Of a stretch of 64,000 nucleotides of DNA, positions 1 through 64,000 are shown piece by piece (position 1 is the first letter of the stretch; the number at the start of each line of letters is the position of its first letter). Origin of the DNA: Acinetobacter sp. XS-4 (GTDB lineage: Bacteria > Pseudomonadota > Gammaproteobacteria > Pseudomonadales > Moraxellaceae); the NCBI RefSeq assembly GCF_023920705.1, contig NZ_CP094657.1:3286001-3350000 (forward strand), given 5' to 3'. Under the pieces are notes generated by a model that was not told the origin of the DNA, made no database searches, and was given only the letters and a program-made list of their open reading frames with translations. The translations under genes were made by a program, and so were the position numbers.

Positions 1-1140
1 ACGATGCTTGCCTTATCTTTAGGTGTAGCGTCTGCATTTGTGGGCTGTAGCAGCAATCCAAGTAAAAAAGAAGTGGTCGATAGTGGCCCACAATCTAGTG
101 AACAAGCTTACTTCGAAAAGGCCCAAAAGTCGCTTGACCGTGGTCAATATCTTGATGCGACCAAGTCTTTAGAAGCAATCGATACTTATTATCCGACTGG
201 GCAATACGCACAACAAGCACAACTTGAACTTCTATATTCAAAATTTAAACAAAAAGATTATGAAGGCACGATTGCCTTAGCTGAACGTTTTATTCGTTTA
301 AATCCTCAACATCCAAATGTAGATTATGCGTACTATGTTCGTGCTGTAGCGAATATGGAGCAAAACTACGACAGTTTGATGCGCTATACCTCTTTGCAAC
401 AATCTCATCGTGATGTGAGTTATTTAAAAGTTGCTTATCAGAATTTTGTTGATTTAATTCGTCGTTTCCCAAGTAGCCAATATTCTGTTGATGCTGCTCA
501 GCGTATGAAGTTCATTGGACAAGAACTTGCTGAAAATGAAATGACTGCTGCACGCTTTAACATTAAACGTAAAGCTTGGATCGCTGCTGCCGAACGTTCT
601 CAATGGGTAATTGAACACTATCCACAAACGCCTCAAGTTCCAGAAGCATTAGCGACTTTGGCATATAGCTATAACCAATTAGGTGATAAAGCGACTTCAC
701 AACAATATATTGAAGTTTTAAAGCTTAATTACCCTAACTTGGTGAAAAAAGATGGCACTGTTAACATGCGTGCTGCTCGTAAAGAGGGCAACTGGATTAA
801 CCGTGCGACTCTAGGTATTTTCGGTCGTGAATCTACGGCTGCAACTCCAGAAAGTACAGCTGAAGCAGAAGCTCCAAAACGTGGTTTCCTCAATCGCGTG
901 AGCTTTGGTTTAATTGGTAATTCGAATAAAGAAGAAACTGAAGAACCAGAACAAGCACCTGTTGAAACCTCAAAATCAGATCGTAGTTGGACAAATCGTT
1001 TAAGCTTCGGTTTATTAGATAAACCTGAGCCACAACCAGCAGAAAACACAACTGTTGCTCCTGCTGTTAGTTCTACAGATGTATCGACTGACACTCAATC
1101 AGATGATGCAACCCAAGGTACTAGCGACGCTGCTCAATAA
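1..1140 (+). CDS. bamD: BamD, outer-membrane assembly lipoprotein (5' end probably outside window)
   Basis: BamD is the essential lipoprotein of the BAM complex that inserts beta-barrel proteins into the outer membrane. The visible reading begins with a hydrophobic stretch ending in a lipobox (FVGC, Cys at about residue 15 counted from the Met at position 4). That stretch lacks the usual basic n-region, and the frame is open to position 1, so the true start is probably upstream of the window. Residues about 30-245 form the TPR-like BamD core. The protein is much longer than E. coli BamD (about 245 residues). From residue 260 it carries an acidic Pro/Ala/Glu-rich tail with three copies of an aromatic-x-Asn-Arg motif (264-273, 295-304, 329-338). 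A terminator follows at 1166-1203. Identity is secure; the role of the tail is unknown. Confidence 0.93.
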   Translation, partial: TMLALSLGVASAFVGCSSNPSKKEVVDSGPQSSEQAYFEKAQKSLDRGQYLDATKSLEAIDTYYPTGQYAQQAQLELLYSKFKQKDYEGTIALAERFIRLNPQHPNVDYAYYVRAVANMEQNYDSLMRYTSLQQSHRDVSYLKVAYQNFVDLIRRFPSSQYSVDAAQRMKFIGQELAENEMTAARFNIKRKAWIAAAERSQWVIEHYPQTPQVPEALATLAYSYNQLGDKATSQQYIEVLKLNYPNLVKKDGTVNMRAARKEGNWINRATLGIFGRESTAATPESTAEAEAPKRGFLNRVSFGLIGNSNKEETEEPEQAPVETSKSDRSWTNRLSFGLLDKPEPQPAENTTVAPAVSSTDVSTDTQSDDATQGTSDAAQ

Positions 1141-1165
1141 GTTACAAATTTAAAAAAGCACCAAT

Positions 1166-1203
1166 AAACAGGCAAGTGATACCACTTGCCTGTTTGTTTT
1201 TAT
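1166..1203 (+). terminator. Rho-independent terminator after bamD
   Basis: A 13-bp perfect stem (1166-1178 with 1183-1195) has a 4-nt loop and is followed by a T-rich run. It lies 26 bp after the bamD stop and separates bamD from dnaG. Confidence 0.85.
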
Positions 1204-1244
1204 AAAATATTAAAATATTTATTGTGTAGATCTTGCCTCATCAT

Positions 1245-1260
1245 GTCAGAATATTCTGAC
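1245..1260. promoter_or_regulatory. 16-bp perfect palindrome in the dnaG leader
   Basis: GTCAGAAT followed by its exact reverse complement ATTCTGAC lies 37 bp before the dnaG start. It could be an operator for a dimeric regulator or a short hairpin. It has no T-run, so it is not a terminator. I do not recognise the binding protein. Confidence 0.35.
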
Positions 1261-1297
1261 TCACTCTCTCATCAGTTTTAATACGGTTATCTGAATT

Positions 1298-3172
1298 ATG
1301 GCAATTCCACAACATACGATTGATCAGATTTTAGATCGCACAGATATTGTCGATTTGATTGGTCAGCGTGTGAAACTGAAAAAGACGGGACGTACATATT
1401 CCGGCTGTTGCCCTTTTCATCAAGAAAAATCCCCATCTTTTCATGTCTATCGTGACAAGCAGTATTATCACTGCTTTGGTTGTCAGGCCAACGGTAATGC
1501 AATCCGTTTTCTGATGGACATTGATAACCGAAATTTTATAGATGTAATGAAGGAGCTATCGAGTAGCGCTGGAGTCGAACTACCTAAAGATAATACTGAA
1601 AATAAAAAGCTATCTTATACCCGTCAGGTTACAAAACCACCAGTTGCGAAAGCAAATACGGTGGAGCCTGTAACTCCAACGCCGCAACAACCAACTGATG
1701 AAAGCTATAACACGCTTGAACCTGTATTCTTTGATGATCCATTTGCCCAGTTTGAACAACCTTTTAGTTTTGATGAACCAGTTCAAGAAGGTAATTTATA
1801 TGACTTACTGGAAAATATTGCTCAGTTCTATGAGCACCAATTACCTAATAGTCAAAAGGCAAAAAATTATTTTAAACAACGGGGCTTAACTAATCAGACT
1901 ATTCAGTTTTGGCGCTTGGGCTATGCTCCGGAAGACTGGCAACACTTAGAAAAAGCTTTTCCTTACGATATTGATGGTTTAAAACAACTTGGGCTTATCC
2001 GTTCAAGTGATAGTGGTCGTGATTTTGACTTATTACGTGACCGTGTCATTTTTCCGATTCGGGACCCTAAAGGCCGTGTCGTTGGTTTTGGTGGTCGTGC
2101 CTTAAATGATGAAATCAAGCCTAAATACATTAACTCTCCAGACTCAGAGGTCTTTCATAAAAACCAACTACTTTATGGGCTTTATGAAGGTAGAAAACTC
2201 AAATCTAGCGACTGGTTAATGGTTGAAGGCTACATGGATGTCATTGCGCTTCAGCAATATGGCATTACAGGGGCCGTAGCAACTTTAGGAACAGCAAGTA
2301 ATACAGAACATCTTAATATTTTATTTAAACAAAATAGCCGTATTACCATTGCTTTTGATGGCGATGCTGCGGGTCAAAAAGCAGCACGCAGAACTTTAGA
2401 AATTGCTTTACCACTTCTCAATGATGGCCGCGAACTTAAATTTTTCGTACTACCGAATGACCACGACCCGGATTCTCTTATCCGCCGTGAAGGGCTTGAA
2501 AACTTCCAGAAACTATTACAACAGGCACCTCTTCTGTCTGATTTTGTCTTTGCTCATTTAACAGGTCAACACAACATCAGCACCCCAGAAGGCAAAAGCT
2601 TAGTTATGGGTGAACTTAGAGAACTGACTGAACTATTACCCAAACAGGGCTCTTTCCGTTATTTACTCAATCAATCTTTCCGTGAAAAGCTTGGACTGGG
2701 TAAACGTTTTACACCACAAATCAGCCATGATGCCTCGCTCTCATTTAACATTCACACGAAAGATGAAGACTTCGCGATTGCAATTTTGATGAATCACCCT
2801 TTTCTTTATATTCATTTTGAAGGGTTACGTGCCTATATTCAGCAAGATGAATTATTGGCAAAAGTTCTGGCTATTTTAAATCGTATTTTTGATGACTTAC
2901 CGGATGATCAAGAGTTAGCAACTTATTATGTGCTTGGTGCTTGTAGTAGTTATTGTCATGAAATTGCCGATATTATGCAAAGAACCAATATACAGGCATT
3001 AACACAGGCGCCTGAAGTCGCTGACAAGTTAGCCAAAGAATATGCTTTAGGCCTAAAAGAAAGATATTTACGTCAAAAGCTTAAATCGCCAATTTCTCTG
3101 ATTGAATCAAGAAATTTAAGACAGCAACTCAATGAGCTAACAAAACAAATTAGCTTAAGGCTGTTGTCTTAA
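1298..3172 (+). CDS. dnaG: DnaG, DNA primase
   Basis: DnaG synthesises RNA primers for chromosomal replication and docks on the DnaB helicase. The N-terminal CHC2-type zinc module is visible with ligands C38, H41, C59 and C62. A Pro/Gln-rich linker of low conservation covers about residues 118-165, which makes the protein longer (624 residues) than E. coli DnaG (581). The TOPRIM core follows, with the acidic VEGYMD motif near 309-314 and AFDGD near 352-356. The last third is the helicase-binding domain. The gene is not in an rpsU-dnaG-rpoD operon here; it stands between bamD and hemA. Its stop codon overlaps that of the convergent hemA. Confidence 0.97.
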
Positions 3173-4452
3173 TGTTTTGGCTTACGCTCATGATCAAAGA
3201 CGTCCTGTAAATGCTGTTGTAACCATTCCAAATAATCAGGATTCTCTGCCTTGGCAGCTTCGCGTAGCAAGATAGATGTCGGATGCATAAGCTTTTGCGT
3301 CAAACGATGCGCGAATTGCTGTAATACTTGTTCAGCATTTTCACCGTGATGCAAAGCCTCTAATGCATGCGTAAGCTCTTGTTGACTAACTTCTTCACTA
3401 TGTTGGCGGTAAGCATGAATTGTGCTGCCAGCCTCTTTAACCTTTTGATGAGTAATAAGCTGGGTAGCTAGCTGATTAACCATGACTTCTGCCTCAACAG
3501 CGGCCTGACGCCGTTGAGCTAGGTTTTCATCAATCACGCTTTGTAAATCATCAACACCATACAAATAGACACCATCAAGTGCTTCAACTTTAGGATCTAT
3601 ATCACGAGGCACTGCTAAATCAACCATTAGCATTTGTTGATAGCGACGTTTCTTTAATGCAGCCTTAACATCTGGATAAGCAATAACCTGATATAAACTA
3701 CCAGTACAACTCGACACAACATCGGCTCGATACAAATTTTCAGCCAATGCTGCAAAATCAATAATTTCCACTTCAACTTGATGTGAAATCTCTTGAGCCA
3801 ATTGGTCAGCACGCTCACGGCTACGATTACAAATAATAATTTTAGCGACACCCATTTCAGCCAAGTGTTTAGCAACTAAACTATTCATTTCACCAGCAGC
3901 AACAACCATCACAGTAAGTTTTTCGGGCTTACTAAAAACCTGTAAAGCTAATTGTGCAACCGCATACCCCATCGAAACAGCATGACTACCCACTGCCGTT
4001 TCGGAACGTACACGTTTAGCAGCATAAAAAGCATATTCAAAAACACTGTTTAATTCAGGAGAGACCGTTTGAGCTTCTTTAGACAATGCTAAAGCACTTT
4101 TAACCTGCCCTAAAATTTGCGGCTCACCTAACATGAGAGAGTCAAGACCACTCGCTACTCGCATTAAATGTGTAATTGCCTGCGTGTTCTCGTAACGATA
4201 AACATGATGAATTAAGTGCTGTGCATCAATATTATTGACATCAGCCAACCATTTCAGAAGGCTTTCGGCATTTTCTGCCATGGCATACACTTCTGTGCGG
4301 TTACACGTCGAAACGACCACCAAATCCTTTAAGTTTTGGTGATGGTTTTGTTCGGCAAGCAAACGACTTAATCGCTCTGCATTGAAAGCAATTTTTTCGC
4401 GGAGTTCGACAGAAGCTGTTTGATGGTTGACACCCAATGCAAAGAAAGACAT
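3169..4452 (-). CDS. hemA: HemA, glutamyl-tRNA reductase
   Basis: HemA reduces glutamyl-tRNA(Glu) to glutamate-1-semialdehyde with NADPH, the first committed step of C5-pathway tetrapyrrole (haem) synthesis. The catalytic cysteine is C50 in the motif VSTCNRTEV. The family motif [14 protein letters not shown] and the NADPH-binding middle domain are present, followed by a helical dimerisation domain. The length of 427 residues is normal. The gene is divergent from the TPR gene at 4532, sharing a 79-bp upstream region. It converges on dnaG with stop codons that overlap, and no terminator lies between the two. Confidence 0.97.
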
Positions 4453-4531
4453 ATCAGATCATCATTTCGCTAAATTTATGCTATTGTGCAACATCGGTGT
4501 CATAAAAAGCATTACTTTGGATCAATAAAAA

Positions 4532-6250
4532 TTGCGTCAAATGAATAGCCGTATTAATTTTAACGGTGCTTCGATAAGACAGTATTCTACCACATTCTTA
4601 TTGTTAGGTAGCATGTCCTCGCATGTCTATGCACGTCCTGTGCAAGAGACCTATGCCGTGCATTCATTTGATCAGGCATTAGAGCAAACTATGGTCGCTG
4701 AATTTGCTCTGGCTTATGATGATATTCCTAATGCTTTGCACAATTACACAGTCCTCGCAATTAAAAGTAACTCTACTTCAATTAAACAGCGGGCTTTAGA
4801 CGTTGCTCTTGAATATAATGATTTTCAAGCTGCTTTAAACATTGCTACACATTGGGTCGCCCAAGAACCCAAAGATGTACCTGCTTTATTTTATTTGTCA
4901 CATATTGCTTTAAAAACACATGAATACCAGCTTGCCGCTGAAACATTAGATAAAATTTTAAAAATAGATCCAACTGCTGATTTAGAACAAATTTTAGCGA
5001 GTATTGCCCCAGAAAATGCTCAAGATCGAGATGTATTATTAACAGCTTTACGTTCTAGTGCAGAAAAAGACAACCCTTCTATTTTAGCGCTCATCGCCAA
5101 CTTAGAAGCCCAAAATGGCCAATTAGAATCTGCTCTAACCAACATTAACAAAGCATTACGCCGACGTCCTAAAGTGACGAGTTTTATTTTAATGAAAGCA
5201 AACCTACTCATTGCTCTTAGCGATCAAGAAGGTGCGCTTAAATGGTATGCAAAATCCAGCCGTAAATATAAGAAAAATTTAGACATTCGTTTAGCAGAAA
5301 TCCGCTATCTTATACAACTCAATCAATCTCAACTCGCTTTAGAAAAGCTCGAAAACGTTATAGAAGCTAACCCTAAAGCTGAAGAGGCATTGTTTATTGC
5401 AGGCTTAACCAGTATTGATTTAAAGCAATATGACAAAGCAGAACAATACCTTGTTGACCTAAGAAACTCTGCAAAATATCAAAATGAAGCCTATTACTAT
5501 TTAGCCATTAATGCAGAACGCAAACAGCATTATGAAACTGCAAAAGCTTACTATCGTTTAGTTGATGGCAGCTTATACGTCGTTTCTAGACGCAATCTGA
5601 TTGCAATATATGATAAGCAAGAAAATTTACATGATGCTTTACGGTTCCTCACTCAAGAACGCGTAAATTACCCCCAACATGCAAGTTTCTTATATCAAGC
5701 TCAAGCTGAAATCTTAAAGAAAATGGGCAATAAAAAAGCTGCATTAAATTTATTAGATGAGGCGATAAAGAATTTACCGGATGATCCGGAACTCATTTAC
5801 GCAGAAGTTTTATTACTTGATCCATATACTGACCGAGATAAACTCGACAAAACCTTAAAACAATTATTACAACTTGAGCCTAACAGTCCAACTTACCTTA
5901 ATGCATATGCCTATACACTAGCCCTGCAAAACCGTAGGTTAAAAGAAGCACGTCAATATGCAGAGCAAGCTTTGGAATATGCGCCAGAACAAGCCTCAAT
6001 TCTTGATACGCTTGGTTATATTGCATTTTTACAGAATGATTATGAAGCTGCGGCAGATGCTTTAGGCAAAGCTTATGAACTTAGCCACAATATAAACATT
6101 GGCGTTCGTTATGCTAAAGCATTGTATATGCAAGGATCATTAACTCAATTTAGCGCTGTGTTACAACAACTGAAACAAAAACATGCCAATGATCCACAAT
6201 TACAACAGCTTGATGCGTTAATTTTACCTACATCTGCAAAAAAGAGTTAA
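4532..6250 (+). CDS. Secreted tetratricopeptide-repeat protein upstream of lolB
   Basis: This 572-residue protein has an N-terminal Sec-type signal peptide ending near SHVYA, followed by tandem TPR-like helical pairs over most of its length. It is probably periplasmic or membrane-associated and acts as a protein-binding scaffold. The partner is unknown. The reading can start at TTG 4532 or at ATG 4541; both keep the signal peptide, and neither has a strong ribosome-binding site. Four bases separate its stop from lolB, so the two are very likely co-transcribed, which suggests a link to outer-membrane lipoprotein or envelope biogenesis. Without a search I cannot say whether it belongs to a named TPR family. 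Confidence 0.85.
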   Translation: MRQMNSRINFNGASIRQYSTTFLLLGSMSSHVYARPVQETYAVHSFDQALEQTMVAEFALAYDDIPNALHNYTVLAIKSNSTSIKQRALDVALEYNDFQAALNIATHWVAQEPKDVPALFYLSHIALKTHEYQLAAETLDKILKIDPTADLEQILASIAPENAQDRDVLLTALRSSAEKDNPSILALIANLEAQNGQLESALTNINKALRRRPKVTSFILMKANLLIALSDQEGALKWYAKSSRKYKKNLDIRLAEIRYLIQLNQSQLALEKLENVIEANPKAEEALFIAGLTSIDLKQYDKAEQYLVDLRNSAKYQNEAYYYLAINAERKQHYETAKAYYRLVDGSLYVVSRRNLIAIYDKQENLHDALRFLTQERVNYPQHASFLYQAQAEILKKMGNKKAALNLLDEAIKNLPDDPELIYAEVLLLDPYTDRDKLDKTLKQLLQLEPNSPTYLNAYAYTLALQNRRLKEARQYAEQALEYAPEQASILDTLGYIAFLQNDYEAAADALGKAYELSHNINIGVRYAKALYMQGSLTQFSAVLQQLKQKHANDPQLQQLDALILPTSAKKS

Positions 6251-6254
6251 ATAT

Positions 6255-6833
6255 ATGAGCAAATTTGCCCAACTGTGCACAGCGATCTGTGGGTCAAGTG
6301 TATTATTTCTAACCGGTTGTCAGCATTTTACTCAACCTAAACCAGCGGTTACCCAGCAAATTCAAGATGAAAAGCACTTTAATTTACAAGGTAAGATCGG
6401 GGTTCGCACACCACAACAAACAGGTAGTGCTTTTTTCACGTGGGTTCAACAACAAGATAATTTTGATATTGAATTAAGCGGTATTTTAGGTGTAGGAAAA
6501 ACTCAAATTCAGGGTAAACCTGGTGAAGTGAAGCTAAATAGTGCAAAAACTGGATTAATTACGGCAACCTCTCCAGAAGAACTTTTAGAGCGTGCAACTG
6601 GTTGGCAAGCACCAATCACTCATTTAACGAGCTGGATTTTGGCCAAACCCGCAACTCTAAGTGCTCAAATCAGTAAAGATAATGAAAATCGTGTCAACCA
6701 GCTTATTGAAGATGGCTGGACAGTTAATTTCAGCTATGATGGCGAACAAACTTTGCCAAACAAACTGGTTTTAAAGCAAGCTCTTGCTGAAGATAAAGAA
6801 AACCGTATTACAATGGTCATCCAAAACCGCTAA
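6255..6833 (+). CDS. lolB: LolB, outer-membrane lipoprotein receptor
   Basis: LolB accepts lipoproteins from the periplasmic carrier LolA and inserts them into the outer membrane; it is itself a lipoprotein. The signal peptide ends in a clear lipobox, LTGC, with the acylated cysteine at residue 22. The remaining 170 residues fit the LolB fold: alternating beta strands including NFDIELSGILGVG, then a Trp-containing segment before TSWILAKPA. The length of 192 residues is typical. The order lolB-ispE-prs is shared with many gammaproteobacteria. The gene is 18 bp upstream of ispE and is probably in the same transcript. Confidence 0.95.
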   Translation: MSKFAQLCTAICGSSVLFLTGCQHFTQPKPAVTQQIQDEKHFNLQGKIGVRTPQQTGSAFFTWVQQQDNFDIELSGILGVGKTQIQGKPGEVKLNSAKTGLITATSPEELLERATGWQAPITHLTSWILAKPATLSAQISKDNENRVNQLIEDGWTVNFSYDGEQTLPNKLVLKQALAEDKENRITMVIQNR

Positions 6834-6851
6834 ATCTAATTATATAAATCT

Positions 6852-7685
6852 ATGATTCGAGTTCCTTCTCCAGCTAAACTCAACCTGTTTTTACATATTA
6901 CAGGCCGACGCGAAAATGGCTATCATGAGTTACAAACCATTTTCCAACTTATTGATTTATATGACTGGATGATATTTACGCCGACTTTGGATGAACAAAT
7001 CGAAATTGATGGATTGAGTGAAATCCGACCTGAAGAAAACCTAATTTATCGGGCTGCTCAAATACTAAGACCGCATGCAAAAAAATTCTGCGGTCTACTC
7101 ATCAAAATTGAAAAAAATATTCCAATGGGTGCAGGCCTCGGCGGAGGTTCATCCAATGCTGCCACAACCCTGATTGTGTTAAATCAATTATGGGAATGTG
7201 GACTAAATCAAGAACAACTCGCGGACTATGGTGTGAAGCTTGGTGCCGATGTTCCTATTTTTATTTATGGTAAAAATGCATGGGCTGAAGGTATTGGTGA
7301 ACATTTATCATTCATAGACTTAGATCAAAAACAGTTCATTGTTTTAAAACCTGACTGTTTTATCAGCACTCAATTGCTTTTTTCACAAAAAACATTGACA
7401 AGAGACTCTAAGACCACTAAATTTTGCGCCTATCAGTTAGAACCTTCTAATTTTGGAAATAACTTTGAGCCATTAGCTCGACAGTTATACCCTGAAGTAG
7501 AAGAAGCAATGCGATATTTAGATCAATTTGGTCAAGCAAAGCTTACAGGTACAGGTGCTTGTGTTTTTATTGAAGTAACGAATGAAATGAATATTGATGA
7601 AATTCTCAACCATTCACCATGTAAATCTTACTTGGTAAATAGTTTAAAAGAATCTCCTCTTAATCATTTTAAGGTTACACGTTAG
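6852..7685 (+). CDS. ispE: IspE, 4-diphosphocytidyl-2-C-methyl-D-erythritol kinase
   Basis: IspE phosphorylates CDP-ME in the non-mevalonate (MEP) route to isoprenoid precursors. It is a GHMP-superfamily kinase: the N-terminal substrate lysine motif PAKLNLFLHITG and the ATP-binding Gly-rich motif MGAGLGGGSSNAA near residue 95-105 are both present, with the third GHMP motif LTGTGACVF near the C-terminus. The length of 277 residues is normal. Unusually, the TAG stop codon (7683-7685) shares its last two bases with the first two bases of the first tRNA-Gln gene, so cutting out that tRNA necessarily trims the mRNA at its stop codon. Confidence 0.97.
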   Translation: MIRVPSPAKLNLFLHITGRRENGYHELQTIFQLIDLYDWMIFTPTLDEQIEIDGLSEIRPEENLIYRAAQILRPHAKKFCGLLIKIEKNIPMGAGLGGGSSNAATTLIVLNQLWECGLNQEQLADYGVKLGADVPIFIYGKNAWAEGIGEHLSFIDLDQKQFIVLKPDCFISTQLLFSQKTLTRDSKTTKFCAYQLEPSNFGNNFEPLARQLYPEVEEAMRYLDQFGQAKLTGTGACVFIEVTNEMNIDEILNHSPCKSYLVNSLKESPLNHFKVTR

Positions 7686-7758
7686 GGGCGTCGCCAAGTG
7701 GTAAGGCACCGGGTTTTGATCTCGGCATCCGTTGGTTCGAATCCAGCCGCCCCTGCCA
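7684..7758 (+). tRNA. tRNA-Gln (anticodon TTG), copy 1
   Basis: A 75-nt cloverleaf with CCA encoded. The 7-bp acceptor stem is AGGGGCG paired with CGCCCCT, followed by discriminator G and CCA. The anticodon loop TTTTGAT carries TTG at 7716-7718, and the T-arm has the GTTCGAATC loop region. Its first two bases are part of the ispE stop codon. It is identical to the three following copies. Confidence 0.98.
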
Positions 7759-7784
7759 ACCTCACCTGTAATGATGATTATATT

Positions 7785-7859
7785 AGGGGCGTCGCCAAGT
7801 GGTAAGGCACCGGGTTTTGATCTCGGCATCCGTTGGTTCGAATCCAGCCGCCCCTGCCA
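7785..7859 (+). tRNA. tRNA-Gln (anticodon TTG), copy 2
   Basis: Identical over all 75 nt to copy 1, with a 26-nt spacer between them. CCA is encoded. Without its own visible promoter it is probably processed from the ispE read-through transcript. Confidence 0.98.
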
Positions 7860-7879
7860 TCATATATATCATCAAATTT

Positions 7880-7954
7880 AGGGGCGTCGCCAAGTGGTAA
7901 GGCACCGGGTTTTGATCTCGGCATCCGTTGGTTCGAATCCAGCCGCCCCTGCCA
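7880..7954 (+). tRNA. tRNA-Gln (anticodon TTG), copy 3
   Basis: Identical to copies 1, 2 and 4, with a 20-nt spacer from copy 2. The spacers between copies are AT-rich and unrelated to each other, so duplication or gene conversion has kept only the tRNA itself identical. Confidence 0.98.
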
Positions 7955-8005
7955 TTATCTTATTTTAAAGACAGACTTAATTGCTATGCTTTTTGTTGAT
8001 TGATC

Positions 8006-8034
8006 TTGACATTGCATTGCAAAAATATTAAAGT
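8006..8034 (+). promoter_or_regulatory. Candidate sigma-70 promoter between tRNA-Gln copies 3 and 4
   Basis: A perfect -35 hexamer TTGACA (8006-8011) stands 17 bp from TAAAGT (8029-8034; 4 of 6 matches to TATAAT). Transcription from it would begin just before tRNA copy 4 at 8046 and continue into prs. This is prediction by eye. Confidence 0.45.
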
Positions 8035-8045
8035 TCTGCCGCATT

Positions 8046-8120
8046 AGGGGCGTCGCCAAGTGGTAAGGCACCGGGTTTTGATCTCGGCATCCGTTGGTTC
8101 GAATCCAGCCGCCCCTGCCA
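8046..8120 (+). tRNA. tRNA-Gln (anticodon TTG), copy 4
   Basis: Fourth identical 75-nt copy, separated from copy 3 by 91 nt that contain a candidate promoter. It lies 37 nt upstream of prs. Confidence 0.98.
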
Positions 8121-8157
8121 TCTTATTTAATTACATACCAACCGCCAAGGGTGCTTC

Positions 8158-9108
8158 ATGCCCAATCTTGTCGTTTTTAGTGGAAATGCTCATCCACAGT
8201 TCGCTCAAAAAGTCGTAAGTCACTTACATATCCCTCTAGGTGCTGCATCAGTCGGTCACTTTTCTGATGGAGAAATTTCAGTAGAAATTACTGAAAATGT
8301 TCGTGGCAAAGACGTATTTATCGTTCAGCCTACTTGCGCCCCTACCAATGATAACCTTATGGAAATCTTGGTTATGGCAGATGCTTTGCGTCGTGCAAGT
8401 GCTGGTCGTATTACAGCCGTTATCCCGTATTTTGGTTATGCTCGCCAAGACCGTCGCCCACGTTCTGCACGTGTGCCGATTACAGCTAAAGTTGTTGCAG
8501 ACATGCTTACCACTGTTGGTATTGATCGTGTCGTAATGATTGACTTACATGCTGACCAAATTCAGGGTTTCTTCGACATTCCAGTCGACAACATCTACGG
8601 TACTCCTGCTTTGCTTGCTGACTTACGTCAACAGCAGCATGATAACCTTATGGTTGTTTCTCCTGACGTTGGTGGCGTAGTACGTGCTCGTGCCGTTGCC
8701 AAACAAATGGGTGACATCGATTTAGCAATTATTGATAAACGTCGTCAAAAAGCCAATGAGTCGCAAGTTATGCACTTAATTGGTGACGTAAAAAATCGTG
8801 ATTGCGTTATCGTAGATGACATGGTTGATACTGCTGGTACATTGTGCAAAGCAGCTGATGCGCTTAAGCAATTTGGTGCACGCCGTGTAGTTGCATATGC
8901 AACTCACCCTGTACTTTCTGGCAAGGCTATTGAAAACTTACGTAATTCAGTTATTGATGAATTAGTTGTCACTGACACTATTCCTCTTTCTGAAGAAGCA
9001 TTAACCTTGGGCAAAATCCGTCAGGTTTCTGTTGCTAGCATGGTTGCTGAAACGATTCGTCGTATTAATAACGAAGAATCTATCAGTGCGATGTTCGATA
9101 GTTTATAA
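8158..9108 (+). CDS. prs: Prs, ribose-phosphate pyrophosphokinase
   Basis: Prs makes PRPP from ribose-5-phosphate and ATP, feeding purine, pyrimidine, histidine, tryptophan and NAD synthesis. The family motifs are intact: the flexible-loop region [16 protein letters not shown], the ribose-phosphate site [11 protein letters not shown], and the PRPP-binding loop [10 protein letters not shown]. The length of 316 residues matches class I PRPP synthases. The gene follows the tRNA-Gln cluster as in other Acinetobacter-like maps, and a terminator stands 16 bp after its stop. Confidence 0.98.
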
Positions 9109-9124
9109 TACCGCAGCTTTTATG

Positions 9125-9149
9125 AACCCTAGCCTTGGCTGGGGTTTTC
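9125..9149 (+). terminator. Rho-independent terminator after prs
   Basis: AACCC-T-AGCC pairs with GGCT-G-GGGTT around a 2-4 nt loop, followed by TTTTCT. It ends the ispE/tRNA/prs transcript before rplY. Confidence 0.75.
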
Positions 9150-9204
9150 TATCACTAAACTGGTCGCAAGTTTAGTATATTTAAACTTTAATGAGGATTT
9201 ACTC

Positions 9205-9501
9205 ATGGCAAACTTCGTATTAAACGCTCAAGCGCGTGCTGAAGACAAACAAGGGAAAGGTGCGAGCCGCCGCCTTCGTCACGAAGCATTAATTCCAGCT
9301 ATCATTTATGGTGGCAATGCTGAGCCTGTAGCTATTACTTTAGAACTTCGTCAGCTTGTAAAAGCTTTAGAAAACAATGCTTTCTTTGAAGAAGTTGTAG
9401 AAATCCAAGTGGGCGACAAAGTTGAAAACGTTAAAATCCAAGCGTTACAACGTCACCCATCTAAAAACACTCCTATGCACGCTGACTTCAAACGCGCATA
9501 A
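9205..9501 (+). CDS. rplY: Ribosomal protein L25 (short form)
   Basis: L25 binds 5S rRNA in the central protuberance of the 50S subunit. The 98-residue product is the short, E. coli-like form and lacks the extra C-terminal domain of the CTC/TL5 proteins. The N-terminal RNA-binding region contains GKGASRRLR. A good ribosome-binding site (GAGG) lies 10 bp before the ATG. It is 20 bp upstream of pth, a common pairing. Confidence 0.96.
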   Translation: MANFVLNAQARAEDKQGKGASRRLRHEALIPAIIYGGNAEPVAITLELRQLVKALENNAFFEEVVEIQVGDKVENVKIQALQRHPSKNTPMHADFKRA

Positions 9502-9521
9502 GTGTTGAAAGGCGTAGATTA

Positions 9522-10103
9522 GTGTCAAATATTTCGCTAATTGTTGGTTTGGGCAATCCTGGTTCAGAATATGCCCAAACCCGCCATAATGCAGGTTTTT
9601 GGTTCATCGAACAACTTGCTAATAAGTATGGCATTACATTAAAAAATGATCCGAAATTTCACGGAATCAGTGGACGTGGTAATATAGAAGGGCACGATGT
9701 CCGTCTACTTCTACCCACTACATTTATGAACCGTTCTGGACAAAGTGTAGTTCCATTTGCAAAATTTTATCAAATTGCTCCCGAAGCAATTTTGATTGCT
9801 CATGATGAACTTGATATGAACCCTGGTGTAATTCGTCTAAAAACAGGCGGAGGACATGGTGGTCATAATGGTTTACGTGACATTGTCCCTCATATTGGTC
9901 CAAATTTTCATCGTTTACGTATTGGTATCGGACACCCTGGCTCGAAAGAGAGAGTTTCAGGTCATGTACTTGGCAAAGCACCAAGTAGTGAACAGAGTCT
10001 GATGGATGCAGCAATTGATCATGCCCTTTCTAAAGTGAAACTACTTGTTCAAGGTCAAGTTCCACAGGCCATGAATCAAATTAATGCATATAAACCCACT
10101 TAA
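9522..10103 (+). CDS. pth: Peptidyl-tRNA hydrolase
   Basis: Pth releases peptides from prematurely dropped peptidyl-tRNAs so that the tRNAs can be reused. The start is GTG (9522), which places the conserved VGLGNPGSEYAQTRHNAG segment at the expected N-terminal position with its catalytic His. The motifs FMNRSG and HDELD are present, as is the GGHGGHNGLRD loop. The length of 193 residues is normal. Confidence 0.97.
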   Translation: MSNISLIVGLGNPGSEYAQTRHNAGFWFIEQLANKYGITLKNDPKFHGISGRGNIEGHDVRLLLPTTFMNRSGQSVVPFAKFYQIAPEAILIAHDELDMNPGVIRLKTGGGHGGHNGLRDIVPHIGPNFHRLRIGIGHPGSKERVSGHVLGKAPSSEQSLMDAAIDHALSKVKLLVQGQVPQAMNQINAYKPT

Positions 10104-10237
10104 ATTGTTGAACAATCAAGCTTGCTATCTTGCTTTTTTAGGAGCAAAATGCGCATCAGCCACTTTGCCAACCGCAAAAGCTAAAGATTTCACCATAAGA
10201 TCTTAATCTTCTTAGGTCTACTTAGGAGACGCTAGCC

Positions 10238-10618
10238 ATGCTATCTCGTTTATTAAAATGCAAAATTCACCGTGCAGTTGTAACACATGCTGAACTTCAC
10301 TACGAAGGTTCTTGTGCAATTGATGGCGTATTGATGGACTTAGCTGGTATTCGTGAATATGAAGAAATTCATGTTTGGAATGTAACCAATGGCAAACGCT
10401 TCACGACCTATGCGATTCGTGGTGAAGATAACTCTGGAATTATTTCAGTAAACGGCGGTGCTGCACATCAGGCAGACGTTGGTGATTTAGTCATTATTGC
10501 TACATTTGGTGATTTTACTGAAGCTGAAGCAAACATTCATAAACCACGTTTGGTCTATGCAAATCCAAATAATACAGTCAACCACACAGCGAATTGTATA
10601 CCTGTTCAAGTTGCCTAA
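10238..10618 (+). CDS. panD: Aspartate 1-decarboxylase precursor
   Basis: PanD decarboxylates L-aspartate to beta-alanine for pantothenate/CoA synthesis. It is made as an inactive proenzyme that cleaves itself between G24 and S25 (motif YEGSCAIDG) to create the pyruvoyl cofactor; both residues are present. The length of 126 residues is standard. An AGGAGA ribosome-binding site lies about 8 bp before the ATG. Its pathway neighbour CoaX (pantothenate kinase) is also in this window, at 42236. Confidence 0.97.
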
Positions 10619-10634
10619 TTTATTCTAAGAATAT

Positions 10635-10658
10635 AAAAGCCCGCATTGACGGGCTTTT
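10635..10658. terminator. Bidirectional terminator between panD and the GDYXXLXY gene
   Basis: AAAAGCCCG pairs with CGGGCTTTT around a 6-nt loop. A and T runs flank it on both sides, so it can serve the convergent genes on either strand. Confidence 0.85.
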
Positions 10659-10664
10659 ATAATT

Positions 10665-11225
10665 TTATAAATCCTTAATCGTTCCTTCCCACCAGTTCTT
10701 TTGCTGTTTGCAATTTAAAGGCTGGAGTTCTTCTCCTCGTAAATCAAACAGAATCGCCTCTCCTTTTGTATTTACCTTAAATTCAGCATACTTTGCTTTC
10801 TCATAGCATTGAGCTAGACCTTCGGCAAACAAGAAACTTCGTGAAGCGGGATATAAAGCCTGTAAACGATTTTCAGGATTTTTTAAAATTAACCTTTGCC
10901 CAGCAAATGAATTATTGATATCTAAAACTGTACGAACAACGCGATTTCGCGAATCCAAAATAACTTTTGCTGGAACAGACGAACGATTAAAAATCACCCG
11001 ATCTAGAGCATCACTCTCACTTCCTACAAGAGCTTTAAGAGATTGTAAATTTAATTCATAAGCCAGTGCCATATAATCGCCTTGTAAAATTGAACGCGGA
11101 TCAACAGGTCTAAGCTCAATAAAAATACTTTTACTATGGTGCAGATGCCATTCGTTTTTCGCCACTAATCCAGCAAAGAATAAGATAGTGACTAATGCAA
11201 GAATAGGAGAAAAATATTTCTTCAT
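10665..11225 (-). CDS. GDYXXLXY-domain membrane-anchored protein
   Basis: This 186-residue protein has one N-terminal membrane segment (about residues 5-23) and an extracytoplasmic domain containing the signature GDYMALAYEL near residue 50. Proteins of this type are normally encoded beside a large DUF2157-type membrane protein, as here: its start codon shares a base with the stop region of the upstream gene, indicating translational coupling. The biochemical role of the pair is unknown, as far as I recall. Confidence 0.8.
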   Translation of the reverse strand: MKKYFSPILALVTILFFAGLVAKNEWHLHHSKSIFIELRPVDPRSILQGDYMALAYELNLQSLKALVGSESDALDRVIFNRSSVPAKVILDSRNRVVRTVLDINNSFAGQRLILKNPENRLQALYPASRSFLFAEGLAQCYEKAKYAEFKVNTKGEAILFDLRGEELQPLNCKQQKNWWEGTIKDL

Positions 11226-13006
11226 TATTTTTCTCCTTCAATCAAATTGAGTTGATTTTCATGGTCAAGTAACCAATATAAAGCCAACAATACAATGCCA
11301 GAAATAAAAATTGATGCACTCTTGGCTAGAAAAGTTACTTGTAAATTGTAGTAGAGCTGCCAGAACACTAAAACAAATACGGCTAAGCTAACTCCATAAA
11401 CAATATAATCTTTCTGTTTTAATGCCCACGTTAAAATAATAAGCAGAATGAAAATTTCAAAATAGCCAAGTGTAATAAGTACTACACCAAAAATTAAAAA
11501 GGCGAAAAAAGTGACTCCATGAAGTTGTCTATATAAATGAAAAATACTAAAGCACAACAACCAGATACTAGGCAGTAAATATAAAATCCATAGCTGCTGA
11601 TCTAGCGAGCTTTCTGGAACTAAACCCACAAAAGCATCAAAGAAAGAAGCTACCAAAATTACTGCAAGTACACATAACAAAATACTACGCTCATATAGAG
11701 CTATTGATCCACTCTTAGGCAAGAGTACCAAGCTAAAAACCAAGTAGCTGAGCAAAGTTAAATTTAAATAGATCTGAGTAGAATGTATTGACCACAATGA
11801 ATGATCTAGTTGCAGCAAATAGATAAAAGCTATGCCATATGTAGCAAGCATTTGAATTAAAATGAAGAACCAGTGCGGTTTAAGAAAATAACTCACAAAT
11901 AAAATAAAAATCTGCGCAATTAAAACCCATAAAATTTGATCTGTTTCTGAACCAAGATGAAATAAAAAAGCAGTCTGCCCGCTAATAAATAAACAATAGG
12001 CAAATTGGCGAATGAAGTGATGGTGGGATTTTTTCAATAAAATGGCAGCTATAAAAACAAAAATAACTCCTATAACTAAAGAAATAGCCTCCCAAAACAC
12101 CAGCGTAAAAGCCGCAAGTGCCAGACCCGCAAGCCAAGCCCCAATTGCTAAAGGGATCACATAAAAGCGGCTTTGACGAAAGATTTTTATTAGAAAATAA
12201 CTAATTAATGCAAACCAAATAAAAATAATGCCCGCAATTAATAAAAAGATGAATTCATTAGAATCTTTAAACAAGTTATTAATGCCATCTACAAGCCATA
12301 TTGTTGCGGTCACACCGAGAACCGCAGCCATTAAACTTGCACATAGCTGATCATCTTTTTTAAAAAAATAATAAAAAGCGATTATTCCAGCAAAGAAAGC
12401 CGAGATCAGGTAAGGAATATGTTCACTTGATAAAAACTGGATCATTCCCGTTATTGAAATAACGGCAAACCAAGCGATAAAAACAAATCTTAAAGCACGA
12501 TACCTCTTTATACATACCCAAAACTCGATAAGGCTTAATAAATTTAGAGCGAATAAATATAAATAAGGAAATTTTTCTGACCAGAAAGTTTGCTTAAAAA
12601 ATAAAAAAAGTGTGAGCTGACTGGTAATACAAATTAAAGCAAAGATTCCTATATTCGGTCGATATAGCCATGGTAATAAAAGTAACGTCCAAAGTAAGAA
12701 AAGCAAATAACTGTCTGCACCTGTTTGATAAACCTGCCCGATTACAGCCAAACTTAAGCCTACCATCAAACCGCAAACACCATGTAAAGTCTGCCTAACT
12801 CCTTCACTTAAGGTATCTTTTACGCTGAACCATGCTGTCACAAGTAATATAAGTGGTGGGATGGCTAGCTGAATACTGTCTGGAAGCATTAACCAGTTAG
12901 CAGCAATTAAATAAAGAATACTGACCGCCATAAATACATAACTGAAAATATGGAGATGCTGAATAAATAAAGTATTCCTAAAGGGATAATCGTCTCTTAT
13001 CTGCAT
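11225..13006 (-). CDS. Large polytopic membrane protein of the DUF2157 type
   Basis: A 593-residue protein made almost entirely of hydrophobic helices (at least 14 predicted by eye) with short polar loops and few charged residues. The N-terminal region resembles DUF2157 and the later part DUF4401-like sequences. I call the family from its composition and from the GDYXXLXY partner directly downstream. No catalytic motif is evident. Its promoter must lie in 13007-13150, upstream and divergent from the ribB riboswitch. Confidence 0.75.
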   Translation of the reverse strand: MQIRDDYPFRNTLFIQHLHIFSYVFMAVSILYLIAANWLMLPDSIQLAIPPLILLVTAWFSVKDTLSEGVRQTLHGVCGLMVGLSLAVIGQVYQTGADSYLLFLLWTLLLLPWLYRPNIGIFALICITSQLTLFLFFKQTFWSEKFPYLYLFALNLLSLIEFWVCIKRYRALRFVFIAWFAVISITGMIQFLSSEHIPYLISAFFAGIIAFYYFFKKDDQLCASLMAAVLGVTATIWLVDGINNLFKDSNEFIFLLIAGIIFIWFALISYFLIKIFRQSRFYVIPLAIGAWLAGLALAAFTLVFWEAISLVIGVIFVFIAAILLKKSHHHFIRQFAYCLFISGQTAFLFHLGSETDQILWVLIAQIFILFVSYFLKPHWFFILIQMLATYGIAFIYLLQLDHSLWSIHSTQIYLNLTLLSYLVFSLVLLPKSGSIALYERSILLCVLAVILVASFFDAFVGLVPESSLDQQLWILYLLPSIWLLCFSIFHLYRQLHGVTFFAFLIFGVVLITLGYFEIFILLIILTWALKQKDYIVYGVSLAVFVLVFWQLYYNLQVTFLAKSASIFISGIVLLALYWLLDHENQLNLIEGEK

Positions 13007-13171
13007 GAAACACCTATTTTATTTATAATTTTCTATAAAAAACATAGCATTCCATTTTCATATCAACAAGTAAGCTCTTGTTAAAAAGCCTAATTCTGTT
13101 TATGAAAATACTTATTCATAAAGAGACTTAGCATTCTACAAATGCATCTAGCCAATTTTATTAAGCGCGCT

Positions 13172-13177
13172 ATAATA
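13172..13177 (+). promoter_or_regulatory. -10 element for the FMN riboswitch/ribB transcript
   Basis: A perfect TATAAT lies about 12 bp before the base of the aptamer. No strong -35 hexamer is visible at 16-18 bp spacing. Confidence 0.5.
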
Positions 13178-13187
13178 AAACCCATCG

Positions 13188-13392
13188 CTTCAGGGCGGGG
13201 TGTAATTCCCCACCGGTGGTAAAGTTAATTTTTATGATTAGATTAACAAGCCCACGAGCTTAAATTGTGTAATTTGAGCAGATTTGGTGAAACTCCAAAG
13301 CCGACGGTATAGTCCGGATGAAAGAAGACGACGAACTGCGATAAATCCGCTTTATTTCAGTGCCAGCCTGTTTTTACATCAGTCCTGAAATG
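13188..13392 (+). ncRNA. FMN riboswitch (RFN element) controlling ribB
   Basis: The conserved aptamer blocks are visible in order: the 5' TTCAGG arm with GGGGTGTAATTCCCCACCGG at 13190-13216, the GCCCACGAGC segment at 13250-13259, GGTGAAACTCC, and GCCGACGGTATAGTCCGGATG near 13301-13321, then GAAGACG. The 3' arm of P1 (CCTGAA, 13384-13389) pairs with TTCAGG (13190-13195) across a long insert, the same arrangement as in the E. coli ribB leader. FMN binding should repress the downstream ribB. Confidence 0.95.
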
Positions 13393-13423
13393 TTCAACCG
13401 TATTTTTACGAGAGCGTTTCATT

Positions 13424-14083
13424 ATGTCTAGCTTAATTCAACCAGAACTTTTTTTCTCAGCCCTCTCTCCTGCTGAGCAACGCATTCAACAAGCATTAGA
13501 AGATATCCGTCAAGGCAAACCAGTCTTGGTTATGGATGACTTTGACCGTGAAAATGAAGCAGATTTAATTGTTGCAGCCGAAACATTAACGGTAGAAACA
13601 ATGGCACGTATGATTCGTGATGGCTCAGGTATCGTATGTTTATGCCTTACAAAAGAGCTAGCAGATCATTTAGAACTTCCTCCAATGGTTTCTCACAACT
13701 CAAGCCAGTTTCATACAGCTTTTACCGTGACCATTGAAGCTGCTCAAGGTGTTACCACAGGTGTTTCTGCTAAAGACCGTGTTACCACCATTCAAACCGC
13801 AATTAAAGATGGTGCTGTCCCAAGTGATCTTAACCGTCCGGGCCATGTTTTTCCTTTACGTGCCCGTAATGGTGGAGTACTTACTCGCAGAGGTCATACT
13901 GAGGGAACAATTGATCTAGCAAGACTGGCTGGGCTTAAACCTGCTGGCGTGTTATGTGAATTAACTAATCCAGATGGCACTATGGCATCAGGCATTCAAG
14001 TTTTGGCGTATGCTCAAACTCATCACTTAACCGTGATTACGATTGAAGAGCTTGTTCAATACCGCCAACAACATGGTATTTAA
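13424..14083 (+). CDS. ribB: RibB, 3,4-dihydroxy-2-butanone-4-phosphate synthase
   Basis: RibB converts ribulose-5-phosphate into the four-carbon precursor of riboflavin plus formate. The acidic metal-binding motif [11 protein letters not shown] near residues 38-48 and the C-terminal [17 protein letters not shown] are intact. It is a stand-alone RibB (219 residues) with no GTP cyclohydrolase II domain. An FMN riboswitch occupies the leader, so flavin feedback control is expected. A long hairpin ends the transcript. Confidence 0.97.
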
Positions 14084-14086
14084 ATA

Positions 14087-14125
14087 AAAAAAGGTTTGGT
14101 TTTACATTAAAGCCAAACCTTTAAA
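14087..14125. terminator. Terminator hairpin between ribB and the HAD gene
   Basis: AAAGGTTTGGTTTT pairs with AAAGCCAAACCTTT with one bulge around a short loop, flanked by A and T runs. It can act on both converging transcripts. Confidence 0.75.
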
Positions 14126-14142
14126 TTAAAATTTAATAATAT

Positions 14143-14817
14143 TTAAGATACTTTCTTTTGTGCTGCCTGCTCTTCGATATAGTCAAAAAGTTCAGAGAAT
14201 TGCTTAATCGTTGCTTTAGGCTGTGCTTGTTCAAGTTCCTCTGGCGTTCCATAACCATAAGTCACTGCGACTGCTTCAATACCATTATGACGCGCACCCA
14301 AAATGTCATATTGGCGATCACCCACCATTAAACACTCTTCAGGGTTTAGTTGCTCATGTTCAAGAATATAATGAATGAGTTCAGCTTTGTTGGTCCGCTC
14401 ACCTGTTAATTCACTACCATAAATATGTACAAAATATTGGCTTAATTCAAAATGATCTAAAATACGTTTTGCATAAATCGTTGGTTTAGCCGTTGCAACG
14501 AATAAACTGTATCCTTCTTCTTTTAATGCATTAAGCGTTTGGGCAACTGATGGATATACTTCATTCTCAAATAAGCCCGTAACTGAAAAACGCTCACGAT
14601 AAGCAAGTAAAGCTTGCTCAGCTAAAGCATCATCTTGAGTAGCTAATAGTTTTGCTAATGAGGCTTTTAAAGGTGGGCCAATAGTCCAGTCAATATTTAA
14701 ATCGGCAGCTAAAGGATATCCCAGTTTATCCATTGCATAGCGAATTGAAGTATGGATACCAACTTTTGGGTCTGTTAGGGTTCCATCTAAATCAATCAAA
14801 ATATGTTTTATAGCCAT
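14143..14817 (-). CDS. HAD-superfamily phosphatase (phosphoglycolate-phosphatase-like)
   Basis: A 224-residue HAD hydrolase. Motif I LIDLDGTLTD begins at residue 7 with the nucleophile and acid/base aspartates. The cap domain is alpha-helical (about residues 18-85). Motif II is VATAKP, and motif III/IV is LMVGDRQYDILGA. The sequence fits the Gph/PgmB-like subgroup, which includes phosphoglycolate phosphatases and pyrophosphatases. The substrate cannot be read from sequence. It is a single gene, divergent from thiD. Confidence 0.85.
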   Translation of the reverse strand: MAIKHILIDLDGTLTDPKVGIHTSIRYAMDKLGYPLAADLNIDWTIGPPLKASLAKLLATQDDALAEQALLAYRERFSVTGLFENEVYPSVAQTLNALKEEGYSLFVATAKPTIYAKRILDHFELSQYFVHIYGSELTGERTNKAELIHYILEHEQLNPEECLMVGDRQYDILGARHNGIEAVAVTYGYGTPEELEQAQPKATIKQFSELFDYIEEQAAQKKVS

Positions 14818-14896
14818 TCAATCACTAACCCAGTAAAGTATTTAATTCAATTGGTCGAGAGTTTAATCAAACTCTCTTATACTAACGTAAATTTAA

Positions 14897-15682
<786 letters not shown>

Positions 15683-15690
15683 AAAGAAAA

Positions 15691-15715
15691 AAAGGCGCTA
15701 AAAGCGCCTTTTTTA
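15691..15715. terminator. Terminator between thiD and kbp
   Basis: AAAGGCGC pairs with GCGCCTTT, followed by a T-run on the plus strand. Its A-run flank allows it to act on the minus strand as well. Confidence 0.85.
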
Positions 15716-15725
15716 TTACCCTCAA

Positions 15726-16199
15726 TTATTGAGGAATACGTAAAACTTGGCCAGGGAAAATCTCATCTGGATCTTTTAGCATCGGTTTATTTGCTTCAAA
15801 GATTTTTGGATACTGATTTGCATCACCGTAAAATTCTTTTGCAATTTTTGAAAGGTTATCACCAGATTTCACTGTATAAAATTTGCTTTCTGGTTCAGGA
15901 GTTGCAACAGTCATTTGATCATCTACGTGTGCCACATGATCAATATTCCCAACAATAAGAATAATTTTTTCTTTATCCGCTTGGCTTTGTACTTGACCAT
16001 TAATAGTCGCAGTATCAGTCGAACCATTATAGGTTACAGATAAGCCCTCTACCCCTAAGCCTAAACTTTTAATTAAACCCAATAATTTATTTGCAACTTC
16101 TTGTGCAGAAGGTTCTGCTGGTGTTGCTGGAGCTGGTTGTGGTTCTGCAGGAGCGGTATTTTTCTTACCAATACCTTTTACAAAATCAAAAAGACCCAT
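15726..16199 (-). CDS. kbp: Kbp-like BON/LysM potassium-binding protein
   Basis: The protein resembles E. coli Kbp (YgaU), a cytoplasmic K+-binding protein linked to osmotic stress. It begins MGLFDFVKGIGKK and has no signal peptide. A Pro/Ala linker follows, then a BON domain at about residues 30-95 and a C-terminal LysM domain from FYTVKSGDNLSKIAKEFYG to the end. It has 157 residues against 149 in E. coli. The upstream region holds an unusual inverted repeat at 16267-16320. Confidence 0.88.
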   Translation of the reverse strand: MGLFDFVKGIGKKNTAPAEPQPAPATPAEPSAQEVANKLLGLIKSLGLGVEGLSVTYNGSTDTATINGQVQSQADKEKIILIVGNIDHVAHVDDQMTVATPEPESKFYTVKSGDNLSKIAKEFYGDANQYPKIFEANKPMLKDPDEIFPGQVLRIPQ

Positions 16200-16266
16200 C
16201 TTTTAGTCCTCATATTCTTGTTTATAATAAAGTCATTAAACTGACCATTATTGTTATACGTGAAAA

Positions 16267-16320
16267 AAGAGATACCTCTGCTATCAATTGAGGTTGATCT
16301 TGTAAAAATATGTATCTCTT
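16267..16320. repeat. Inverted repeat with long loop between acpP and kbp
   Basis: AAGAGATAC (16267-16275) is the exact reverse complement of GTATCTCTT (16312-16320) across a 36-nt loop. On the plus strand the second arm is followed by a T-rich stretch. It may be a leader structure, an operator pair or a small RNA; no evidence decides. Confidence 0.3.
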
Positions 16321-16338
16321 CTTTTATTTTTCTCAAAT

Positions 16339-16362
16339 AAAAAAAAGCCACCTTGCGGTGGC
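16339..16362 (-). terminator. Terminator after acpP
   Basis: On the minus strand GCCACC and GGTGGC pair around a tetraloop and are followed by eight T. It ends the fab/acpP transcript and isolates kbp. Confidence 0.9.
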
Positions 16363-16388
16363 CTTCTTTTTATTCAGCAATATGCGAA

Positions 16389-16625
16389 TTAACCAAGTTT
16401 TTTAGTTACATAGTCAATTGCAGATTGAACTGTAGTGATTTCGTTAGAATCTTCATCAGGGATAGTGATGTCGAAGTCGTTTTCGAAAGACATTACAAGT
16501 TCAACTAAATCTAAAGAGTCAGCACCTAAGTCATCCATAAAAGATGCTTCGTTTTTAATTTCTTCAGCTTTAAGACCAAGTTGTTCTGCAACTGCTTGTT
16601 TAACGCGTAGTTCGATATCGCTCAC
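16389..16625 (-). CDS. acpP: Acyl carrier protein
   Basis: AcpP carries growing acyl chains on a 4'-phosphopantetheine arm during fatty-acid synthesis. The attachment serine is S37 in [11 protein letters not shown] place the start at a GTG codon (16623-16625) because it gives the standard 78-residue protein beginning [12 protein letters not shown] strong GAGGAGA ribosome-binding site sits 5-6 bp upstream. An ATG 39 bp further out would add 13 residues foreign to the family and would bury that site. The protein is acidic and helical as expected, and it is the last gene of fabD-fabG-acpP. Confidence 0.97.
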
Positions 16626-16709
16626 AGGAATTCTCCTCATTGCTCGTGGCGTTTGATTTGCCACTAGTTTAATTGAATATAAAAAAATTTAAAAGTTTAT
16701 ACATCAGCC

Positions 16710-17444
16710 TTAGGCCATGTATAAACCACCATTTACATGTAATACCGTACCGGTAATGTAACCTGCTTTATCACTTGCAAGGAAACTCACCGCATTTGCG
16801 ATATCTTGTGGCTCACCTAAGCGATTTAAAGCCACTTGATCACTCATTTTTTTGCGAATGTCTTCACTAAGTGCATCTGTCATTTCTGTTGCAATGAAAC
16901 CTGGCGCCACACTGTTCACAGTGATTTGGCGGCTACCCATCTCTTTTGCAAGACTACGGCTAAACGCTTCAATACCTGCTTTGGCAGCAGAGTAGTTCGC
17001 TTGACCTGGATTTGCAAAGTGAGCAACAACAGAACTAATATTAATAATGCGGCCAAAGCGCGCTTTTGTCATACCTTTAAGCACACGTTTAGATAAACGA
17101 TATACGGCTTTAAGGTGAATATTGAGAATGTCATCCCAATCATCTTCTGACATGCGTAGCAATAAATTGTCTTTCGTGATACCCGCATTATTAACCAAAA
17201 TAAGCACAGGGCCATAGTTTTGTTCAATATGAGAAACGACTGCTTCAATCTCATCGAGATTACGCACATCGAGAGCTAAACCTGCCCCTTGCTCACCAAA
17301 GCTTTCACTTAACTTTTGTGCACCAGATTCAGATGTCGCAGTACCTACAACAAAATAACCGTCTTGAATAAGTTGCTGAGCAATAGCAGCGCCAATGCCC
17401 CGACTCGCGCCCGTTACTAATGCAACTTTGCGTTCTTGTGTCAT
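16710..17444 (-). CDS. fabG: FabG, 3-oxoacyl-ACP reductase
   Basis: FabG reduces beta-ketoacyl-ACP with NADPH in each elongation cycle. It is a short-chain dehydrogenase with the cofactor motif TGASRGIGAAIA near residue 12, NNAG near residue 87, and the catalytic Ser/Tyr/Lys (NISSV, then YSAAK). The length of 244 residues is typical. It overlaps fabD by 4 bp, and its AAGGA ribosome-binding site lies within the fabD end, so translation is coupled. Confidence 0.97.
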   Translation of the reverse strand: MTQERKVALVTGASRGIGAAIAQQLIQDGYFVVGTATSESGAQKLSESFGEQGAGLALDVRNLDEIEAVVSHIEQNYGPVLILVNNAGITKDNLLLRMSEDDWDDILNIHLKAVYRLSKRVLKGMTKARFGRIINISSVVAHFANPGQANYSAAKAGIEAFSRSLAKEMGSRQITVNSVAPGFIATEMTDALSEDIRKKMSDQVALNRLGEPQDIANAVSFLASDKAGYITGTVLHVNGGLYMA

Positions 17445-18427
17445 GCAATTTTTCCTTCTGCCACTAAAACAGCATTTAGGGCATCTTCCATTTTACTCTT
17501 GCTATCGATAGCAAAAGCTTTTTCTATATTTGGTAAACGCTTCGCGAGATTACTCAATACTGTACCAGGTCCACACTCAACAACGTAGTGAATACCTTCG
17601 TCTTGTAAAAACTGCATCGTGTCTGTCCATTGTACAGATTGGTACAATTGAGCAGTTAACGCCTGACGCAATTGAGCAACATCGGTAGCTATTCCCGCGT
17701 TGACATTTTGTATTACAGGTATGGTAGGCAGCTCAATGGCAGTTTGTTCCAAAGCTTCTGCAAATTTTTCAGCAGCAGGTTTCATCAATGAACAATGCGA
17801 AGGAACTGACACAGGTAAAGCAATTGCCTTAGCAGACTGCTCTTTTGCCAAAGCCATTACTTGTTGTACAGATGCTGTACTTCCAGCAATTACGACTTGG
17901 CCTTGTGAATTATAGTTTGCAGCTTCTACTGAGCCTTGACCTTCTGCATTCACGATTTGGCAAAGTTCAACCACTTTTTCATCAGCCAAACCAAGGATTG
18001 CAGCCATAGCTCCTTCCCCTTGAGGAACAGCGCTTTGCATGAGTTTGCCACGCAAATTCACGAGTTTCACCGCATCTGCCAAGCTCATAGATCCTGCAGC
18101 AACTAAAGCGCTGTATTCACCTAGAGAATGTCCTGCAAGGTACTTAGGTGCCAGACCACCTAAATCAAGCCATACACGCCATAGAGCGATACTGGCAGTT
18201 AATAACACAGGTTGGGTATTTTCTGTTTGGTTGAGGCCTTCGCCACTTTGCGCAATATGCCACAGATCGAATCCAAGTGCATCCGAAGCTTCAGCAAAGG
18301 TTTGCCCAACCCCACTAAACTGTTCTGCTAGTTCAGCAAGCATACCGACTTTTTGTGAACCTTGACCTGGAAACACAAACGCAGTTTTTGTGGCTAAAGC
18401 TACTTGTTCAAGACGTTTAGCAGACAT
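17441..18427 (-). CDS. fabD: FabD, malonyl-CoA:ACP transacylase
   Basis: FabD loads malonyl groups onto ACP. The N-terminal FPGQGSQKVGM oxyanion motif and the active-site GHSLGEYSAL with the nucleophilic serine are present, together with the histidine in VPSHCSLM. The length of 328 residues is slightly above E. coli FabD (309), with about 14 additional N-terminal residues before FPGQGSQ. It leads the fabD-fabG-acpP operon; fabH and plsX are not next to it. Confidence 0.96.
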   Translation of the reverse strand: MSAKRLEQVALATKTAFVFPGQGSQKVGMLAELAEQFSGVGQTFAEASDALGFDLWHIAQSGEGLNQTENTQPVLLTASIALWRVWLDLGGLAPKYLAGHSLGEYSALVAAGSMSLADAVKLVNLRGKLMQSAVPQGEGAMAAILGLADEKVVELCQIVNAEGQGSVEAANYNSQGQVVIAGSTASVQQVMALAKEQSAKAIALPVSVPSHCSLMKPAAEKFAEALEQTAIELPTIPVIQNVNAGIATDVAQLRQALTAQLYQSVQWTDTMQFLQDEGIHYVVECGPGTVLSNLAKRLPNIEKAFAIDSKSKMEDALNAVLVAEGKIA

Positions 18428-18511
18428 AAGAAATCCTTTTTTGGGTTTTCACTCATTTCTGGAGCGGAAATTTAACATGTTATTTATATTTTTATAATTG
18501 CGAAAAACAAC

Positions 18512-18534
18512 AAAAAAAGGGAGCTTTCGCTCCC
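18512..18534 (-). terminator. Terminator between rpmF and fabD
   Basis: On the minus strand GGGAGC-GAAA-GCTCCC is followed by seven T. It partially or fully separates yceD-rpmF from fabD-fabG-acpP. Confidence 0.85.
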
Positions 18535-18578
18535 ATTTTTTCTATACTTAAGCATCACGCTTAATGCATATCATACAA

Positions 18579-18764
18579 TTATTCAGCATCAGCTGCTTTA
18601 GCGAATAATTGACGACCACGGTAGAAACCGTCTTTAGTAACGTGGTGACGACGATGAGTCTCACCAGTTGCTTGGTCTACTGTTAATGCATTCTCGGTTA
18701 AAGCGTCATGTGAACGGCGCATGTCACGGCGAGAGCGACTTTTACGGTTTTGCTGAACGGCCAT
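18579..18764 (-). CDS. rpmF: Ribosomal protein L32
   Basis: A small basic 61-residue 50S protein that begins [20 protein letters not shown], characteristic of L32. It is the zinc-free form: no CxxC pairs are visible. It follows yceD, the widely conserved pairing, and precedes fatty-acid genes as in many proteobacteria, although a terminator intervenes here. Confidence 0.96.
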
Positions 18765-18838
18765 GATGGCTCCTTACAAAGATCGAAAAAATGGATCAGA
18801 ACAAATTCAGTTGTCTTATCTCACAATTATATCACAAA

Positions 18839-19399
18839 TTATGAGTTAAGTTTACCCTTCAAACCTGCCAAAACATCAAACGGATTATCCCGTTTTTCTT
18901 CAACAACATTTTGAACGGTAGGTTGATGTTTATTTTCACAAGCATCATGCTTGGGAGATAAAGGCACCAACAATAACAGTTCATCTTCTAGTAATGCGAG
19001 CAAGTTAATCGAGGCAGGCGTATCATAATCGCCTTTCGTCGAAGACTCACTTTCACCTAAAACGATGAAATCAGCATCCTCATCCAAGCGCTCTATCAGT
19101 GACTCATCATCCATTAATGCAATATGGAAGTCTAAGACAAGAGGTATTTCAACAGGTTCCAAACAACGTTGGCACTCCATTGGAACTATCGTGTCTATAT
19201 GACCATCCATCCACACAATGCGATGATATGCATCCATTGATAGCTTACAGTCTATGTTGACCAATTGATTATCAATTGATCCAACAGCTTCACGAGCGAT
19301 ACGAGCAAAGCGAGACAAGGACAGTTTACCTGACCATGTAAAGCCTTGTTCAGCCCATTTAAACGGCTCAATCTGTGCCGGAAAGGTATTTGCTGACAT
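18839..19399 (-). CDS. yceD: YceD (DUF177), 23S rRNA accumulation protein
   Basis: YceD proteins are needed for normal 23S rRNA levels and occur beside rpmF in bacteria and plants. The 186-residue protein has the family segment PMECQRCLEPVEIPL and the acidic central region typical of DUF177. The gene is 74 bp upstream of rpmF on the same strand. The family call rests on the Cys-containing motif and the gene order. Confidence 0.9.
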   Translation of the reverse strand: MSANTFPAQIEPFKWAEQGFTWSGKLSLSRFARIAREAVGSIDNQLVNIDCKLSMDAYHRIVWMDGHIDTIVPMECQRCLEPVEIPLVLDFHIALMDDESLIERLDEDADFIVLGESESSTKGDYDTPASINLLALLEDELLLLVPLSPKHDACENKHQPTVQNVVEEKRDNPFDVLAGLKGKLNS

Positions 19400-19495
19400 A
19401 ATTAAGGCGGCAATTCTACAAATTCATCGGTACTCTGTCAAAGATTAAGATACAATTTTGCACTTCTTTAGACAGAACTCGGGGTAAATTAAGCA

Positions 19496-20158
19496 ATGCA
19501 CCTGTTGCAGCCGCAACCTGAAGTTAACACTTCATTACTCGTTTGCACCCATTCAACTGATCAGAACACTCTTGTACCTGACATAGTGCAACTCTCACCA
19601 TGGTCAAGCTCAAAATCGGAGTCTGAGCAAGTTGATTGGCTTATTTTACACTTTAATCACTGGTTTTCCCACCATAATGTGACATTAGTTCGTGGAGATT
19701 TTGAACCAGAATATTTCCCGGCAACAAATCAAGGTCCAGCTAAAATCCAATTCGCCCATGGTTTTTTGAACAGCGCCTTACATGAAATCAGTCATTGGTC
19801 GATTGCTGGTGAAAAACGTCGTCTCCTACCTGATCTAGGATATTGGTATGCACCCGATGGTCGTACACAAGAGCAGCAAAGTCTATTTGAACAAGTAGAA
19901 ATTAAGCCGCAGGCAATTGAATGGTTATTTGCACAGTCTTTCGGTAGAAAATTTAGAGTCTCGCTTGATAACCTGACAGGTGATGGCGGAGATGGCAAAA
20001 TATTTAAAGATAATGTTTATGCTCAAGTACAACATTACTTTTCAGGTGAAGCCAAGTTGCCACGTGATGCAGCAGCATTTATTGGTTTTATTTGCCAATG
20101 TACACGTTCAGGCATAGCATTACAATCAAATGAATTTAAACGTGAACTCCTTGATTAA
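19496..20158 (+). CDS. epmC: EpmC, elongation factor P hydroxylase
   Basis: EpmC hydroxylates the beta-lysylated lysine of EF-P. The family core is clear: PAKIQFAHGFLNSALHEISHW with the metal-binding HExxH, then GEKRRLLPDLGYWYAPDGR and the C-terminal DNLTGDGGDG region. At 220 residues the protein is longer than E. coli EpmC (about 182), owing to a poorly conserved N-terminal segment of about 35 residues. No EpmA or EpmB gene is visible in this window. Confidence 0.93.
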   Translation: MHLLQPQPEVNTSLLVCTHSTDQNTLVPDIVQLSPWSSSKSESEQVDWLILHFNHWFSHHNVTLVRGDFEPEYFPATNQGPAKIQFAHGFLNSALHEISHWSIAGEKRRLLPDLGYWYAPDGRTQEQQSLFEQVEIKPQAIEWLFAQSFGRKFRVSLDNLTGDGGDGKIFKDNVYAQVQHYFSGEAKLPRDAAAFIGFICQCTRSGIALQSNEFKRELLD

Positions 20159-20247
20159 TTGACAAAAAAACCACGTTAATCACTTGCATAGGTTATTTAA
20201 AAAGCCTAATAATTATTCTAACACTGGCGTGATGGAGTCTCTAAAAT

Positions 20248-20865
20248 ATGATGCATTTACATATACATCCTGAAAATCCACAGCAACGCCTCATTAGCCA
20301 AGCGGTTGAACGCATTCGTGCCGGAGATGTTGTGGTTTACCCTACCGATGCTGCCTACGCAATTGGCTGTCAGATCGGTAATAAAAATGCCATGGAGCGT
20401 ATTGCTCAGATACGCGGTTTAGGGCCAAAGCACCAATATGCAATTATGTGCTGCGACTTATCAGATATTGCAACTTATGCAAAAGTTGATAATGCAACTT
20501 ATCGATTATTGAAAGCGAACACCCCAGCCATTACGACTTTTATTTTACCGGCAACCAGTGAAGTTCCGCGTAGGTTAATGCATCCTAAAAAGAAAACCAT
20601 TGGTTTACGTATTCCAAGCAACCCAATTTGTCAGGCTTTATTAAAAGAACTTGGTGAACCCTTACTCACTAGTACATTAATTTTACCCGGCCAAGAAGAC
20701 CCTCTAGATGATCCATACGATATTGAAAATCAGTTAGATAAACGAATTGATGTATTTATTGATGGTGGCTTTGGTACTTTAACAAGCACAAGTATTGTCG
20801 ACTTATCGGGTGAACATCCTGAAATTATCCGCCGTGGTATTGGCGATGTAAGTGCTTTTGAATAA
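20248..20865 (+). CDS. yciO: YciO-type Sua5/YrdC-family protein
   Basis: The YrdC fold is recognisable from VVYPTDAAYAIGCQ, the helix containing KHQYAIMC and the GLRIPSNP strand. The whole protein (205 residues) matches the YciO subgroup rather than TsaC/TsaC2. Sua5-family enzymes make threonylcarbamoyl-AMP for the tRNA t6A modification. YciO has been regarded as a homologue of uncertain activity, so the exact reaction should not be assumed. It stands alone between epmC and scpA. Confidence 0.88.
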   Translation: MMHLHIHPENPQQRLISQAVERIRAGDVVVYPTDAAYAIGCQIGNKNAMERIAQIRGLGPKHQYAIMCCDLSDIATYAKVDNATYRLLKANTPAITTFILPATSEVPRRLMHPKKKTIGLRIPSNPICQALLKELGEPLLTSTLILPGQEDPLDDPYDIENQLDKRIDVFIDGGFGTLTSTSIVDLSGEHPEIIRRGIGDVSAFE

Positions 20866-21088
20866 GCACTTACAATTTTACCAATAGTTTTAAAAAAAGT
20901 ATTATCACTCAAAAAAATACTCTTTATTTATTTTGGATTTTTTTTACACTTTAGTCGTTAAGTAATTTATTAAAAGGCACAATTCATTTAGAATGATTGC
21001 CACTATCTGCTGTTCTTCTATTTACAGCTCTCTTTGACTTGAATAACAAGTCTCATGCTTTTGAAAATTCGCGTGGCTTATAATCGTA

Positions 21089-21880
21089 ATGAATCAATCA
21101 CTTCATCAATCCATGGAAGACGCTCCACACATCCGTGTTTTAGATGAGTGGCATGACAAGATTCCTGAAGATCTCTACATACCTCCTGCTGCATTTGAGA
21201 TTTTGCTCGAACAGTTTGAAGGTCCGCTAGATTTTTTAATTTATCTGATTCAAAAAAACGGTTTCGATTTAATTCAAGTCGATATTGCGCCTATAGCAAC
21301 TCAATATTTAACCTATATGGATAGTATGAAGTCCTTAAATATTGAGCTAACAGCCGATTATATGGTGATGGCAGCGTTATTGGCTGATTTAAAGTCTCGT
21401 CTACTTTTACCAAAGCCAACAATGATCAGTATTGAAAAAGATCCCAAGCAGGAACTGATTGATCGACTTGAAACCTATCTACGTATTAAGCAAGCGGCCG
21501 AACGTTTAGGTCAAATGCCAATTCTTGAGCGTGATACATTCAATGCAAATGTGAGCTTAGGTCATATCGCTCCTGTTTACGAAGGCTATGATATTTCAGC
21601 ATTACATGATGCTTTGTTCTGTGTATTTAACCGCCCAGAACCTGTTGTTCATGTCGTGGCTCAAGAGCCTGTATTACTCGAAGAACGCATTGCATATATT
21701 GAAGAGAAATTAGAGTCTGGTGACGTGTTAAGTTTTAAAGAATTACTCAATCCTCTGCAGGGTCGCATGGGAATGGTTGTTACATTTATGGCTGTTTTAG
21801 AGTTAACCCGTCAACAGCGAATTAAAATTATTGCCTCTGGTATTGAAGCTCCTTTAGCAATTCAAGGATCTTCAATATGA
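21089..21880 (+). CDS. scpA: ScpA, kleisin subunit of the Smc condensin
   Basis: ScpA bridges the Smc heads and, with ScpB, helps condense and segregate the chromosome. The kleisin N-domain segment FEGPLDFLIYLIQKNGFDL is diagnostic, and the C-terminal winged-helix region is present (263 residues). The ATG at 21089 has no ribosome-binding site and lies only 5 bp after a TATAAT, so initiation may be leaderless or may use the Met at 21113. The gene overlaps scpB by 4 bp. The Smc partner is encoded at 36223-39672. Confidence 0.95.
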   Translation: MNQSLHQSMEDAPHIRVLDEWHDKIPEDLYIPPAAFEILLEQFEGPLDFLIYLIQKNGFDLIQVDIAPIATQYLTYMDSMKSLNIELTADYMVMAALLADLKSRLLLPKPTMISIEKDPKQELIDRLETYLRIKQAAERLGQMPILERDTFNANVSLGHIAPVYEGYDISALHDALFCVFNRPEPVVHVVAQEPVLLEERIAYIEEKLESGDVLSFKELLNPLQGRMGMVVTFMAVLELTRQQRIKIIASGIEAPLAIQGSSI

Positions 21881-22470
21881 GTTTTGAACAAAATAATACT
21901 GATTTGTCATTAGCTGACATTCATCACGAAGTCTTATTACAACTTGAAGCAATTATTTTTGCCAGTGATGCGCCCGTTTCAATTGCCCGTTTAAAAGAAG
22001 CATTTAATAATCAGTATAATAAACAACAGCTTCGTCAACTTTTACAACAGCTCGCGCTATTACAACACGGCCGATCTATTGAGTTGATTGAAACAGCGCA
22101 AGGGTTTCGCTTTCAGGTAAGATCTAAATATCGTAGTATTATTGCGCAAATTTGGCCAGAGCGACCAACTAAACTGTCGCCTTCTTTACTAGAAACACTG
22201 GCCGTCATTGCTTATCATCAACCAGTTACCCGCGCTGATATTGAACAAATTCGTGGTGTGTCTAATAATAGTCAGATTCTTAGAACACTATTTGACTGGA
22301 ACTGGATTAAAGAAGCCGGTTTTAGGAATTTACCTGGAAGACCCGCGTTGTTAATTACAACGCCACAGTTTCTGAATGCTTTTGGTCTAGCTTCGATAGG
22401 CCAATTGCCTCCCCTACAGAACGCCAAGGAAGCCTTTATGGCTCTCGATGCAAATGCACCGAAATCATAA
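21877..22470 (+). CDS. scpB: ScpB, segregation and condensation protein B
   Basis: ScpB dimerises and binds ScpA in the Smc complex. Two winged-helix domains are visible: LEAIIFASDAPVSIARLKEAF at the N-terminus and LLETLAVIAYHQPVTRADIEQIRG with RGVSNNSQILRTLFDWNW in the middle. The length of 197 residues is standard. Its ATG overlaps the scpA stop, indicating translational coupling, and rluB follows after 41 bp. Confidence 0.96.
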   Translation: MSFEQNNTDLSLADIHHEVLLQLEAIIFASDAPVSIARLKEAFNNQYNKQQLRQLLQQLALLQHGRSIELIETAQGFRFQVRSKYRSIIAQIWPERPTKLSPSLLETLAVIAYHQPVTRADIEQIRGVSNNSQILRTLFDWNWIKEAGFRNLPGRPALLITTPQFLNAFGLASIGQLPPLQNAKEAFMALDANAPKS

Positions 22471-22511
22471 AGAGGTGGACTGTTGATCATTATGTCTAAG
22501 GTTGTGCTGTC

Positions 22512-23435
22512 ATGAGTGAAAAATTGCAAAAAGTATTAGCGCGAATCGGATTAGGTTCCCGCCGATATATGGAAGAGGTTATTGCCGCAGGACGCGTGAG
22601 TGTAAACGGTCGTGTTGCCCAAGTGGGTGAGCGCATTGAACCAGGCGATGAATTACGCATTGATGGCCGTAAAGTTCAGTTTCAAATTGAAGACGAAATT
22701 CGTCGCCGTGTATTGATTTACTACAAGCCAGAAGGTGAAATCTGTTCACGTAATGATCCTGAAAAACGCCCAACCGTATTTGATCATTTACCACAAATTG
22801 CGAATGACCGCTGGGTAATGGTAGGTCGTCTAGATATTAACAGTACTGGTTTATTACTATTTACAAATGATGGTGAGCTTGCTAACCGCTTAATGCACCC
22901 ATCAAATGAAGTTGAACGTGAATATGCTGTTCGAGTGATGGGTGAAGTAACGCCTAAAATACGCCAAAAAATGGTAACAGGTGTAGAACTTGAAGATGGT
23001 CCAGCTAAATTTGAGTCTTTCTCGGAAATTGGTGGCGAAGGTATTAACCGCTGGTACCAAGTTGTCGTAAAAGAAGGTCGTAACCGTGAGGTGCGTCGTA
23101 TTTTTGAATCACAAGAACTTAAAGTAAGCCGCTTATTGCGTACGCGCTATGGTACAGTTATTTTACCACGCGAATTACGCACTGGTCGCTGGATGGAACT
23201 CGATAAAACTGACATCGACAATTTAGCAAAATCTGTTGAGTTAAAACCACGTCAAGGCACAGGTCTATTTGGTATGGCAAAACGTCGTACTGACCGTATG
23301 ACCGAAAAACCAATGGCAGCTCGTCGTGGCGGTTATTTACGTCAGCAACGTCGTGATGAAGAAAAAGAAGCTCCAGTTAACACAGGTAACCAACGTAAAC
23401 CGACTGGTTTTAACCGCAGCTCTAAGAAATTCTAA
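22512..23435 (+). CDS. rluB: RluB, 23S rRNA pseudouridine-2605 synthase
   Basis: RluB converts U2605 of 23S rRNA to pseudouridine. An S4-like RNA-binding domain occupies the N-terminus (KLQKVLARIGLGSRR). The catalytic aspartate lies in VGRLDINSTGLLLFTNDG, and the family motif NREVRRIFE follows. A basic, low-complexity C-terminal tail of about 60 residues is rich in Arg, Lys and Gln, as in other RluB proteins. The order scpA-scpB-rluB is conserved in many proteobacteria. Confidence 0.95.
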   Translation: MSEKLQKVLARIGLGSRRYMEEVIAAGRVSVNGRVAQVGERIEPGDELRIDGRKVQFQIEDEIRRRVLIYYKPEGEICSRNDPEKRPTVFDHLPQIANDRWVMVGRLDINSTGLLLFTNDGELANRLMHPSNEVEREYAVRVMGEVTPKIRQKMVTGVELEDGPAKFESFSEIGGEGINRWYQVVVKEGRNREVRRIFESQELKVSRLLRTRYGTVILPRELRTGRWMELDKTDIDNLAKSVELKPRQGTGLFGMAKRRTDRMTEKPMAARRGGYLRQQRRDEEKEAPVNTGNQRKPTGFNRSSKKF

Positions 23436-23452
23436 AATATTGAATCATATGT

Positions 23453-23482
23453 AAAAAACCGCTCAAATCAGAGCGGTTTTTT
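23453..23482. terminator. Bidirectional terminator between rluB and bioD
   Basis: AAAAAACCGCTC pairs with GAGCGGTTTTTT around a 6-nt loop. The symmetrical A/T arms serve the convergent rluB and bioD transcripts. Confidence 0.92.
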
Positions 23483-23498
23483 ACAGCTTTTTTTAAAA

Positions 23499-24143
23499 TT
23501 AATTCATTTTTTCCAGCTCAATCCATTCAGTTTCAGGGAAATGAATTGCTAAATAATCTTTCAAATAATTTGAAGTATCTTGAGAAATTAATGGATCTTT
23601 TGATTCATCTTTTAGGTTATAAACCAAAGCTTTTAATTTCAGCCCACGAGACTTAAGCGCTTCAAGACTAAGCAAAGTATGGTTAATACTTCCTAAACGA
23701 CCTGATGTAACTAAAATAACGGGAAATTGGTGCTGAGCAATATAATCAATGGTGAGTAAACTTGTAGTTAATGGCACCATTAATCCACCAGCTCCTTCGA
23801 GTAAAACAATCTCAAAACGCTCCGCCAATGTTTGAGTTGCATTTTCAATTTTTTGAAAATCAATTGCTCGGTTATCTAGACGTGTTGCAAGATGAGGTGA
23901 AGCAGGATAACTAAAAATTTCTGGCATGGTGAGCTTATCATGATCTTCCTGAAACCAACCCTGCCCCATAATTTCACGATGCTTTTCAATATCTTCAGAA
24001 ATATCAGCATTACCCGTCTGAATGAGTTTTTGGGTAATCACTTTTTTACCCTGCTCTGTCCATAATTTTGCTAAAACGCCAGTCGCGTAGGTTTTTCCAA
24101 TTTCGGTATCAATCCCACTGACAAAATAGATCTGGCCACTCAT
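23499..24143 (-). CDS. bioD: BioD, dethiobiotin synthetase
   Basis: BioD closes the ureido ring of dethiobiotin using CO2 and ATP. The P-loop is [13 protein letters not shown] near residues 9-21, and the second conserved site [12 protein letters not shown] is present. The 214 residues are typical. It is the last gene of the biotin block, directly adjoining bioC with no gap. The next enzyme, BioB, is not encoded in this window. Confidence 0.95.
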
Positions 24144-24893
24144 TTACTTCATTCTCCGGGCAATACAATAAATCGGATGATAGGTTAAAGAATATCCCTC
24201 GGTATGTTTAAACCGGTCATAATCTTGATAAAACTGTTGTAAAGTTTGCTTAGTCCAACGATGCTGAGCAGTTGCGGTTACACCTGTAGCTTTCAAATGC
24301 TGTAATACCGCTTTAGGCGAATCAAAATAGAGTTGAGCTTCTGACTCTGACAAATGCAAAATCTCAAAACCAGCTTGCGTTAAAGCACTTTTCCAATTTT
24401 CAATAGACCAATAAGTTAAACCTTGACCTGTTAATTCTTTAATCTCGATTAAATTCTGAGGGCCAAAAGTTGAAAAACATAACCAGCCTTGATCAATTAG
24501 AGACTCATTACAGCGTTTGAGTAAGCGTGGTAAATCCTGCATCCATTGTAAAGCTGAACCTGAAACGATCATGTCGAGATGCTGTGGAAACGCTAAAGTT
24601 TCAATATCACCAATCAACCATTTCAAATCTTGTTGGTGATTGAAGTGCTTCTGCACATCCGAATATAAATCATTTAAAATTAATTCTTCAATTTGAAAAG
24701 ATGAATGAATAAGACGCGTTAAATTGCCAGAACCACAGCCAATTTCAAAAACGCGCGACATCGTACTCGGGCAAAATTGCTGAAGGAACACCGTTAAATT
24801 TTGGCAAATTTGTTTTTGAACAATCGCATGCTGTGAATAGCTTTGCCCTGCTTTAGCAAAACGTTGGGCAACCAAGTTTTTATTCAAACTCAC
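24144..24893 (-). CDS. bioC: BioC, malonyl-ACP O-methyltransferase
   Basis: BioC methylates malonyl-ACP so that the fatty-acid machinery can extend it to a pimeloyl chain. The SAM-binding motif is [15 protein letters not shown] near residue 45, with [11 protein letters not shown] as motif II and the BioC-like segment [11 protein letters not shown]. The length is 249 residues. The start overlaps the end of bioF by 4 bp. Pairing with the bioH at 28154-27423 completes the BioC/BioH pimeloyl route. Confidence 0.93.
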
Positions 24894-26047
24894 AGGAAAC
24901 TCACCAGTGCTTCAAGTTCATGTTGCTGTACCATTGACGTTAAAGAAATACGTAAACGGGAACTATTTTGAGGAACTGTTGGTGGACGTACTGGCATGGC
25001 ATAGAAACCATTTTCTTGTACCTGTTTTGCCTTATCGATAGCAGCCTGACTTTCTCCCACAATAATTGGAATAATATGGCTGGTCGATGGGCTTACATAA
25101 CCCTTTTGCACAACAGCATGTTGAAGATATTGGCTAATATTTTGTAGATGTTCACGTTGCGGTTGAGCTTGTAATACTTTTTGGAATATAAAATTTGCCC
25201 AAGCCATGACAATCGGTGGTTGAGCAGTACTAAAAATAAGTGGGCGCATTTTATTAATGAGATAATCTTTAATAATTGGATCACAAATAATGTAACCACC
25301 CACTGCTGCTAAAGCTTTACCTAATGTTCCCACCAAAAAATCAATATCGTGAATCACATTATATTGTTCAGCACATCCCAAACCTTGCTGACCACGCACG
25401 CCGATTGAATGAGCTTCATCAACATATAACATGGTTTTAGCAAAGCATTTTTTGAGCTGTACTAAAGCGGTTAAATCCGTTTCATCACCATCCATACTAA
25501 AAATACTTTCAGTCACCACAATGATTCGTTCAATCTTGTCGTCATCATGATATTTTTGCAAAAGTTGCTCTAAATGCTGTAAATCATTATGTCGATAACG
25601 TATATACTGAGCACCAGACAAACGGATTCCGTCGATCATGCTGGCATGAACAAGTTTATCGGCCAAAATTAAAGTTTTACTGTCGGCAACAGCTGGCAAA
25701 ATACCAATATTCATGTGGTAGCCACTATTAAATAAGAGTGCCGCCCGACCACCAAATGCTTGGCTTAGGCTATTTTCTAATTGTTCATATTCTTCAAAGT
25801 TACCCGTTAATAAACGTGATGATGAAGAACTAAAATAGCTACGCTCGATTGGAAAGCTATCAAGAAACTCTTGGCGAAGATTGATATCAGCTGCCAATCC
25901 CAAATAGTCATTTGAAGCCAAGTTGAGCATCGTTTTATTTTGAATCGTAATAAAACGTTCCTGCTGCACATTTTGGGTAAATTTTCTGAAATTACCTTGC
26001 TGTTTTAACTCATCTAACTCGGCAGCAAAATGATCAAGCAATGACAT
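24890..26047 (-). CDS. bioF: BioF, 8-amino-7-oxononanoate synthase
   Basis: BioF condenses pimeloyl-ACP/CoA with alanine using PLP. I start it at the ATG at 26045-26047 ([14 protein letters not shown]), which lies one base after the bioA stop and has an AAGGAG ribosome-binding site. The longer reading to 26095 would overlap bioA and adds nothing conserved. The PLP-lysine motif is [15 protein letters not shown]. The motifs NDYLGLA and [11 protein letters not shown] are also present. The product has 385 residues. Confidence 0.95.
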
Positions 26048-26048
26048 C

Positions 26049-27329
26049 TTAATGTGCTCCTTGCATCGTTTGAACAACCTCAACCAATTGTTCAAGCAAA
26101 TTGCTTAACTCTTGATGAGTAATTACATACGGTGGCATCACATAAACCAGTTTGCCAAAAGGACGAATCCAGACTCCACGATCTACAAATTGCTGCTGTA
26201 AAGTTTTCATATCAACATTAAAGGTGAGTTCGACTACACCTATCGCACCCAGCACTCGTACATCAGCAACATACTCTAGCTGATTGAGCGGTGTTAAATA
26301 TTCAGTAAGTTGTTGCCCAATTCGCTCAATATTGGCTTGCCAATCTTGTTCAATCAATAATTGCGTACTTTTTAAAGCAACTGCGCAAGCAAGTGGATTG
26401 GCCATAAAGGTTGGGCCGTGCATAAATACCCCAGCCTCACCGCGACTAATCGTTTCTGCAACATGCTTTGTGGTTAAAGTAGCCGACAATGTCATATATC
26501 CGCCTGTTAGGCCTTTACCTATGCACATAATGTCTGGCTCAACTTGTGCATGTTCCCACGCAAACAGCTTACCAGTACGACCAAAACCTGTGGCAATTTC
26601 ATCAAAAATTAATAACAGATGATATTTCTCGCAAAGCGCTTTAGCCTGACGTAAATATTCAGGATGATAAAAACGCATGCCCCCTGCACCTTGGACAATC
26701 GGCTCAATAATCAGTGCAGCAAGGTTTTCATGATTTTGCTGAATGGCTTGTTCTAGCTCGGCAATATCTTCTGGATTCCACTCTTCATGAAATTTGGTCT
26801 GAGGTGGTGCAACAAAAATACGGTTTGGTAAACTTGTACCAAAAATTTGATGCATACCTGTGACTGGATCACAAACAGACATCGCATTCCATGTATCACC
26901 GTGGTAACCAGAACGTGTAGTAATAAAATTTGTTTTTTGCGATTGACCCTGCGCAGTCCAAAATTGCACAGCCATTTTTAAAGCAACTTCAACGGCAACA
27001 GAACCCGAATCTGCATAGAAAATTTTATCGAGACTAGGCGGTGTAATTTTTAAAAGAATTTTTCCTAACTCAATTGCAGGATCATGAGTGAGTCCACCAA
27101 ACATGATATGGGACATGTTTTGCAATTGGTCTGTCACTGCTTGATTGAGTTCAGGATGGTTATAGCCGTGAATCGCACACCACCAAGAAGACATACCGTC
27201 AATTAAAGTCCTACCATCATCTAGTTCAATCGTTGCCCCATAGGCACGTTTAACTTTAAATGTGGGTAAAGGTTGGGTCATTGAAGTATAAGGATGCCAA
27301 ATATGTTCCAAATCAAAATTATCGGTCAT
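26049..27329 (-). CDS. bioA: BioA, adenosylmethionine-8-amino-7-oxononanoate aminotransferase
   Basis: BioA transaminates KAPA to DAPA with SAM as amino donor. The start chosen is ATG 27327-27329 ([17 protein letters not shown]), 8 bp after AAAGGG, giving 426 residues (E. coli 429). The Met 14 codons further upstream has no family support. Class III aminotransferase motifs are present: [17 protein letters not shown], the [15 protein letters not shown] segment, and the PLP lysine in [13 protein letters not shown] 93-bp gap separates it from bioH. Confidence 0.95.
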
Positions 27330-27422
27330 CCTATTTACCCTTTTACAGCGTTCAAATCTTTCATTGAACACATGTTAAACCTGTTAAGAATGAAAGAAAA
27401 TTGCGATATCAATCAAAGCTTA

Positions 27423-28154
27423 TTAACTTTGCTGATGAATTGTTAAAAATTGGCAGATTTCTTCAATTGTTCGTTCAACTTGTAAATAGGGAAAAGCATG
27501 TGTAGCGTCATTTAACACTTTGTATTCTATCTTTTCTGTCGCGATATGTGCAAAATTTTCCTCAATTTTGCAAGGAATGACGCCATCTTGCTCTGCGAAT
27601 AAATGAAGCTGTGGACCAGAGTATTTTTTTAAGTTATCTACCAAGTTTAAATGCTCTAACATTTCTAACCCTTGTAATAACAACTCATAAGAAGGCGGGT
27701 TTGCAATATTTTGCATGTTTAGCCAATCTTGTTTAGCTTGTGCTGACCCTTGAGTAATTAAATAATAAAAGCGCTTTAAAGTGGCTTGTTGGTTTCGTAA
27801 AAAAGAATCCTTAAATTGACTGAACACCTCATTAGGCATTGCAGTTTGCCAATTGTCATTGGCTACGAAACAAGGATTAGAAGCGAGCGTAATTAAAGTT
27901 TTAGTTTGGCCTGTTTGCTTGTACAAAATATCAACCAGTTGAGTTGCTAACTGTCCACCTAAAGACCAGCCTATTACCACATCAGCCTCAGCCACTAAAT
28001 CAAGCTGTGCTTGAAAGTTACAATCTAAAAGATTAAAAATATTAATAAGTTGAGTCTCAAAACCCATTTTTTCCAAATGCAATTTTATAGATTGCAAAGG
28101 TTCCACACCTACTCCCCAACCCGTAATTAATAAAATTTTATTTTGTAACTTCAT
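27423..28154 (-). CDS. bioH: BioH-type pimeloyl-ACP methyl ester esterase
   Basis: BioH cleaves the methyl ester from pimeloyl-ACP, ending the chain-building phase of biotin synthesis. Starting at ATG 28152-28154 (MKLQNKILLITGWG) gives 243 residues. It is an alpha/beta hydrolase with the nucleophile elbow GWSLGG. The segment ASNPCFVANDNWQTAMP closely resembles the ASSPCFSAREDW region of E. coli BioH. The likely Asp lies in AEQDGVIP and the His in ATHAFPY. Its place directly upstream of bioA supports the assignment. The upstream extension to 28259 is hydrophobic and AT-rich and is rejected. Confidence 0.88.
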   Translation of the reverse strand: MKLQNKILLITGWGVGVEPLQSIKLHLEKMGFETQLINIFNLLDCNFQAQLDLVAEADVVIGWSLGGQLATQLVDILYKQTGQTKTLITLASNPCFVANDNWQTAMPNEVFSQFKDSFLRNQQATLKRFYYLITQGSAQAKQDWLNMQNIANPPSYELLLQGLEMLEHLNLVDNLKKYSGPQLHLFAEQDGVIPCKIEENFAHIATEKIEYKVLNDATHAFPYLQVERTIEEICQFLTIHQQS

Positions 28155-28510
28155 ATGCCTACCCAAAGCCGATTTTATAAGGATTATATAATAATATCGC
28201 TTTAAAATATCTTTGAAAATCAATATAAAATTGAATTTCAAAAAAGTAAAATCAAGCATTTATGAGGACTTAATATTTTGAAATATATTGATAAATAATA
28301 CCTGCATTATTCATAGTAAATATACAAAACTTTAATTACCTAAACATTGAAGCTACTCAAAAAACAACATAATCCACACTTCGCCTATAAATCCATTATG
28401 CAATGTAATTAATGTTAATACTTATGTTTTTTTATTAAAAGAAATGACTCATCAATTCATTTTAATGTTAGAAGATTAATTATTGAACAAAATATACTGA
28501 GAAGGCTAAT
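28155..28510. other. AT-rich intergenic region between bioH and otsB
   Basis: This 356-bp divergent region is very AT-rich and holds no convincing ORF or RNA gene. It must contain the promoters of bioH (leftward) and otsBA (rightward). A GAAGG ribosome-binding site precedes otsB. I could not single out a strong hexamer pair. Confidence 0.5.
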
Positions 28511-29362
28511 ATGAACAGTCAAAGTACAATATCTGATGGGAGAGAAAAAAATACATATTTTGTTACACCAGATGATATTATAAAAAATTTATCTTTAGAT
28601 AAAAATTACTGCTTATTTTTGGATATTGATGGGACGTTAGCGCCATTCCAAATTAATCCTAAGCATAGTTTTATCCCTAAAGTTACATTAGAAATTATAA
28701 AAGAAATAACTCAATTAAATATACCTATTATTGCTGTAACAGGTCGAGATGTAGACACAGCTCGTAAGCTGTTACATCCTATCGAGATTCCTGTTGCTGG
28801 CTTGCATGGTTTAGATATTTATTTTGGCTCAGATCATTATATTCGACCAGATTTAAGTTCGATTAATTTTAAAGAATTAAAACAAGATATTATAAAATCT
28901 TGTGAGAAATATCCTGAATTATTAATTGAGGATAAAGGATATTCTATTGCTTTACATTATCGAAAAAATCCTGAATTAGAAAATTATGCCATTAACATTA
29001 TGCAAAATATTAATTTATATTACCCTCAACTAAAAGAAAATAAAGGCAAGTGTGTAATTGAATTAATACCAAACCAAGCGGATAAAGGTAGAGCAATCCA
29101 AACCATATTAAATCACCTTAATCTATCTTCATCCCACCCTATTTTCATAGGAGATGATTTAACAGATGAGTCTGGCTTTATTTCCATTAATCAGAAACTT
29201 GGAACTTCAATTAAAGTAGGCTCTGGTGAAACACAAGCTCACTATAGATTAAAAGATATTGATAATGTCGCTAATTTTCTTCTTTTATTTAAAAACAGAA
29301 TAAAAAGCTTATATGTCAAAAATATCCAAAATCAGAATGGAGAAAAATTATGTCTAAATTAA
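28511..29362 (+). CDS. otsB: OtsB, trehalose-6-phosphate phosphatase
   Basis: OtsB removes the phosphate from trehalose-6-phosphate to give the compatible solute trehalose. It is an HAD phosphatase with motif I LFLDIDGTLAPF (nucleophile D38), AVTGRD as motif II, and FIGDDLTDESGF as the C-terminal metal site. The 283 residues are normal. The gene is visibly more AT-rich than otsA and uses many AAA/AAT/ATT codons. Its last 13 bp overlap the start of otsA, so the pair is translationally coupled. Confidence 0.95.
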   Translation: MNSQSTISDGREKNTYFVTPDDIIKNLSLDKNYCLFLDIDGTLAPFQINPKHSFIPKVTLEIIKEITQLNIPIIAVTGRDVDTARKLLHPIEIPVAGLHGLDIYFGSDHYIRPDLSSINFKELKQDIIKSCEKYPELLIEDKGYSIALHYRKNPELENYAINIMQNINLYYPQLKENKGKCVIELIPNQADKGRAIQTILNHLNLSSSHPIFIGDDLTDESGFISINQKLGTSIKVGSGETQAHYRLKDIDNVANFLLLFKNRIKSLYVKNIQNQNGEKLCLN

Positions 29363-30783
29363 TTGTGTTATCGAACAGAATAAGTATGCCATCAGGCAAA
29401 GCTTCAGCAGGTGGCCTTGCCGTGGCTGTGCAAGATGCCTTGAATGATAGTAATGGCATTTGGTTAGGCTGGAATGGTCAGCAAATCACCGATAGCGAAG
29501 CGCCAGAATTTGAACAGGCCTATTCTGAAGGAATTGATTACATTACCTGTCCTCTTACTCATCAACAATACGCGCAATATTACTGTGGATTTGCAAATAA
29601 GGTTCTCTGGCCAGCAATGCATGCTCGAGAAGATCTGATTGAATATAATGCGCAAGAATATAGTACCTATCAAAAGGTCAATCGATTATTCGCTGAAAAA
29701 TTAAAACAGCTTGCACAGCCTGAAGATCTTATTTGGATACACGATTATCACTTTTTTAGTGTGGCGCGTTACTGCCGTGAATTAGGCATGCAGAATAAAA
29801 TTGGTTTCTTCTTACATATTCCTTTTGCTAGCCTAAATATCTGGCACAAAATTCCAGTGGCTCGAGAATTAATTCAAGACTTGAGTCAATATGATGTTAT
29901 TGGTTTACAAACTCAGATCGATCAAAATGCATGTATGCAGACTTGTCTAAATTTACTTGAAGCTCAGAAAATTCAAAGCAACAGTATTAGCTATAAAAAA
30001 CGTCAAATATTAATTAAGTCGTACCCAATTGGTGTTCAGCCAGAGATTATACAAAAGCAAGCACAACAAGATCTGGCGACCTCTTCCGTGTTTAATTTTG
30101 AAGAAATCCCACGTCAAAAAACTATTATTGGGGTTGATCGTATTGATTACTCAAAAGGTTTACTGGAAAGATTTAATGCATTTGCAACCTTTTTGGAAAC
30201 CAGCCCTGAATATCATGGTTTAGTTCGACATCTTCAAGTTGCAATACCATCTCGTACCGATATTCCGGCTTATCAACGTTTATATCAACATTTTAAAACC
30301 AAGCTTGAGTTAATTAACGAAGAGTTTGCACATGAAGACTGGAGACCGGTAGATTGCTGCTATGACACGGTTCAACACCATAATCTTATGCACATTTACC
30401 GCCATTCAGATATTTGCTGGATCAGTTCACTACGCGATGGTATGAACCTAGTTGCTAAAGAATATATTGCAGCCCAAGACCCAGAAAATCCGGGTGTACT
30501 TATTTTATCTAAATATGCTGGAGCTGCTGAGCAGATGTCTCAAGCCCTGATTGTTGACCCACAAGATAGAGCTGCAATGATGGATACTTTAAAAATGGCT
30601 TTAGAAATGTCTAAAACTGAGCGTATTAATCGTTATCAGCAATTGATAGAGGTATTAACAACTTCTGATCTTACCAATTGGCGAAATAACTTCTTGGATG
30701 ATTTAGAAAAGACACCAACTCTACTGATGAAGCCTCAGCGATTATTACAAGATAATTATCAATCTATCTATCAAGTTTTATAA
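29350..30783 (+). CDS. otsA: OtsA, trehalose-6-phosphate synthase
   Basis: OtsA joins UDP-glucose and glucose-6-phosphate. It is a GT20 glycosyltransferase: the N-terminal loop GKASAGGLAVAV, the central WIHDYHF motif, VDRIDYSKGLLERF and the C-terminal SSLRDGMNLVAKEYIA are all present. The length of 477 residues is standard. In Acinetobacter the otsBA pair is known as an osmoprotectant system induced by salt; here it forms a two-gene operon. Confidence 0.97.
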   Translation: MSKLIVLSNRISMPSGKASAGGLAVAVQDALNDSNGIWLGWNGQQITDSEAPEFEQAYSEGIDYITCPLTHQQYAQYYCGFANKVLWPAMHAREDLIEYNAQEYSTYQKVNRLFAEKLKQLAQPEDLIWIHDYHFFSVARYCRELGMQNKIGFFLHIPFASLNIWHKIPVARELIQDLSQYDVIGLQTQIDQNACMQTCLNLLEAQKIQSNSISYKKRQILIKSYPIGVQPEIIQKQAQQDLATSSVFNFEEIPRQKTIIGVDRIDYSKGLLERFNAFATFLETSPEYHGLVRHLQVAIPSRTDIPAYQRLYQHFKTKLELINEEFAHEDWRPVDCCYDTVQHHNLMHIYRHSDICWISSLRDGMNLVAKEYIAAQDPENPGVLILSKYAGAAEQMSQALIVDPQDRAAMMDTLKMALEMSKTERINRYQQLIEVLTTSDLTNWRNNFLDDLEKTPTLLMKPQRLLQDNYQSIYQVL

Positions 30784-30787
30784 ATCT

Positions 30788-30824
30788 AAAAAAGAACATC
30801 GAGAAATTTAATTTCTCAATGTTC
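30788..30824 (-). terminator. Terminator after the MFS transporter gene
   Basis: A long stem (GAACAT-GAGAAATT paired across a short loop, 30794-30824) is followed by six T on the minus strand only. It therefore serves the leftward MFS gene, not otsA. Confidence 0.8.
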
Positions 30825-30850
30825 GCTAGAGGGGATCTATTATTTACAAA

Positions 30851-32098
30851 TTAATTTGTCTTGATTAATGTAAAACGGTTAAGTAAAGCAATAATAAAAA
30901 GCAATACAGCTACGCCTGTTAAAACTGTACTTAAACCAGTCCATTCACCAATTAAACCGATTAAAGCTGGGCCACTTAATGAGCCTGTATAGGCAATCGT
31001 AGATACTAAAGAAAGTGCTGCTGCTTTAGGCATCTTGTTTTGTCGACCAACACGAGAAAACATCACAGGCACAATATTAGAACAGCCTAATCCTAAAAGT
31101 GCATAACCTAATACAACCACCTGCCACACTGGTGCTGTTACAATAACAGCCATACCAATCGCGGCACCAATTGCACTATAAGTTACAACATTTTTTTCAC
31201 CCCATTGCTTAAGCAAGACATGACCTGCAAAACGACCAGTGGTCATGCTCAGAGCAAAAAAGGTATAAGCAAGACCTGCAAAGGCTGGATTCAGCTGATA
31301 CTTACTTGTTAAATAAATACCACCCCAATCCATCGCCGCACCTTCTGATAAAAAGGCAATAAAACACATCATACCAATAAGCAGAATAATGCCATCGGGA
31401 CGATAAAACTTTTTTAGTGCTTGTGTTGTATCTTCATGTGGCTTTTCATCCTGTTCAAAAGACGTTAAACAAGAAGGAATAGCAACACCACCAATAACAA
31501 GCAAAATCATAACGACTGATAAAGTACTCATTAAGGGTGAAAGCCCTACTGCCAATAATGCAGTCACAAGCATAGCCCCCGTTAAGCCACCAAGACTACA
31601 CATTCCATGAAAACTAGACATGAGCGCTCGCAAGCTATGTTTTTCCACAACCACTGCTTGTAAATTGATAGCTACTCCAAGACATCCTGCTGCCGACCCA
31701 AACACAAATAATGCTACAGCCATCATCACAATGCTGCTCCACACCGTGAGGCTTGGTAATAACACCATTAATAGCATCAATGCCAACGCAATTAATGGCC
31801 GATATCCCCAACGCTTAACTAAAGCACCGGTCGCAGGCATCGCAATCATTGAGCCAATCCCCATACAAAGCAAAAGCAAACCAAAATCAGCATGATTGAG
31901 ATTTAAGCGTTGCTGTGCAAAAGGAATCAGAGGTGCCCAAGCGGCGGTCGCAAACCCTAAGCTAAAAAAGCTGAGTCGTGTTGCAAGACGCTGTGTGCTT
32001 AAGAGAGCAGCTGTGTCTAAAACAGCAGGTTTGGTAAATAACATATTTCGCGAACTCACCATAAAATCATTGGCGATCCATACCAACCGATTTTCCAT
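30851..32098 (-). CDS. MFS transporter (YbjJ-like)
   Basis: A 415-residue major facilitator protein with about 12 membrane helices. The MFS signature between helices 2 and 3 appears as ATGALVKRWGYRPLI, and the second half has GRFAGHVLLKQWG. It resembles the YbjJ/inner-membrane MFS group of unknown substrate. The ATG at 32098 has its ribosome-binding site (AAGGG) locked in a 13-bp hairpin with an adjoining U-run (32101-32139). Internal starts at Met13 or Met19 would avoid this. The cargo is unknown. Confidence 0.82.
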   Translation of the reverse strand: MENRLVWIANDFMVSSRNMLFTKPAVLDTAALLSTQRLATRLSFFSLGFATAAWAPLIPFAQQRLNLNHADFGLLLLCMGIGSMIAMPATGALVKRWGYRPLIALALMLLMVLLPSLTVWSSIVMMAVALFVFGSAAGCLGVAINLQAVVVEKHSLRALMSSFHGMCSLGGLTGAMLVTALLAVGLSPLMSTLSVVMILLVIGGVAIPSCLTSFEQDEKPHEDTTQALKKFYRPDGIILLIGMMCFIAFLSEGAAMDWGGIYLTSKYQLNPAFAGLAYTFFALSMTTGRFAGHVLLKQWGEKNVVTYSAIGAAIGMAVIVTAPVWQVVVLGYALLGLGCSNIVPVMFSRVGRQNKMPKAAALSLVSTIAYTGSLSGPALIGLIGEWTGLSTVLTGVAVLLFIIALLNRFTLIKTN

Positions 32099-32100
32099 AG

Positions 32101-32139
32101 AAAAACCCTTGCCTCATTAGATTTCTAGGCAAGGGTTTT
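32101..32139 (-). promoter_or_regulatory. SD-sequestering hairpin / attenuator-like structure before the MFS gene
   Basis: On the minus strand a 13-bp perfect stem with a 12-nt loop ends in a run of five T two bases before the ATG. The only ribosome-binding site, AAGGG, lies in the 3' arm. The element has the form of a terminator but stands in a 5' leader. Confidence 0.6.
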
Positions 32140-32302
32140 GTTGGCGAAATTATAAACAATTTCATAAAAAAAACAGGGGGTGTGATACAATTTTTCTGAC
32201 TTTTTTGTAACTGCCAAAGCCTTATATAGTAAGGCTTTGAATATGTTCAATTTGACAAAACTAACATTTAAAAGATGAGTTGATTTTATAAAAATAAGCC
32301 AA

Positions 32303-32325
32303 TAAAAACCCAGCTTAAGCTGGGT
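32303..32325 (-). terminator. Terminator after bacterioferritin
   Basis: ACCCAGCTTAAGCTGGGT is a perfect palindrome (32308-32325) followed by T-rich sequence on the minus strand, 8 bp after the bfr stop. Confidence 0.85.
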
Positions 32326-32332
32326 CATTTTA

Positions 32333-32797
32333 TTAAATTTGAGATTGAATATAGTTTTGTAAGCCAATCAACTCAATTAAACGTAATTGCTTTTCTAACC
32401 AGTATGTATGGTCTTCTTCGGTATCTGATAATTGTTGACGCAACATATCACGGCTAATGTAATCGCCTTTCTCTTCACAAAGTTTGATACCAGTCGCTAA
32501 CTTTTCGCGAACATGATATTCAAGCGCCAAATCAGCTTTTAAACAAGTTACAACGTCTGTACCAACATTGATATCTTCACGGTGCATGTTTGGTTTAGCA
32601 CCTAAAAACAATACACGACGAATGATCGCATCAGCATGAGAAGCTTCTTCTTGCATCTCATGATCAATACGTTCATAAATTTTATTTAAACCCCAATCTT
32701 CATACATACGAGAATGGATTAGATATTGATCACGGGCAGCCAATTCTCCGCCAATGAGCATATTTAAATAATCTATGACTTCTGGATTGCCACGCAT
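32333..32797 (-). CDS. bfr: Bacterioferritin lacking the haem-ligand methionine
   Basis: Bacterioferritin forms a 24-subunit cage that oxidises and stores iron. The 154-residue sequence aligns with E. coli Bfr almost without gaps. The ferroxidase ligands are all kept: E18, E51, H54, E93 and the Glu and His of TEEDHTYW. At position 52, where E. coli has the haem-binding Met, this protein has Ala. It therefore looks like a catalytic but haem-free subunit. A good promoter (32825-32853) and an AGGAGA site precede it, and an AT-rich possible Fur-like sequence lies just upstream. Confidence 0.93.
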
Positions 32798-32824
32798 AAT
32801 AAATCTCCTATCGTATGTGAACTA

Positions 32825-32853
32825 TTATGGGCAATCTTAAAAATGATTGCAAA
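32825..32853 (-). promoter_or_regulatory. Candidate sigma-70 promoter of bfr
   Basis: On the minus strand TTGCAA (-35) and CATAAT (-10) are spaced by exactly 17 bp, ending about 28 bp before the bfr ATG. Confidence 0.6.
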
Positions 32854-33049
32854 ATAAAAATTCATTAAGTTTATGATTTTTATCAAATTAAAATGAGAAA
32901 CATACGCATTTACAGTTTAAGTTAATTAAATTTCCTCTGCAAAAAGAAACGCTTGTCTGATTTATAAGTTCAAACAAGCGTTAAAATATGACATAAACCA
33001 TCAATTTATTATTTTGTAACTAAAATCAATGGTTCTTATTTCGGTAGAT

Positions 33050-35140
<2,091 letters not shown>

Positions 35141-35183
35141 CTAGATATGTTGCAATTATCGCAACGAACGTAAAAAATTAAAA

Positions 35184-36221
35184 CTAGGCGGTCGCATGTG
35201 CCGGACGATAATCAATCACATGATGACGCCAGTGCTCTTTTAACTGCGGTGTAAATTCAAGATTATTCTCATCATAAACTTTGCCATCAATTTCACGAGC
35301 AATTAAACCGGCAATACTTGCCATCATGTCAAAACCAGTCACAGCTTTACTGTTTGGAAGCGCAAGGAAAAATGCCAACCCTTGAACTTGTTCACTAGAT
35401 AAAGTTTCAAGATCAAACCCTGCTGGGCCATTGTCTGTCATACGCAGTACTGAAAACATTAGTACGCTCGGCTCATCCGTATTTTCATAGCGATGGAAAC
35501 ATGACATTTCGCCATAACGTAAACCGTATTTTAATAATACTTTAAGTGCTTTATCGCCAGATAACGCGCGACGAGGGTTTGGATAGACATTCAACGCAAT
35601 GATCTGTTCCGCCACCGCTAATGCACTTTCATCATCATAACGTTGCTGTTCATGCAAATGTACATCCAGAATATTACTCTCGCCTTCAAATTCAGCAATT
35701 TCGGCAGTTTCAATATTTGGGTTCAAACTCAACTCCGGCTCAGTTTTTTCAGTTCCAGATTCCAAGTTTTCTTCTGATAAAGCTTCTGATTTAACAGAAA
35801 CTGTATCAACTAACTCAACTGAACTATCTGTGCTAATGGTAGAGCTTTTTACATTTTCTTCAGATTTAATTTCATCTGAAGAGTTTTCAACAACTGGTTG
35901 AGTTGGTTCGGCTGAAATTGATTTAGCAGGTTCTACAGCCAAGGTTTCTGTTTGTTTTGTTTCACTGATTTGTGCTGGTGCAGATTCATTTAAAGTCGGC
36001 TCTACTCGCTCTGCGCTAGTCGCAGATACACGCTCGGCTTCAGTTTGCTCAAGTTGATCTCGCACATGTCTAGGTATAACTGGCTGATTACTATCAGGAT
36101 TAATATGCAAATCACTATCTAATGAGGGTTCGGCATGGTTTGACTTTTTTAAAATCATTTTTAAGCCAATTAGCATAATAACAATGGCGACAACGATGCC
36201 AATAATCGTATTGATTTCCAT
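35184..36221 (-). CDS. zipA: ZipA, FtsZ-tethering division protein
   Basis: ZipA anchors FtsZ protofilaments to the inner membrane at the division site. It has the expected layout: a membrane helix at residues 3-24, a basic patch, a long Ser/Thr/Glu-rich linker (about 45-200; acidic here rather than the Pro/Gln type of E. coli), and a C-terminal FtsZ-binding domain beginning near ILDVHLHEQQRYDD. The length is 345 residues. One base separates its ATG from the smc stop, so the two are translated from one message. Confidence 0.94.
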   Translation of the reverse strand: MEINTIIGIVVAIVIMLIGLKMILKKSNHAEPSLDSDLHINPDSNQPVIPRHVRDQLEQTEAERVSATSAERVEPTLNESAPAQISETKQTETLAVEPAKSISAEPTQPVVENSSDEIKSEENVKSSTISTDSSVELVDTVSVKSEALSEENLESGTEKTEPELSLNPNIETAEIAEFEGESNILDVHLHEQQRYDDESALAVAEQIIALNVYPNPRRALSGDKALKVLLKYGLRYGEMSCFHRYENTDEPSVLMFSVLRMTDNGPAGFDLETLSSEQVQGLAFFLALPNSKAVTGFDMMASIAGLIAREIDGKVYDENNLEFTPQLKEHWRHHVIDYRPAHATA

Positions 36222-36222
36222 T

Positions 36223-39200
36223 CTATGACTCCGAAACTAACCCGTATTCTTTTGCCTGTTCTAAATCGACAGTGACTAATTTTGATGTACCCGGTTCAGG
36301 CATGGTCACACCCAACAAATCAGTTGCCATGGTCATTGCCAGCTTATTATGTGTAATGTAAATGAATTGTACATGTTCAGAAAGCTCTTTTACCAAATTA
36401 CAATATCTCTGAACATTCGCATCATCAAGTGGTGCGTCCACTTCATCTAACACACAAAACGGTGCCGGATTTAATCTAAAAATCGCAAATACTAATGCTA
36501 ACGCGGTTAAAGCCTTTTCTCCACCAGAAAGTAATGCTAGAGAACTATTTTTCTTACCCGGTGGTCTTGCCATCAGTTTAACACCAGATTGCCAGTCATC
36601 TTCAAGGCTTAAACTCGCTTCACCACCATTAAAGACCTTTGGAAACAGATTTTGCAACTCTTGATTAATCTGATCAAACGTTGTCATAAACAACTTACGG
36701 GTTTCTTGATCAATGCTTTTCATCGCATCTTTTAGTTGAGTTACCGTATTTTCCAAATCTTGGATCTGGTGACTCAACTCATCAAAACGCTGAGAAACCT
36801 CTTCAAACTCTTGTGAAGCAGCAAGGTTCACCGCACCGATTTTTTCAAACTGCTTCTGTACTTTTTCCAGTTTTTGCTGGTGCTCAGTTAAATCAAGTTG
36901 TAAGCATTTTTTGATCTCGGCATTTAGCTCTTTTAGCTGTTCTTGGTAATGTTCACGATCTGACTTAGCTGCTTGCCATGCCAAACGCTTGTTTTCAAGT
37001 TGTTCTCTGAGCTGTTCATCTTTTTGTTGATATTGATGACGCTGATCTGTCAGGGTTTGTTGTTTTTCCTGCACACTATTGAGTTCAAGCTGCCATTCAT
37101 TCCAGTTCTTTTGCAACTTTTCAGTTTGAGCAAATTGTTGCTGAAACTCCGACTCAAGATTTGGTAACTCTAACTGAATAGGGTCAACAAATTTTTTCGC
37201 CTGCTCCATTTGAGCATTAATTTGCTGATATTGGCTCTGCAAGAACGAGATATCTTTTTCAAGCAGTTCAATTTGTTGGGTGGTCTGCGTACTACTACGA
37301 CGTAAAATCTCGCGTTCTTGTTGCTGATGTTGTAGAGTTTGTTGCTGTTCTTCTAACTGCTCCGTTAACTCTTCTACCCGAAATTGCATAGTTTTATAAT
37401 CAGGTAAAATGGTTTCAAGTTTGATTGCTAGAGCATGCAAATCAATCTCCAGATCATCTTTTTGCATTGCATCTTCTTCAAGCTGCATGTCTAGCTGAGC
37501 TAACTGATCTTTCAATTGTTGTTTTTGCAGTAAAAATGCTTGTGCTGCGGTTTGCTGTTTAGCAATTTGCACATCAAGCTGTTGTAAGTTTTTTTGTTTG
37601 TGTTTAAAAACTTGCTGTTTCTGCTGCAAGTCAGACTGCAACTGCCCTAGTTCATCTTTTTGCTGAACTAAAATTTGGTCTAATGCTTGTAACTCAGGTT
37701 GCTGCTTTTCAAGAGCTTGCTCAATTTCATCTAAACGAATGCGATGGCTCAGCATACCTTGTGCACTTTGACTCTCGTCATCATACATAAGGGCAATGAC
37801 CCAATCCTGTCCAACATGATAACCATCTAAAGTCAAAATAGACTGACCATGTTGTAGTTGCTTTTGCTCATTTAAAGCAACAGTCAAATCTTGTGCAATC
37901 GCTACATTCGAAAATATTGATAGTTGTGGCGAAGCAATCCAATCATTTAAATAGGCCAAATTACCTTTAAATTGACTTGTTTGCTCTGAAGGTTTTAACT
38001 GACGCGCAACCCCTTCTTGAAAAGTTTGTTCGGTCTCAACAATATGTGCCTGCAACCATTTTGCTAAAAACTTTTCAACAATCTGTGCATGTGGCTTGCC
38101 CTGTTCTGTTAACTGTAGAGCCTGCATTAAACGTAGTGCATCTTGATGTTGCTTTGGGCTTTGCTTAGCAACAAGCTGGTTTAAGTTTTTCTGCTCAGAT
38201 AATAAAACCTGTATTTCTGTTTTCAGCGTTTGTTGTTGATTTTTACTTGACTGATGTTGCTGTTGAGACTGCTCTAAGCGTAGCAATTGTTGCTCAATTT
38301 CAGCCTCTAGCGTCGAGATATCACGACAAAGCTGTTGTTGCTGTTGCTCAAGCTCACCCTGCTCATCTTCATGAACATGTGATTGAATCTGACTTGCTTG
38401 ATGTTGCAACGTTTCTTTTTGCTGTTCAATGCGTTGAACATTTTTACCTAACTGCTCAATTTGAGCAGACATTTGCATTTTTTGCTGCTGTTGTTTTTCA
38501 ACCTGAGCTTTTACTTGTTCAAACTGTTGCTGTGCTTGTTTTTGCTGAGATTGTAAATCAGCAAAGTTTTGTTCAGCTTCCGTTGCAGTATACTCAATTC
38601 CAGTTAATGATTCAGTTTGTTCATCTAACTGATTATTGAGTGTTTCAAGTTGCAATTCAGAAAGTTGTAAACGTTCTTTAGTTTGGAATTTTTGCTGTTC
38701 TAACTGAACGAGAGTCATACTATTTTGCTGGTATAAACTCTGTTTTTGTTCCAGAGTCATTTTCAGTTCAGATAGTTTTTTTTCAGCTTGTTGCCATTCT
38801 TGTTGTAATGGTGAAGATTGCTGAATGAGGCGCTGAAATAAAGCACTGGTTGCTTCTAAATCATGTTCAATTGTACTTAACTCAGAGCGAACCAATTTAA
38901 AAGTCTCACCCAGTTCATTCATTTGAACTGTATATTCTTCTTGAAGGCGTACGCTTTTATCTGCCTGAAATGACAAAATTTCAATTTTTAGGGTCCGAAT
39001 CTGGCTTTCCAGAGTTTTATATTGAACCGCTGCTTCTGATTGACGTTTAAGCGTCTTCAGCTGTGATTTTAACTCGAGGGCAATATCTTCTAAACGTGAA
39101 AGATTTTGCTCAGTATGTTCAAGATGTTGCAACGTTTCGCGTCGACGAGCTTGATAGCGTGAAACACCTGCTGCCTCTTCAATAAAGATACGCATTTCTT

Positions 39201-39672
39201 CAGGTTTGGCATCAACCAGACGGTTAATCATGCCTTGTTCAATCACTGCATAAGAACGCGGCCCTAACCCAGTTCCTAAGAAAATATCGGTGATATCACG
39301 ACGGCGGCAACGTGTGCCATTTAAGAAATATTCGGACTTACCTTCACGGGTGACCTGACGACGAACGGCGAGCTCATTATAAGCATTATATGACCCGCCC
39401 AATTTGCCATAGGTATTATCAAAACGTAGCTCAACACTCGCCACGCCCACTGGCTTACGCTTGGAAGTTCCTGTGAAAATAACATCTTGCATGCTACCAC
39501 CACGTAGTTGACGAGCATTTGATTCGCCCATCACCCAACGAATAGCATCAATTACATTTGATTTGCCACAACCATTTGGACCAACCACTGCTGTGCGGTT
39601 CGCCTTAAAATTTAAAGTTGTACTATCTGCAAAAGATTTAAAGCCGGAAAGTTTTAAACTGCTTAAACGCAT
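36223..39672 (-). CDS. smc: Smc, chromosome segregation ATPase
   Basis: Smc is the ATPase of the bacterial condensin and works with ScpA and ScpB (encoded at 21-22.5 kb). The N-terminal Walker A is GPNGCGKSNVIDAI (31-44). The C-terminal signature is LSGGEKALTALAL and the Walker B is FCVLDEVDAPLDD. Between them lie two long coiled coils and a hinge near residues 510-630. The coiled coils are strikingly rich in glutamine (CAA/CAG). The length of 1149 residues is normal. It is 10 bp downstream of a GntR-type regulator gene. Confidence 0.97.
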   Translation of the reverse strand: MRLSSLKLSGFKSFADSTTLNFKANRTAVVGPNGCGKSNVIDAIRWVMGESNARQLRGGSMQDVIFTGTSKRKPVGVASVELRFDNTYGKLGGSYNAYNELAVRRQVTREGKSEYFLNGTRCRRRDITDIFLGTGLGPRSYAVIEQGMINRLVDAKPEEMRIFIEEAAGVSRYQARRRETLQHLEHTEQNLSRLEDIALELKSQLKTLKRQSEAAVQYKTLESQIRTLKIEILSFQADKSVRLQEEYTVQMNELGETFKLVRSELSTIEHDLEATSALFQRLIQQSSPLQQEWQQAEKKLSELKMTLEQKQSLYQQNSMTLVQLEQQKFQTKERLQLSELQLETLNNQLDEQTESLTGIEYTATEAEQNFADLQSQQKQAQQQFEQVKAQVEKQQQQKMQMSAQIEQLGKNVQRIEQQKETLQHQASQIQSHVHEDEQGELEQQQQQLCRDISTLEAEIEQQLLRLEQSQQQHQSSKNQQQTLKTEIQVLLSEQKNLNQLVAKQSPKQHQDALRLMQALQLTEQGKPHAQIVEKFLAKWLQAHIVETEQTFQEGVARQLKPSEQTSQFKGNLAYLNDWIASPQLSIFSNVAIAQDLTVALNEQKQLQHGQSILTLDGYHVGQDWVIALMYDDESQSAQGMLSHRIRLDEIEQALEKQQPELQALDQILVQQKDELGQLQSDLQQKQQVFKHKQKNLQQLDVQIAKQQTAAQAFLLQKQQLKDQLAQLDMQLEEDAMQKDDLEIDLHALAIKLETILPDYKTMQFRVEELTEQLEEQQQTLQHQQQEREILRRSSTQTTQQIELLEKDISFLQSQYQQINAQMEQAKKFVDPIQLELPNLESEFQQQFAQTEKLQKNWNEWQLELNSVQEKQQTLTDQRHQYQQKDEQLREQLENKRLAWQAAKSDREHYQEQLKELNAEIKKCLQLDLTEHQQKLEKVQKQFEKIGAVNLAASQEFEEVSQRFDELSHQIQDLENTVTQLKDAMKSIDQETRKLFMTTFDQINQELQNLFPKVFNGGEASLSLEDDWQSGVKLMARPPGKKNSSLALLSGGEKALTALALVFAIFRLNPAPFCVLDEVDAPLDDANVQRYCNLVKELSEHVQFIYITHNKLAMTMATDLLGVTMPEPGTSKLVTVDLEQAKEYGLVSES

Positions 39673-39682
39673 AATGCCCTAA

Positions 39683-40378
39683 CTAGCGGCGTGAGCGTCT
39701 TGCCCAGGCCAATTCAATCTGTTTCATTCGTGTCAGCGATTCCAACACAAGGTTACGTAAGTGTCGACAAAAATCTTCCATAAATAAAGCGGCTTGTTGT
39801 GATTTTCGGATCAAAATTGCATCAGTCACGAGTTTAAATAATTCAAATGCTTCTTGTAGTTCCCGCTTAGAGGTATTTAAGGTCAAAAAATAACTACGAC
39901 GCAGTGAAGGTAGTAACTCTTTATAAAACTTCATTAGATAAGGATTTCCGACCATATCTTGCTGTTCAGCGAGATATTGGAAAACACCATCATAAAACTT
40001 TTCAATATCGCCCGCTTTCACATGCTCAAGAAGTTGTTCTAACAATAGCTGTAATTGATCTGCTTCATGTGCGCGCCATGTTTCACTTATTCGTTGAACA
40101 ATATGCCCCAATAACATCATATTTGTGTCAAACAGTGCTTTAACCTGCTGTGCTGACATTTCTGAAACAATTGCCCCGCGGCGTGGAAATATCTCAATTA
40201 AATGAGTACGCTCTAATAATAACAATGCTTCACGAACTGACCCACGGCTCACATCAAGCTCTTTGGCAATACGCAATTCTTGGATACGCTCGCCTTCAAC
40301 CAACTCGCCACTAATGATCTGTTCGCTAATATATTTGACAATTTGCTCAGAAAGACTTTCTGTCTCTTCGAGATTCAT
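39683..40378 (-). CDS. GntR-family (FCD/FadR-type) transcriptional regulator
   Basis: A 231-residue regulator. Its N-terminal winged helix is typical of GntR (SGELVEGERIQELRIAKELDVSRGSVREALLLLERT, residues about 18-55). The all-helical C-terminal domain is FCD-like. One metal-binding histidine of that domain appears replaced: FQYLAEQ stands where FHRAL-type sequences have His. The ligand is unknown. A FadR-type operator lies 90 bp upstream, suggesting autoregulation. It heads a gntR-smc-zipA transcript, an order I also recall from Pseudomonas aeruginosa. Confidence 0.88.
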   Translation of the reverse strand: MNLEETESLSEQIVKYISEQIISGELVEGERIQELRIAKELDVSRGSVREALLLLERTHLIEIFPRRGAIVSEMSAQQVKALFDTNMMLLGHIVQRISETWRAHEADQLQLLLEQLLEHVKAGDIEKFYDGVFQYLAEQQDMVGNPYLMKFYKELLPSLRRSYFLTLNTSKRELQEAFELFKLVTDAILIRKSQQAALFMEDFCRHLRNLVLESLTRMKQIELAWARRSRR

Positions 40379-40468
40379 AAATCACCCGCTACTTTTTATA
40401 TGCATTAATCCATGCTTTTCTTTCGCATCCTTGTTTTTAACTGATCGTACCGATTAAAAACTATGTCA

Positions 40469-40479
40469 TTGTCTGACAA
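40469..40479. promoter_or_regulatory. Candidate GntR/FadR-type operator upstream of gntR-smc-zipA
   Basis: TTGTCTGACAA fits the FadR-subfamily consensus T-N-G-T-N3-A-C-N-A exactly and extends to ATTGTC-T-GACAAT with perfect symmetry. It lies 90 bp before the gntR start. Confidence 0.55.
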
Positions 40480-40564
40480 TTTTATTGCATTTTAAGCCAA
40501 CCCATTTAAAAACAACACCAAAATCGGATGAATAAAAGCCCCGAATGTTCTTATATTATTTAAT

Positions 40565-40597
40565 AAAAAAAGCTCGAATTTCTAAAAATTCAAGCTC
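40565..40597 (-). terminator. Terminator after the TauE/SafE gene
   Basis: On the minus strand AGCTTGAATTT pairs with AAATTCGAGCT (one wobble pair) around TTAG and is followed by seven T. Confidence 0.75.
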
Positions 40598-40634
40598 TTA
40601 AGTCGTAGCTCTAGTAAGATTAATATTTTATTCT

Positions 40635-41438
40635 CTAATTCATAATCCCTTTATAAATAAAATAACTACCCACCACGACTAACAAACAGGCAAAGCATTT
40701 TTTCAACATTTGTGGTGACAATGCATGAGCAACTTTTGCTCCAAATTTGGCTGTAATAAAACTCATGACACTAATGCCAATAAAAGCATAGATGTGCACA
40801 TAACCAATCGTGTTAGGTACAGAGATGTGTTCTTTTGCACCAAACCACATAAAACCAATTGCACCTGCAATAGCAATGGGTAAACCACAAGCAGCAGAAG
40901 TTGCGACTGCTTTTTGCATGACGACGCCATGACGGTTTAAATACGGAACAGTTAAGCTACCGCCCCCAATACCAAAAATTGCTGAAGCAACCCCAATACC
41001 ACCACCTGCCATGAATTGCATTGATGTTGAAGGAAGCTTGCTGTTTGGATCGACCATAACATGAGCACCTTTAAACATACGATAAGCCATGAAAACAGCA
41101 AAGACACCTATAAGGAGCTGTAAATGCTGACCAGACATCAGGTCGGCAATACCAGCACCCAAAAATGAACCAATAATCAGCCCAGGCGCCAAGTTACGAA
41201 AAACAGGCCAGAGTACTGCACCCTTTTTATGATGGGCAGAAACTGAACTAAAAGACGTTACGATAATGGTTGCAAGTGATGTTCCAACTGCAATATGCAT
41301 GATTACCGCAGGGTCATAGTGCAACTGGGTAAAAACCACATAGAGGATTGGTACAATAATTAGTCCACCACCAACTCCAAACAATCCGGCAGTAAAACCA
41401 GCAATTGCGCCAATGAGTAAATATATGATTAACTCCAT
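40635..41438 (-). CDS. TauE/SafE-family permease
   Basis: A 267-residue inner-membrane protein with about eight helices in two related halves. Each half carries a Gly-rich segment, GLFGVGGGLIIVPIL and AIFGIGGGSLTVPYL, the hallmark of TauE/SafE (DUF81) proteins. Members export sulfite, sulfoacetate or related organosulfur anions; the substrate here cannot be read from sequence. It is a single gene, divergent from birA by 30 bp. Confidence 0.88.
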   Translation of the reverse strand: MELIIYLLIGAIAGFTAGLFGVGGGLIIVPILYVVFTQLHYDPAVIMHIAVGTSLATIIVTSFSSVSAHHKKGAVLWPVFRNLAPGLIIGSFLGAGIADLMSGQHLQLLIGVFAVFMAYRMFKGAHVMVDPNSKLPSTSMQFMAGGGIGVASAIFGIGGGSLTVPYLNRHGVVMQKAVATSAACGLPIAIAGAIGFMWFGAKEHISVPNTIGYVHIYAFIGISVMSFITAKFGAKVAHALSPQMLKKCFACLLVVVGSYFIYKGIMN

Positions 41439-41468
41439 AAATGTTTTACCACTCTGCTCATATTCAAC

Positions 41469-42221
41469 ATGGATTTAGAGACTCGCCAACTACAACAACT
41501 TTTAAGCGCAAAAAACCAGCTTCCAGAAGTGGTTTTATTAAAAGCAACCACAACTTCGACCAATGATGATATTCGTGAAATTGCCCAAAAAGGCATTACA
41601 ACAGGCTTGGTTTGCAGTGCTCAACAAACTCAAGGGCGAGGTCAACATCAACGGCAATGGATTTCACCTGAAGGAAACATTTATTTAAGCACATTGGTGC
41701 AAACTCGAACACCCTTAGATGGTCGCTTAGCACTTGAAGTTGCTCTAAATATTCTGCAAATTCCGCAGTTGCAGCCTTTAAGCTTACAAGTGAAATGGCC
41801 AAATGATTTGTATAGTGCTCAAGGTAAATGGGGTGGAATTTTGGTCGAACCGCTTTCCCAGCATCAAGCTATTGTGGGTGTAGGCATTAATTTAAAAACA
41901 CCGCCAGTAACCGACAATGACCAACCAATTACCTCATTAGAAGATTTAGGTTTAGAACAAATGAGTCGTCTTGAACTCATTTCAGAGCTATATGTCGCTA
42001 TTCAAAATGCAGCTCGCTGGTTTGATCATGGTTGCTACAACTTGGCAGGACGTTTTAATCACCACGCTGCATGGATTAATCAGTTAGTTCAGTTCGAACA
42101 TAGTCAGGGACTGGTACATGGCCGTTTTGTTGGAATATCCAATGAAGGTGCAGTAATTCTTGAAACCCCAGAACCTCAGCAGTTTTATCAAGGTCGCTTA
42201 AGACCACAAGTGAATCAATAA
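41469..42221 (+). CDS. birA: BirA, biotin-protein ligase without DNA-binding domain
   Basis: BirA activates biotin as biotinyl-AMP and transfers it to carboxylase carrier proteins. The catalytic motifs are [29 protein letters not shown] and KWPNDLY with the active-site lysine. The protein has 250 residues and begins directly in the catalytic domain. The N-terminal helix-turn-helix of the bifunctional E. coli BirA (321 residues) is absent, so it cannot repress the bio operon as E. coli BirA does. coaX follows after 14 bp, a common pairing. Confidence 0.94.
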
Positions 42222-42235
42222 ACAGGTGTTCTTCC

Positions 42236-42970
42236 ATGAAAAGTTTATGGCTTGATATCGGGAACACCCGTTTAAAGTATTGGATTACTGAAAATCAGCA
42301 AATTATTGAGCATGCAGCTGAGCTACATTTACAGTCCCCTGCCGATCTGCTACTTGGTTTAATTCAACACTTTAAACACCAAGGTCTGCATCGTATTGGG
42401 ATTTCTTCAGTTCTCGATACTGAAAACAACCAACGTATTCAGCAGATTTTAAAATGGCTCGAAATTCCTGTTGTTTTTGCCAAAGTTCATGCTGAATATG
42501 CTGAGTTAAAGTGTGGCTATGAAGTACCAAGTCAGCTCGGGATTGACCGCTGGTTACAAGTATTAGCTGTAGCTCAGGCTAATGAAAACTATTGCATTAT
42601 TGGTTGCGGAACAGCGCTTACGATTGATCTAACGCAAGGTAAACAACATTTAGGAGGTTACATCCTCCCTAATTTATATTTGCAGCGCGATGCACTCATT
42701 CAAAATACAAAGGGCATTAAAATTCCAGACTCAGCTTTTGATAACCTGAACCCAGGTAATAACACAGTCGATGCAGTGCATCACGGTATTTTGTTAGGCC
42801 TTATTAGTACGATTGAAAGCATCATACAGCAATCTCCTAAAAAGTTGCTCCTTACAGGTGGGGATGCTCCCCTTTTTGCTAAGTTCTTGAAAAAATATGA
42901 TCCAGTCGTAGAAACTGATCTTTTGCTCAAAGGACTACAACAATATATTGCTCATTATCCTAAAGACTAA
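42236..42970 (+). CDS. coaX: CoaX, type III pantothenate kinase
   Basis: CoaX phosphorylates pantothenate in the first step of coenzyme A synthesis. It is the type III form with the actin-like ATPase fold: [12 protein letters not shown] at residues 6-17, then [10 protein letters not shown] and the [10 protein letters not shown] phosphate motif. The length is 244 residues. It is co-oriented with birA, with an AGGTG ribosome-binding site about 8 bp before the ATG. Such enzymes are generally not feedback-inhibited by CoA. Confidence 0.96.
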
Positions 42971-42985
42971 AATACAGAACAAAAT

Positions 42986-43012
42986 AAAAGGCGCTATATG
43001 CGCCTTTTATTT
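42986..43012. terminator. Bidirectional terminator between coaX and ffh
   Basis: AAAAGGCGC pairs with GCGCCTTTT around a 5-nt loop, flanked by T and A runs on the two sides. Confidence 0.85.
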
Positions 43013-43019
43013 TATAAGT

Positions 43020-44435
43020 TTATTTCTTTTGGTCGTTGTTACCAAACAGTGGGCCCATTCCGCCGCCACCGCCGCCGCCAAATTGTTTTTGCATATTGCC
43101 TAATGAACGCATCATTTTGCTCATACCAGATGGATTCGCAAATTTCTTCATCATTTTAGCCATTTGTGCTTGTTGCTTAATGAGTTTATTCACTTCAGCA
43201 ACATCCATACCACAACCTGCCGCAATACGTTTTTTACGGCTTGGGTTCATCAAGTCTGGATTACGGCGTTCTTTAACGGTCATTGACTGGATAATAGCTT
43301 CCATTTTCTTGACCTGTTTTTCAGGATTTGCTTGCTCAATAGCCTGCTGAATTCCTGCACCGCTCATGCCAGGCAACTTATCTAAGAAGCCCATCATACC
43401 GCCCATACTTTTCATTTGCTCAAATTGCATCAGCATATCTTCAAAGTTGAAGCTGCCTCCTTTTTGCAATTTTTTAGCCATTTTTTCGGCTTTTTCTTTG
43501 TCGATTTTGCGTTCAACTTCCTCGACTAAAGAAAGTACGTCACCCATGCCTAAAATACGTTGAGCAACACGATCTGGATGGAATGGTTCTAAAGCATCAA
43601 GCTTTTCACCCATACCTAAGAACTTGATTGGCTTACCCGTAATTGCACGTACAGAAAGCGCAGCACCACCACGTGCATCACCGTCAGTTTTAGTAAGAAT
43701 CACACCCGTAAGTGCTAATGCATCATTAAACGCTTTAGCTGTATTTGCAGCATCCTGACCTGTCATGGCATCAACCACAAACAAGGTTTCAGTTGGCTTA
43801 ACAGCAGCATGTAATTCTTTAATTTCGTCCATCATGTCTTCATCGACATGTAAACGACCTGCAGTATCGACAATTAACACATCAGCAAACTGGATTTTTG
43901 CCTGTTCAATTGCACGATTAACGATATCAATTGGCTTTTCTGAAGCATCTGATGCAATAAAGCCTGCACCAACTTCTGCTGACACAGTTTCTAACTGTTT
44001 AATCGCTGCTGGACGATAAACGTCGGCAGAAACTGTCATTACTTTTTTCTTTTGACGTTCTTTTAAGAATCGTGCCAACTTAGCGGCAGTTGTCGTTTTA
44101 CCCGCACCTTGTAAACCAGCAAGTAATACAACAACGGGAGGCTTAGCACTTAAATCAAGTGTTTCATTCGCCTCACCCATCATCTTGGTAAGTTCGTCAT
44201 AGACAATTTTTACAAATGCCTGGCCTGGTGATAACTGAGTCATCACTTCTTGGCCCAATGCCTCTTCCTTAACTTTCGCGATAAATTCACGAGTTACAGG
44301 TAACGCGACATCGGCTTCAAGAAGTGCCATACGTACTTCACGTAAGGTATCTTTAATATTGTCTTCGGTCAGCTGCCCTGAGCCAGTAACATTTCTTAAA
44401 CTCTGTGTGAGTCGTTCTGTTAAGGTATCAAACAT
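43020..44435 (-). CDS. ffh: Ffh, signal recognition particle protein
   Basis: Ffh binds 4.5S RNA and signal sequences and targets membrane proteins to FtsY. The N-domain is helical. The GTPase G-domain has GLQGAGKTTTAAKLA near residue 107, DTAGRLHVDE and TKTDGDARGG. The methionine-rich M-domain follows (SMGGMMGFLDKLPGM and the rest). The C-terminus ends in a glycine run near FGGGGGGGMGP. The length is 471 residues. It is divergent from ypjD, a neighbour pairing common in gammaproteobacteria. Confidence 0.97.
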   Translation of the reverse strand: MFDTLTERLTQSLRNVTGSGQLTEDNIKDTLREVRMALLEADVALPVTREFIAKVKEEALGQEVMTQLSPGQAFVKIVYDELTKMMGEANETLDLSAKPPVVVLLAGLQGAGKTTTAAKLARFLKERQKKKVMTVSADVYRPAAIKQLETVSAEVGAGFIASDASEKPIDIVNRAIEQAKIQFADVLIVDTAGRLHVDEDMMDEIKELHAAVKPTETLFVVDAMTGQDAANTAKAFNDALALTGVILTKTDGDARGGAALSVRAITGKPIKFLGMGEKLDALEPFHPDRVAQRILGMGDVLSLVEEVERKIDKEKAEKMAKKLQKGGSFNFEDMLMQFEQMKSMGGMMGFLDKLPGMSGAGIQQAIEQANPEKQVKKMEAIIQSMTVKERRNPDLMNPSRKKRIAAGCGMDVAEVNKLIKQQAQMAKMMKKFANPSGMSKMMRSLGNMQKQFGGGGGGGMGPLFGNNDQKK

Positions 44436-44575
44436 TGCAAAATCCGCTTAAAATGGCTAGTTGCAAAAAAATCTTTCTCGAAATAGAAAATTTATGCATA
44501 GAATGCTATAGGATACTTTAGTTCGCAGCGAATTTATATCTTATATAGATGAATTAATCCTGAAAAAGGTTTGAC

Positions 44576-45385
44576 ATGATTAGCCTCCCCTTGGTTTACA
44601 CAATTTTGGCACTCATCGCATATACCACTTCTTTCTGGTATCTGTTTATTCGTTTAATGTCAAAACGTGAACCAAACCCATGGTTATTTGCTTTTGTTGC
44701 GACTTTGGCGCTCCTATTGCACGGTACAGTTTTATGTCACGCTATGCTGACACCAGCCGGAATTAACTACGATGTTTTTAATTTAGTATCTTTTACATCG
44801 TGGCTTATGCTGTTGTTAAGTTTAATTTTTAGTATTTTCCGTCCCATTGTACCGTTAAACTTGTTAGGCATTCCTGTAGCGGCTATTGGTCTAATTTTAG
44901 GTTTTGGATTCAGCCGACCAGATCAATTTATTGAGCAGCATTCGCTAGGCTTAGATACTCATATCATTCTTTCACTTTCTGCCTATGCAGTTTTGCTTAT
45001 GGCAACCATTCACGCTATTTTGCTATGGTTCCAAAATCGTGAACTCAAAAAGAAACAAAAAAAACGTTTTTGGGTCAATTTACTTCCGCCAATTCAAGCG
45101 ATGGAGTCTTTGTTATTTGATCTGATCATTACTGGGTTCATTTTATTAACGATTGCACTCGCTTTTGGTTTCTTGACGATCGATAGCTTCTTTGCACAGC
45201 ATCTCGCTCATAAAACCGTATTTAGTATTATTTCTTGGTTTATCTATGGCTCACTCTTGATTGGCCATTACAAACTCGGATGGCGAGGTCAAAAAGCGAT
45301 TCGTTTTACCTTAATTGGTTTTGTACTTTTGGCGATTGGTTTTATTGGTAGTAAATTTGTGCTTGAGATGATCTTGAGCCGTTAA
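44576..45385 (+). CDS. ypjD: YpjD-type inner-membrane protein (CcsA/HemX-like)
   Basis: A 269-residue protein with about eight membrane helices, of the cytochrome c assembly/HemX-like family. A histidine-containing TM segment (LDTHIILSLSAYAVLLMATIHA) and the later GHYKLGW are typical. The E. coli homologue YpjD also sits beside ffh and has been linked to divalent cation handling. A role in haem or metal traffic is an inference only. Confidence 0.85.
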   Translation: MISLPLVYTILALIAYTTSFWYLFIRLMSKREPNPWLFAFVATLALLLHGTVLCHAMLTPAGINYDVFNLVSFTSWLMLLLSLIFSIFRPIVPLNLLGIPVAAIGLILGFGFSRPDQFIEQHSLGLDTHIILSLSAYAVLLMATIHAILLWFQNRELKKKQKKRFWVNLLPPIQAMESLLFDLIITGFILLTIALAFGFLTIDSFFAQHLAHKTVFSIISWFIYGSLLIGHYKLGWRGQKAIRFTLIGFVLLAIGFIGSKFVLEMILSR

Positions 45386-45469
45386 ATAAATTAAAATTTC
45401 TTCGATACTAGACAGCGTTATACATATCCCGTATAACGCTGTTTTCTTTTTGCTCAGGTGACACAGACT

Positions 45470-46414
45470 GTGAAACTCATACTCGCTCCAATGGAAGGTT
45501 TAACTGACCCGATCATGCGGGATACACTCACATCTGTTGGTCATTTCGACTGGTGTGTGACCGAGTTTATTCGAGTTACTGACAGCATTTTGCCAGACCA
45601 TATTTACTATAGTTTTTGTCCAGAATTAAAAAATGACGGTAAAACAGCAGCTGGTACACCGGTACATGTTCAATTCCTAGGGAATAATCCCGAGATGCTG
45701 GCAGCAAATGCAGCAAAAGTTGTAGAGCTTGGTGCACCAGCAATTGATCTAAATTTCGGTTGTCCTGCAAAAACTGTAAACCGACACCGAGGCGGCTCTG
45801 TTCTTCTTGATGAACCTGATGTTGTACATATGCTTATTAAAGCAGTGAGAGATGCGGTGCCTGCACACATCCCTATTTCAGCAAAAATGCGTTTAGGTTA
45901 TCTCGATGAAAACCACACCATGGAAAATGCCCATGCTGTTGAAGATGCTGGTGCAAGCTGGTTGACGGTTCATGCACGTACTAAAGCAGATGGTTATACG
46001 CCACCTGCCTATTGGGAAAAAATTCTGCCCATTAAAGAAGCTTTAAAAATTAATGTCATTGCTAATGGTGAAATCTGGAACAATGCTGATGCTAGAGCTT
46101 GTCAGCAACAATCTGGCTGTGAAGATTTAATGATTGGACGTGGTGCTGTGACGACCCCTGATTTAACCCAATGTATTCGTGAAAATATGAATGAAGCGTT
46201 ATTTAGTTGGGAACAACTGGTTGATTTACAAATTCGTTTTTTAAACGGTCAGGCAAAAACAGAAATTGGTATGGTCGGTCGTTATAAGCAATGGTTAGGG
46301 ATGATGACAAAAGCCTACCCACAAGCTAAAAATTTATGGGACCAAGTAAAACGTATTAAAGCTTTGGATGAAATTGTCCAACAGTTAGAACATACCAGAT
46401 CAGAAACCATTTAA
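45470..46414 (+). CDS. dusC: DusC, tRNA-dihydrouridine synthase (U16)
   Basis: DusC reduces a D-loop uridine of tRNA with FMN and NADPH. I prefer the GTG at 45470, because it follows AGGTGA by 8 bp and starts the protein at KLILAPMEGLTDP. The GTG at 45458 would add four residues. The catalytic cysteine lies in LNFGCPAKTVN, and the FMN-phosphate region is NGEIWNNADA with GCEDLMIGRGA. Sequence and length (314) fit DusC rather than DusA or DusB. Confidence 0.93.
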   Translation: MKLILAPMEGLTDPIMRDTLTSVGHFDWCVTEFIRVTDSILPDHIYYSFCPELKNDGKTAAGTPVHVQFLGNNPEMLAANAAKVVELGAPAIDLNFGCPAKTVNRHRGGSVLLDEPDVVHMLIKAVRDAVPAHIPISAKMRLGYLDENHTMENAHAVEDAGASWLTVHARTKADGYTPPAYWEKILPIKEALKINVIANGEIWNNADARACQQQSGCEDLMIGRGAVTTPDLTQCIRENMNEALFSWEQLVDLQIRFLNGQAKTEIGMVGRYKQWLGMMTKAYPQAKNLWDQVKRIKALDEIVQQLEHTRSETI

Positions 46415-46427
46415 CGCAGTATAGTCA

Positions 46428-46467
46428 AAAAAAAGAGGGCGATTGTTTTTACAACCGCCCTCTTTCG
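46428..46467. terminator. Strong bidirectional terminator between dusC and the secreted-protein cluster
   Basis: AAAGAGGGCG pairs with CGCCCTCTTT, with a further TTGT/ACAA pairing inside. An eight-base T-run follows on the minus strand and a T-run on the plus strand. Confidence 0.88.
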
Positions 46468-46494
46468 TATTTCAGGTTAAGCTATTATTCTTTT

Positions 46495-47448
46495 TTAAAA
46501 GCCGCTTACTTTCATTTTAAAGTCGGTTACAGAAACGCCAGTGACACCAAAACTCCCCATTGAGCCATTCGGTAAATTATTAAACGTTGTTGTATTTTGG
46601 GTACCCATATTTCCTAAAGTGACATTGTTAAGTGAAGCATCAAATTTACTTGATACGCCTGTATTTCCAAAAGTTAATCCAGTTGGATCAACACCTGCAT
46701 AGAAACCATCAAGCACAAAACCAGTTGAGGTATTTGTGCCCGCAAATTTAAATCCAAATGTAGCACCCGTATTATCGGACACTAAAGTAATTGGACAACC
46801 TGCAGCAGCAGAACAAATAGATTGAATTGCCCCTCCAAATTTAACCATAACTGATTGAGCAGCATGGCCAAGCTGAATATTTAAACGAGGTTTATTGGTT
46901 TGTACAAAGTTAATATCTAGATTGCCAGTAGAACGGATCAGTTCTTTTACGCCCGTATTTACTGTCGTTCCCGAACTAAAAATTGATTTTGGCGCATAAC
47001 TTGTTAATGCATAATCGGATGGACTAGATAAAGATGCACTAGGGGCCATATAGACTGAAAAAGGTAAAAGTCGAATACCGTTTACATCACTCCCCATAGA
47101 TACCGCTAAATTTAAAAAAGGATTTCCACCACCAGCATCGACATCCATTGCAATATTAAAAGAAGGATTACTCGATACAGCAGCTTTAATAAACTCTATG
47201 CCAGGAACTGGATTAGTAGAATTCCCTGCAATGACAAAGCCAGCCTTACTATTATACGAAGTTGAGGCAATACCGTTTGTATCAATCAGAGTGACTTGAT
47301 TAAATTTAACTTTATCAGCCTGAATACCTAAGGTTAAACCATTTTGACCCGTTGCTGCTGCAAGACTTTGGTCATCTAAAGGTTGCATTGCAAAAACACT
47401 TGAACTACTGGCAAGTAACAACCAGCACCCTATATTTTTATTCTTCAT
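46495..47448 (-). CDS. Secreted protein of the L-D-x-x-L-x4-G-Q family, gene 5
   Basis: This 317-residue protein has a Sec signal peptide (1-20, ending SSVFA). It is followed at once by the cluster motif PLDDQSLAAATGQNG (L24, L29, G34, Q35). The rest is Gly/Ser/Asn/Thr-rich and looks beta-structured, with no predicted membrane helix. Its only mature cysteines form one close pair (C-x5-C in ICSAAAGCP). It ends in VSGF; a terminal aromatic residue also occurs in many outer-membrane proteins. A palindromic terminator precedes the gene, so it may be expressed separately or by read-through. I do not recognise a function. It vaguely resembles sequences labelled DUF6160, which I cannot confirm. Confidence 0.8.
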   Translation of the reverse strand: MKNKNIGCWLLLASSSSVFAMQPLDDQSLAAATGQNGLTLGIQADKVKFNQVTLIDTNGIASTSYNSKAGFVIAGNSTNPVPGIEFIKAAVSSNPSFNIAMDVDAGGGNPFLNLAVSMGSDVNGIRLLPFSVYMAPSASLSSPSDYALTSYAPKSIFSSGTTVNTGVKELIRSTGNLDINFVQTNKPRLNIQLGHAAQSVMVKFGGAIQSICSAAAGCPITLVSDNTGATFGFKFAGTNTSTGFVLDGFYAGVDPTGLTFGNTGVSSKFDASLNNVTLGNMGTQNTTTFNNLPNGSMGSFGVTGVSVTDFKMKVSGF

Positions 47449-47576
47449 GTCGCTCTAATCCTTAAGAGACAAACGCTTATTATTTGTTCAGACTATCAGA
47501 ATAATATTCAAGTACAAAGTAATTATCCCTATAACCCGACGAATGCAAATCTAATCACATTAAAATAAAAACCATG

Positions 47577-47605
47577 TAAAAAGTGGCGATATCGCCACTT
47601 TTCTT
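47577..47605 (-). terminator. Terminator between cluster genes 4 and 5
   Basis: AAAAGTGGCGAT/ATCGCCACTTTT (47579-47602) is a 24-nt perfect palindrome. The minus strand runs out in a short T tract (TTTTTA). Confidence 0.75.
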
Positions 47606-47607
47606 TA

Positions 47608-50019
47608 TTAGTTAAAAGCACCATTTCTCGGCACAATACTAAAGCTACTATTTAAACGGCCACCAGTAATCGCAAGCTCACCTAAACGTGCACCTGCACC
47701 AGTTGAAGGTGGATAGAAGTTAATATCTTTAACACGTAATGCGCCGTCGATACTCTTATCAGGATTAAAATAAACCGCCGTATTTACGCCAACTTTACCT
47801 AAACCACTTGCAGTGTCTTTACCAACAACTAAAGCGGTATTAAATGCAAGCTTTCCAGTAATATTATCAAAGCCAATTGCAGAACCATCGATCGGATCAC
47901 TAATTTGAACCGTATTTCCAGTTGCTGTGGCAGGCATGGTGAAATCACCAAGTACTGTTAGAGCACTACCATCTGCAATTGAACTGTTTGGCACGATCGA
48001 TAAGTTTAGATCACCACCTAAACGCAGTTTTAGACCAAATAAGACATCATTATTTCTGGCAAAGTTATCAATTGGTGAGGTACATGAACCGGTAGCTGGA
48101 CAAGTTTTATACTTTGCCCCTGGTAAATAACCTGCTGCAATTTCAGTTGATAAAGCAAGTAGCATCTCTTTTAAACTAATATTGAGGCTACCATTTTCTA
48201 AGCCAATACTTCCATTGCCTTTGACGAACATATCGATGTTACGTAGCCCCATATAATAATCAGTTGGGTTACCTGCATTATTGGCATTTGGAGAACCATC
48301 AATTAATAAAATTGAGGTCGTTTTGGTTCCAGTCGCATCACGTCCTGTAGTTCCAGCTGCAATACCAAAACCTAAACGCGAAGTCGTTCCAGATGTAGCA
48401 ACAACATTCTGAACAGGTTTACCATTGGCATCTTTTGTATAGTAATAAGCACTATTTGCTGTTGCATCTAAACCATAAACAGCAGCATTAGCATTTAAGT
48501 TATAGAAAGGTAGTGCTAAACCCCACTGGTTGTTTGCACCATTGTCTGCAAACTGATTTGCAGGAGCGACATTCGCACTTGTCGTAAAACGACCACGTCT
48601 TGAAAATGCTTGAAACTCTGCTCCACGCATCGCAAGAATTAAACTGAATGGATTAGTAACCGTATCACGATGAATATTATGCTGATAATCAGCAGCTGTC
48701 GTTAAAGTACCACTCCCTAAACGGATTGCATTTAAAGTCGCGTTGTTTGGCATTAATAAGGTTTTTGTATCAGCAAGATTTAGATAAATATTTCCGCTGT
48801 CGAAATAACCACGCGTAGCTGAGTTAAGACCAGTTAAATTGCCAAACTCGAAACCATAAGCATTAAGACCTGCTCCACCAATTTCTAAAGTAGTTGCTTT
48901 ACCATCTGCACCTAGCATTGAATCATTATCTTTAGTGAATTCACCTTTCATACGAAAGGCAATGCCAGAATTACCTAAAATACTATTACTTGAACCTGTA
49001 CCCGCCGCAGTATTTGCCGTACCTAAAGTGGTGGTATCCGCAGTACCATCCATACCACGGACTTGTAAATAACTATTTACCATACGTCCACTAGCACCTA
49101 AACGAATCAAACCTTTCGCATTTTGTGGACTATTAGTTGCATCTAAAGCATAAGGATTAGCTTTATCTACATTCGAACTGAGCATCACTTCAATATTCAG
49201 GCCTGAATTGGTTACTTTGCCACTACTGTCAACATACGTACCCGCAGTTAAACCAGAAGCTGAATCTGCTACACGGTTAAAATCAACATAGCCATAGGTA
49301 GTATTCGGAGTTTGCCCTACACCAGCAACATTAGTTCCAGTATTTGTCTGTAAAACTAAGCCACGAGTTGGATCAATCAACATGGCTCCTTTACCAACAA
49401 AATTAAAGTTAAAATTTCTTAAAATTAACTGATTTAGCTGGCTGCGAGCATCCAATTGCCCTAAATAAATATTGGCATTATTAATACCAAGTGTCATGCT
49501 TGACTGGCTATTTGCATTAAATAGACCATCTTGGGTTGTAAGTGCCAAATTTAAAGGAGAAGTCGTTTGAATAGCCAACTGCCCCATTGTCGGTGAGCAA
49601 ATAGCAGAGCTATTACATACTTTAAAACTATTTACGGTAATAAGTGATGGACTGCTTTGCATAGAAAAGTCGAGTCCGGTTTTACCCGTAGTCGGATTAC
49701 TACCTACATCTAAACGGTAATTAGTGCTTAAAGTTTGGCTAGATGCATTACTTTTTTGGACTTTTACACCACTCGCTTGAGCTCTTAAGACCTGATCTGC
49801 ACTTGTTGGTGTGCCTGCATGGTCATCCCAATAAGCATTATCAATATTAATTTCGTTAAACGTAGTTTGAATAGAGATCCCATCTTGTCCATTGACGGCA
49901 CTCAAATCAGCATCTGTTAAAGCTTCTAAAGCATAAATTTGACCACTCACTAACAACATGCTGGTTGCTAATGTATTTAAAATAAACTTTGAGCTGTGAT
50001 TTTCTTTATTTTTTTTCAT
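47608..50019 (-). CDS. Secreted protein of the L-D-x-x-L-x4-G-Q family, gene 4 (largest)
   Basis: An exported protein of 803 residues, started at ATG 50017-50019 (MKKNKENHSS), 9 bp after AAGGA. The longer reading to 50058 would overlap gene 3. The signal peptide ends near GQIYA and is followed by ALEALTDADLSAVNGQDGISI (motif L34, L39, G44, Q45). The long body is rich in Asn, Gly, Thr and Ala with repeated beta-like segments such as GLQTNTG-type and LGNSGIAF. All four mature cysteines are in two pairs (CNSSAIC, CPATGSC). No catalytic motif is seen. It is probably surface-located or periplasmic. Function unknown. Confidence 0.82.
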   Translation of the reverse strand: MKKNKENHSSKFILNTLATSMLLVSGQIYALEALTDADLSAVNGQDGISIQTTFNEINIDNAYWDDHAGTPTSADQVLRAQASGVKVQKSNASSQTLSTNYRLDVGSNPTTGKTGLDFSMQSSPSLITVNSFKVCNSSAICSPTMGQLAIQTTSPLNLALTTQDGLFNANSQSSMTLGINNANIYLGQLDARSQLNQLILRNFNFNFVGKGAMLIDPTRGLVLQTNTGTNVAGVGQTPNTTYGYVDFNRVADSASGLTAGTYVDSSGKVTNSGLNIEVMLSSNVDKANPYALDATNSPQNAKGLIRLGASGRMVNSYLQVRGMDGTADTTTLGTANTAAGTGSSNSILGNSGIAFRMKGEFTKDNDSMLGADGKATTLEIGGAGLNAYGFEFGNLTGLNSATRGYFDSGNIYLNLADTKTLLMPNNATLNAIRLGSGTLTTAADYQHNIHRDTVTNPFSLILAMRGAEFQAFSRRGRFTTSANVAPANQFADNGANNQWGLALPFYNLNANAAVYGLDATANSAYYYTKDANGKPVQNVVATSGTTSRLGFGIAAGTTGRDATGTKTTSILLIDGSPNANNAGNPTDYYMGLRNIDMFVKGNGSIGLENGSLNISLKEMLLALSTEIAAGYLPGAKYKTCPATGSCTSPIDNFARNNDVLFGLKLRLGGDLNLSIVPNSSIADGSALTVLGDFTMPATATGNTVQISDPIDGSAIGFDNITGKLAFNTALVVGKDTASGLGKVGVNTAVYFNPDKSIDGALRVKDINFYPPSTGAGARLGELAITGGRLNSSFSIVPRNGAFN

Positions 50020-50051
50020 CACTTCAGTTCCTTTGAAATCTACATTAACCC

Positions 50052-50777
50052 TTAACAACGAGGATGACTACCATCACAACTAAAGACCATGACTTTTCCT
50101 TGAATAGCTAAGTTTCCATTCATCATCAAGCCCATAAAACCAGTTTCGCGCCCATAGTCATAGGCTGATGGAGTTGCTGTAGCAACTTGCTGTGCAGCAC
50201 TATTAGCAGTCGCAGCATATGTCGGTTTTTTGAAATATGCATAATCATACATATTTGCACTCGACCCCTGAGTTGTTGTTGAGCTGGTAAAGTTATCTTG
50301 CTCAATCGATAAAGCATTGAAACCAAAATTACGGAATAAAATCGGTTGAGCTGCACTAAAACTAAGCTGAATAGCAGGCTTAATAATTTCAGTATTACTT
50401 TTATCAAGATACTTTAAATCAGCACCATCCAAGCCCATTTTTTGAATATTTAAAGTTCCTTGTACGCCTTTAAACACTAGCCAAAGTTTATTACCACTAT
50501 CACTATTTTCTGCCCAACCACTTGGTTTAGTCGCATCTGCTTGCACAAACCGTTTGTTAATCGCCAAGCCTAAATGACAGAACTCTACGTTCTCACAGAC
50601 ACCACCACTACCATTGTCAAATATACCATTAGAGGTCTGGTTTAAATTGAGCATCAAAGATAAATCAGCACCAGCCTGACCATTAATCGCCTGCAAAGCA
50701 TCATTATCTAAAGTTTGCAGCTCCGCATGAGTAACTGTTGCACAAAGAGCGAGGATCAAAGTACTTAATTTTTTCAT
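50052..50777 (-). CDS. Secreted protein of the L-D-x-x-L-x4-G-Q family, gene 3 (smallest)
   Basis: A 241-residue exported protein whose signal peptide (1-18) ends THA. It is followed by ELQTLDNDALQAINGQAG (motif L23, L28, G33, Q34). The body is Asn/Gly/Ala-rich with aromatic positions, and the four mature cysteines form two pairs: CENVEFC near residue 61 and CDGSHPRC, the latter being the extreme C-terminus. It starts 15 bp after gene 2 and lies 32 bp before gene 4, so genes 2-3-4 are very probably one operon. No function can be assigned. Confidence 0.82.
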   Translation of the reverse strand: MKKLSTLILALCATVTHAELQTLDNDALQAINGQAGADLSLMLNLNQTSNGIFDNGSGGVCENVEFCHLGLAINKRFVQADATKPSGWAENSDSGNKLWLVFKGVQGTLNIQKMGLDGADLKYLDKSNTEIIKPAIQLSFSAAQPILFRNFGFNALSIEQDNFTSSTTTQGSSANMYDYAYFKKPTYAATANSAAQQVATATPSAYDYGRETGFMGLMMNGNLAIQGKVMVFSCDGSHPRC

Positions 50778-50792
50778 ATCATTATCCTCCTC

Positions 50793-52835
50793 TTATAAGC
50801 CTTTAGTTGTCAGTTTTAAATGTTGGATTAATACACCGTCAATAACACCTGAACCCATGTTATTACTAATGGCTGAGCTAATTTGTGCCCCAGATAATTT
50901 ATAGGTGTTCAAATCTGCATTTGGCGTGGTGGTAGACCAACGTCCATTGTTATAAAGTGCATCTGGTAAAGGTGTGCCAGTTGGTACAACAAACTGAGCG
51001 CCATTCCCAGCATCAGCTAAGGTATAACCTGTATTATTTACTGTCGGGTTATAATAAGAGGTATTGTCAATACTAGCCCAGTTCGCACCTTGAGAATCAA
51101 ATTTTAAACCTGTGCCTGCATTTCCAGTCCAGCCTGTTGCTGTACGGTACTGCCAAGTATCATAACAAGTACTTAAGTTCAAAAATCCACAGCTATAACT
51201 GCCTGCACGACGTTCTTGATTTTGCAATTGGTAGAAGTTCTTGGTCTGCGTTATCGCTGACACAGTGCCCGTTGGTAGTTTACCAAATGAAATACCGACC
51301 GCATCTTGTGTACTATTCCCTTTAAATGCTTCTAAAGTATTGTTCGTTGCATTATAAACTGTTGAACCAATTGAAATACTGCTATGTGTTGCACTAGAGC
51401 CTTGGTAGGTTTTACCACCTAAAGTTACACTGGTACCACATTGGTAAATATTACAAGTAGAGCCTAAATAACTCGTATCGGCACCACTATAATCTGTATA
51501 AATTTTCTTATAAATTTCTGGTTTATTTGGAATACGAGCAAGTTCTAAACTAAAGTTTTTACCATCTGAGCTTAAAACTAGTGGTTGATATAAAGAACCC
51601 AAAACAAGGTTAATATTCGGGTTATAGAGGTATAAACCTTCATTTGCATCAAAAGTTGGAGCAAGCCCACCATTAATTGCAGGTGTTACCAAATTACCTT
51701 GAGTAGTTCCTGTTTCACGTGTGCTCAAACGTAATACGTTATTCATAGCACTATCGGTTGGCGCGGTCCATGAACCCGTTGAAGTAACCGTCGTAGTTTG
51801 ACTACGAATTCGATATAACCAATCCGCGCTTGGAGAGTTATTACTTGGGGCACCCGCATATTGCGTACTATACCGATTTACCCAAGGCCCTACCGAAGAC
51901 GTTGGAGTATTTGCAGTAATTGTCGCTCTTAAATTAGATGCATCACCACTGTTTAAACGAATAACACCAGCAAAACCTAAAGTATCATTATAAAAAGGGC
52001 TCATTCCACCAGCAGATGTTGCGCCCCCTAATGTTTGGAAAAGCTGTAAACGACTGCCATTTAAGCTAAAGTTATTCCAAACCCCTTGTAAACGAAGACG
52101 GTTTGCACGGCTTGCATCCGTACTCGTACCAATTAAGCCATTTGAGTCACCATAATTAAATTGGTCTGCTGCACCATTTATTTTATTTGGATTTCGGACA
52201 AAGATATCTGACCATAAACCTAATTTCAGCTTATAGGCATCTATACCTGCGGAATCTTTCGTTCCAACCTCATATAAAGGAGCTTCCAAAGCTAAATAAG
52301 TTACTTGGCAAGATGGGTCACTCGCACCACTACAAGTAGCTGCACTGAAGTTAGGTACTGAATTTGCTGTCGCAACTTTAAAAATCCACGGGTTAACCGC
52401 AGTACCCCAACTCGAAATTGCAGCGGCTGTATCAGTAGACGCGATGCGGGTATTTGTATCATTATCAGATTTAGAAAGCGCTAAACCATAAAGAAAAATA
52501 TCTGCTTTACCAACAGCGCGATCACCCGAATCAATCGAGCCATTTTTATTGGTATCTGCTGCTGTCATACTCAAAGGACCAACAGGCACATAATTGATAT
52601 AACCTGTGTCTTTGGTACGATCGGTTAATATCTGACTTGAGGTTTCATTAGCGCCTGCACCACGAAATACCATATAGGCATTCTGCGGCAAAATAGCAAT
52701 ACCTTCACCTGTAGTTTCACTTAAGCCCGCATCAGAAAGTTCTTCGAGTGCGAAACTAGCTTGGCTTATACAAAGCCCGATTAAACTTGCCAAAACGGTT
52801 TTTTGAAACCTTACCGTATAATTAAGTGTAGTCAT
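50793..52835 (-). CDS. Secreted protein of the L-D-x-x-L-x4-G-Q family, gene 2, with EF-hand-like loop
   Basis: A 680-residue exported protein whose signal peptide ends ASFA (28). It is followed by LEELSDAGLSETTGEGI (motif L33, L38, G43, E44). A calcium-type loop D94-T-N96-K-N98-G99-S-I101-D102-x-x-D105 follows, matching the EF-hand/dockerin pattern. The remaining sequence is Asn/Ser/Thr/Gly-rich and beta-like. Six mature cysteines form three close pairs (C-x7-C, C-x4-C, C-x7-C). A candidate promoter stands at 52974-53002, and an AGGAAGG site precedes the ATG. Function unknown; an adhesin or surface-layer role is only a guess. Confidence 0.82.
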   Translation of the reverse strand: MTTLNYTVRFQKTVLASLIGLCISQASFALEELSDAGLSETTGEGIAILPQNAYMVFRGAGANETSSQILTDRTKDTGYINYVPVGPLSMTAADTNKNGSIDSGDRAVGKADIFLYGLALSKSDNDTNTRIASTDTAAAISSWGTAVNPWIFKVATANSVPNFSAATCSGASDPSCQVTYLALEAPLYEVGTKDSAGIDAYKLKLGLWSDIFVRNPNKINGAADQFNYGDSNGLIGTSTDASRANRLRLQGVWNNFSLNGSRLQLFQTLGGATSAGGMSPFYNDTLGFAGVIRLNSGDASNLRATITANTPTSSVGPWVNRYSTQYAGAPSNNSPSADWLYRIRSQTTTVTSTGSWTAPTDSAMNNVLRLSTRETGTTQGNLVTPAINGGLAPTFDANEGLYLYNPNINLVLGSLYQPLVLSSDGKNFSLELARIPNKPEIYKKIYTDYSGADTSYLGSTCNIYQCGTSVTLGGKTYQGSSATHSSISIGSTVYNATNNTLEAFKGNSTQDAVGISFGKLPTGTVSAITQTKNFYQLQNQERRAGSYSCGFLNLSTCYDTWQYRTATGWTGNAGTGLKFDSQGANWASIDNTSYYNPTVNNTGYTLADAGNGAQFVVPTGTPLPDALYNNGRWSTTTPNADLNTYKLSGAQISSAISNNMGSGVIDGVLIQHLKLTTKGL

Positions 52836-52973
52836 CTTGACCTTCCTGTTTTATACGATGCCGCGCACCATATTTATTTTTCTTTAACAATCCTTGATGC
52901 CAGGTGAATCTATCCTTTTCACCTTAGACAAAGAGGCAAATCTAAAAGATATTGCCAACCCTTCCACATTTCT

Positions 52974-53002
52974 ATTATGCGGAATATTTGCACAAATGCA
53001 AA
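52974..53002 (-). promoter_or_regulatory. Candidate promoter for cluster genes 2-4
   Basis: On the minus strand TTTGCA (4 of 6 to TTGACA) and CATAAT (5 of 6 to TATAAT) are separated by 17 bp. The leader to the gene 2 ATG would be about 130 nt. Confidence 0.4.
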
Positions 53003-53066
53003 AAAAAGCATGTAAAAAATTACTTTTCCGATGAATGTAAAGCAACTCAAGCTGCCTTCTCGGCAT

Positions 53067-54542
53067 TTAACAAAAAGTTAAACCTGAACCATGGCAGTTT
53101 GGCTTAAAGTTTTGATTCGTTAACTGCAAGTTGCTTAAATTTAATGTGAGCGGACTATTTTTCAAATCAACTGTACCAATATTTACATCTAAATCCCCCA
53201 GCTTTAATAATCCTCCTAAATCAGAGGTTTGTGCTGGGTTAGCTTGTAAATAGGCTGAAACTGCTGTTGAAATTTGCGGAAATAGTGGCGAAATATCAAT
53301 CGCATCTTGTGGAATAATGTTACCGACGTTAACTGGATTTGCAAAAGACATCCACCAACCCTTTTGAGCCACGTCATCTGCTTTAGCGCCTGGCCATTGA
53401 AGCATTTGATTTTGTAGAGCCAGGTACATGGGTGAATTAATTGGTAAATTATGAATAAGTCCCAATGACTGAGTTAAATTTAAATTCGCTGTAATATTTG
53501 AAATTGTACCATTCATATATACATTAGAAAATTTAGAACCTTGGCCTGCAATGAGACATGCTAATACACTACAGCTTGTTACTGTGGCTTCAACCTTACC
53601 ACCCTGAGTATAAATACCTGTTGGTTCAGGATAAGCTGGATCGTGTGGACCTGCGGCATTGTATTGCACAACACCATCTACTGGGTACGAACTACTATGT
53701 CCGACATAAATATTAGGGACTTTCACTGGAGCAGATAAAACTTTGGAGCTAACTCTATTACCATTAACCTGAATGGGAGCAATTTCAAAATAGTTATTTT
53801 GAATGCCTGGAATATTAAATCCGCCATCGGAAGTAACAAAACTTACCTCAGCTGCCCCTCCCAGACCTAAAGCTTGTAAACGACCTGTAACTGCATTTGT
53901 TCCATATAAATTGTCGCGTGTAGCAGAAGTTGTCGCATAACCTTTAATTAAACCACTGCTATCAGATTGAACCTGCATATAACCAGAAATCGAGTTGATC
54001 CCATTTGGCCTAGATGTATTTTCAGTACCTGCTGTAAGCAAGCCGATAAATTTCTCAGCACTTAATCTTAAACCGGCGACTTCACGGGTTGATGCAGAAT
54101 TAGGATTTTTAATTGCAAATTCTATGAACGGATTTGTTAAAACCGCAGAAGACGAAGCCCGCTCTTCACTAGTCATGGCCAAAGGATTGCCATTCGCATC
54201 GAACTTTTGTCCACTTAAGCTCAGATTATCAATATCAATATCACAGCCACCAGCACCATTAACGCCGCCACAACCTAACTGTAATTTACGAATATTGGTG
54301 TTAAGTTCTAATTCAGCTTCCAAACCTAATTTATAGAAACCAATATTACTACTATTGTCGCGTAGTTTTTCTAAATTTGCAGAGTCCGTAGGCGCAATAT
54401 AAGACATACTCATTAAAGCTTGGCCACGAGTTGCGGATAGTTCCGAATCTGACATAGGGACTAATGTAGAAGCAGCATACGCTGAAGAAAAGCATAAGCT
54501 TCCAAGCGCTATCGCTACATGAAGAGACGTAAACTGTCGCAT
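53067..54542 (-). CDS. Secreted protein of the L-D-x-x-L-x4-G-Q family, gene 1
   Basis: An exported protein of 491 residues. The start at ATG 54540-54542 (MRQFTSLHVAIALG) is chosen because GGAGGT lies 5 bp upstream; the longer reading to 54626 has no such support. The signal peptide ends SSAYA (23) and is followed by LVPMSDSELSATRGQAL (motif M30, L35, G40, Q41). The body is Asn/Ser/Gly-rich. The six mature cysteines form three close pairs (CGGVNGAGGC, CSVLAC, and CHGSGLTFC at the C-terminus). A 231-bp gap separates it from gene 2, so it may be the head of the operon or an independent unit. Function unknown. Confidence 0.82.
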   Translation of the reverse strand: MRQFTSLHVAIALGSLCFSSAYAASTLVPMSDSELSATRGQALMSMSYIAPTDSANLEKLRDNSSNIGFYKLGLEAELELNTNIRKLQLGCGGVNGAGGCDIDIDNLSLSGQKFDANGNPLAMTSEERASSSAVLTNPFIEFAIKNPNSASTREVAGLRLSAEKFIGLLTAGTENTSRPNGINSISGYMQVQSDSSGLIKGYATTSATRDNLYGTNAVTGRLQALGLGGAAEVSFVTSDGGFNIPGIQNNYFEIAPIQVNGNRVSSKVLSAPVKVPNIYVGHSSSYPVDGVVQYNAAGPHDPAYPEPTGIYTQGGKVEATVTSCSVLACLIAGQGSKFSNVYMNGTISNITANLNLTQSLGLIHNLPINSPMYLALQNQMLQWPGAKADDVAQKGWWMSFANPVNVGNIIPQDAIDISPLFPQISTAVSAYLQANPAQTSDLGGLLKLGDLDVNIGTVDLKNSPLTLNLSNLQLTNQNFKPNCHGSGLTFC

Positions 54543-54847
54543 GACCGACCTCCGTATCCTTGGGGGCATAATCCTGTTTAATTTCTTTTTATTTGGTTTG
54601 CCTAAATTTAGTAGATATCTAAACAATTACGACTAAAAAGACAACCTATATCCAATACATTTGTTTTTTAATACTGTGACGCAGAACAAAAAAACAAATC
54701 AATTATTGATCATATTATATTATTTTTTACAAAAGGAAACTCTCATTTATCACTATTCCGATAAACGTACCTTATGTAAATTTTATTTATAAAATTGGGC
54801 CACCTAAGCGACCCATTATTTTAAAACTCTTCTTTATCTAAGAAATA
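54543..54847. other. AT-rich intergenic region between dcd and the secreted-protein cluster
   Basis: The 305 bp should hold the promoter of cluster gene 1. A weak leftward hairpin near 54793-54826 (TGGG...CCCA with a following T-rich stretch) may end dcd. I see no ORF or RNA gene and no convincing hexamer pair. Confidence 0.45.
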
Positions 54848-55417
54848 TTATGTTTTAGGAAGTGTAACACCTGTTTGGCCTTGGTATTTACCACCACGGT
54901 CTTTATAAGATGTTTCACATACTTCATCACTTTCAAAAAATAGCATTTGTGCTACACCTTCCCCTGCATAAATACGCGCAGGTAAATTAGTGGTGTTTGA
55001 AAATTCTAAAGTTACGTGACCTTCCCATTCCGGTTCTAACGGAGTCACATTCACAATGATACCGCAGCGAGCATAGGTCGACTTACCTAGGCATACAGTC
55101 AACACATTACGAGGAATACGGAAATATTCAATTGTACGTGCTAAAGCGAATGAGTTTGGCGGAATAATACAAACGTCAGACTCAATATCGATAAAACTTT
55201 TGTCATCAAAATTCTTTGGATCGACAATTGCAGAATGTACGTTAGTAAAAACTTTAAATTCACGGGCACAGCGTACATCATAGCCATAGCTAGAGACCCC
55301 GTAGGAAATCAACTTTTCACCATTTTCATCAAAACGGACTTGATTCTCTGCATAAGGTTCAATCATGCCGTGTTTTTCGCTCATCTCGCGAATCCAACGA
55401 TCAGACTTAATAGCCAT
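54848..55417 (-). CDS. dcd: Dcd, dCTP deaminase
   Basis: Dcd deaminates dCTP to dUTP, the main source of dUMP for thymidylate synthesis in gammaproteobacteria. The start [12 protein letters not shown] (55415-55417) gives the usual 189 residues. The longer reading adds five non-conserved residues. The family motifs SSYGYDVRC and [11 protein letters not shown] are present, as are [20 protein letters not shown] with the catalytic Glu and the C-terminal [12 protein letters not shown] lid. Confidence 0.97.
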
Positions 55418-55531
55418 GTATTTTCTATCCAAAAGGTAATTTCATTGATTTCGACGTACTTTAACTTAAAAAACCAATTATGAAAACAACACAGAGCTAC
55501 TCAAATAAATAAGAATAGCTCAGCTGTACAT

Positions 55532-56125
55532 TTAAAGGTTCAGTAAAGCAGAATAACTAATTGGAATTGAAAAGCTGACTAAAACAAGTGAAGCCGTTCT
55601 TTGTAAATTAGTTTGATTTAACCAACCTACTTTCTTAGACGCTAAAACCGAACCCAAGAAAATCCAGAACAATGCAATTGGTGTAATGAGTGCTAAGTAA
55701 GCCATCATATGAACCAAATAAATATGAAAATTACTCCATGCAGCCACAGGAAAAATTGCTGAAGCAAAGAGCAAGGCTTTGGGGTTCAATAAAGTTGCAC
55801 AAAATAATTCACGAGCACGGATCGTAGGCTGATTTAATTCAACTTCTTGATTTGCTGTATGCCATAACTTAATGGCTAAGAAAATAATATAGCAGGCACT
55901 CAATAGCTTAAGAATAGGTGGCAGCAATGGCAATGTGGTGGACACTTTCCCAATTAGCATTCCCCATGCAGAAATAGAGATCACGTAACCCAAAACTTCT
56001 GCTGGAATAAGTTTTACTGACTTTCGTAGTCCTACTTGCACGCCTGAAGAAGCGAGTAAAGTATTAGTTGGGCCAGGTGTAAGTAAAATTGTGGCTACTA
56101 AGCCAATAAAAAGCCATGAAATCAT
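55532..56125 (-). CDS. LysE-family exporter (first of two)
   Basis: A 197-residue inner-membrane protein with about six helices. Its N-terminal motif TPGPTNTLLASSGVQVG-RKS is typical of the LysE/RhtB superfamily of amino-acid and metabolite exporters. The substrate cannot be told from sequence. It is located 114 bp upstream of dcd on the same strand. A second, distinct LysE-type protein is encoded at 63169-63792. Confidence 0.87.
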   Translation of the reverse strand: MISWLFIGLVATILLTPGPTNTLLASSGVQVGLRKSVKLIPAEVLGYVISISAWGMLIGKVSTTLPLLPPILKLLSACYIIFLAIKLWHTANQEVELNQPTIRARELFCATLLNPKALLFASAIFPVAAWSNFHIYLVHMMAYLALITPIALFWIFLGSVLASKKVGWLNQTNLQRTASLVLVSFSIPISYSALLNL

Positions 56126-56492
56126 TGAATGACCTCACAATATAGTCATCTCAGATTAATAGATATCCTGTCACATGGCAAAAAGTAATTGTAAGACAAA
56201 GTTTTTAAAATATTTTTTAATTTCAGACAAAAACATTAAAAACATACACTTATAAAATTACTATAGAAAGCAGTAAAGAAAACTTTACGGTCAGTTGCTA
56301 TACTTTTCAAATAATTTCGTACTTAATTAACATAAGTATTTTTATTTTAAGTCTATTTTTCCATCAAAAGCCTTTATAATAAAAAATATATAGTGATGGT
56401 AAGTTTAAATTTTAAGCTTTTAATAAGTTTCAATTCATATATTGTTTCTGATTTTTTTATATAGAGCACCGCGCTCTACTACCTTAATGATT
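56126..56492. other. Intergenic region between the LysE gene and the DUF2062 gene
   Basis: The divergent AT-rich region carries a small perfect hairpin GTAAAG-AAAA-CTTTAC at 56273-56288, a TATAAT at 56375-56380 oriented to the DUF2062 gene, and a short inverted repeat AGAGC/GCTCT at 56463-56477. I see no gene in it. Confidence 0.4.
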
Positions 56493-57056
56493 ATGGCAAA
56501 GCACTTTTTTCAATCTTGGCTTCCCTCACCCGAGAAAGTTTCAAATATGAAATTTCTAAGGATTTTTGGTAAAAAGACCTTGAATCCTGTGCTTTGGTAC
56601 GTCAATCGAAAATCAATTACCCGAGCTGTTTTTGTCGGAACTTTTTTTGGTTTATTGCCTATCCCTTTTCACAGTGTATTTATTGTGATGGCGGTCTTAC
56701 TATTCGAAGTAAATTTACCAATTAGCTTAATGCTGGCTTGGTTAAGTAATCCTCTTACTTTAGTTCCTATCCTGTATATTGGTTTTTGGTTTGGTGCGCA
56801 TATTTTTCATGTGCATATGATCAACAAAGAAATGCTGCTAGGTGTATTGCATCAAATTTCTCGCTGGATTACTCATTTCGGGCACGGGCACATTGATTTT
56901 AGTCTCGCGAAAATTTTGATGACGGGTCTAGTTGTCGAAGCTTTCGTATTTGCCGTCATTTTATATCTATCTACAGAAATTTTCTGGCGTTGGATGGTTA
57001 TTAAAAACTGGAAAAGTAGACACCGTCATAAAAAGCAAGAAGAAGAAGTTTTATAA
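56493..57056 (+). CDS. DUF2062-domain membrane protein
   Basis: A small membrane protein of about 187 residues with the DUF2062 pattern: a basic N-terminal segment (NRKSITRAVFVGTFFGLLPIPFHSV), then a GLLPIPFHS-type turn and three to four helices including LAWLSNPLTLVPIL. The cytoplasmic C-terminus is strongly basic and acidic (RHRHKKQEEE). The start is uncertain. I chose ATG 56493 (MAKHFFQSWLPSP); ATG 56487 and TTG 56442 are alternatives, and none has a good ribosome-binding site. Function unknown. Confidence 0.72.
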   Translation: MAKHFFQSWLPSPEKVSNMKFLRIFGKKTLNPVLWYVNRKSITRAVFVGTFFGLLPIPFHSVFIVMAVLLFEVNLPISLMLAWLSNPLTLVPILYIGFWFGAHIFHVHMINKEMLLGVLHQISRWITHFGHGHIDFSLAKILMTGLVVEAFVFAVILYLSTEIFWRWMVIKNWKSRHRHKKQEEEVL

Positions 57057-57087
57057 AACTCCAAGTTTCTTGCTAAGTCTTAAATTA

Positions 57088-57963
57088 TTATTTTGGTAGT
57101 TTTGATTTCATATACTCTTCGGCCACATTAAGCACATACTCTTGGCAAGCCTCTCCTGTACCAGGGTCATAAGCTCCGTTATTCGTAATATTATTAGATA
57201 AGATTCGAATGCCTAAAAACGGAACATTCAACTGACTGGCAATTTGTGCAACTGATGCCGCTTCCATTTCCTCAACTGAAGTGCCATAACGCTGATGGAA
57301 AAATTGAATACGATCAAGTTCGTTATTCCAAACATCTGCTGAACCAATCGTTCCCTCAACCACCTCACCTTTGTCATAACGGACTTTATGTGCCGCCATT
57401 AATAGCTCTTGATCACCTTCAAATTTGCGTATTGCAATTGGTTCCGGATCAGACTCATCTGTTGGTAAAACATCAAACGCTTCAACCCAAGTGAGTGAAT
57501 TTGACCCAGCACCCACTGGCTGTTTAGGAGTTCTAAATGCACCAATATTGGTCGCATATTTTCCTAAAACAATATCGTAAATGTGTAGATTTGGGTCGTG
57601 CCCACCTGCTGTTCCCTGATTAATAATTGCAATCGGTTTATAACGCTCAATAGCTAAAGCAGTTGCCGCAGCCGAGTTACTCATACCCATGCGAGTTTTA
57701 GAGATAATCATTGGATAGCCGTTATAAGTACCCTTCCAGAATGTCCAGCTATTTCCTATAGTTTCAACTGTCACATTCTGTAATTTAGCAGCCATGTGCG
57801 CTGACTCTACGGGCAAAGCACCCTGAATAATAATCGGCTGTAATTTCTGTTTTTGTTCCTGAATAGTTGGTGTTTGTGAAACAGAAGAGTCGTCATTATT
57901 GCATCCGACTAAAAATAAGGCGCTACATAAACTGATTACGCCAAAAGTACATTTAAATTGCAT
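57088..57963 (-). CDS. Lipoprotein of the MTA/SAH nucleosidase (phosphorylase) superfamily
   Basis: The first 21 residues are a lipoprotein signal ending LVGC (acylated C21), so the protein acts outside the cytoplasm. The rest (291 in total) is a nucleoside-phosphorylase-fold domain like MTA/SAH nucleosidase: GALPVE with E53 at the position of E. coli E12, NQGTAGGHDP, and EMEAASVA with E234 corresponding to E174. The essential acid D197 of E. coli (RAISD) is replaced by N257 in RILSN. The activity may therefore be altered or lost. It is a single gene, with no neighbouring methionine-salvage genes. Confidence 0.82.
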   Translation of the reverse strand: MQFKCTFGVISLCSALFLVGCNNDDSSVSQTPTIQEQKQKLQPIIIQGALPVESAHMAAKLQNVTVETIGNSWTFWKGTYNGYPMIISKTRMGMSNSAAATALAIERYKPIAIINQGTAGGHDPNLHIYDIVLGKYATNIGAFRTPKQPVGAGSNSLTWVEAFDVLPTDESDPEPIAIRKFEGDQELLMAAHKVRYDKGEVVEGTIGSADVWNNELDRIQFFHQRYGTSVEEMEAASVAQIASQLNVPFLGIRILSNNITNNGAYDPGTGEACQEYVLNVAEEYMKSKLPK

Positions 57964-58072
57964 TTTTTACCCTTTCTTTTTAAAAAGTGTAAAGTAGCAA
58001 TCTATATGCCAATTTCAAGTTTAGCTTTGTTATTAAAATTCAGTAATTTATTTTTTTATTTTAACCAGACAA

Positions 58073-58099
58073 TAAAAAACCCGACTTAAAGTCGGGTTT
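58073..58099 (-). terminator. Terminator after mrp
   Basis: On the minus strand ACCCGACT pairs with AGTCGGGT around three bases and is followed by six T. Confidence 0.85.
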
Positions 58100-58105
58100 A
58101 ATAAA

Positions 58106-59296
58106 TTAAAAAATCCGTTTGTCATCACGTGTACGTTGAGGAATCTTTTCAATCTGTTCCCACATAACTTTAGCAATATCAATATAACTATCAGCTGCAT
58201 CATCCATTGCTATAACACTAGGTTTACCCTGATCGGCATTTTCACGGATCTGAGCATTTAGAGGCAAGCGACCTAACAATGGAATATGGTACTGTTCAGA
58301 GAGTTTATCACCTCCACCAATACCAAAAATTTGTTCTTCATGACCACAGTTAGAGCAAATATGAGTCGACATATTCTCAACAACACCTAATACCGGAATG
58401 CCAACTTTATTAAATAACTCAATGCCTTTTGTAGCATCTAGTAAAGCAACATTTTGAGGTGTAGTCACAATGATTGAACCAGTCACTGGAATACGCTGTG
58501 CAAGCGTGAGTTGAATATCACCAGTACCCGGTGGCATATCAATCATGAGCACATCTAAATCAGGCCAAAGCGTTTGATTAAATAATTGCATTAAAGCACC
58601 CGTTGCCTTTGGTCCACGCCACGCGACAGGTGTGTTGTTATCACCAGTTAAATGTCCAATCGATAACACGGCCATTCCATAGGCATCTAAAGGTACAAAA
58701 TTTTCACTTTCTATAAGAGGTGTTTTACCTGCATTGCCTAGCATGGTCGGAATACTTGGGCCATAGATATCGGCATCCAAAACCCCAACCTTAAGTCCCA
58801 TTTTTTGCAAGGCAAGTGCTAAATTGACTGTAGTGGTCGATTTACCAACACCGCCCTTACCAGATGAAACTAAAATAACATGCTTAATGCGCGGATGAAG
58901 TGGGACATCTCTTTGTTGTGGAGCCGCTTTTTGAATAGGAGGATTATTCGGATCTGGTTCTGATTTAGGTGAAGCATCTAGCACAGGAGGTAAGTTTGAA
59001 CTTTCTTGTGCAGGGCGCTTCTGTTGAACCACATGCAGGTTTAGTTCTTCAATACCACACTTTTCCAAAGCCTCAGCCAAATCATCATGAATTTGCTGCA
59101 AGTGCTCTTTTTCATCAGGAAAGGTATTAATAGTGAGTTGTAATACTCGACCTTGAACTTGGAGCTGACTAATGCGCTCTTTTAAAGCATCTTTTGAATG
59201 GGGTAGTAAATAATTTTGGAGTACGATTTGGATTTCATCTTCTTTCACTTCTTGTGCGGGTGAAAAAACAGACTTCAATGAAGAAAGCCAAGACAT
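58106..59296 (-). CDS. mrp: Mrp/ApbC, iron-sulfur cluster carrier ATPase
   Basis: Mrp/ApbC binds and transfers [4Fe-4S] clusters to apoproteins. A MIP18/DUF59-like domain (about 20-90) and a Pro-rich linker precede the P-loop ATPase domain. The deviant Walker A GKGGVGKST is at 146-154, followed by VLDADIYGPSIP, IDMPPGTGDIQLTL and the cluster-binding pair CSNCG. The length of 396 residues is typical for proteobacterial Mrp. metG is on the other side of the LEA-like gene. Confidence 0.95.
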   Translation of the reverse strand: MSWLSSLKSVFSPAQEVKEDEIQIVLQNYLLPHSKDALKERISQLQVQGRVLQLTINTFPDEKEHLQQIHDDLAEALEKCGIEELNLHVVQQKRPAQESSNLPPVLDASPKSEPDPNNPPIQKAAPQQRDVPLHPRIKHVILVSSGKGGVGKSTTTVNLALALQKMGLKVGVLDADIYGPSIPTMLGNAGKTPLIESENFVPLDAYGMAVLSIGHLTGDNNTPVAWRGPKATGALMQLFNQTLWPDLDVLMIDMPPGTGDIQLTLAQRIPVTGSIIVTTPQNVALLDATKGIELFNKVGIPVLGVVENMSTHICSNCGHEEQIFGIGGGDKLSEQYHIPLLGRLPLNAQIRENADQGKPSVIAMDDAADSYIDIAKVMWEQIEKIPQRTRDDKRIF

Positions 59297-59441
59297 ATTG
59301 TTTACTCCAAAAACAGATCATTACAGCTTAATGGAGGTAGTGTAACAGTATTGGTCCGCACTCGCTCACCTTGGGATGAATAATTACTCACTTCCAATCT
59401 CATCTTTTAGGTCAGGAGTGCAGATTTTAGTTTAAATCAGC

Positions 59442-59942
59442 TTATTCAGCAGAATCATGGTTTTTCAATTTATTTAACTTATCAGTTGCTGTTTTCTTCA
59501 ACTCGTCAAATTTTGCTGTTGCTTGAGTTTTTAACTCATCAAATTTTGTTGCAGCCTCATCTTTTAACTCTGCCGCCTTAGCTTTGGCATCATCAAGTTT
59601 ATGGCTTGCCTCAGTACGTAAATGATCGAACTTGTCTTGCAGACTATGTTGGGCATCCTCAAGTTTGCCTTTCAAATCATTTGCTTTATCTTCAACCGCC
59701 TCTTTACCCGCAGCTTGTTTCTCTTTTACATTTTCCTTTAAATCATCCAAAGCTTTTTCACCTTGAGCTTTTGCATCTGCCGCTTTTGCCTTTAATTCGT
59801 CTACTGTATCTTCAACAGCTTCTTTACCCGCAGCTTGCTTAGCTTTTACGGTTTCTTTTAAATCGTCCAAAGCTTTTTCACCTTGTACTTTTGCATCTGC
59901 CGCTTTTGCCTTTAAATCATCTAATTTATTTTCAGTAGTCAT
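59442..59942 (-). CDS. LEA-like/hydrophilin repeat protein
   Basis: A 166-residue, extremely hydrophilic, Lys/Ala/Asp/Glu-rich protein with no signal peptide and no cysteine or tryptophan. It is built of two almost identical 40-residue repeats (7-46 and 47-86), each containing AADAK-QGEKALDDLKE and KQAAGKEAVED, followed by degenerate 11-mer-like repeats (AKAAELKDEAATKFDELKTQ and similar). This matches the amphipathic-helix pattern of group 3 LEA proteins and of hydrophilins that Acinetobacter uses for desiccation tolerance. That role here is inferred. The DNA repeat is 120 bp. Confidence 0.8.
   Translation of the reverse strand: MTTENKLDDLKAKAADAKVQGEKALDDLKETVKAKQAAGKEAVEDTVDELKAKAADAKAQGEKALDDLKENVKEKQAAGKEAVEDKANDLKGKLEDAQHSLQDKFDHLRTEASHKLDDAKAKAAELKDEAATKFDELKTQATAKFDELKKTATDKLNKLKNHDSAE
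59685..59924 (-). repeat. Two tandem 120-bp repeats inside the LEA-like gene
   Basis: Codons 7-46 (59805-59924) and 47-86 (59685-59804) encode near-identical 40-residue units. Repeat-number variation between strains is possible here. Confidence 0.8.
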
Positions 59943-60156
59943 CGTTGTTATCCTCGTAGTTAATTAAAAAATTACCTGAATAAGTTATTAGTTATACATC
60001 GTTATGGTTGATTTTCTGACCGTAACTGCAATTTGACACAAAGACAATACAGGAAGATTCAAATATTTTTCGATTTGTTTATCTGTTCTAAAGAGAAATA
60101 ACTTCGCAATTAAAAACCGATTTTTACGAATACTCATTGTTACCCAATAAAGATTA

Positions 60157-60202
60157 TTATCCCGCCACTCAAGTCCAGCTCTCGCCTTGCGCCCGGGCAA
60201 AG
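60157..60202. repeat. Direct repeat upstream of metG, copy A
   Basis: A 46-bp unit beginning TTATCCCGCCACTCAAG and ending GGGCAAAG. It is repeated with about 8 differences at 60218-60263 (period 61 bp). It is clearly richer in GC than the flanking DNA. Confidence 0.8.
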
Positions 60203-60217
60203 ATTATTAACCTTTGC

Positions 60218-60263
60218 TTATCCCACCACTCAAGCTTAGCTCTCGTCTTGCACTCGGACAAAG
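60218..60263. repeat. Direct repeat upstream of metG, copy B
   Basis: The second copy begins TTATCCCACCACTCAAG and ends CGGACAAAG. Its end forms one arm of the hairpin CAAAGC-GTT-GCTTTG. Confidence 0.8.
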
Positions 60264-60278
60264 CGTTGCTTTGTTTTT
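60259..60278 (+). terminator. Terminator-like hairpin at the end of the metG-upstream repeat
   Basis: CAAAGC-GTT-GCTTTG is followed by TTTTT. The preceding repeat can form a related CAAAG/CTTTG stem. It lies 48 bp before metG, so it is either a terminator of something upstream or part of the metG leader. Confidence 0.5.
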
Positions 60279-60326
60279 CCTCCTTCATCAGTTAAAATCT
60301 TCCACCTTATAAATACGAATGAGAGA

Positions 60327-62402
60327 ATGAAATCCGTGCGTAAAATTTTAGTCACTAATGCCCTTCCTTACGCTAATGGTCCAATTCATATGGGTCATTT
60401 ACTCGGTTACATCCAGGCAGATATCTGGGTTCGTGCCATGCGGGCAATGGGTCATGATGTGACTTATGTATGTGCGGATGATGCTCATGGTACTGCCATC
60501 ATGCTACGTGCTGAGGCAAACGGTATTAGCCCAGAAGAGCAAATTGCGAATGTTCAAAAAGAACATATCCGTGATTTTGATGGCTTCGGTGTACATTTCG
60601 ATCACTATGATTCAACTCATAGCGATGCCAATAAAGCACGTTCAACAGATATCTATATTAAAAACCGTGAAGCTGGGAATATTGCGGTTCGCCCTGTAAC
60701 TCAATTATTTGACCCTGAAAAAGGCATGTTCTTATCTGACCGTTTCATTAAAGGCACATGCCCGAAATGTAAATCAGAAGATCAATACGGCGACTCATGT
60801 GAAGTTTGTGGTACAACCTATAATGCAACTGAATTACTTAACCCACGTTCTACATTAAGTGGCGCCACACCAGTTGAAAAATCTTCAGATCACTATTTCT
60901 TTAAACTACCGAACTTTGCTGAGTATTTACAGAAATGGACCCGTGATGAAGGTCGCTTACCTGTTTCAATTGCGAACAAACTCGATGAATGGTTTGAAGC
61001 AGGTTTAGCAGATTGGGATATTTCTCGTGACGCGCCATATTTTGGTTTTGAAATTCCAGATGCACCAAATAAATACTTCTATGTTTGGGTAGATGCCCCA
61101 ATTGGCTATATGTCTAGTTTTGAAAACTACATCAAAACGAAACGCCCAGATTTAAACTTTGATGATTTCTGGAAAAAAGACAGTCAAAACGATGTTTACC
61201 ATTTCATTGGTAAAGATATTGTGTATTTCCATGCATTGTTCTGGCCTGCAATGTTAGATGGTGCAAACTATCGCACTCCAACAGGTCTTTTTGTAAATGG
61301 TTTCTTGACTGTGAACGGACAAAAAATGTCTAAGTCTCGCGGTACTTTTATTAAAGCAGAGACTTATTTACAGCATCTAAATCCAGAATATTTACGCTAC
61401 TACTTTGCTTCTAAGCTTTCAGATAAAGTTGAAGACTCTGATTTAAACCTTGATGATTTTATCCAAAAAGTAAATTCTGACTTAGTCGGTAAAGTCGTCA
61501 ATATTGCTAGCCGTTGCGCTAAATTTATCAACAGTAGCTTTAACAATACTTTATCTACTGAATGCGCAGAACCTGAATTAGTACAAAGCTTTATTGATGC
61601 AGGTGATTCAATCGCTAGTGCATATGAAGCACGTGAATTCTCAATGGCTATTCGTGAAATTATGGCGCTTGCTGACCGTGCAAACCAATATATTGATGAG
61701 AAAAAACCTTGGGCACTTGCTAAACAAGAAGGTCAAGAACAACAAGTTCTTGATGTATGCTCGGTTGGTATCAACTTATTCCGTCAATTAGCGGTCTACT
61801 TAGCCCCTGTTCTTCCAACTTTGGCTGAGCAAGTTCAAGGTTTCTTAAAACTTGAAAGCTTTAATTTCGAATCACGTAAACAAATTCTTGTAAGCCATGA
61901 GATTGCACAGTTCCAACCGCTCATGCAACGTGTTGATCCAAAAGCTGTTGCCGCAATGGTAGATGCATCTAAAGAGTCTTTAGGTACTCCTGCTCCAGAA
62001 GCAACTAAAGCAACGGCGAAAAAAGACAAAGCTGCCGAGAAAAAAGCTGCCCCTGTTCCAGCAGTGGGTGAAGCTGAAATTATCGGTATCGAAGACTTCT
62101 TAAAAGTTGACTTGCGTGTTGCTCAAGTCGTTGAAGCTGGTACTGTTGAAGGTTCAGATAAATTACTTCAACTGACGTTAGACGTTGGTGAAGCTGAACC
62201 ACGTAATGTATTCAGTGGTATTCGTAGCCAATATGCACCAGAAGATTTAAAAGGTAAATTGGTTGTCATGGTAGCTAACCTTGCACCACGTAAAATGCGT
62301 TTTGGCGTTTCAAACGGAATGGTACTTGCTGCTGGAAATGGTGAAGGTATTTTCATTATTTCTCCCGATACAGGCGCGAAACCAGGCGATAAAGTTTCTT
62401 AA
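60327..62402 (+). CDS. metG: Methionyl-tRNA synthetase
   Basis: MetG charges tRNA(Met) and initiator tRNA. It is class I, with the HIGH signature as HMGH (21-24) and KMSKS at 333-337. The zinc-binding insertion has two Cys pairs ([18 protein letters not shown]). A Lys/Ala-rich linker near 565-585 leads to the C-terminal dimerising, tRNA-binding OB domain ([11 protein letters not shown] onward). The length of 691 residues is typical of dimeric proteobacterial MetG. GAGAG stands a few bases before the ATG. Confidence 0.97.
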
Positions 62403-62413
62403 TCTGTCTTAAT

Positions 62414-62443
62414 AAAAAAGCTTCCTAAATTGGAAGCTTTTTT
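62414..62443. terminator. Bidirectional terminator after metG
   Basis: AAAAAAGCTTCC pairs with GGAAGCTTTTTT around a 6-nt loop. The arms are symmetrical. Confidence 0.9.
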
Positions 62444-62510
62444 ATTTTTGAAATATCAAAACTGAGTGAATTAAAATATTAAATAACTTTAGGAAGCCAG
62501 TGCTTTCAAA

Positions 62511-62846
62511 TTATGACCACGGCCACCCTTCACAAGGGTTATTAAATAAAACATGTATGCTCCCTAACTCCTCATTTGTTAAATAACCATTTTTATTTTC
62601 ATCTAGATAATGAAATAGCTCTGTTTGCTTATTTTCGCCTTGAAAACGTTTATCGCTTGGCCAGTTATAAGGATAAAAATCTTCAACACGTTGAAATTCT
62701 TTTAGGCTATACATACCATCATGATTTAAATCATATTTTTCCTGAAAAAGTTTCCAATCTAAAGAAGCAGGCTCACATGCATTTACCATATTCAAAATAC
62801 AGTAAGTTGCACATCCAGCAAGTAACTTAATAGTTAGCTTGCTCAT
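62511..62846 (-). CDS. Exported EF-hand calcium-binding protein
   Basis: A 111-residue protein with an N-terminal hydrophobic export signal (about residues 3-23). Two canonical EF-hand loops follow: D39-L-N41-H-D43-G-M-Y-S-L-K-E50 and D82-E-N84-K-N86-G-Y-L-T-N-E-E93. Several aromatic residues (YPYNWP, WPWS) flank the loops. It probably binds Ca2+ in the periplasm or at the surface. Its start overlaps the end of the upstream lipoprotein gene by 20 bp, so the two are translated together. Partner and process are unknown. Confidence 0.8.
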   Translation of the reverse strand: MSKLTIKLLAGCATYCILNMVNACEPASLDWKLFQEKYDLNHDGMYSLKEFQRVEDFYPYNWPSDKRFQGENKQTELFHYLDENKNGYLTNEELGSIHVLFNNPCEGWPWS

Positions 62847-63015
62847 GATTATTCACTTGTATATCGGAAATTTTATAATCCTTTTCATGAACCGGAGTAC
62901 CCACAATACTCATGGTCCGCTCATTTGCTGGCTGTTGCTTACTCATTGTTCTCATCTCACATCCTGTAGTTAAGATGAGAAAAACTACAGAAATGCTCAC
63001 CATTAGTTTTTTCAT
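62827..63015 (-). CDS. Small lipoprotein preceding the EF-hand gene
   Basis: A 62-residue protein with a lipoprotein signal peptide (MKKLMVSIS then LTTGC, acylated C19) and a short polar mature part of about 43 residues rich in Met, Gln and Asn. I recognise no domain. A GAGGATCACGTT leader with GAGG provides a ribosome-binding site. The 20-bp overlap with the EF-hand gene marks a two-gene operon. Confidence 0.7.
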   Translation of the reverse strand: MKKLMVSISVVFLILTTGCEMRTMSKQQPANERTMSIVGTPVHEKDYKISDIQVNNHEQANY

Positions 63016-63113
63016 AACGTGATCCTCATTTCTTTTTGTTTTATTTATTAAGTTACCACTTTTAAAGTGTTTAAGTGCTAAAAAAGATATTTCAATTTGT
63101 ATATATTTTACGC

Positions 63114-63146
63114 AAAAATAAAGCCAGACTATAAATAGCTGGCTTT
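63114..63146 (-). terminator. Terminator after the second LysE gene
   Basis: On the minus strand AAAGCCAG and CTGGCTTT pair around an 11-nt loop and are followed by ATTTTTG. Confidence 0.7.
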
Positions 63147-63168
63147 GGATTTTTTAATTAAAGACTTA

Positions 63169-63792
63169 TCATTTGAAGAAAATTAACTTTAAGCCTAATA
63201 CACTCACAATACTTCCAGCGACTCGGTCAACACCAGTTTTTGCTTTTAAGTACATTGTTCTAGGCTTCTCTGAAGATAACAGCATTGCCACACATGAGTA
63301 CCAACCAGCATCAATCATAAAACAAATCACTGGTAATGCGACGTAGTAATAATTTGGGATTTCTTTTGGCAACAAAGCAGTGAATACACTGGCTAGCACC
63401 ACTGCAATTTTCGGATTACTTAACTGTGTAATAAGACCATAACGATATGCCTGTTTATAGGTCATTTTTGATTTGCCATCATTTTCCATGGCAATTGGTT
63501 CTTTGGCATGTTTAATAATTTTAAAAGCCAGCCAAAGCAAATACAGCCCACCACCAATTTTTAAAATCAAATAAGCTGAAGGTACTGCTAATAAAACTGC
63601 TTGTAACCCCATAACAGCTAATAGGCCAAACAGAGCTGCGCCTGTCCCCGTCCCTAATGCTGTAAACAACCCATGTTTACGTGATTTAGAAATCGAATTT
63701 TGCGCAACATAAATAAAGCTTGGCCCAGGGCTTATTGCTCCAAGCATCAATGCCATTGCAATTGAAAAAAGAGGAATAAGGGACTCAAACAT
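63169..63792 (-). CDS. LysE-family exporter (second of two)
   Basis: A 207-residue protein with about six membrane helices. The signature LGAISPGPSFIYVAQNSISKSRKHG is the conserved N-terminal motif of LysE/RhtB exporters. It differs strongly from the one at 55532, so the two are paralogues with different likely substrates. The loop after helix 3 is polar (KHAKEPIAMENDGKSK). No neighbouring regulator is seen. The substrate is unknown. Confidence 0.87.
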   Translation of the reverse strand: MFESLIPLFSIAMALMLGAISPGPSFIYVAQNSISKSRKHGLFTALGTGTGAALFGLLAVMGLQAVLLAVPSAYLILKIGGGLYLLWLAFKIIKHAKEPIAMENDGKSKMTYKQAYRYGLITQLSNPKIAVVLASVFTALLPKEIPNYYYVALPVICFMIDAGWYSCVAMLLSSEKPRTMYLKAKTGVDRVAGSIVSVLGLKLIFFK

Positions 63793-63970
63793 TGTATTGA
63801 CCTAGCATCACGCAATTGCGCGGTATTCTAACAGCTTTTTATGACGCATATAAAAATGCAGAAGATATAAATGATGAAAATTGAATTTTCATGTTTTTAC
63901 AATTTATATCTTCACAACGGACAAAAATGTCCGTTAAATATATAACCTTTGAAACTCCCCAATCGATGAC

Positions 63971-64000
63971 ATGAGTAAACGTCAAAAAATTGCTGCCCAT
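63971..64000 (+). CDS. Start of a further gene, cut by the window end
   Basis: An open frame begins at ATG 63971 (MSKRQKIAAH) and runs to the window end. Only ten codons are visible. It is divergent from the LysE gene and lies after a 178-bp gap, as a real gene would, but no product can be named. Confidence 0.35.
   Translation, partial: MSKRQKIAAH

Follow-up and report, generated by a model that had tools for sequence, protein, structure and literature searches.

The window analysed here, a stretch of 64,000 nucleotides at C1:3286001-3350000 of a 4,171,404-base contig, comes from an Acinetobacter that lies, by protein identity, near A. baumannii, A. pittii and A. lactucae. Five genes for exported proteins lie on its minus strand in the order 1-2-3-4-5, separated by 231, 15, 32 and 159 bases (Table 1); their Sec signals were called by eye and by an own hydrophobicity rule, with no dedicated predictor. 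The two terminator-like hairpins listed rest on a consensus match, and such sites in the region number 9 against 6.7 expected by shuffling.

Table 1. Genes, leader motifs and terminator-like sites of the cluster (positions within the window)
Feature	Position	Strand	Basis
Gene 1, 491 aa, exported	53067..54542	-	ORF
Gene 2, 680 aa, exported	50793..52835	-	ORF
Gene 3, 241 aa, exported, DUF6160	50052..50777	-	ORF, Pfam profile
Gene 4, 803 aa, exported, DUF6160, predicted all-beta body	47608..50019	-	Pfam profile, structure model
Gene 5, 317 aa, exported, DUF6160, FilA-like over its length	46495..47448	-	Pfam and NF050077 profiles
Gene 1 leader motif MSDSELSATRGQ, M30-Q41	54420..54455	-	pattern
Gene 2 leader motif LSDAGLSETTGE, ending GE	52704..52739	-	pattern
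Gene 3 leader motif LDNDALQAINGQ	50676..50711	-	pattern
Gene 4 leader motif LTDADLSAVNGQ	49885..49920	-	pattern; predicted helix 36-41, first strand at 48
Gene 5 leader motif LDDQSLAAATGQ	47344..47379	-	pattern; predicted helix 26-33, first strand at 38
Terminator-like hairpin 3' of gene 5, 16 pairs	46431..46466	-	consensus match only
Terminator-like hairpin between genes 4 and 5, 11 pairs	47578..47603	-	consensus match only

Behind the signal peptide each protein bears a motif of invariant spacing, placed exactly where the earlier note had read it: M30/L35/G40, L33/L38/G43, L23/L28/G33, L34/L39/G44 and L24/L29/G34 in genes 1 to 5, respectively; the range of protein lengths given there, 241 to 803 residues, likewise holds. 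The pattern [LM][STD][DN]xxLxxxxG[QE] is found in 5 of the 62 complete open reading frames of at least 100 aa in the window, all five being the cluster genes, and is absent from the other 57. When residues 21-60 are shuffled, the motif arises at a rate of 5e-5 to 5e-4 per protein (20,000 shuffles each). The bodies behind the leader, spanning 207 to 758 residues, are indeed as unalike as they had looked, an all-against-all phmmer comparison of the parts behind the motif returning self matches only at E<=10. Since the leader is shared and the bodies are unalike in sequence, the description of the genes as an expanded family is right for the leader alone. Two further motif proteins are encoded in the genome, namely FilA and an orphan paralogue of gene 1 at C1:2743 kb (L010), the sixth and the seventh.

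The segment is in part a catalogued one. The Pfam family DUF6160 (PF19657, gathering cut-off 27 bits), whose entry states no function and whose profile match spans both the signal peptide and the motif, is matched by genes 3, 4 and 5 at 30.1, 34.9 and 32.3 bits; gene 1 stays under the cut-off (16.2 bits) and gene 2 gives no match at E<=1. Gene 5 further resembles FilA, the first protein of the Acinetobacter fil operon (a "putative pilus system"), over its length, scoring 100 bits along residues 12-316 of the protein against model NF050077 and thereby not reaching the exception-model cut-off of 220. For gene 4 (48.6 bits) and gene 2 (18 bits), both under the same cut-off, the likeness is confined to the N-terminal part, and genes 1 and 3 have no match to NF050077 at E<=1. 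The statement that the cluster matches no characterised system is thus narrowed: the module is, in genes 3 to 5, DUF6160, gene 5 is akin to FilA, and the fil operon encodes a C39 peptidase. Conservation of the motif segment extends beyond GQ, Q35 and G37 being invariant in 55 of 55 sequences, so that part of the segment may belong to the mature fold.

The spacing of the motif has a known counterpart in the double-glycine leaders that small secreted peptides carry. Leaders read by C39 peptidases are described, in the part of PMC10885120 drawn upon, as hydrophobic at -12, -7 and -4 and as cut after GG, GA or GS. When the cluster motifs are numbered accordingly, L or M stands at -12 and L at -7 in all five, with G at -2, so that the fixed spacing is the one known from double-glycine leaders, here following a Sec signal; position -4 is held by T, T, I, V and A (hydrophobic in three, Thr in two), and the last two residues are GQ in four cases and GE in one, hence none of GG, GA or GS. 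The double-glycine leaders of PCAT and AMS systems share with the cluster the hydrophobic -12 and -7 and mostly -4, the G at -2, the fixed spacing, a short predicted helix and cargo that is unlike. They differ in that the cluster leader lies behind a Sec signal, has Q or E at -1 and precedes bodies of the sizes given above, and in that no ABC transporter is required in the model proposed below. The suggestion that the five share an N-terminal module for sorting or assembly gains support, and in a more definite form, as a leader such as C39 peptidases recognise.

That no protease adjoins the cluster, as had been remarked, holds for its immediate surroundings, yet the gene of the likely cognate peptidase lies at another place in the same genome. 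This genome encodes a single stand-alone C39 peptidase of the FilB type, 147 kb from the cluster, in a fil operon of the order FilA, FilB (the C39 peptidase), FilC, FilD (FadL family), FilE and FilF; FilA, at its head and beside FilB, bears the motif MDDAALSAATGQ, whereas the window cluster is without FilB to FilF. FilB passes the cut-off of the C39 peptidase family PF03412 (59.5 bits against 22), and the catalytic C65, H150 and D166 (numbering of L101), together with the preceding Q, are invariant in eight of eight aligned C39 sequences. Against the FapD model NF058616 it scores 109 bits (E 2e-31; equivalog cut-off 330 not reached), and FilC scores 56.6 bits (E 1.9e-15) against the FapF model NF058560, where the equivalog cut-off of 700 is likewise not reached; judged from these profile scores, FilB and FilC are Fap-like, not Fap.

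The motif is probably a post-Sec leader of the double-glycine type for FilB-type peptidases, putatively cut by FilB in the periplasm. The five proteins would be exported by Sec and their signal peptides taken off by signal peptidase; once in the periplasm, the L/M-x4-L-x4-G-Q/E helix thus exposed would be bound by FilB, the stand-alone C39 peptidase supplied in trans by the fil operon; FilB would then cut behind G-Q (or G-E), the counterpart of cleavage behind G-G by C39 domains in the cytoplasm, and the freed all-beta body might proceed to the outer membrane or the surface, perhaps via the FapF-like FilC. The motif, its spacing, the co-occurrence, the C39 neighbourhoods and, in two models, the passage from helix to body are computed results; binding, cutting, the position of the cut and the outer-membrane route are what I infer. 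An unlikely variant of this scheme has the motif as a docking tag that is bound uncut by a C39-fold protein or by another periplasmic factor, in the way of the inactive C39-like domains of type 1 secretion, which are mentioned in the excerpted text of PMC5557850; a last residue that is Q or E and not G, and conservation that carries on behind the motif, would both suit such a tag. Yet FilB retains Cys, His and Asp, and in its relative FapD the substitution C38A abolishes the secretion of FapC, according to the same excerpts.

A first test concerned the joint presence of leader and peptidase in genomes. Among 99 genomes of the genus, DUF6160 occurs in 84 and FilB in 81: 81 hold both, 3 DUF6160 only, none FilB only and 15 neither (Fisher 4e-15), FilB thus being present in 81 of 84 DUF6160-positive and in 0 of 15 negative genomes, although part of this co-occurrence is trivial, for FilA and FilB belong to the same operon. 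At class level, six of 274 genomes contain DUF6160 (over the cut-off in five); they come from four families and are also the six with the best FilB matches (170-611 bits; p 2e-12); 36 others have weaker FilB matches of at most 116 bits and no DUF6160 at E<=0.001. In two of the six, 15 and 17 DUF6160 matches are scattered across many contigs, beside a single FilB match each. Likewise, of the genomes reached through a FilB-like C39 (24 through loci lacking a strict adjacent motif in the third locus set described below, 8 through loci having one), 32 of 32 hold DUF6160, with 1 to 12 matches each, against 0 of 14 control genomes. The exceptions within the genus are G012, G075 and G096, in which DUF6160 proteins are present and FilB is absent; a Pfam C39 search gave weak matches (24 bits) in two of them, to proteins of 176 and 181 aa with no signal peptide, and none in the third. 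Despite the absence of FilB, G012 and G096 retain a cluster of four and five genes.

These three genomes would suit a quite improbable reading, namely that the motif belongs to the mature beta body as its structural cap and merely adjoins the signal peptide, its likeness to C39 leaders being due to convergence or old homology. The structure prediction that the earlier note had proposed, carried out for genes 4 and 5, bears on this: the motif appears as a short helix and the all-beta body, predicted at high confidence for gene 4 (mean pLDDT 87.7), begins three residues behind GQ, the GQ-x-G stretch leading into the first strand as a cap might. Against a cap, the helix is of low confidence in both models, the five bodies are unrelated in sequence, and the association with C39 would be left unexplained. 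The predicted boundary between helix and body suits a removable leader, as compatible with it and no proof of it.

The association with C39 was then followed beyond the genus. Exported same-strand frames at most 2.5 kb from a stand-alone C39 gene were scanned with the pattern [LMIV]x(g1)[LM]x(g2)G, other exported frames of the same loci serving as the far set. A discovery set was formed by 40 of 48 FilB/FapD-like stand-alone C39 matches (frames shorter than 400 aa) in class genomes, with the own genome excluded; the eight matches omitted were additional copies, six of G144 and two of G361. With no prior alignment, the near count peaks at g1=4, g2=4, with 38 of 143 frames (other spacings 3-20), and the far set is flat, with 25 of 270 at the same spacing and 8-24 at others. 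The leader pattern recovers 38 of 143 near against 13 of 270 far frames (p 6e-10) and marks 29 of 40 loci; the remaining 11 C39 loci are without a near motif by this first pattern, which also takes in FapB/FapC-like repeats and some chance matches.

The leader pattern, fixed beforehand, was applied to a second set of 39 regions from a phylum sample, comprising 41 of 42 new stand-alone C39 matches (G613:C130 was left out). At the (4,4) spacing 44 near frames were counted, against 2-27 at other spacings, and 21 far frames, against 12-34; the leader pattern gave 24 of 164 near and 4 of 282 far (p 5e-8), in 18 of 39 loci, rows that are not independent events because the set includes closely related FapE proteins, and 21 of 39 loci are without a near motif by the first pattern. 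A stricter pattern, chosen after both sets had been seen and excluding FapB/FapC-like repeats and some chance matches, retains 31 of 143 near against 3 of 270 far frames in the discovery set (24 of 40 loci; 0.9 expected near from shuffled residues) and 18 of 164 against 1 of 282 in the second (16 of 39 loci; 1.3 expected near). In a third set, all 80 named loci, enrichment is weak (46 of 239 near against 73 of 542 far, p 0.04; 34 of 80 loci), and the spacing grid peaks at (6,4) instead of (4,4) because related neighbours dominate both near and far sets. True GG endings stand beside the C39 gene in L109, L117, L120 and L111. A protein at L133 matches weakly the leader part of the bacteriocin model TIGR03949 (E 0.004, under the cut-off).

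The endings of the leaders also track the tree of the peptidases. The tree was built from C39 genes with a labelled neighbour (89 rows, 88 distinct; no signal-peptide filter), the label being the ending of the nearest leader, in five classes; the labels require 15 changes, against a mean of 46.1 when shuffled and 0 of 200 shuffles as low, a clustering which joint inheritance of neighbouring genes would in part produce even without any interaction. GQ rows fall within the FilB clade (45 rows) in 34 of 35 cases, and 19 of 23 GR/GK rows within one clade of 22 that contains L139 and L145, the remaining four forming part of a beta-proteobacterial branch within the FilB clade. It is conceivable, but very improbable, that the motif is a sorting or anchoring signal read by a protein other than C39, for instance the outer-membrane FilC or FilD, and that FilB is just a fellow member of the operon: FilB, FilC and FilD are encoded together, so that co-occurrence with FilB is also co-occurrence with FilC and FilD. 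Such a reader fits poorly with the enrichment of the motif beside C39 genes of other clades, which have other neighbours and other endings.

Recognition by the C39 peptidase itself has a parallel in the Fap system, the functional-amyloid export of Pseudomonas. At L139 and L145 the C39 protein scores as FapD (442 and 425 bits against a cut-off of 330) and the product of the adjacent gene as FapE (346 and 351 bits against 250); behind its signal, this FapE bears the leaders LKDQELATLRGR and LKDAEMAELRGR, respectively; at L103, L104 and L107, relatives of FapE (71-120 bits) adjoin relatives of FapD (241-281 bits), all under the cut-offs. As far as the excerpts of PMC5557850 go, FapD was reported in 2017 to be a C39 peptidase of the periplasm and amyloid export to depend on its cysteine, the Fap proteins had no canonical C39 sequences, FapE alone was without peptides in its first ~70 residues, the linker of FapF may also undergo processing, and the target of FapD was left open, with "an alternative recognition sequence" being considered; a review of 2025 (PMC12822426, likewise in excerpt) has FapD "thought to" process FapE and FapF. 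A leader ending GR in FapE fits these facts. Fap export and the proposed FilB route have in common Sec-exported substrates, a periplasmic stand-alone C39, the FapF-like outer-membrane candidate FilC and a leader of the same spacing, carried in the Fap case by FapE beside FapD; they differ in that FilB forms a separate clade, remote from FapD by its score, in that FilB leaders end GQ and not GR/GK, and in that the window proteins are encoded far from the peptidase.

More generally, and with confidence a little better than even, a two-step export may be proposed for Proteobacteria, in which Sec is followed by a periplasmic leader of the double-glycine type read by a dedicated stand-alone C39, with clade-specific endings (GQ for FilB, GR/GK for FapD, GG, AG, GA/GE for others) and several unrelated cargos, scattered over the genome, served in trans, FapE being one substrate. 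Read in this way, the motif is a post-Sec variant of the already known double-glycine leader signal; in the literature on DUF6160, periplasmic C39, FilB and FapD/FapE, as represented by passages of openly licensed papers, no link between a post-Sec motif and a periplasmic C39 was found. The leader gives FapD, FilB and their relatives a definite candidate recognition sequence; it also provides a way of finding the cargo of such peptidases in genomes, as well as a proposed function for the DUF6160 segment, so widespread in the genus. That tags of this kind also stand next to members of a family of periplasmic proteases across many other bacteria points to a further step of sorting once export has taken place.

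The cluster itself is not confined to this genome. Genes 2-3-4 along with gene 1 recur elsewhere in the genus (L295, L296) and, going by their leaders, sizes and order, also in Thalassolituus (L290), a Marinobacter (L289), Kistimonas (L293) and an Alcanivoracaceae genome (L291); by the same marks, genes 2-3-4 alone occur in stretches of an Oleiphilaceae genome (L297) and of Vreelandella (L298). Profile comparison with the relatives in other genera, leader included, gave E 1.6e-10 over 154 columns for gene 4 and 3e-9 over 127 columns for gene 2. A biotin ligase gene adjoins the cluster in L289, L297 and L298, joined in L289 and L297 by a type III pantothenate kinase gene; in the window, the genes for biotin ligase and type III pantothenate kinase lie at 41469-42970, 3.5 kb off the cluster.

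The cluster of five exported proteins that share a leader motif behind the Sec signal lies, in the window, near the genes for biotin ligase and pantothenate kinase, and in other families (L289, L297 and L298) it adjoins one or both of these genes. The recurrence of the same neighbours points to an old chromosomal position of the cluster. Within it, the predicted model of gene 4 weakly resembles outer-membrane barrels; some gene 4 relatives are called 'heme utilization protein' in the source records, a label on which the present findings have no bearing either way.

Away from the cluster, the same genome encodes an orphan paralogue of gene 1, whose motif reads LNDKSLASVTGQ, followed by a 194-aa protein that only faintly resembles C39 and in which catalytic residues cannot be recognised. 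This arrangement is present in 5 of the 99 genus genomes.

In Pseudomonas aeruginosa PA7 (L179, L286), a 163-aa protein of DUF6160, the Pfam family covering signal peptide and motif, is encoded immediately upstream of a C39 gene of the type of FilB, the stand-alone peptidase of the fil operon; the other DUF6160 genes comprise three grouped at another place and a fourth by itself. At L124, a locus of another genome, four small exported proteins encoded on the same strand as a C39 gene bear leaders with an AG ending, e.g. LSDADMDGVTAG, possibly a further leader type having its own peptidase clade.

Repeats mark two other proteins: FilE contains a long (APT)n run, and a Lys/Ala/Asp-rich protein of 166 aa is built from repeated helix-like units.

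Coordinates of the features discussed
Feature	Location	Remarks
Biotin ligase and pantothenate kinase genes	window 41469-42970	
Cluster, genes 1-5	window 46495-54542 (-)	
Gene 4	window 47608-50019 (-)	
Lys/Ala/Asp-rich protein	window 59442-59942	
FilE	L009 5086-6522	own genome
Orphan gene 1 paralogue and next protein	L010 5022-6699	own genome, C1:2743 kb
Small exported proteins	L124 5699-7486	n=4, same strand as C39 gene
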